From IMG/VR virus record IMGVR_UViG_3300024520_000514, positions 1-23,102 of that record: a stretch of DNA of 23,102 nucleotides. One strand, 5' to 3'. Positions within the stretch are counted from its first letter, which is position 1, and each line of letters starts with the position of its first letter. This stretch comes from a virus. The notes beneath the pieces were generated by a model. That model saw only the letters and a program-made list of their open reading frames with translations, ran no database searches and was not told the DNA's origin. This document shows, piece after piece, positions 1 through 23,102 of this stretch. The translations under genes were made by a program, and so were the position numbers.

Positions 1-803
1 CCGCTTTTGTGGATCCCGTCTCCGGCGCCGGTAGCGCCATCGCCGCGGAAATTGACACCGCGGATCGCTCCGGTCCCCGTCGTGTGTGTCACGCCGGCTA
101 AGGCGCCGGCCGGGACTTGGACCGTGAAGCCGATCAGCGCCGCGCCGTCAGAGATCGCGACAATGTCCGCGAGCGCCGAGACGTCGCCGATCGTCGTCGT
201 CGTCCAATGATCGCCGATCAACGCCGCGCCGGCCGGAATAGTGAGGCCGCTCTCGGCGTAGACCCCGGGGCGCGCCCTCACAGCGTCGCCAGCGCCGGCG
301 ACGGCCAGCGCCGCCGCGACGGTCGCGAACGGTAGATCCGCCCGATCCGCCTGGCCGGTCCCGTCGTCGCCATAGCTGGCGTCCACGTGGATAACGCGAC
401 CAGTATCTAGCGCGCCGCCGCCGCCGGTCGGGACGGCCTCGAGGATCGCTTGTGCGAACGGCAGGAACAGAAGGCCGACGCTTTGGTGACCGTCGGCGTT
501 GTCCGGGTCGGTGCAGACGCCGGCGAGGAAGGTCGTCGCCGTGACGACCTCGGAGGCGAGTCCAATGGCGGTGTCGTAATAGACGAGTTGTCCAGGACCG
601 AAGGCGACGCCGCCGCCGCCGACTTTCGGGATCCGGTTCGTCCCGAAAACCCAGATCTCGACCGGCTCTGTCGATCCGGGCGCGCGGTCGTTAACAGGGA
701 TCCCGACCAGGTCGCCGACCCGGATCGGAGCGCCTCGAGTGCACCCGGCCGCCGGCGCCGCGATTGTGATCGCCTTGCCGGCGCTGATATAGGGGTTCGG
801 CAT
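1..803 (-). CDS. Partial: DUF2190-like domain fused to a beta-helix (possible head fibre)
   Basis: The gene starts at ATG 803, with AGGAG eight bases upstream and 17 bases after the fibre stop, and runs off the left edge with 267 codons open. Residues 1-115 resemble the DUF2190 capsid-decoration family: AGKAITIAAPAAGCTRGAPI, RVGDLVGIPV, PGQLVYYDTAIG, FLAGVCTD and a final strand SVGLLFLP. After a Gly linker, residues 133-267 look like a right-handed beta-helix of the DUF1565/pectate-lyase sort: VIHVDASYGDDGTGQ, DLPFATVAAALAVAGAGD, VRARPGVYAESGLTIPAGAA, followed by coil repeats. The same decoration-like domain occurs in the protein at 14650-15405. Position after the tail fibre would suggest a tail spike, but the N-terminal domain suggests attachment to the head. 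The C-terminal domain is outside the window. Confidence 0.8.
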   Translation of the reverse strand, partial: MPNPYISAGKAITIAAPAAGCTRGAPIRVGDLVGIPVNDRAPGSTEPVEIWVFGTNRIPKVGGGGVAFGPGQLVYYDTAIGLASEVVTATTFLAGVCTDPDNADGHQSVGLLFLPFAQAILEAVPTGGGGALDTGRVIHVDASYGDDGTGQADRADLPFATVAAALAVAGAGDAVRARPGVYAESGLTIPAGAALIGDHWTTTTIGDVSALADIVAISDGAALIGFTVQVPAGALAGVTHTTGTGAIRGVNFRGDGATGAGDGIHKS

Positions 804-820
804 TGTCGTTGCTCCTGGTT

Positions 821-3343
821 CTATGCGGCGCCAATGAGCACCCACGCAATAGCGTATCCGAGCTCCTCGTCGAACGCCTCGTCGATTCTCATGACCTCGA
901 GGCTTGTCACGGCCGGCGATACCCTGGCGACGCCGGGAACGGCCGACGCCTCGAGATAATCGCCGGCGGCGGCGCGGTCGTCGACGCGGATAGGAACCTG
1001 CCCGACTAGAGCGACAGTCGTCCACTCCTCCGGCCGTTCGAGGCGCGGGACGTACTGCGCCGCCGGGTCATAGTCCGGCGCGGTCTTGGGGAGGTTGCGC
1101 GTCCACTCACTAACCGTCCAAAGCTCGGCCGAGGCCGGCCAGTCCTCGACGGCGAGCGGCGCCGCCGACACGAGACCCTCGAACGCCTCGAGCGCCTGGT
1201 CGGCAGGCCACCGGACCCGGTCGGCGGGAGTCGCGATCGGCGCGCCGGACGTCGGCCCGTTGTAGCTCTCGATCCGCTCGAGCTCGAACACGACCGGAGG
1301 CCGGAGCAATGCCGCCGGCGGCTCGGGTGATCCGACGAGCGGGCCGGTGTAGGCGGCGCTCGCTACGATCTCGGGCCAGGTCACCCGGGCCTCGGTCCTC
1401 CCGACCTCATAGATCCTCGAGCCCTCCGGCCAGGCGGCGCGCTCGAGCGGCGCGTCGGCGGTCGGGCCATGGTACGCCTTTAGGCCCGGGATCGCCGGCC
1501 ACCGGACACACGATCGACGCTTCGGTAGCGCAAGGAGTTTTACATAGAACTGAGAGACGCCGGCCGGCGGGGGAATCGGGACCATGATCAGCGGCCCGTC
1601 ATAGGCCGGAACAGTCTTCCGCTCGATCCACCGGACGACCTCGAGCGGCTCGAGGGCGACCTGGTAAAGCCGCGCGTCGGCCGGGATCTCCATGCCGGCC
1701 GCTTCCTCGAGGGTCCCGTCGAACCCTGCCCTAGCCTCGACGGCCGGCCAGCGGATCCCCTTGCGGCGCCAGTCGTCCCACTTAACGTAATCGACCGACT
1801 CGAGCTCGACGCGACCCCACTTGTCCCGGGCAATCTTGCCGACCCAGGCGTTCGGCGCGGCATTCCCTACGATGCACGGGTTAGCAGACACCGACCGGAT
1901 CCAGGTGTCGCCCTCGACGGCGAGGCGGACCTTCGCGCCATCCTTCGACACCAAAGCGCCGACCGGGAGGACTCCGGGCGCTAGGTTCTCGAAGCTCTCG
2001 GCGAAGTCGGGCGAGCCAAGAATCGTGGTGTTCGTTAAGTGGAGGTTGCCGTTCGGAAGGTCAAACCTGAACTGTAGGTTTTGATTCGTCCCGTTGAACA
2101 CGATCGCGGGTCCTCCGGAGGCCCACCCGCCGGCGACGGCGTCGTCGTCGCCAAGTTCCCACTTCACGCCGCCGAGGCCGACCGCACGGTCGCCGGCGAC
2201 CCGCGCGTTATCAACGCCGATAATCGCGGCCTCTGTCACGCCGGCCGCGATGTTGCCGTCGTCGGTCGCGGCGCATAGCGCGTTGATGCCCTGGTTCAAG
2301 TCGTCGTCGGAGGCGACAGACACGGCGCGCGTGCCGCTCGTGATCCCCTTGCCGCAACCCATGCGGGCCGACTCGGCGCCGGCGGCGTTGCTGGCGTCGC
2401 CGAGGGCGGCCTTGCAGGCTATTACGGCCGTGTTGTCGCCAGAGGCACCGGCCGGCGCGGCGCCGCTTTCGCCTTCGGAGGCCGCAACAAAGCATTGTGT
2501 CGCCGTCAGGATCCCGGCGAGAGCGAACTTCGACGCGATAACCGCCGAGAACCCGGCGCCGATGTCGGCGTCGGTGCATGCTATCGCGGCCTGGTGCGCC
2601 TCGCCGGCGTCGAACAGGGCGTCGATCGCGCCGAGGGCGACCGAAAAGTCGGCGTCTAGGTCGAAGGGCCCCTGTGAAGCGATCGCGGCCGAATGCGAGC
2701 CGGACACCGTCAGATCATCAGACGCAATGCCGGCAGCCCTGGTACCGGACACTGTGACGTCGAGGCAGGCCGCGACGAGGCCATGAAGGAACGACGACAC
2801 GGTCGAGCCTCGAGCGGCGAGGGCTGCCGACTCGTCTCCGCTGACAAGCGTCGACAGGCCGCCGGCGAGGATCGCCGAAGTGTCGCCGGACACCGTGACG
2901 GAGCTCGAGCCGCCGACGAAGCTGTTCGTCCCGTTGGCGCTGCAACCAGTGGAGCCGCCGACCAGGGCGGGACCGGCGCCGCCGCCGCCGGTGGCAACGC
3001 AAGCCGTCGACGCGATCACGGCGCAAAGTGTGTTGATTACGTTGGACAGAGTCGAAGCGATCACGGCGCGGGTGTCCGGCGTCGACACGATCCCGGATGT
3101 CGCTGTGAAGGCCAGGATCGCCCGGACGCCTCGGACGACCTCGCCGACTTGCGTCAGGTCCGCCTCGGACAGGACGCCGCCGCCGATCGTTTCAATGATA
3201 TAGGCGAGTTCCTCCTGTACGCCGTTGAACCAGTCGTCGTCCGCAATGGTCCCAGGCGGCCCGTTTGAAAAGAACCCGGGAACCTCCGCGCCGGTCGGAG
3301 GCGGGAGGACTGCGACACTATCAGCGGCCTTTATTCGTTGCAT
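821..3343 (-). CDS. Tail fibre with C-terminal auto-processing chaperone (Peptidase_G2-like)
   Basis: An 840-aa protein. N-terminus (1-60): fibre attachment pattern FFSNGPPGTIADDDWFNGVQ. Residues 90-395: irregular repeats of the form G-x-x-S-A-V-I-A-S/C with SG(D/T/S) turns, like a beta-roll or solenoid shaft, and nine Cys residues. Residues 420-515: GSPDFAESFENLAPG, VSANPCIVGNAAPNAWVGKI and ARDKWGRVELE fit the intramolecular chaperone auto-processing domain (Peptidase_G2, PF11962). Residues 530-748: about six imperfect copies of a 38-43-residue WP/YxGP repeat. Residues 755-785 (PDYDPAAQYVPRLERPEEW, VALVGQVPIRV) look like the known end of the same chaperone family, so the repeats lie inside it. 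The start is ATG 3343, with AGGAG upstream. Host-binding role inferred from order and domains. Confidence 0.87.
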   Translation of the reverse strand: MQRIKAADSVAVLPPPTGAEVPGFFSNGPPGTIADDDWFNGVQEELAYIIETIGGGVLSEADLTQVGEVVRGVRAILAFTATSGIVSTPDTRAVIASTLSNVINTLCAVIASTACVATGGGGAGPALVGGSTGCSANGTNSFVGGSSSVTVSGDTSAILAGGLSTLVSGDESAALAARGSTVSSFLHGLVAACLDVTVSGTRAAGIASDDLTVSGSHSAAIASQGPFDLDADFSVALGAIDALFDAGEAHQAAIACTDADIGAGFSAVIASKFALAGILTATQCFVAASEGESGAAPAGASGDNTAVIACKAALGDASNAAGAESARMGCGKGITSGTRAVSVASDDDLNQGINALCAATDDGNIAAGVTEAAIIGVDNARVAGDRAVGLGGVKWELGDDDAVAGGWASGGPAIVFNGTNQNLQFRFDLPNGNLHLTNTTILGSPDFAESFENLAPGVLPVGALVSKDGAKVRLAVEGDTWIRSVSANPCIVGNAAPNAWVGKIARDKWGRVELESVDYVKWDDWRRKGIRWPAVEARAGFDGTLEEAAGMEIPADARLYQVALEPLEVVRWIERKTVPAYDGPLIMVPIPPPAGVSQFYVKLLALPKRRSCVRWPAIPGLKAYHGPTADAPLERAAWPEGSRIYEVGRTEARVTWPEIVASAAYTGPLVGSPEPPAALLRPPVVFELERIESYNGPTSGAPIATPADRVRWPADQALEAFEGLVSAAPLAVEDWPASAELWTVSEWTRNLPKTAPDYDPAAQYVPRLERPEEWTTVALVGQVPIRVDDRAAAGDYLEASAVPGVARVSPAVTSLEVMRIDEAFDEELGYAIAWVLIGAA

Positions 3344-3355
3344 GGTGGGTGGCTC

Positions 3356-3919
3356 CTACGCTGTCCAGGTGTGCGAGCGGATCGTGTGCGACGGCTCGAG
3401 CCGGTCGAACAGGCAGATCAAGCGCTCGCGGTCGTCGGCGCTCGTCGCGGCCGGACCGTCGACAAGCCAGTGATATATTGCATCAACGCCGTTTAACGGC
3501 ATACCGATCCGGCTCGAGCCCATGCGAAACGGGAGGCCGAAAGGCCAGATCGTAATCGTCACAGGGATCCCCATGGCGGCGGCTCGAGCTATGAAATAGT
3601 CCTTCGACTGTCCTCCAAGCGCCGTAAGTTTCGCCTCGAGGGCGAGGCGCCGGTCGGGCTTTGTCACAGGGATCGGCGCGCACGGATCCGGGAGGCCGGC
3701 GAAGCGTTCCCAGTCGGGTAAGAGCTCATCAGTCGTTCGAGGGTCCGCTTCCTCGACCAGGTCAATACCGCGACCGTCGATCCGCTCGAGCTCGTCGCCG
3801 AGTCCTAGCAGTAGGTTCCAGAGTTGCTTTGTTCGGTCGAGGATCCAGATCCGGCCGCGAGGAAGTAGACGCTCGAGGGCGCCGGCGTGTTCCTCTGCGT
3901 CGTGCGGTGTTAGCGGCAT
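3356..3919 (-). CDS. Baseplate/tail protein DUF2313 (Mu gp48, YmfQ-like)
   Basis: A 187-aa protein of the DUF2313 family, which lies between J and the fibre in Mu-like phages and makes the connection from wedge to fibre. Typical segments: LERLLPRGRIWILDR at the N-terminus, LLGLGDELERIDGRGIDLVE, EADPRTTDELLPDWERFAGL and PDPC. The C-terminal half contains ARAAAMGIPVTITIWPFGLP and a C-terminal LFDRLEPSHTIRSHTWTA. The start is ATG 3919, with GGAG five bases upstream, preferred over the adjacent TTG. The stop lies 12 bases before the fibre ATG. Confidence 0.94.
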   Translation of the reverse strand: MPLTPHDAEEHAGALERLLPRGRIWILDRTKQLWNLLLGLGDELERIDGRGIDLVEEADPRTTDELLPDWERFAGLPDPCAPIPVTKPDRRLALEAKLTALGGQSKDYFIARAAAMGIPVTITIWPFGLPFRMGSSRIGMPLNGVDAIYHWLVDGPAATSADDRERLICLFDRLEPSHTIRSHTWTA

Positions 3920-3931
3920 CAAATCTCCATC

Positions 3932-5071
3932 TCAGGCGAAAGTGATGAGACCCAGGGTCGGATAGCTATTGGTCGCCGACACGATGTCGTCCAGGCCGCT
4001 TCCGCCGTCGACGGCGTCCAGCGTGTGTGATTGCTCAAGTACCGAGGCGCTGATCGCTTCGCGGATAACACTGTTCTCTATAGTCCCCCCCGGCGCGCCT
4101 TCCCGCTCGAACATGGCAGTCAATGACGCCGTGACCTGTGACTCGGTCGCCGGGTCCCCGTTTGGCTGGAGCGTGATTGTTAGCGGGATCGGGTCAAGAA
4201 CCATTATCTCGGTATTGACGAGGGCCGTCACCGGGGCGCGCTGGATAATGTGAGCCGATACGGAAGTCCGCTCGAGCACGGTCGGGATCGGTGGTGTCGC
4301 CCCCCCGGACCCCGTCGTGAAGCGCACGACGACCGACCCGGCGCCGAGCTCGAGCGGACTTACGAACACCTTGTCGACGTCGACGCCGTGACCTGTGATC
4401 GCCGGGTTACCATAGCCCTTTGTCGTGTCGCTCTCGAGGGACCAGGCGACATAATCGGCGGCGGCTCCGCCCTGTGGCGGCGTCTGAACCCGCTGTTCGA
4501 GGCGCCCGAGAAGCCTGTCATCGGCCTCAACGTCGAGGCCGCCGGAAATCCCGGCGGCGCCGACCGTCCCCGGCGAGTCGACGCCGGCGATCGGCGTGAC
4601 GAGTGACACAAGAGTGCCGGGGTCCGCGTTGCCGAGGCTTCCCGTTTCGGACGCGGTCAGATCGACAGTTGCCGAGCCGCCGACCATTACTGCACCGGCG
4701 TCGGCCGTGAGTAGGGTTCCGTCGCCGTATTGAAACTCAGTCCCGATCGGGATCGCCGTCGGGTCGGCACCGGTGAACGTGGCCTTCCCTGTCGCCTGCG
4801 TCGCGACGTTCCGCGGGACGCCCCAGAACGAGGCCCACCGGTCCAGAAAGTCGGCCCTCGCCGTGTCCGGGATTATCTGGCGAGCAATGAAAGACAGGTG
4901 ACCGTGTATCAAGTGGGCGACACCAGACATAACGTGCGCCAGGACGAACAGGAGACTCCGCGTGAGGCGGGAATCGAGCCAGGTCGGGAACGAGGAGAGC
5001 CGCGTGTTCAGGTCGGTCTGAACGCGGTCGCGGATCTGGGCCAGTGTCGGACGTTGAAAGCTGTTAGGCAC
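3932..5071 (-). CDS. Baseplate J-like protein, Mu gp47-like
   Basis: A 379-aa baseplate wedge protein of the Baseplate_J/Mu gp47 family. The N-terminal RPTLAQIRDRVQTDLNTRL, HGHLSFIARQIIPDTARADF, DRWASFWGV and the next IPIGTEFQYGDG are typical, as are ASETGSLGNADPGTLVSLVT and GVDSPGTVGAAGISGG, and ADDRLLGRLEQRVQTPPQGG followed by AADYVAWSLE. The start is GTG 5071, with AAGGGG seven bases upstream; the additional 44 residues in the open frame upstream look like shadow. Its start overlaps the gp46 stop by eight bases. The stop is 12 bases from the next ATG. Confidence 0.95.
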   Translation of the reverse strand: MPNSFQRPTLAQIRDRVQTDLNTRLSSFPTWLDSRLTRSLLFVLAHVMSGVAHLIHGHLSFIARQIIPDTARADFLDRWASFWGVPRNVATQATGKATFTGADPTAIPIGTEFQYGDGTLLTADAGAVMVGGSATVDLTASETGSLGNADPGTLVSLVTPIAGVDSPGTVGAAGISGGLDVEADDRLLGRLEQRVQTPPQGGAAADYVAWSLESDTTKGYGNPAITGHGVDVDKVFVSPLELGAGSVVVRFTTGSGGATPPIPTVLERTSVSAHIIQRAPVTALVNTEIMVLDPIPLTITLQPNGDPATESQVTASLTAMFEREGAPGGTIENSVIREAISASVLEQSHTLDAVDGGSGLDDIVSATNSYPTLGLITFA

Positions 5072-5543
5072 TAGGAACCCCTTCCCATAGCCCCTCGAGG
5101 CGCAGGTCGAGATCCGGACGGTCGCCGCGTCGGATCGTGATATCGAGGCCGATGGCGTTCGGCCGGTTGCCAGCGTACCGAATGACCGAGCCGACCACGG
5201 CAACCTCGGTCGCGATCAAGTCCCGGACCAGGTAGGCCAGGGCGTCGGCCGCGTATCCCTCGGCGAGCGTCGCCGTTGCGTTGTTCGCCAGGGTCCGCTC
5301 GAGGAGCCACAGGAGCGAGCCGAGGGCGTCGTCGGCGTTGTTCAGGCCGTCGGCCCACCATCCCCTGCGATCGCCGTTGTCAACGGGAAGGGCGGCGTCT
5401 GACGGGGCGCGCCTGTCGGTGAACAGCGCGATAAGAACCGAGTCTCGAAGCGCGGTGTCCTTCGAGTCCTCCGGGTTCGACGCGAACAAGTCAAACGGTT
5501 CGCCCGGTAGGTTTTGCCCGTCGAGTGTCCAGGTGATCGCCAT
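5064..5543 (-). CDS. Baseplate protein, Mu gp46-like
   Basis: A 159-aa protein of the Mu gp46 / GP46 family, corresponding to the gp25-like wedge component. Family marks: LRDSVLIALFTDRRAPSDAA near 33-52, RRGWWADGLNN at 59, LGSLLWLLERTL at 74, LAYLVRDLIATEVAVVGSVI and a final strand pair with GLDITIRRGDRPDLDLRLEG. The start is ATG 5543. Unusually, no Shine-Dalgarno is visible and a 74-base gap separates it from the spike gene, the reverse of the overlap seen elsewhere in this cluster. It overlaps the J gene by eight bases. Confidence 0.92.
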   Translation of the reverse strand: MAITWTLDGQNLPGEPFDLFASNPEDSKDTALRDSVLIALFTDRRAPSDAALPVDNGDRRGWWADGLNNADDALGSLLWLLERTLANNATATLAEGYAADALAYLVRDLIATEVAVVGSVIRYAGNRPNAIGLDITIRRGDRPDLDLRLEGLWEGVPSA

Positions 5544-5617
5544 GGCGGGAGCATACGACCAGCGAGGCGATCTCGACCAGAACGACGAGGGCGACGTCGA
5601 CGAGTTCGCCGGCTACC

Positions 5618-6262
5618 TCAGTCGAGGGCGTTGACTTTCGAGCTTCCGGTCGTTGTTTCGCCGACCAGGTCGCGCGGCGACGACAGGACAGCGATCGTCC
5701 CGGGAACCAGGCCGTTTATGAATCCCTCGACCAGGCCGCGCCAGGTAGCAAAGGCGGCGTCGGTTACCGGCGTGATCTTCGTCTGGTCGCCGACGCGAAC
5801 GACGGCCTTCGTTGTCCCGGAGCCGTCCGGGTCGAGGCCGATCTCGACCGTGTTCCCGGCCTTCACACGGATCTCGACGGCGCCTCGAGCGACAAAGACC
5901 CGCTGACCTTGGTCGTCATACAGAGCCACTTCGCCGCCGATCAGGTCTGTCGGCCGGTGCCGGCGGTCGGTCACAACGGCGGCGACCTGGTGATCCCCGG
6001 TCCCAACCGTCAGCACCAGAGCCTCGGCGCCGCCGCCGTCGTCGTCCGGTGGTAGCGGCCGGCCGGTCAGTCCGATCGGCTCGAAGTGTTCGATCTCGTC
6101 GAGCGGGACGGGCTTACCGGCGCCGGCGGCCTCGGCGTCGTTGATATCAAGGGCCGCGGTAATCTCGCGACACATTGCGGCCTCGTCGACGGCCTCGACA
6201 AGGCCGCGCTCTACCATTCCTCGAACCAGCGCAAACAGCGGCGCCATATCTCGAAAACTCAA
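5618..6262 (-). CDS. Baseplate spike protein, Mu gp45-like
   Basis: A 214-aa protein of the Mu gp45 family, the trimeric membrane-piercing spike at the tip of the tail tube. The N-terminal 35 residues are helical; AVVTDRRHRPTDLIGGEVAL and YDDQGQRVFVARGAVEIRVK at about 95-134 form the OB-fold to beta-helix transition; the end, GETTTGSSKVNALD, matches the usual gp45 C-terminus. The family spike often ends in a metal-binding HxH point; none is visible here. I chose TTG 6262 because GGAG lies six bases upstream and TTGA overlaps the hub stop; the first ATG in frame is five codons later at 6247. Upstream in-frame residues are Arg-rich shadow. An Asp/Gly run (DDDGGG) lies near 73. Confidence 0.88.
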   Translation of the reverse strand: MSFRDMAPLFALVRGMVERGLVEAVDEAAMCREITAALDINDAEAAGAGKPVPLDEIEHFEPIGLTGRPLPPDDDGGGAEALVLTVGTGDHQVAAVVTDRRHRPTDLIGGEVALYDDQGQRVFVARGAVEIRVKAGNTVEIGLDPDGSGTTKAVVRVGDQTKITPVTDAAFATWRGLVEGFINGLVPGTIAVLSSPRDLVGETTTGSSKVNALD

Positions 6263-7410
6263 GGCGTCTCCGTTGGTAACCAGCCTCGGGCCTGTAAAGT
6301 CTGAAGGGTTAGTTGCAGACTGGCCAGGTCGGCCTCGTTCAACCAGACGCCGGCGGCCTTGCGCTTGCCCTTTTTCTTCGGATCGAGCGGGACGAAGGCG
6401 TCCGGCGGCGATAGGTGGAGCGTCGTCACGGCGCCGCCTGTTTTGTCGATGGCGAACGCGACCTCGGCGATCAGGAGCTCGCCGAACAGAGCGAGCCGCC
6501 AACAATCGACGTTAACCAAAAGGTTTGGACGCCATAGGTTGCCGGACGCTTGTCGCCACCCGCGGATCGTGACCTGAGCCTGGATCGACTTCGCCAGCCG
6601 GCCGGCCTGTTCCCACCGTGCGACCTCGCGACACCGGGCGCGGTCGGCTCGACCTGGCGCGTCCATTAACAGGAGCCGGAACCGCTCGACGGCGTCGTCT
6701 TCGACCGTCTCGAGCGTCCGAAGCTTGTTCCCGGTGTCCTTGTCCTTGCCCTTGCGCTGTCCCTTCACCCGGAGCTCGGAGAACAGGCCGGAGCCGTCAA
6801 AGGTCGCCGAGCCGGCGAGGATCCCACCGGGACCGATGGGGCCGAGCTCGAGCGCCGTCGTCGACTTGTCGGTCGAGACTCGGTCCAGGACCAGGGCGCC
6901 GATCGGGTTATCGTGGACCAGGAGCGCGTCGAGGCGCGCCAGTCGCTCGATCGCGTCGAAAGCGTGTTCGTTTTTGTTGAGCCTGAACCGCTGGATCTTG
7001 TTGGCGCTTCGGACGTTGTCGATCACGCCAACGGAGTATGGCGCTGCAATTTGCCGGGCGATCTGGGCGACGGTCAGGTTCGACCATGAGGCCGGCGTGC
7101 CCGTCGCCGAACAGTCGACCAGGTCGCCGGTCGCGGAACGTCCAGACACACCGGCCGAGGAGCTCGACGAGTCGAAGCTTGGCGACACTGAGTCGACGAA
7201 CCCGTTGACTACTTGCTCGGTGTCGAGGAAGACCTGGCAACGGGACAGCGGCCGGATCAAGATCGGGTTCGCGATATCGGGGACCTTCAGGGTCGTTTCG
7301 AACGCGAAGTCGGCGGCGGCGCGCTCGATCCCACTCGAGATCGACATTCGGGTAAAACCAGACCATTCCCGGGTCCCGACCTTCAGGCGGACGCGGTCGC
7401 GAGCGGTCAC
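6259..7410 (-). CDS. Baseplate hub protein, Mu gpP-like
   Basis: A 383-aa homologue of Mu gpP, the gp27-type hub that joins tube and spike. The N-terminus (VRLKVGTREWSGFTRMSISS) and the segments FEVxx-type strand (ADFAFETTLKVPD), VFLDTEQVVNGFVDSVSPSF, VSGRSATGDLVDCSA, WSNLTVAQIARQIAAPYSVG and LNKNEHAFDAIERLARLDAL are the family hallmarks. The C-terminal part contains strands around SIQAQVTIRGWRQASGNLWR and NLLVNVDC. The start is GTG 7410, overlapping the upstream TGA; upstream in-frame sequence is an Arg-rich shadow. A basic KKKGKRK run lies near the end and may be a surface loop. Its TGA overlaps a TTG that I take as the start of the spike gene. Confidence 0.93.
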   Translation of the reverse strand: MTARDRVRLKVGTREWSGFTRMSISSGIERAAADFAFETTLKVPDIANPILIRPLSRCQVFLDTEQVVNGFVDSVSPSFDSSSSSAGVSGRSATGDLVDCSATGTPASWSNLTVAQIARQIAAPYSVGVIDNVRSANKIQRFRLNKNEHAFDAIERLARLDALLVHDNPIGALVLDRVSTDKSTTALELGPIGPGGILAGSATFDGSGLFSELRVKGQRKGKDKDTGNKLRTLETVEDDAVERFRLLLMDAPGRADRARCREVARWEQAGRLAKSIQAQVTIRGWRQASGNLWRPNLLVNVDCWRLALFGELLIAEVAFAIDKTGGAVTTLHLSPPDAFVPLDPKKKGKRKAAGVWLNEADLASLQLTLQTLQARGWLPTETP

Positions 7411-8573
7411 GCCGACAGGACTTTGATCGGGCCGATCATGAATGCCGGGGACGCGACGGCGTTCCGCTCGACGATCTCGGCCTCGCGAACCGGATCGGCG
7501 TACCGTTCCCAAGCCAGCTCGAGACTAGACTTCGGCTCGACAAGGTCGACGGTCCGCAGAACAGCTAGATCCGTTGCCCGATTGTTGATGTCCTCGACGA
7601 GCTGCGTCCGAAGATCCAGCAGCGCTTTGAAAGAGGCGTCTCTCTCGGTCAGCTCAAGTTCAGCGTTCACCAGTTCGACGAGCTCGTCGCGCAGGATCAG
7701 AGCGTCGTCGAAGGATTCAAAGTTGACCGAGGACACGCCTCGGACCGCGTAGGCGAGGGCGAGTTGTTGCCAGAAACGGTTTGTAGCGCCCTCATTGATC
7801 GAGGACTGGACCTTGCCAGGGGTGATCGGCAGCAGCAGCGCCAGCGGGACCCGAGGAGCGATCTGGCCGAGGTATGCGCGCCAGATCGGAAGCGGCTCGA
7901 CCAGCCGGAGGAAGTCGACGGTCAGCGGCCCAAGACCGGCGGCCGGGAGAGTCGGGTCCACCAGGGCGAAAGCGTCGGCGATGTCAGACACGTCCTCGGT
8001 TAGTGCGGCGAGAAAGCGGGCCGACGTCCTGGTGAAAGCGTCCTGCAAACGGGTAAACTCATTGATCTTCGCGTCATTCACGAACCCCGGGAACCCTTGT
8101 GTCTCCACGTCGGTAATGAAGTCGGACAGGGCCGAGGACTCGACGGCGGCAACGGCGCTTTTTATGAGAAGCGGCGGATCGGGTTGCGTGACTGGCCCGC
8201 GCTCCTCGACGACTTCGACCATTTCGGCCGTGAATTCCCAGGAGCCGCCATGGTCCGCCGAAAGGTTTCCGTCGACCTTGCCGCACTGGACAGTCATCGT
8301 TCCGAGCCAAGGGTGAACCAGCGTTCCGGGGCCCTCTGTTTTGAAGGCCTTCACCATCGCTTTTCGCTGGTCGAGATAGTCGTTTCCGATCAGGAACCCG
8401 ACAACGCGGTGAGAGTGTGGATCCTCGCCGGTGTCCTCCGGGAACCACTTCCCTTGAGGGTAGTTGTGGACGGCGACGGCCCGGCCGAAGGCCTCTGTAA
8501 TACCGGGAGTGTGGAACTTGACGCCCCGGAAGCTCGCCACGTCGAGAACTGTTTCGTGCCAGTCCACAGGCAT
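7407..8573 (-). CDS. DNA circularisation/tail protein, Mu gpN-like
   Basis: A 388-aa protein. The N-terminal 130 residues follow the DNA circularisation protein N-terminal pattern: ASFRGVKFHTPGITEAFGRA, VHNYPQGKWFPEDTGEDPH, VVGFLIGNDYLDQRKAMVKA, GPGTLVHPWLGTMTVQCG. The rest is helical, with a conserved RRGVSSVNFESFDDALILRD-type region (here AVRGVSSVNFESFDDA). Despite the family name, in Mu-like phages gpN is a tail/baseplate component between tape measure and hub, and that is the likely role here. The start is ATG 8573, with AGGAGGG nine bases upstream, one base before the tape measure stop. Its TGA overlaps the GTG of the hub gene. Confidence 0.93.
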   Translation of the reverse strand: MPVDWHETVLDVASFRGVKFHTPGITEAFGRAVAVHNYPQGKWFPEDTGEDPHSHRVVGFLIGNDYLDQRKAMVKAFKTEGPGTLVHPWLGTMTVQCGKVDGNLSADHGGSWEFTAEMVEVVEERGPVTQPDPPLLIKSAVAAVESSALSDFITDVETQGFPGFVNDAKINEFTRLQDAFTRTSARFLAALTEDVSDIADAFALVDPTLPAAGLGPLTVDFLRLVEPLPIWRAYLGQIAPRVPLALLLPITPGKVQSSINEGATNRFWQQLALAYAVRGVSSVNFESFDDALILRDELVELVNAELELTERDASFKALLDLRTQLVEDINNRATDLAVLRTVDLVEPKSSLELAWERYADPVREAEIVERNAVASPAFMIGPIKVLSA

Positions 8574-8574
8574 T

Positions 8575-10293
8575 CTATAGCCCTCCTGTTGCGCGCGTTG
8601 TTCGGCCGACGCTGGCCTTCACAGGAACCGCGGGAGTGTCCGTCTTGCCCTTCACTTGCGCGTTTACGCCCTCCGGAACCGTAACTTTGACCTCCACGAG
8701 GCCCTTTAGACTCTGGGCGGTTCCGATACCTCCCGGCGGCGCGACGCTAAACCCGCCGGCCGCCGCTTGCCCGCGCGACGCTTGGCGAGCTCTTTGTTTT
8801 GCACGCCCCGCTTGATGTTGCGCCTCTATGCCCGACAGGATCGAAGCGTTGATCACCTTTTGCTCATCGCTTGTCGAAGCGTCCATGATGTCGAAGAGAT
8901 CCATAGCCTCGGCGGTGCTCTCGATCGCTCGTCTCATCTCGTGAAGAGTCTTCCTGATCTTCTTCCAAGCGTCCTCGAACATGAGGACGATCCCGGCCCA
9001 AAGCTCTTTAAAGAACTTCTTTACCTTGCTCCAGCTGCTAATGACCCAGGCCGCAGCGCCGGCGATGGCGCTGACCACGAGAACGATCGGATTCGCCATA
9101 AGGAACGAGAACAGCGCGACCAGAACGCCTTTTAGAAGTCCGAAAGCTGCGATAAGTGATCCCTTGATCACGACGGACAGCGCCAGAAAGTGCATTTTAG
9201 CGGACGCAGCCGCGGCGACGGCGGCGCCCTTCATAACGCCCGACGTGAGACCCATCGAAACCAGGAGCTTGCCGAGTGCACCAATGATCGCGAACAGGGT
9301 CGGAATGAACTTCGTCGCCATGGTCGCAATCCAAAGAACCATAGCACCATCGGCGCCGCCGATCGCTTCCCAGATGAGAGAGAAAACGGAGGCAAGACGC
9401 TTCGCGAACTCGGCAACGCCCTTCCAGTCGATCTTCGCAAGCGCCTTACCAAACCCAACAACGAAAGCTGTGACGTTTGTAGCAATGAGTTTCCGGTTAC
9501 CGGCGATCCACTTCGCTAGCCTCTCAAGAACCGGCGTGATGATCGGCAACAGCTGCGCGCCGATGACCTGGCGCGTACCAGCGAGGGCCAACTTTACCTT
9601 TGTCTGAGCATCGACGAAGTCTTCGCTCGACTTTAGAGCCGGGCCAGAGATCACGCCGTGAAGATGCCTAAACTGTTCGCGCGACTTCTTCAGGCCCTCT
9701 TGACCGCCCTCGAGGATCAGCGTCATAGCCTGGCCGGATCGGCCGAAGGCGGCAGCGGCCAAGCTCGCGCGCTTGGTCGGGTCCTCGATCTTGCCGAGGG
9801 CGCCGATCATGAGCTCGAGCGCTTCCTCGTTATTCTTAGTGCCCTTGAGAAGTTTAAGGAGAGCCGGGCTCGACTTCTTCAGGTGAGACTGAAGGCTACC
9901 GATCCCGATTCCCGCATCGCCGACGTTTCGCGTAAACTTCTGAACGGCCTTGTCGAACTGGCTTTGCTCGACGCCAGCGAGCTCGAATGCGTGCTTTAGT
10001 TCGGAATAGCTTTGCGCGCTAACACCGGCGCGCCGGGCATTCTTAGCTAGCAGATCGTTCGACTCGGCTAGGCCGGTGACCAATTTCGCCAGGCCGGCGA
10101 CGACGACAGTCCCGCCGATCAGGCTCAACCGTCCGAGCATGCGGCGGATCGTGTTCGTTGCACGGCCGGCCGCTCGAGCTACTCGGCCAAGCGGCCCGGC
10201 GATCCTCGCCACGAGGGACCGACCGATCCGACGCATCGGCGCCGTAGCTCTATCAACGGCCGCAACTACTGCTTTGATCGGGAACTCGGCCAC
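8575..10293 (-). CDS. Tail tape measure protein, Mu gp42-group-like
   Basis: A 572-aa protein that sets tail length and sits in the tube lumen. The N-terminus has basic amphipathic helices (RIGRSLVARIAGPLGRVARA) and a hydrophobic segment near 57-75. The part around VSAQSYSELKHAFELAGVEQ with FDKAVQKFTRNVGDAG, followed by KIEDPTKRASLAAAAFGRSG, is the common tape measure domain. Long hydrophobic stretches lie at about 317-348 and 369-420 and may enter the host membrane. The C-terminus is Ala/Gly-rich. It is short for the family; at about 0.15 nm per residue it predicts a tail of roughly 85 nm (inference). The start is GTG 10293, with AGAAGG upstream, overlapping no gene. Lys-rich codons and fewer CTCGAG sites set it apart from its neighbours. 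Confidence 0.92.
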   Translation of the reverse strand: MAEFPIKAVVAAVDRATAPMRRIGRSLVARIAGPLGRVARAAGRATNTIRRMLGRLSLIGGTVVVAGLAKLVTGLAESNDLLAKNARRAGVSAQSYSELKHAFELAGVEQSQFDKAVQKFTRNVGDAGIGIGSLQSHLKKSSPALLKLLKGTKNNEEALELMIGALGKIEDPTKRASLAAAAFGRSGQAMTLILEGGQEGLKKSREQFRHLHGVISGPALKSSEDFVDAQTKVKLALAGTRQVIGAQLLPIITPVLERLAKWIAGNRKLIATNVTAFVVGFGKALAKIDWKGVAEFAKRLASVFSLIWEAIGGADGAMVLWIATMATKFIPTLFAIIGALGKLLVSMGLTSGVMKGAAVAAAASAKMHFLALSVVIKGSLIAAFGLLKGVLVALFSFLMANPIVLVVSAIAGAAAWVISSWSKVKKFFKELWAGIVLMFEDAWKKIRKTLHEMRRAIESTAEAMDLFDIMDASTSDEQKVINASILSGIEAQHQAGRAKQRARQASRGQAAAGGFSVAPPGGIGTAQSLKGLVEVKVTVPEGVNAQVKGKTDTPAVPVKASVGRTTRATGGL

Positions 10294-10296
10294 GTT

Positions 10297-10473
10297 TTAC
10301 CTTCTACTCGCTTTGGCGGCGTCCTTGTTCAAGTCATCGATGACAGTCTCCGTCACGTCGTGCCAGAACTCCAAGATCTCGGACGTCCAGGTCCGCGCTA
10401 GTTGTTCCGGATCACACCCGTAAAACCGGGCCATGTGAGCAAGCCTTAACGGCCAATTCTCCGACGCTTCGAA
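10297..10473 (-). CDS. Frameshift extension of the tail assembly chaperone (gpE'/gp42-like)
   Basis: This is the -1 frame part read after slippage at the T8 run. It adds 58 residues (FEASENWPLRLAHMARFYG..., ending DLNKDAAKASRR) to codon 249 of the upstream frame, giving a 307-aa fusion. The part around ENWPLRLAHMARFYGCDPEQ is helical and looks like the T domain that in other phages binds the tape measure protein. The open frame extends upstream to 10554 but that part is an Arg/Gly-rich shadow of the chaperone. An ATG at 10434 with AAGG upstream could start a separate 45-aa protein, but it would lose the conserved-looking ENWPLRL segment. Its stop lies three bases before the tape measure GTG. 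Confidence 0.8.
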   Translation of the reverse strand, partial: FEASENWPLRLAHMARFYGCDPEQLARTWTSEILEFWHDVTETVIDDLNKDAAKASRR

Positions 10474-11219
10474 AAAAAACCCTGAACGACCTCCGCGATA
10501 GCGGGCAGGTCGACCGGGTCGATCTCGCCGACGGCCCGGTCGGTCAGTCGACAAACTTCCTTAAGGAGCTCGAACACGAGGGTCAGCTCGCCGCCCTTCG
10601 CTCCCGCCTGTCGAATGGTCCCGAAGTCGGGACGCCAAAAGCGGAGCTCGGCGAGCTCCTCGCCCTGGTTGTCGATCGGGACCTGCAAGCGAACGGCCTT
10701 GTCCTCGAGCTCGGCGAGCGGCCGACCTGTCCCGGCGCAATGAACACACTCGGCCGCGTCCCACTCGACCAGGAGCTCGCCGAGGAGCTCGTCGAGCTCG
10801 TCGGGATCGTCGACGTAACTCGACAGGTCGTCGGCGTCCTCGGCCGACACGATCCCGATCGCCAGGGCAACGAGCGGTAAATCTTGCGGGTCGATCTGGT
10901 TTATGACGTTCGACGGTTGGCGAGTTAGAAGCTCCATTAACCGGCCGGCGCCGGCCTGCGTTGCCAGGCCGTCGATCTTGACCAGGTGACGGAGCTTGGC
11001 GCGCTGGAACTCGAGAGCCTCGAGGATCTCGGTTTCGGGCGCCGGCGCGTCCTTCTTGCGCTTGCCACGGCGCCGGCTCCGGACCTTCGTCCAGGTGATC
11101 GGCTCGACGAGTTCAAGCGTGCATGACTTCGCGATCTTGACCTGGCCGGTACCTTTGCAGGGTCCACAGGGCGGATCTCGCTCGAGGCGTTGATCGGTAG
11201 CGTTCGGGGCGGCAGTCAT
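10446..11219 (-). CDS. Tail assembly chaperone (gpE/gp41-like), duplicated, with two CxxCxGTG knuckles
   Basis: A 257-aa protein at the place of Mu gp41/P2 E, just before the tape measure. These chaperones coat the tape measure while the tube is built. The P2 E-like pattern (LELVEPITW, then IDPQDLPLVALAIG) occurs twice: residues 34-124, and 172-248 with RLQVPIDN and IDPVDLPAIAEVV. Each copy is preceded by a DnaJ-like CxxCxGTG knuckle: CGPCKGTG at 18-25 and CVHCAGTG at 158-165. A basic stretch (RSRRRGKRKK) sits inside the first copy, and an Asp/Glu-rich helix precedes the second knuckle. The start is ATG 11219, with GGAG eight bases upstream. Near its end a T8 run allows -1 frameshifting into the next ORF. 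Related proteins are normally half this size. Confidence 0.85.
   Translation of the reverse strand: MTAAPNATDQRLERDPPCGPCKGTGQVKIAKSCTLELVEPITWTKVRSRRRGKRKKDAPAPETEILEALEFQRAKLRHLVKIDGLATQAGAGRLMELLTRQPSNVINQIDPQDLPLVALAIGIVSAEDADDLSSYVDDPDELDELLGELLVEWDAAECVHCAGTGRPLAELEDKAVRLQVPIDNQGEELAELRFWRPDFGTIRQAGAKGGELTLVFELLKEVCRLTDRAVGEIDPVDLPAIAEVVQGFFSKRRRIGR
10473..10479 (-). other. Slippery site for -1 ribosomal frameshift
   Basis: On the minus strand the chaperone frame reads GGT TTT TTT TCG; the heptamer T TTT TTT (10479-10473) lies within a run of eight T. Slipping back one base keeps perfect pairing at both codons and opens a further 58 codons that end just before the tape measure start. 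A -1 shift between two chaperone ORFs at this place is a conserved feature of long-tailed phages; in P2 it occurs on a T-rich heptamer too. The run is the longest homopolymer I noticed in this GC-rich window. Confidence 0.85.
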
Positions 11220-11470
11220 GGCGTGAACTCCGGTCGGTTGTTCGGGCGCGAAGCGTAGCACGCCGGGAAGGGGCCGCCAGGGTCTTGGACGGCCGGGACG
11301 GCCCGAGTGTTACCGGAAGGTCCTCGAGGGCCAGGACGCCCCCTCGGCGGCGGAGCCCTGGTCCAATCCGGGACGCGGGTCCGTCGACGAGGCGGGATCC
11401 GGACGCTAAGACGCCGCCGGCGTCGAGTAGACGGCGGCGGCGCTCCGGGCCTCGAGGACCTGGTCGACCG
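11220..11470 (-). other. 251-base interval between tube and chaperone genes
   Basis: No gene with a start codon is visible on the minus strand. The reading frame of the tube gene stays open after its TGA until a second TGA that overlaps the chaperone ATG, but its translation is Arg/Pro-rich and looks like out-of-frame sequence. The -1 frame runs about 20 more codons with codon use like real genes before a TAG. A 7-bp inverted repeat (CGCCGCC/GGCGGCG) lies at 11412-11439, and a 5-bp hairpin (GGCCG/CGGCC) at 11291-11303. These may attenuate transcription between the very abundant tube and the low-dose chaperone; there is no U tract. Confidence 0.4.
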
Positions 11471-11851
11471 TCAGGACGGCGGGGGCTTGTAGACCGAGCT
11501 CAAGCCCTCGAACTTCGCCGGGAACGTTCCGGATGCCATGCTGATCGGGTTGCGACCACTCGACCAGGCGTTCCGGAGCGTGTAGGTCGAGCCGTCCGGC
11601 CCGTCGACCGTCACGGTCGCGTCGCGGATCTCGTTAAGCTTGACCGGGTTCGTCGCCCGGACCTTGTAAAAAGTCCCCTCGATCATCGGGATCACCGGGT
11701 TCTCGACAGCGCCGACCGGACCGGACACGCCGGTTCGGCCTTCCCGCTCGACCTGGCTGATATCGACGGTCACGTCGGCCTCGCCCCGAAGGATCTCGTC
11801 GCCGACGCGGATCGTGCATTTGCCGCCCACAATTTCGACTGTTTCCGCCAT
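11471..11851 (-). CDS. Tail tube protein, Mu gpM-like
   Basis: A 126-aa protein that forms the inner tube under the sheath (Mu gpM is about 118 aa). The family pattern is clear: VDISQVEREGRTGVSGPVG, then a segment VIPMIEGTFYKV and a strand DATVTVDGPDGSTYTLRNAW near residues 77-96, ending ASGTFPAKFEG. The start is ATG 11851, with GGAGG eight bases upstream. It follows the sheath stop by 13 bases and ends in KPPPS. The 251 bases that follow are the longest gap between two recognised genes in the window. Confidence 0.93.
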   Translation of the reverse strand: MAETVEIVGGKCTIRVGDEILRGEADVTVDISQVEREGRTGVSGPVGAVENPVIPMIEGTFYKVRATNPVKLNEIRDATVTVDGPDGSTYTLRNAWSSGRNPISMASGTFPAKFEGLSSVYKPPPS

Positions 11852-11864
11852 TTATGGATCCTCC

Positions 11865-13337
11865 CTACTGCAAGAAACGAACGAGGGCCGCGAATATGCG
11901 GAACTGGTTCGCCAGATCGGGCTTGATCAGAGCCTCGACGCGGTTTTTGTTCGTTGGATGTCGGACGACCAATAGGGCCTCTGCGAACGCCGCGGCGCCC
12001 TCGACGACACCTTCGGCTTCGAGCTCGGCGTATGTCGCGACCAGCACCGATCCGATCGCCGACGGCGTGACAGCCGGAACACCCGGGCCGACCTGCGTCC
12101 CGTCGTCAACCAGGACGTGCCGCGGGAAGTTGCCTTGGACGGCCGACCGCATGCGGCGGACGATCTCCATTAGCTGATAGCGCGTGTTTGTGAACAGATA
12201 CGAGGTGTCGTCCTGCGCGGCGGCGTTCTCTTGATACATGGTGATCGATTGATCGATCGATACTAGGCTTCCTCGCACGACCAGCGGAGAGATCCCGTCG
12301 AACATGAGCGCCTGCCGCTCCTGGAATTGCCACCGGTCCGCCTCGGCCGGCGGGACGATCCCGACGAGCGGCAGCGTCTGAAGCGGTTGACTCGACAGGT
12401 TCCGGAGCGACGCGGCCGAGCGTGCGGCGTAAGCCGCTGCGACCTCGAACTTCGGCGAGGGCGATCCTTGTAGCCCGGCGCAGGACACCGCGGGATCGTT
12501 GCGGGCGTCGCCGAAGGCCGAAAGGGCGCCCTGTGTCCCCTCGTTCGCCGTCCAGACGCCGCCGTAGATCTGGCGGGTCGCAACCCACCGTCCCGAAGCC
12601 TGATCGTACTCCGTCTCCCAGGCGTCGAGGGCGGCCGAATCAACGAAAGGCTGCACAACGAAGTCGAACAGGGTGTCGGACATGCCAGCGATCGCCGGAG
12701 TAACAACCGGGTCCGTCGCTCCGACGACGGAGTCGGCGATCACGATACCGACGCCAGGCGGGAGGACTTCGCCGGCGCCGGCGCCGAGAAAGTTCAAGCT
12801 GTGCAGCACGTTTTGACCGAGCGTGCCGGCGTTTTTCGCCTCGGTCGTCACGACGGCCAACAGGACGCTAGACGTCACGGAAAGGTCGAGATCCGCGGCG
12901 ATCGCAGCGTTGATCGCGCTGGCGATCGTGGCGTCGGTGTCGCCATCAGCAACACCGACGGTGATCAAGTCGCCGCCGATCCGTAGGAAGATCGTCCCGG
13001 AGCCGGTCGCCGGACCCGATACGGTGATCGTTTTCTCTGCGGCGAGGCCGCCGCCGGCGTCGTCGATGCCTACGGCGTAAACTTCGCCGTTAGGATCGTT
13101 GGCGAAGTAGCGGATCGCCATCCGGTGAAGGATGGACCCGCGACCGGACCGGAGCGCGACGGCCGCCGCGTTTAACACCCGCTCGACGACGCCCTCGACG
13201 CTCGGCGCGGCGGTCAGATGCTGACCAACCAGAAGCGAGGTTTCGGGGACGCTTATATCTTGCGCGTCAGCATTGGAGATCTCGAAGTAGGCGAACGGAA
13301 CTCGAACGTTTTGAGGGACCCCGGAAAAGGTGACCAT
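11865..13337 (-). CDS. Contractile tail sheath protein, Mu gpL-like
   Basis: A 490-aa protein that forms the contractile outer tube. Mu gpL is 495 aa. Family features include the N-terminal strand VPFAYFEISN, SLLVGQ followed by a helix, DGDTDATIASAINAAIAADL (variable domain strand-helix), DTLFDFVVQPFVDSAALDAW, DARNDPAVSCAGLQGSPSP, GIVPPAEADRWQFQERQALM, FDGIS, MYQENAAAQDDTSYL and the C-terminal KPDLANQFRIFAALVRFLQ. The start is ATG 13337, with AGGGAGGG upstream, one of the strongest ribosome-binding sites in the window, consistent with a highly expressed structural gene. The gene contains no CTCGAG, unlike most of its neighbours. Confidence 0.95.
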   Translation of the reverse strand: MVTFSGVPQNVRVPFAYFEISNADAQDISVPETSLLVGQHLTAAPSVEGVVERVLNAAAVALRSGRGSILHRMAIRYFANDPNGEVYAVGIDDAGGGLAAEKTITVSGPATGSGTIFLRIGGDLITVGVADGDTDATIASAINAAIAADLDLSVTSSVLLAVVTTEAKNAGTLGQNVLHSLNFLGAGAGEVLPPGVGIVIADSVVGATDPVVTPAIAGMSDTLFDFVVQPFVDSAALDAWETEYDQASGRWVATRQIYGGVWTANEGTQGALSAFGDARNDPAVSCAGLQGSPSPKFEVAAAYAARSAASLRNLSSQPLQTLPLVGIVPPAEADRWQFQERQALMFDGISPLVVRGSLVSIDQSITMYQENAAAQDDTSYLFTNTRYQLMEIVRRMRSAVQGNFPRHVLVDDGTQVGPGVPAVTPSAIGSVLVATYAELEAEGVVEGAAAFAEALLVVRHPTNKNRVEALIKPDLANQFRIFAALVRFLQ

Positions 13338-13340
13338 TGG

Positions 13341-13628
13341 CTAGCCCTCCCTATTGCTGGCCGACTTGCCGGCTTTCTTGCCGGCCTTGTCGACCTGGTC
13401 GCGCCCCTGATAAATATCGCCTGGCCGAGCCGGATCGCTCTTCGGGGGCTTGGCGAGCTCACAGTCGGCGCCGTTGCCGCCGCGAAGCTTGCGGTAATAG
13501 TAGGCCTCGGCGGGAACCCACCGGCCGGCCTCTGGAAGCGCCTGCATAGTCCGGTAGTCACGAACCTGGCGACCGGGACGCGGCGCCATGAAGATCCGCG
13601 GTTTGGGCGAGCTCGTTCGGTTTGCCAT
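13341..13628 (-). CDS. DUF2635 family protein
   Basis: A 95-aa basic protein. The core RIFMAPRPGRQVRDYRTMQ, LPEAGRWVPAEAYYYRKLR and a following G-x-x-x-D is the DUF2635 pattern (short motif of K/R-P-x-P-G-x-x-V-R-D then L-P-x-x-G-x-x-V-P). Genes of this family lie immediately upstream of the sheath gene in Mu-like contractile phages, as here; the function is not known. The C-terminal third is rich in Lys, Asp and Gly. The start is ATG 13628, with AGAGG seven bases upstream. The stop lies three bases before the sheath ATG. Confidence 0.75.
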   Translation of the reverse strand: MANRTSSPKPRIFMAPRPGRQVRDYRTMQALPEAGRWVPAEAYYYRKLRGGNGADCELAKPPKSDPARPGDIYQGRDQVDKAGKKAGKSASNREG

Positions 13629-13638
13629 TTCAGCGCCT

Positions 13639-14235
13639 CTACTGTTCTATCGGTATGGGGTCGGCGGCGATGTCGATCAGGCCGTCAGGTCCGGGAGGGG
13701 TGCTTTGCGGGTCGATCATATCGACGGCGAGCCCGATCTCGTCAAGCGGATCAAGCTTCGGAGCCTCGTAAGTGACCCGGAACTTCACGTCGAAAGTGAC
13801 CAACGACGCTCCTCGGCGCCTGTTCGTTTCGGTCATGGTGATCCCCTCGCCTTGCTGGACCCGGATCCCCTCGACGGAGGCGAAGTGTCCGAGCCAAACG
13901 GGATCACACATAAGGGCGTCGATCGCCTCTTGTTCGAAGTCGTCCAGGGCGACCACGAGGAGCTCGTCGCGTTCGTCCGGCGTCGAGGCGCCGACCAATG
14001 AAAGATCCTGCGACAGGTAGCATTCGACGACGACCTGATCCACCCGCTGAAACGACGGGCCGCCGCCGACGCTGTCCTTCGTCGAGATCCCGGAGGGCGT
14101 CGACACCACGATCCCGGGCATTTCTTTATCCGATAGCTCGCGACCTCGACCGGGAAACACCCGGCCGGCGGCCGACGTCCCGGCGGCGATCAGGCTCGCG
14201 ACGGTCGCGGCTCGAACTGTGGTTCGGTACGACAC
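13639..14235 (-). CDS. Tail terminator/completion-like protein
   Basis: A 198-aa protein. The opening (YRTTVRAATVASLIAAG, GRVFPGRGRELSDKEMPGIV) has the pattern of minor tail proteins that cap the tail tube: an N-terminal helix followed by V(F)xGR and a strand beginning LPxI/MPxI. The middle has VDQVVVECYLSQD and a helical DDFEQEAIDALM; the next strands end in TFDVKFRVTYEA. Its position directly before DUF2635 and the sheath fits a Mu gpK/tail terminator role, stopping tube polymerisation and docking it to the head. The start is GTG 14235, three bases after the upstream stop, with no good Shine-Dalgarno. The last 35 residues are Pro/Asp-rich and not part of the recognisable fold. Confidence 0.68.
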   Translation of the reverse strand: MSYRTTVRAATVASLIAAGTSAAGRVFPGRGRELSDKEMPGIVVSTPSGISTKDSVGGGPSFQRVDQVVVECYLSQDLSLVGASTPDERDELLVVALDDFEQEAIDALMCDPVWLGHFASVEGIRVQQGEGITMTETNRRRGASLVTFDVKFRVTYEAPKLDPLDEIGLAVDMIDPQSTPPGPDGLIDIAADPIPIEQ

Positions 14236-14238
14236 GAG

Positions 14239-14640
14239 TCAGGCCGGCTCCTCGAGTAGGGCGAGATCGAGCTTCGCCGACGTGTTTTGACCGCCAGGCG
14301 TAACGTGAACCACTTCCCAGGTCCGGCCGCCGACAACGACGGTTCCGCCAAGCAGGTTCTCAGCGATCCGGATTGGCGACGGCGACGGGCCGACGACCAG
14401 GACGCCGGACCCGTCGACCAGGTCGGCGAGGCGAACGTCGAGGACCGGCGTCCGAGCCGCCGAAGCGACGCCCTCGACGATCTCGAGGGACTCGAACGCC
14501 TCGTCGAAGATCCCTCGACGGTCCCCGACGCTAACCGTCACGAGGCCGTCGGGGGTCGTATAGGTCGCGTCCTGGCCGAACGCTCGAGCTACAGCCCGGG
14601 TGGCCAGGTCCGCGATCCCTCCGGGTCCGGACCATGGCAC
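14239..14640 (-). CDS. Head-tail joining protein (gpFII-like)
   Basis: A 133-aa protein that probably forms part of the neck between portal and tail. The pattern AFGQDATYTTPDG near residue 20, a central part with ESLEIVEGVASAARTPVLDV and a final GGRTWEVVHVTPGG matches small beta-barrel head-tail joining proteins of the lambda FII/gp10-type group (ring of short strands, with the conserved G-W near the end). It lies between the decoration and tail terminator genes, where such proteins normally sit. The start is GTG 14640, nine bases from the upstream stop; no strong Shine-Dalgarno is visible, so re-initiation from the upstream gene is likely. Confidence 0.7.
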   Translation of the reverse strand: MPWSGPGGIADLATRAVARAFGQDATYTTPDGLVTVSVGDRRGIFDEAFESLEIVEGVASAARTPVLDVRLADLVDGSGVLVVGPSPSPIRIAENLLGGTVVVGGRTWEVVHVTPGGQNTSAKLDLALLEEPA

Positions 14641-14649
14641 AGCCGCAGA

Positions 14650-15405
14650 CTACGCCGGAACTTCGACGAATTCGACAAACAGGGTCGCTTTTCCGGCGTC
14701 CGGCGCCTCGACGCCGATCGGCCAGTTTATCTGACGCGACGCCGTGAGGCGCTCGCCGAAGTTGGCGACCGCGCCGTCCTGGATCCCCTCATGCCACCCG
14801 GCATCCCATACATTCCCGCCGGCCGAGATGGCCGTCGGAGCCACCAGGCCGCCGGCGTCGTCGACGAGGAACCCGGCGCCGATCGTCGCGGCGTCAGCGG
14901 TCGGGCTCGTGAACGTCGTTTCGACAAAGTAATAACAGCGGAGCGCTACGGAATTTGCCGGAAAGAACGGGCCGCGAGGGTTCGGGCCGACCTGAAGAGC
15001 GCCGGCCGCCACGTCGAGGACGGACGCGACGAGGCCGACCTGGCTCTGCCCTTCCGTCGCCGCGCTGAACGGTCGCCACAAGTACGCGGTCGCATCGCCC
15101 ATTGTGGTGGGCCTTGCGGCCAGGCCAGCGAACACGGTTACTCCAGGCAGGTTCGACGCTGAGATCGTCCCGGTCTCCGGGTTGAAGTAGAGGCGAACGC
15201 CTTCGCCCCATACATCGGCGGCGTTCGCCTTCGTGGCTCGGCCCACGCCGTGAACGAGCAAGTCAAAAAGCGTGTTAGCCGCAAAGGCGACCGTCGAGGC
15301 CGCCCAACCGAGGAACCCGCCGACACTAAGGAACTGGCCGGACACCACGCCGGCGGCCGGGACCTGAAGGGACAGGATCTTTCCGGGGCTGTCATAGTTT
15401 CTCAT
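14650..15405 (-). CDS. DUF2190-type head decoration protein with extra C-terminal domain
   Basis: A 251-aa protein next to the capsid gene. The N-terminal 100 residues follow the DUF2190 capsid-decoration pattern: GKILSLQVPAAGVVSGQFLS, VGGFLGWAAS, then short beta strands ending in VTVFAGLAARPTT. DUF2190 proteins are usually about 110 aa, so the C-terminal 140 residues (LQVGPNPRGPFFPANSVALR, TFTSPTADAATIGAGFLVDD, SRQINWPIGVEAP, ATLFVEFVEVPA) are an added beta-rich domain I do not recognise. It would probably coat or cement the mature capsid. The start is ATG 15405 with GAGA upstream. The N-terminal domain is related in pattern to the start of the protein at the left edge of the window. Identification rests on pattern and position. 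Confidence 0.78.
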   Translation of the reverse strand: MRNYDSPGKILSLQVPAAGVVSGQFLSVGGFLGWAASTVAFAANTLFDLLVHGVGRATKANAADVWGEGVRLYFNPETGTISASNLPGVTVFAGLAARPTTMGDATAYLWRPFSAATEGQSQVGLVASVLDVAAGALQVGPNPRGPFFPANSVALRCYYFVETTFTSPTADAATIGAGFLVDDAGGLVAPTAISAGGNVWDAGWHEGIQDGAVANFGERLTASRQINWPIGVEAPDAGKATLFVEFVEVPA

Positions 15406-15432
15406 GAGTGATCTCGCTCGTGGGTTGTGTCG

Positions 15433-15448
15433 GCCGCCCGACGGCGGC
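15433..15448 (-). other. GC hairpin between capsid and decoration genes
   Basis: The 73-base gap after the capsid stop contains a 6-bp all-GC stem (GCCGCC/GGCGGC) with a 4-base loop. No U tract follows in the minus-strand transcript, so it is not a standard intrinsic terminator. It could stabilise or mark a processing point in the mRNA between two highly expressed genes, but this is speculation. Confidence 0.3.
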
Positions 15449-15478
15449 GCCGTTGTTCCATTGCCCGAAGGCGACCCG

Positions 15479-17665
15479 TTAGGGCGTCCCGCTGTTCCGC
15501 GTTGCGCCTCGGTGGTCTTGCCAGCCGGCGCCGAAGTCCGAGCGGGCGCGCCAGGCGATCCCGTCTACCTCGAACCCTATCTCGATCTCGGAGCTGATAG
15601 GCTCCTCTCCCTCGAGGGTTGCCCACTCGATCGTATCGTACTGGCCAGGACTAGCTAGCATGTACCACTGGTCTTCCGACGCATCGTCGAGGCGCGGCTC
15701 GGTGATCGCGATCAGGCTCCGAATGTAGGACGGGACCACGTTCGCCGCAGTTTCTGCGAGCTGTCGCTGGTCCTGAAGCTGGTCGATCTCAGTCTCGTAT
15801 GACGTCGGCGCGATGATGATCCCGGGGCGCACGTCAATATGCACCGGCGCCTCGTTCGGGTCGGTCGCGTCGGCAATAATGCCAGTTTGACGCCGCATCA
15901 GGCGACGCATCGCGCCGATCTGGGCGATGGTAGGCGCGCCGCCGCCGGCGCCGATGTCGTTGTCTCGGCCGCCTGCGACGTTGAACACCGGCGCGCCGTC
16001 GAACAAGTTCGGGTTGGTCGTCAGGAGCGCAAAAACTATATCGGCATGAAGGCGGTCGCCGGCGGCGCCGAGAAGCTGCGGCATCCGGGTAAAGGCGCGA
16101 AGATCATCGTTCACCAGTACTCGACGAGTGATCCCGACGATCTTCCCGAACGTGTCGAGAGCGTAGGTTTCGTGTCCCTCGCCGACCGATCCGCTCTGGA
16201 ACTCGCCGTGTTCCGTTAGCGGGTCCAGGCTCGGAGCGTGTCCCATTTGGAGGTTGTGGCGCGTCTTGAAGTCGCGGGCCGTCGCTTGCGTTGTGAACAG
16301 GCGCCAGGTCCCATTTGCTTCCATGTATCCGCGCCGAAGGTTTTTATCGGCGGCGTCGATCAAAAGGCCGGGGAAGTCGGCCACGGTCAGAAGGCCGCCG
16401 AGCCGCTTGTCGCGCGGCATCATCAGGCGTTCTTCCTCGCTAACCCGCGGGATTAGGCAGAGCTTGGCGAGCCGCATCGCGGACAGGCCGTCGGTATTAA
16501 TACCGCGGGCCTCGAGCTCCATTCGGCCCATTTCGAGGAGCGAGCGGCCGACAAAGCGCGCCGTCCCGTTCGGGTCCTCGAATGAATCGATCGGATGTTG
16601 CGCGGGGTTCGAGCGGTGAAGCAGGGCGTTTCGCATGCGGCCACAACGGGTTCCTTCCTCCGTCCGGTCGCCGAGCTCGACGCGCACGCCGCCGGCGACG
16701 CGGTCGGCCTCGTCCTTCGCGGCGGTCAGGTCGAAAAACTTGGCCCGAGCGGCGTCGAGGGTCACGCCCTGGTCGACGAACTCGACGGCCAGGCGCTTCG
16801 CCTCGGCGTCGCCGAGGAAATGCGCGGCCTGGTCGCCAGCGCTACGGATCCCGGAAACCCGGATCCGCTCGGCCGCGGCGGCCTCGTCACTAGCTCGTCG
16901 AATCGCCTCGGACTGGGCGGCGCTTCGCTCGCCGCAAGTGCCTTGACAGCTCTCAACGTCACATCGTCGGCAGGACATATTATCTCCAGTCAAATCTGTT
17001 TGAGCGCGGCGCTGAGCCGTCCTCGAGGCAGGTTGGCGGACCTGGTCAACCCATGGGAAGCGGCCGGCGAAGCCGCACACGACACCGTCACAGTCCCGCC
17101 ACTGTTCAGGATCTTTCGCTCTTTGAGCGCGGGAAAGCTGGCCGGACCGCATACCGACGCCGTCGTCGGCGGCGATCGGAACTAACGATAACTCTAACGG
17201 TTCCCACTGGACGGCCTCCCGGATCATCATGGATCCGGACTTCGCGTCGGCGGGAGTTTCTCGCCACTCGTTCACGTTGTAGCCGACGGACCACTTCCCG
17301 AGGATCCCGTCGGCGACGTCGGCGACGATATCGGCGATCTCGTCTCGCTTGCTAAAGCGGACCCCAGCGCGTCCCTCGCCGGCGGCGCTGTCGAGTTCGG
17401 CCGTTTCGACGACTCCGAGGACGTCCCGGACCGACCAGGCCCAATGAGAGTCGAGGACCTGCGCGCGGTTCTGAAGGCGTCCCAGGTCGACGGCGCCCTC
17501 GGCCATGGACAGGCGCTCGACGAACGGCTCGCCGAAAAAAGGATGACGGACGACCTCGGCGCCGGTTGACCAAACGATTTCGATCGTTCGGGCCTCGGCG
17601 TTCCAAGTCTCCGGGAGCGCTCGAGCGAGCCGTCGGATCCTGTAACTTTCGTTTCGCTTTGTCAT
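15479..17665 (-). CDS. Prohead protease-major capsid protein fusion
   Basis: One ORF of 728 aa joins two functions usually encoded apart. Residues 1-175 form an HK97/U35-type prohead protease: WNAEARTIEIVWSTGAEV, the likely catalytic His in VLDSHW (H74), Ser in KWSVGYNV (S126) and the WEPLELSLVPI segment with candidate Glu158. Residues 175-230 are a linker. A Cys cluster, CRRCDVESCQGTCG, begins at residue 232. A helical delta/scaffold-like segment spans about 255-345, and the HK97-fold capsid about 375-725, ending in the typical ARSDFGAGWQDHRGATRNSG. The start is ATG 17665, with GAGG four bases upstream; a TTG at 17710 is the alternative. A strong internal Shine-Dalgarno precedes Met230, so free capsid protein may also be made. 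Such fusions are known in other phages with related heads. Confidence 0.93.
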   Translation of the reverse strand: MTKRNESYRIRRLARALPETWNAEARTIEIVWSTGAEVVRHPFFGEPFVERLSMAEGAVDLGRLQNRAQVLDSHWAWSVRDVLGVVETAELDSAAGEGRAGVRFSKRDEIADIVADVADGILGKWSVGYNVNEWRETPADAKSGSMMIREAVQWEPLELSLVPIAADDGVGMRSGQLSRAQRAKDPEQWRDCDGVVCGFAGRFPWVDQVRQPASRTAQRRAQTDLTGDNMSCRRCDVESCQGTCGERSAAQSEAIRRASDEAAAAERIRVSGIRSAGDQAAHFLGDAEAKRLAVEFVDQGVTLDAARAKFFDLTAAKDEADRVAGGVRVELGDRTEEGTRCGRMRNALLHRSNPAQHPIDSFEDPNGTARFVGRSLLEMGRMELEARGINTDGLSAMRLAKLCLIPRVSEEERLMMPRDKRLGGLLTVADFPGLLIDAADKNLRRGYMEANGTWRLFTTQATARDFKTRHNLQMGHAPSLDPLTEHGEFQSGSVGEGHETYALDTFGKIVGITRRVLVNDDLRAFTRMPQLLGAAGDRLHADIVFALLTTNPNLFDGAPVFNVAGGRDNDIGAGGGAPTIAQIGAMRRLMRRQTGIIADATDPNEAPVHIDVRPGIIIAPTSYETEIDQLQDQRQLAETAANVVPSYIRSLIAITEPRLDDASEDQWYMLASPGQYDTIEWATLEGEEPISSEIEIGFEVDGIAWRARSDFGAGWQDHRGATRNSGTP
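16976..16987 (-). promoter_or_regulatory. Internal ribosome-binding site and in-frame start within the protease-capsid ORF
   Basis: On the minus strand GGAGATAATATG lies inside the coding sequence, with GGAG at 16987-16984 and ATG at 16978-16976, a spacing of five bases. It is in frame and would start a 499-aa product (MSCRRCDVESC...) lacking the protease domain but keeping the scaffold-like helices and the whole capsid fold. It falls exactly at the domain boundary. The A/T-rich spacer stands out in this GC-rich gene. Use of the start is inferred. Confidence 0.55.
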
Positions 17666-17772
17666 GGGTCCTCGACCCGGAGCGTTACCCGTCGACCTGG
17701 TGAACGTCAATTCCGATCCGTGGTCGTCGCCGTCCTCGCCCCCGTCAGACGCCGTTCGCCGTCGGTTTTCGT

Positions 17773-19557
17773 CTAGTTCTCGACCTCGAGCTCGTCGTTG
17801 GTCGGTTCGTTGTCGCCGGCCGGAGGATCGTCGTCTTCCGGCTCGACTTCCTCCGGCGCCGGCGGTGGACTCATTTCCTCGGCCGGTGCCGGAAGTAGGC
17901 CGGCCGTCTCAAGGATCTTGTTTTCGGCGACGAGCTCGTCGACGACCTTCCGGAAGTCTTTCCCGCGGCGACCGAGTAGTTCCGTCCGGGTCGCAAGCAT
18001 GGTGCCGAGCTCCTCGGCGTCGGCCTTTGCGTCCTTCAGACGGTCGACGGCCTCCGGTCGCGGCGGGTGCCACTTGCGAGGCCAGCGCCGGAGCGGTCGC
18101 GTCCGGCCCATTAGGCGAGCGAGCTCGACCAGGTCCGGGAGCAGCCCCCCACCGATCGCCGCTTCAATGAACCAGTCGTATAAACGATCGCACAGGAGCG
18201 GGATCACGGCGTGCGCGCGAAGTGTGTCGATCGTCCGGTTCCAGGTGAGTTTGCCATAACGGCTCGAGCTAAAGTTCACCTTTTCAAGGTCACCCGTGAG
18301 ATCGGCATAGGTCATACGGGCGCCGGCGGCGATTCCATGCAGTTCGACCTTTGCAAACTCCGCGTATCCTCCGATCGTGTGAGGCGCGTTGAATTGAACC
18401 TCCTTTCCGTCCGGCAGATATAGGATAAGGCCCGGCTCGACCTGTTCGATCGGAACTCCCTCGCTATCGGTTACACGGGTTGGCGCCAGGCCGTCGACCT
18501 CGGCGGGGTTTCCGCCGTCGTATTCGTCGCCACCTTTGACCCAGGCAGTAAGGCACGCCTCGATCTTCTTCCGGAGGCGCTCGGCATCCGTGTAGTCGTC
18601 AAAGTCGCGCATCCGGCGAATAACCGGAGCGAGCCACGGGATCCCTCGCGACTGTCCCGGCCGTTGCTGTTCGAACAGGTGAGCGATGCGAGCTCGAGCA
18701 ATCCGGACCGTTGACACGCCGAGCCGCGAGACCCGGGTGTTCCCGTCGTCGCCAGGATGCGACGACAACAAGTGATAAGCCACCGGCCGACCGATCGCGT
18801 CGTACTCGACGCCCTGGATCACTTGCGCGCCGTTCGGGAGAATTCGGTTATCTTGATTGTCGAGAAGGTCCGCCTCGAGAAGCTCGAGTTGAAGCGGAAC
18901 GGCCAGATCATCGTCAAGGCGTCGAGGCCGCCGGCGAACCATGACCTCGCCGGATTCAAACATAGCGCGAGCGCCGAGGGCGACCAGGGCGTCGAACCCG
19001 CCACACGCGGACGTTTGACAATCGGGCGACCACTCGTCGAACAGGTCGTTAACAAGCTTGTCGAGCTCCTCGAGGCCGGTCGAGCTCGTCGGCGGGATAC
19101 CGACGCCGACCGTTGCCCCAACGAGCTTGTCGACGGCGCTCGCCGCGTGCGGATTGTTCCGGGACAGGTGTCGAGCTCGAGCTCGGAGCGACTTCGCCGC
19201 CGTTTTGATCTGGGCGTTCGCCGACTTGTTCGAAGTGATCCAGCCGTCGACGCGGCGGCCCTTCGCGGCTCCGTCATAGCCCGACAGGCTTCGGACGCGA
19301 ACCGGCCGGTCCGCCCTGGCGCGCTGGCCAATACCGCTTCGGAAGGCGCGGCCGATACCGAGGACGCCGCCAAACCAGAGCCCGACCCGGAGCGCGGCGG
19401 CGCGAAACAGGTCCCCAAGACCGGAGCCCTTCGGACGCGGGAAGCTCGACAACGCCTCGGCCCTCGAGTTGTACAGACGGACCGGGCCGAGCGCCGGGTC
19501 GGGAAGTTGGCGGCGGTCGACGTGTCCGAACCGGCGCCGGCGCGTTCTTGCGTTCAC
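17773..19557 (-). CDS. Portal protein, lambda gpB-like
   Basis: Forms the dodecameric ring through which DNA enters the head and to which the tail attaches. At 594 aa it is slightly longer than lambda gpB (533 aa). Family segments are clear: ARHLSRNNPHAASAVDKLVG (early helical part), ARAMFESGEVMVRR, LELLEADLLD, YDAIGRPVAYHLLSSHPGD, GQSRGIPWLAPVIRRMRDFD, and GARMTYADLTGDLEKVNFSS followed by SRYG. The C-terminus is a Pro/Glu/Asp-rich tail after residue 560, probably disordered. The start is GTG 19557, with a strong GAGGGGGGACAA upstream and GTGA overlap with the W stop. The first 75 residues are basic and not obviously conserved. The tail resembles those clipped from lambda gpB during head maturation, but cleavage here is inference. 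Confidence 0.95.
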   Translation of the reverse strand: MNARTRRRRFGHVDRRQLPDPALGPVRLYNSRAEALSSFPRPKGSGLGDLFRAAALRVGLWFGGVLGIGRAFRSGIGQRARADRPVRVRSLSGYDGAAKGRRVDGWITSNKSANAQIKTAAKSLRARARHLSRNNPHAASAVDKLVGATVGVGIPPTSSTGLEELDKLVNDLFDEWSPDCQTSACGGFDALVALGARAMFESGEVMVRRRPRRLDDDLAVPLQLELLEADLLDNQDNRILPNGAQVIQGVEYDAIGRPVAYHLLSSHPGDDGNTRVSRLGVSTVRIARARIAHLFEQQRPGQSRGIPWLAPVIRRMRDFDDYTDAERLRKKIEACLTAWVKGGDEYDGGNPAEVDGLAPTRVTDSEGVPIEQVEPGLILYLPDGKEVQFNAPHTIGGYAEFAKVELHGIAAGARMTYADLTGDLEKVNFSSSRYGKLTWNRTIDTLRAHAVIPLLCDRLYDWFIEAAIGGGLLPDLVELARLMGRTRPLRRWPRKWHPPRPEAVDRLKDAKADAEELGTMLATRTELLGRRGKDFRKVVDELVAENKILETAGLLPAPAEEMSPPPAPEEVEPEDDDPPAGDNEPTNDELEVEN

Positions 19558-19766
19558 TTGTCCCCCCTCGAGTGTCCGGCCCACCCGGCCGTGACACGCC
19601 TTGAACCGGCGTTATTGCAGCGCTGCATCCATCGAAGGGTTGAGCGCATGGCGGCAAGGCTTCGGTATTGCACCCGCTTGTCACCGTGTCCGGTGGACAG
19701 GACGCCGGACGCGATCGCGTCGGCGAGCTCCTGGATCTGCGCTTGCGTAAAAGTGATCCCGGCCAT
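19554..19766 (-). CDS. Head-tail connector, gpW-like
   Basis: A 70-aa protein of the lambda gpW family (lambda gpW is 68 aa). It plugs the portal after packaging and makes a platform for tail joining. The N-terminal part (MAGITFTQAQIQELADAIAS) and the following GDKRVQYRSLAAMRSTL, with a basic C-terminus, fit the family pattern of helix, beta hairpin with a YRS segment, then helix. The start is ATG 19766, two bases after the terL stop, preferred over a TTG eight codons upstream. Its TGA overlaps the GTG of the portal gene. The terL-W-portal order is the same as lambda A-W-B. Confidence 0.9.
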   Translation of the reverse strand: MAGITFTQAQIQELADAIASGVLSTGHGDKRVQYRSLAAMRSTLRWMQRCNNAGSRRVTAGWAGHSRGDK

Positions 19767-19768
19767 GT

Positions 19769-21709
19769 CTACTCGCGCGTTTTGAGCCAATGGCGCCGGC
19801 GGTTCAAGTGTCGCGACGGCCGGGTCGACGCCTTCGTCGACCTGGTCGGATCGTCCGGAGCGCCGCCGAGCCTGTCAAGCATTCGCTCGAGCGTCGTCGC
19901 CCGTAGTTGCATCCAACCGTATACCGCGGCCGTTGCGTAGACGCGATTATCAAGGGCCTCATTCCGGGCGCCGTCGGGCTTGACCCACCGGAACACTGGC
20001 TGTCCTCGAACGTAGTCTAAAACCCGGGATTCGGACGTTAGCTGGTCGAAGTAGTCGAGATCTCGACCGAGCGGGAAGTGACAGAACCCGCGACCCGGCT
20101 CGAGGATCTCCAGCTTCGAATAGGTCCCTTCCTTCAGGCCGTCTATTCCGACCGTAAACAGGTCGATCTTCCCTTTGTTCCGACGGCTCGGCCTTCGGGG
20201 CCAAGGCTTGCGACCCTCGCCGCCGCGGCCGACGATCCCCCATACCCGAGTTCCCTTTATCCGCTGGCGCGATGTCACATAATCGTAGGCCTCGATCGTT
20301 TTGTGGCCGGCCGTGTCCATAGCAGCGCACGCGATCGGCAGGCCTTGATCGGCCAACGGGTGAGACCATCGGCGCCGGAGGACCTTCGACAGGTCGCCCC
20401 ATACTCGAGCGTGTGATGGATTACCAGGCAGCACCAGGTATAAGAGCGACCAGGACTCGAACCCGGGAGCCCACCCAACGACTTCTAGCTCGATCCGGTC
20501 GTCTTGCAGGTCGATCCCGGCGGTCAGTAGACAAACCCGCTCCTCGAGTTGTTTCGGGAACGGCTCGCAACGCTCGGCCAGGTCGACGGCCTCGAAGCCG
20601 TCGCCGTCCCGATCGTCCCATGGTTCCGCGAACATAGTGCAAACAATCACCTTCATTTCCTCCGGGTCGCCGGACCGCTTCGCCTTCGACCACGCAACGG
20701 CGATGTCCGCCCACGTTAGGCCGAGGCCGGCCGGCGAGTAGAAGCTCGGAAGATGAAACCCGCGCGTCTGCCCGTCCCATGCAACGGGCTTGCCGTTCAG
20801 GTCCCGGCGTCGCTCGTCCTCTGAAGCGGGTTCCCAATTTCCGCCGGCGAGCATGCTGTGTTTATCGTGCTCCTCGAGCAAGGCCGCGCACGCCGCGCAC
20901 TGATACCTAGCTTCCTCCGGCCGACCCTCCGGCCACTTGATACCGCCGAAGTGTAACACCTGAAACGTCCCGCAATGCGGACACGGGACTTCGAAACGAC
21001 ATTGATCCGAAACCAGATACAACCGACGGATCCTCGACGTCCTTCTGTCGTTCGGCGTTGATACGTAAAACCGCTTTCGGTTCCGACGGAAGGTCCGGGT
21101 CCGGCCCTCGGCGAGGGTCACGGGGTCGCCCTCGTTCCCGGCCGTCGGCGGGAAAGCGTCCAGGTCGTCAAGGAACAGGTATCGCGCCGGCATCTGACGG
21201 AGCGACGCCGCCGACCTGGCCGAGGCGACTTTGACGACGCCGCCCGGGAACAACTTCGTTTCGATCGCGTTACCGCCACCCGCGGCCCGCTGGTCCCGGA
21301 CCAGGCCGGACAGTCGAGGCGTTTTGTCGATCAGCGGTTGGAGCCGGGTCCGGCTCCAGAACTTGGCCATGTCGTCATTAGGGTGAACAACGAGCATCGG
21401 ACCGGGAGCACAATCGATCATGAACCCGATCCAGTTGTTCCCGGCCTCGGTCCCGCCGATCTGCGCGCCCTTCATAAAAACGACAGCATCTGCCGGGTTC
21501 GACGGCGATAGGCAATCCATAGGCTCGACGAGGAAGGGCGTCCGCTCGTTCCTCCACTTGCCACCCTCGGCCGACAGGCTGTCTAGCTCGCGGTAGGCCG
21601 CGGCCCATTCTGACACCTTTTCTTCAGTGGCTGGCGCGACCTGGTCGAAGGCGAAGTCGATCAGGCCCTCGATCTCGAGCTGATCGGCCGACTTCGCGTC
21701 CGCCGTCAC
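19769..21709 (-). CDS. terL: Terminase large subunit, lambda gpA type
   Basis: ATP-driven packaging motor and nuclease that translocates DNA into the prohead and cuts concatemers. At 646 aa it matches lambda gpA (641 aa). Visible motifs: a deviant Walker A, KGAQIGGTE, at residues 80-88, with Lys at the start as in lambda K76; Walker B LFLDDLDAF near 178-186; the coupling motif STP at 217-219; two CxxC pairs at 243/246 and 271/274, a likely zinc ribbon; nuclease Asp residues in GIDLQDDRIELEVVGW near residue 400, AMDTAGH near 465 and DYFDQLTSE at 552-560. The start is GTG 21709, overlapping the terS stop; upstream in-frame codons are Arg/Pro-rich and look non-coding. Oddity: the expected Walker B Glu (DE) is Asp (DD). 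The protein ends in a basic tail. Confidence 0.96.
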   Translation of the reverse strand: MTADAKSADQLEIEGLIDFAFDQVAPATEEKVSEWAAAYRELDSLSAEGGKWRNERTPFLVEPMDCLSPSNPADAVVFMKGAQIGGTEAGNNWIGFMIDCAPGPMLVVHPNDDMAKFWSRTRLQPLIDKTPRLSGLVRDQRAAGGGNAIETKLFPGGVVKVASARSAASLRQMPARYLFLDDLDAFPPTAGNEGDPVTLAEGRTRTFRRNRKRFYVSTPNDRRTSRIRRLYLVSDQCRFEVPCPHCGTFQVLHFGGIKWPEGRPEEARYQCAACAALLEEHDKHSMLAGGNWEPASEDERRRDLNGKPVAWDGQTRGFHLPSFYSPAGLGLTWADIAVAWSKAKRSGDPEEMKVIVCTMFAEPWDDRDGDGFEAVDLAERCEPFPKQLEERVCLLTAGIDLQDDRIELEVVGWAPGFESWSLLYLVLPGNPSHARVWGDLSKVLRRRWSHPLADQGLPIACAAMDTAGHKTIEAYDYVTSRQRIKGTRVWGIVGRGGEGRKPWPRRPSRRNKGKIDLFTVGIDGLKEGTYSKLEILEPGRGFCHFPLGRDLDYFDQLTSESRVLDYVRGQPVFRWVKPDGARNEALDNRVYATAAVYGWMQLRATTLERMLDRLGGAPDDPTRSTKASTRPSRHLNRRRHWLKTRE

Positions 21710-22323
21710 GACGAGCCGGCCGGGACGCCAGGGGTCCGGCCCTCGAGGGCCCGGAACACTTCGGCGACCTCGCCCTCGAGGACCATCCGGATCGCGTGCT
21801 CGGTGACTTCGCCGCTCGCGACCAGGGCGAGGATCTGCGACGAACACCGGGCCGGTAGCGCCTGGCCACGTTCCCGGAGCCGACGGAGGACTTCGGACCA
21901 GGCCGACCGGACGACCGACTGTGAGACCAGGTCGCCGGCCTTGCGCTGATAGTCGAGGCGAGCCGTTTCAGCGTTCCATCGTTCGCGCGCCGCCCTGGAC
22001 TTCCGATAGGCGGCCGATTGCGCGGCGAGCTCGGCGGCCTCGGCGTCGGTCGGCGGCGAGCTCGTCGGGCTCGAGGACCTGGTCGCCGACGGAGCAGTGA
22101 CGGAACCGACGCCCTCGAAGGCCTCACCCTCGGGTCCCTCGAGTCGCGCGTTCGTCCGCTCGAGCCACTGCCGATCGGCGACCTCCGGGTCGAGCTTGCC
22201 GTCGTCGTCGAGCTCGATCCTTCGGTCTCGAACGGCCTTCCCGACGGCCTGGCGAGTTGAGCCCGGAAGGCCGAGCCGCTTCCGGTGTCGAGCGTATGCG
22301 GCCTGTGTCAGACGGCCGGACAC
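21706..22323 (-). CDS. terS: Terminase small subunit (Nu1/DUF1441-like)
   Basis: The small terminase subunit recognises phage DNA and hands it to the large subunit during packaging. The N-terminal segment (RLTQAAYARHRKRLGLPGST then RQAVGKAVRDRRI) has the pattern of the winged helix-turn-helix of Nu1-type subunits. A Ser/Thr/Pro-rich linker follows at about residues 75-95. The C-terminal half (ARLDYQRKAGDLVSQSVV, LRERGQALPARCSSQI) is the helical oligomerisation part typical of these proteins. I prefer GTG 22323 (205 aa), which begins right at the conserved domain with an AGG eight bases upstream. A longer form from GTG 22386 (226 aa) would overlap the upstream gene by 50 bases and lacks a Shine-Dalgarno. 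The stop TGA overlaps the terL GTG (GTGA), so the two are translationally coupled. Confidence 0.82.
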   Translation of the reverse strand: MSGRLTQAAYARHRKRLGLPGSTRQAVGKAVRDRRIELDDDGKLDPEVADRQWLERTNARLEGPEGEAFEGVGSVTAPSATRSSSPTSSPPTDAEAAELAAQSAAYRKSRAARERWNAETARLDYQRKAGDLVSQSVVRSAWSEVLRRLRERGQALPARCSSQILALVASGEVTEHAIRMVLEGEVAEVFRALEGRTPGVPAGSS

Positions 22324-22336
22324 GCGAAGAGCCTGT

Positions 22337-22975
22337 TCATTGATCGCCCCCCCGGCGGTCCGACAGGAGCGCCTCGGTATACTCACGAAGTCGGGCGAAC
22401 AGCGGGATCAGCGGAGCGAGGACGGCGTCGAGCGCGACCAGGCCTCGCCGAACCTGGTCGCCGGACTCGGCGTCGTCGCATAGCTCGCCGAGGACATCCG
22501 TTACCATGGCCAGGTGATCCAAACCGACAGACGCCAGGAGCGACCGGCCGGCGTCCGCTATAACGCTCGCGACCTCGACCGGCGCGTTCGTCGTCGTCAC
22601 TTCGTCGGCAGCTGCGACCTGGTGATCTACCTCAGCCCGGCGCAAAGGGTCACGGACGGCGGCGAGGAACTCGGCGAGGATCGACTGTCCGGCCGTCGAA
22701 GCGACCGGGACTTCGATCGCACGGTCGCCGGTTTCGACCCGGACGCGGCCGGCGCTCCTCGAGCGCTCGAGGAGCTCGAGGACCAGGTTCGGACGGGCAG
22801 CGTCAAGGAACTCGACGAGCGCCTGCGACGACCCGGTTGGAATCCCGTTCAGTGAGTCAACAACGTCGTAAAAGTCCGGCGCGGCGAGTAGGTCGGTGTC
22901 GAACTCGAACTCGGCTAGGCTCCGGGTTGCGTGTTCTAGTGCCATAAGGCGATCGGTGAATGTGGTACTTGGCAT
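22337..22975 (-). CDS. Hypothetical protein, first gene before the terminase
   Basis: A 212-aa protein that I do not recognise. It is acidic and rich in Ala, Leu, Val and Asp, mostly predicted helical to judge from its composition, with no signal peptide, no membrane segment and a single Cys. The central part (EVPVASTAGQSILAEFLAAV and the segments around it) reads like packed amphipathic helices. The start is ATG 22975, chosen for the GGAGG five bases upstream. Its stop (TGA) is 13 bases from the chosen TerS start. First place in the head operon suggests a role in packaging or early assembly, or a regulator of the module, but nothing in the sequence supports a specific function. Codon use resembles that of its neighbours. 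Confidence 0.75.
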   Translation of the reverse strand: MPSTTFTDRLMALEHATRSLAEFEFDTDLLAAPDFYDVVDSLNGIPTGSSQALVEFLDAARPNLVLELLERSRSAGRVRVETGDRAIEVPVASTAGQSILAEFLAAVRDPLRRAEVDHQVAAADEVTTTNAPVEVASVIADAGRSLLASVGLDHLAMVTDVLGELCDDAESGDQVRRGLVALDAVLAPLIPLFARLREYTEALLSDRRGGDQ

Positions 22976-22988
22976 CCGGACCTCCGGA
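22975..22988 (-). promoter_or_regulatory. Shine-Dalgarno inside a small hairpin touching the first ATG
   Basis: On the minus strand the sequence TCCGGAGGTCCGGATG contains the GGAGG ribosome-binding site. The arms TCCGG (22988-22984) and CCGGA (22979-22975) can pair, leaving AGGT as a 4-base loop. The last base of the 3' arm is the A of the ATG. The site decides the start of the first gene: ATG at 22975 instead of a TTG seven codons upstream. Whether the hairpin controls translation is inference. Confidence 0.45.
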
Positions 22989-23102
22989 ATTGGCAATTAC
23001 AGTGTTAACGGTGAGCGGACGCCGCCGGTCCCCCGGCGTAAACCTGTGTGTCAACCTAATGTCTAGCGTGCATTTCCGGGACTTATAGCGGCCTGCGGTA
23101 CC
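22976..23102 (-). promoter_or_regulatory. Leader region upstream of the packaging/head operon
   Basis: This 127-base stretch holds no convincing gene. On the minus strand it carries a perfect TTGACA (23054-23049), but no good -10 hexamer lies 16-18 bases downstream, so a sigma70 promoter is only a suggestion. A 6-bp GC stem (CGCCGG/CCGGCG) closed by a GGGA tetraloop lies at 23023-23038; it has no U tract, so it does not look like an intrinsic terminator. Minus-strand frames entering from the right edge stop at 23083-23085 or 23063-23065, so a gene beyond the edge may end here, but only a dozen codons are visible. In lambda-type phages the cos site lies just upstream of the small terminase region, so it could be near here; I cannot identify it. 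Confidence 0.3.

Follow-up and report, generated by a model that had tools for sequence, protein, structure and literature searches.

The sequence analysed here, a 23,102-base virus contig from IMG/VR (hereafter the window), carries on its minus strand a series of tail genes in the order sheath, tail tube, chaperone, tape measure and DNA circularisation or hub protein (Table 1). The chaperone open reading frame starts with an ATG at position 11219 and stops at 10446, encoding 257 amino acids that include six cysteines (residues 18, 21, 33, 158, 161 and 223). The original prediction had placed a frame at exactly 10446-11219 without naming a strand, which we can now give as minus. When phage genomes are compared, the position of this gene between those for the tail tube and the tape measure protein is found to be the order of Mu and SfV, where the tail chaperone likewise is the gene between the two. 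The data support a Mu-like myophage whose chaperone belongs, as judged by sequence, to the P2 E / Mu gp41 family.

Table 1. Features of the chaperone locus. Positions are those of the window, except in the last four rows, which give two-domain chaperones at the other loci named.
Feature	Position	Strand	Basis
DNA circularisation / gpN-like baseplate hub protein	7407..8573	minus	Pfam DNA_circ_N, E 2e-22
Tape measure protein, downstream neighbour, expected client	8575..10293	minus	phrog_8125, E 7.4e-29
Predicted -1-frame extension, 58 residues + stop, E' / T-like	10297..10473	minus	profile of relatives' extensions
Tail assembly chaperone (TAC) ORF, short form, 257 aa	10446..11219	minus	Pfam Phage_TAC_7; phrog_166 tail protein
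TAC domain 2, residues 174-250	10470..10700	minus	Pfam 176-249; AlphaFold2 pLDDT mostly >90
T8 slippery run at GFF codons, likely -1 frameshift site	10472..10479	minus	sequence; runs in relatives
Knuckle 2, CVHCAGTG, residues 158-165	10725..10748	minus	sequence
Acidic linker between modules, residues 125-156	10752..10847	minus	sequence; helical in full-length model, medium confidence
TAC domain 1, residues 32-124, basic insertion at about 45-61	10848..11126	minus	alignment shuffles, hhalign, AlphaFold2
Knuckle 1, CGPCKGTG, residues 18-25	11145..11168	minus	sequence
Tail tube protein, upstream neighbour	11471..11851	minus	Pfam Tail_tube, E 3e-20
Tail sheath, Mu gpL-like	11865..13337	minus	phrog_165, E 1.7e-147
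Tandem TAC, L203	4778-5341
Tandem TAC, L197	6193-6780
Tandem TAC, L277	4413-4916
Tandem TAC, L273	6415-6969

Residues 176-249 match Pfam Phage_TAC_7 (PF10109) at 27.7 bits, above the gathering cut-off of 25 (E = 2.8e-6), and the protein also matches the tail protein family phrog_166 (E = 6.9e-9) and phrog_103. AlphaFold2 gives residues 174-250 a confident fold of two strands (174-184 and 187-194) and four helices (199-206, 211-222, 227-232 and 235-250). Searches of the PDB with the C-terminal half returned, at modest Z scores, YqbN (3klu, Z 6.0) and the HK97 tail chaperone (2ob9, Z 4.3), a related fold, and a PDB sequence search using a TAC alignment gave one weak match, the chain 8fje_A, named E8 (E = 5.7e-4). 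The chaperone identity is thus supported by the Pfam and PHROG families, the place of the gene and the fold matches.

The GFF codons at the end of this TAC domain contain the run GGTTTTTTTTC, and a predicted -1 slip on its eight T residues would give a long form of approximately 307 amino acids, 58 of them new. Neither the run nor the extension had been part of the original prediction. Among 194 TACs, the window's included, the longest alternative frame is the -1 frame, continuing for at least 35 codons past the stop, in 146, and a homopolymer run of at least six nucleotides, nearly always of T, accompanies the long -1 extension in 132 of these 146 (again with the window's counted). A profile built from the extensions of relatives scores 14.5 bits on the window's extension, a narrow margin over the best of 2000 shuffles (12.0 bits). 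The RNA downstream of the slip site is not unusually stable (z -0.03). The T8 run and the extension are likely to be the standard E/E' or gpG/gpGT arrangement, which most relatives have kept, with the slip itself being predicted. A matching frameshift arrangement has been described in lambda and P2-like phages; P2 slips by -1, and for Mu a -2 slip is reported (PMC5009743).

Besides this C-terminal domain, the original prediction recognised a second copy, such that the protein would be a chaperone like P2 E or Mu gp41 but built of two modules, each a CxxCxGTG knuckle followed by an E-like domain. Shuffling tests, profile comparison and the order of fold elements uphold this description, and the sequence landmarks are where they were said to be: CGPCKGTG at 18-25 and CVHCAGTG at 158-165, LVEPI and LQVPI after the respective knuckles, and IDPQDLP and IDPVDLP beginning at residues 109 and 233. 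Comparing the halves with each other, as had been proposed, yields a local alignment score of 52, which is reached by 2 of 2000 shuffles (mean 27.7); with the knuckle segments left out, none of 2000 shuffles reaches the real score. BLASTP of one half against the other gives E = 3e-4, and the mutual identity of the modules is about 25%. The N-terminal half also aligns with the single-domain TACs of loci L128 and L220 at scores above all of 3000 shuffles, and the C-terminal half matches both as well. Against those of L029 and L221 the C-terminal half stands out and the N-terminal half does not. When the N-terminal half is compared to a TAC profile by hhalign, the value is 56.5% versus at most 3.1% in 60 shuffles. 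Taken alone, this half has no Pfam TAC match and no PHROG match, and the TAC profile finds it weakly (6-8 bits, i-Evalue 7.4). The anticipated relationship of both halves to the gpE/gp41 families holds for the C-terminal half, with a score above the Pfam cut-off; for the N-terminal half it is favoured by the shuffle and hhalign results, though not by a family match of that half alone.

Structure prediction is consistent with the same picture. With TAC sequences supplied as the alignment, blocks of residues 31-120 are modelled at pLDDT 80 to 94, with strands at 32-45 and 62-72 and helices at 76-81, 88-99, 103-106 and 111-121. This input biases the model towards the TAC fold, and the beta hairpin of the N-terminal half does not form in a model made without the TAC alignment. 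The full-length model contains helices at 88-99, 103-106 and 111-124 in this half, offset by 123-124 residues from the helices of the C-terminal half. The order of elements is identical in both halves of the AlphaFold2 models, and unrelated folds, which the original prediction had named as evidence that would count against it, were not seen. A fold search with the N-terminal half returned a single structure, 3fgx, at a modest Z of 4.6; like 3klu and 2ob9, it is a tail chaperone (PMC9603447), and the fold compared is that of YqbN, HK97 gp13 and Rbstp2171. Among viral folds, the N-terminal half is matched best by the tape measure chaperone of Burkholderia phage Mica, which comes second for the whole model. 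Moreover, the invariant Asp of the family is aligned at both D113 and D237. That residues 32-124 are a second, diverged TAC copy is therefore supported by shuffles, profile comparison and predicted fold. In domain 1 a strongly basic insertion, KVRSRRRGKRKKDAPAP (11037-11087, minus strand), separates the two strands; neither domain 2 nor the aligned single-domain relatives have it.

A knuckle stands directly ahead of each TAC domain, and the two cysteine pairs are 140 residues apart. The residues C, C, G, T and G are the same in both knuckles, and three of the five codons differ synonymously (GGT/GGG, ACC/ACA and GGC/GGT). Because these residues are identical while their codons have changed and the domains have diverged to the extent noted above, the motif is probably functional. 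The pattern suggests a motif that has been under selection and that was already present before the doubling. The original prediction had named a lack of conserved cysteine pairs in homologues as evidence that would count against it, and in the family at large such pairs are indeed lacking: CxxC occurs in none of 310 distinct TAC domains (392 loci), within a stretch reaching from 45 residues ahead of the domain to 20 past its end. Judged from these sequences, the CxxCxGTG pairs are particular to this chaperone within the family sampled and are not a family feature.

No other knuckle-bearing TAC was recovered by whole-protein searches of viral contigs and GenBank phages, through alignments of the module or of the sheath, tube and C-terminal half, or when the protein or module profile was used as query against several hundred proteobacterial genomes. 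The sole record that is nearly identical, L002/L229, breaks off within the sheath gene. Leaving aside a single near-identical fragment, no sheath that was found is more than 44% identical to that of the window, so the lineage is isolated in the collections searched. Matches to CxxCxGxG at other loci were rejected, being outside the TACs, as was one beside the tube gene of L328, which is out of frame. Weak matches to the tail chaperone families phrog_4537 and phrog_18843 cover residues 137-170 (10710-10811, minus strand) and fall when the cysteines are replaced by serine, being partly cysteine-dependent. They hint that other chaperone families may carry a similar cysteine motif, and neither family was found in the genomes searched, nor did the segment match any GenBank phage.

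The doubling itself is more widespread. Two TAC_7 domains per chain are present at L203, L197, L208, L211, L212, L218, L219, L277, L273, L378 and L412; those scanned with Pfam show two stretches apiece. They represent about five other lineages, with L208, L211, L212, L218 and L219 being near relatives of L203 and L197. These proteins occupy the same gene place as the window's chaperone wherever the neighbourhood was read, and those of L203, L197 and L277 also share its -1-frame extension, but none of the tandem proteins of other lineages contains CxxC. In a domain tree, which is based on 98 columns and is not to be pressed, the copies of L203/L197 and those of L277 each pair inside their respective lineages, so that doubling probably arose several times. 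The copies of L273 group with different single-domain relatives, and thus may reflect fusion rather than duplication. Those of the window fall near L128 and L029 with support open, the N-terminal copy on a very long branch. Since two-domain chaperones without the cysteines exist elsewhere, the knuckles are all that sets the window's chaperone apart. Searches of the open-access literature listed no paper on a tail chaperone that binds zinc or is built in tandem. The earlier claim that no tail chaperone of this form is described stands for the knuckles, of which the family searched gave no second example, and fails for the doubling, which recurs in other lineages.

Compared with P2 gpE/E' and Mu gp41 (PF10109), the window's chaperone has in common the domain, the gene place, a slip site where the domain ends and the alternative-frame extension. 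However, the P2 and Mu proteins have one domain, whereas the window's has two, each with its preceding knuckle. Lambda gpG/gpGT and HK97 gp13 do the same job, by analogy, and are likewise made as two products by frameshifting, but they are single domains whose sequences are not detectably similar to that of the window's protein. We know of no knuckles in either system.

We favour, with moderate confidence, the reading of this protein as a frameshifted Mu-like tail chaperone composed of two fused domains with a putative joint Cys4 zinc site. The lambda tape measure protein is bound by gpG and by the G portion of gpGT, whose T portion brings in tube subunits (PMC5009743). By extension from lambda and P2, a -1 slip on T8 would generate a less abundant long form ending in a T-like tail, the short form would coat the tape measure protein, the long form would recruit tail tube subunits, and both would depart before the tail is completed. 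Less certain is the putative folding together of the two knuckles as a single Cys4 zinc site; because its pLDDT is below 50 at residues 4-54 and 156-163, the full-length model shows no such geometry. TACs form rings or spirals, and docking of a subunit's N-terminus on its neighbour is known from HK97 gp13 and YqbN (PMC9603447). A zinc site could lock the modules head-to-tail, the order that separate subunits take through their N-termini, and one chain would then supply two subunits of the chaperone spiral as a ready-assembled unit. It is a plausible though tentative proposal that a single zinc, held jointly by both knuckles, locks the fused subunits into such a metal-clamped block, and the intramolecular dimer of the original prediction is a conjecture of this kind.

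Alternatively, the same frameshifted, two-domain chaperone might pair its knuckles across chains, with the putative zinc joining neighbouring chains of the spiral. The docking of one N-terminus on the next subunit in TAC spirals and rings (PMC9603447) would suit this arrangement, as would the closeness of knuckle 1 to the N-terminus of the chain, but both knuckles are already available in one chain and at matching places, and we regard the cross-chain pairing as unlikely, though a fair rival. It is distinctly unlikely that the knuckles, if they bind zinc, form a separate surface for a partner such as the tape measure protein, the tube protein, RNA or a host protein, instead of clasping the modules. 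They do lie outside the TAC fold, in segments of low confidence, and these segments are weakly similar to two-motif zinc proteins, namely the DnaJ central domain, the Q-like antiterminator phrog_6060 and anti-TRAP. Nevertheless, those matches are far under curated cut-offs where these are present and reflect the CxxCxGxG motif alone, with no overall similarity. For example, the DnaJ central domain (PF00684) scores 15.4 bits against a cut-off of 32.7, and the chaperone has two motifs where four are needed, so it is not a member. Unlike in these proteins, moreover, a whole domain and a linker separate the window's cysteine pairs.

The cysteines could instead bind no metal and be a peculiarity of the lineage, in which case the protein would be an ordinary tandem chaperone. 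The cysteine-free tandem TACs of several lineages and the absence of CxxC from the distinct relatives agree with this; that C, C, G, T and G have stayed exactly the same in both diverged copies, despite synonymous codon changes, makes it very unlikely. Finally, an unrelated N-terminal domain with a chance IDPxDLP match would account for the weak profile score and the missing family matches of that half, but is extremely improbable given the shuffle tests, the hhalign result, the aligned D113 and D237, the shared fold order and the same flanking knuckle.

The protein bears on a wider problem: tail chaperones are believed to wrap the tape measure protein in a spiral, and the arrangement of subunits there is poorly known. 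Natural two-subunit fusions, which recur in several Mu-like lineages, offer ready-made constructs for testing subunit order and stoichiometry. Should the knuckles bind zinc, they would mark the touching ends of neighbouring subunits, and metal removal would provide a test of assembly or release.

A further cysteine cluster, CRRCDVESCQGTC, occurs elsewhere in the window (16934-16972, minus strand; residues 247-259 of its reading frame), between the two parts of a prohead protease/major capsid fusion (NCBIfam NF045541). The protease/capsid fusion of Rhodobacter phage RcMeacham has just three scattered cysteines.
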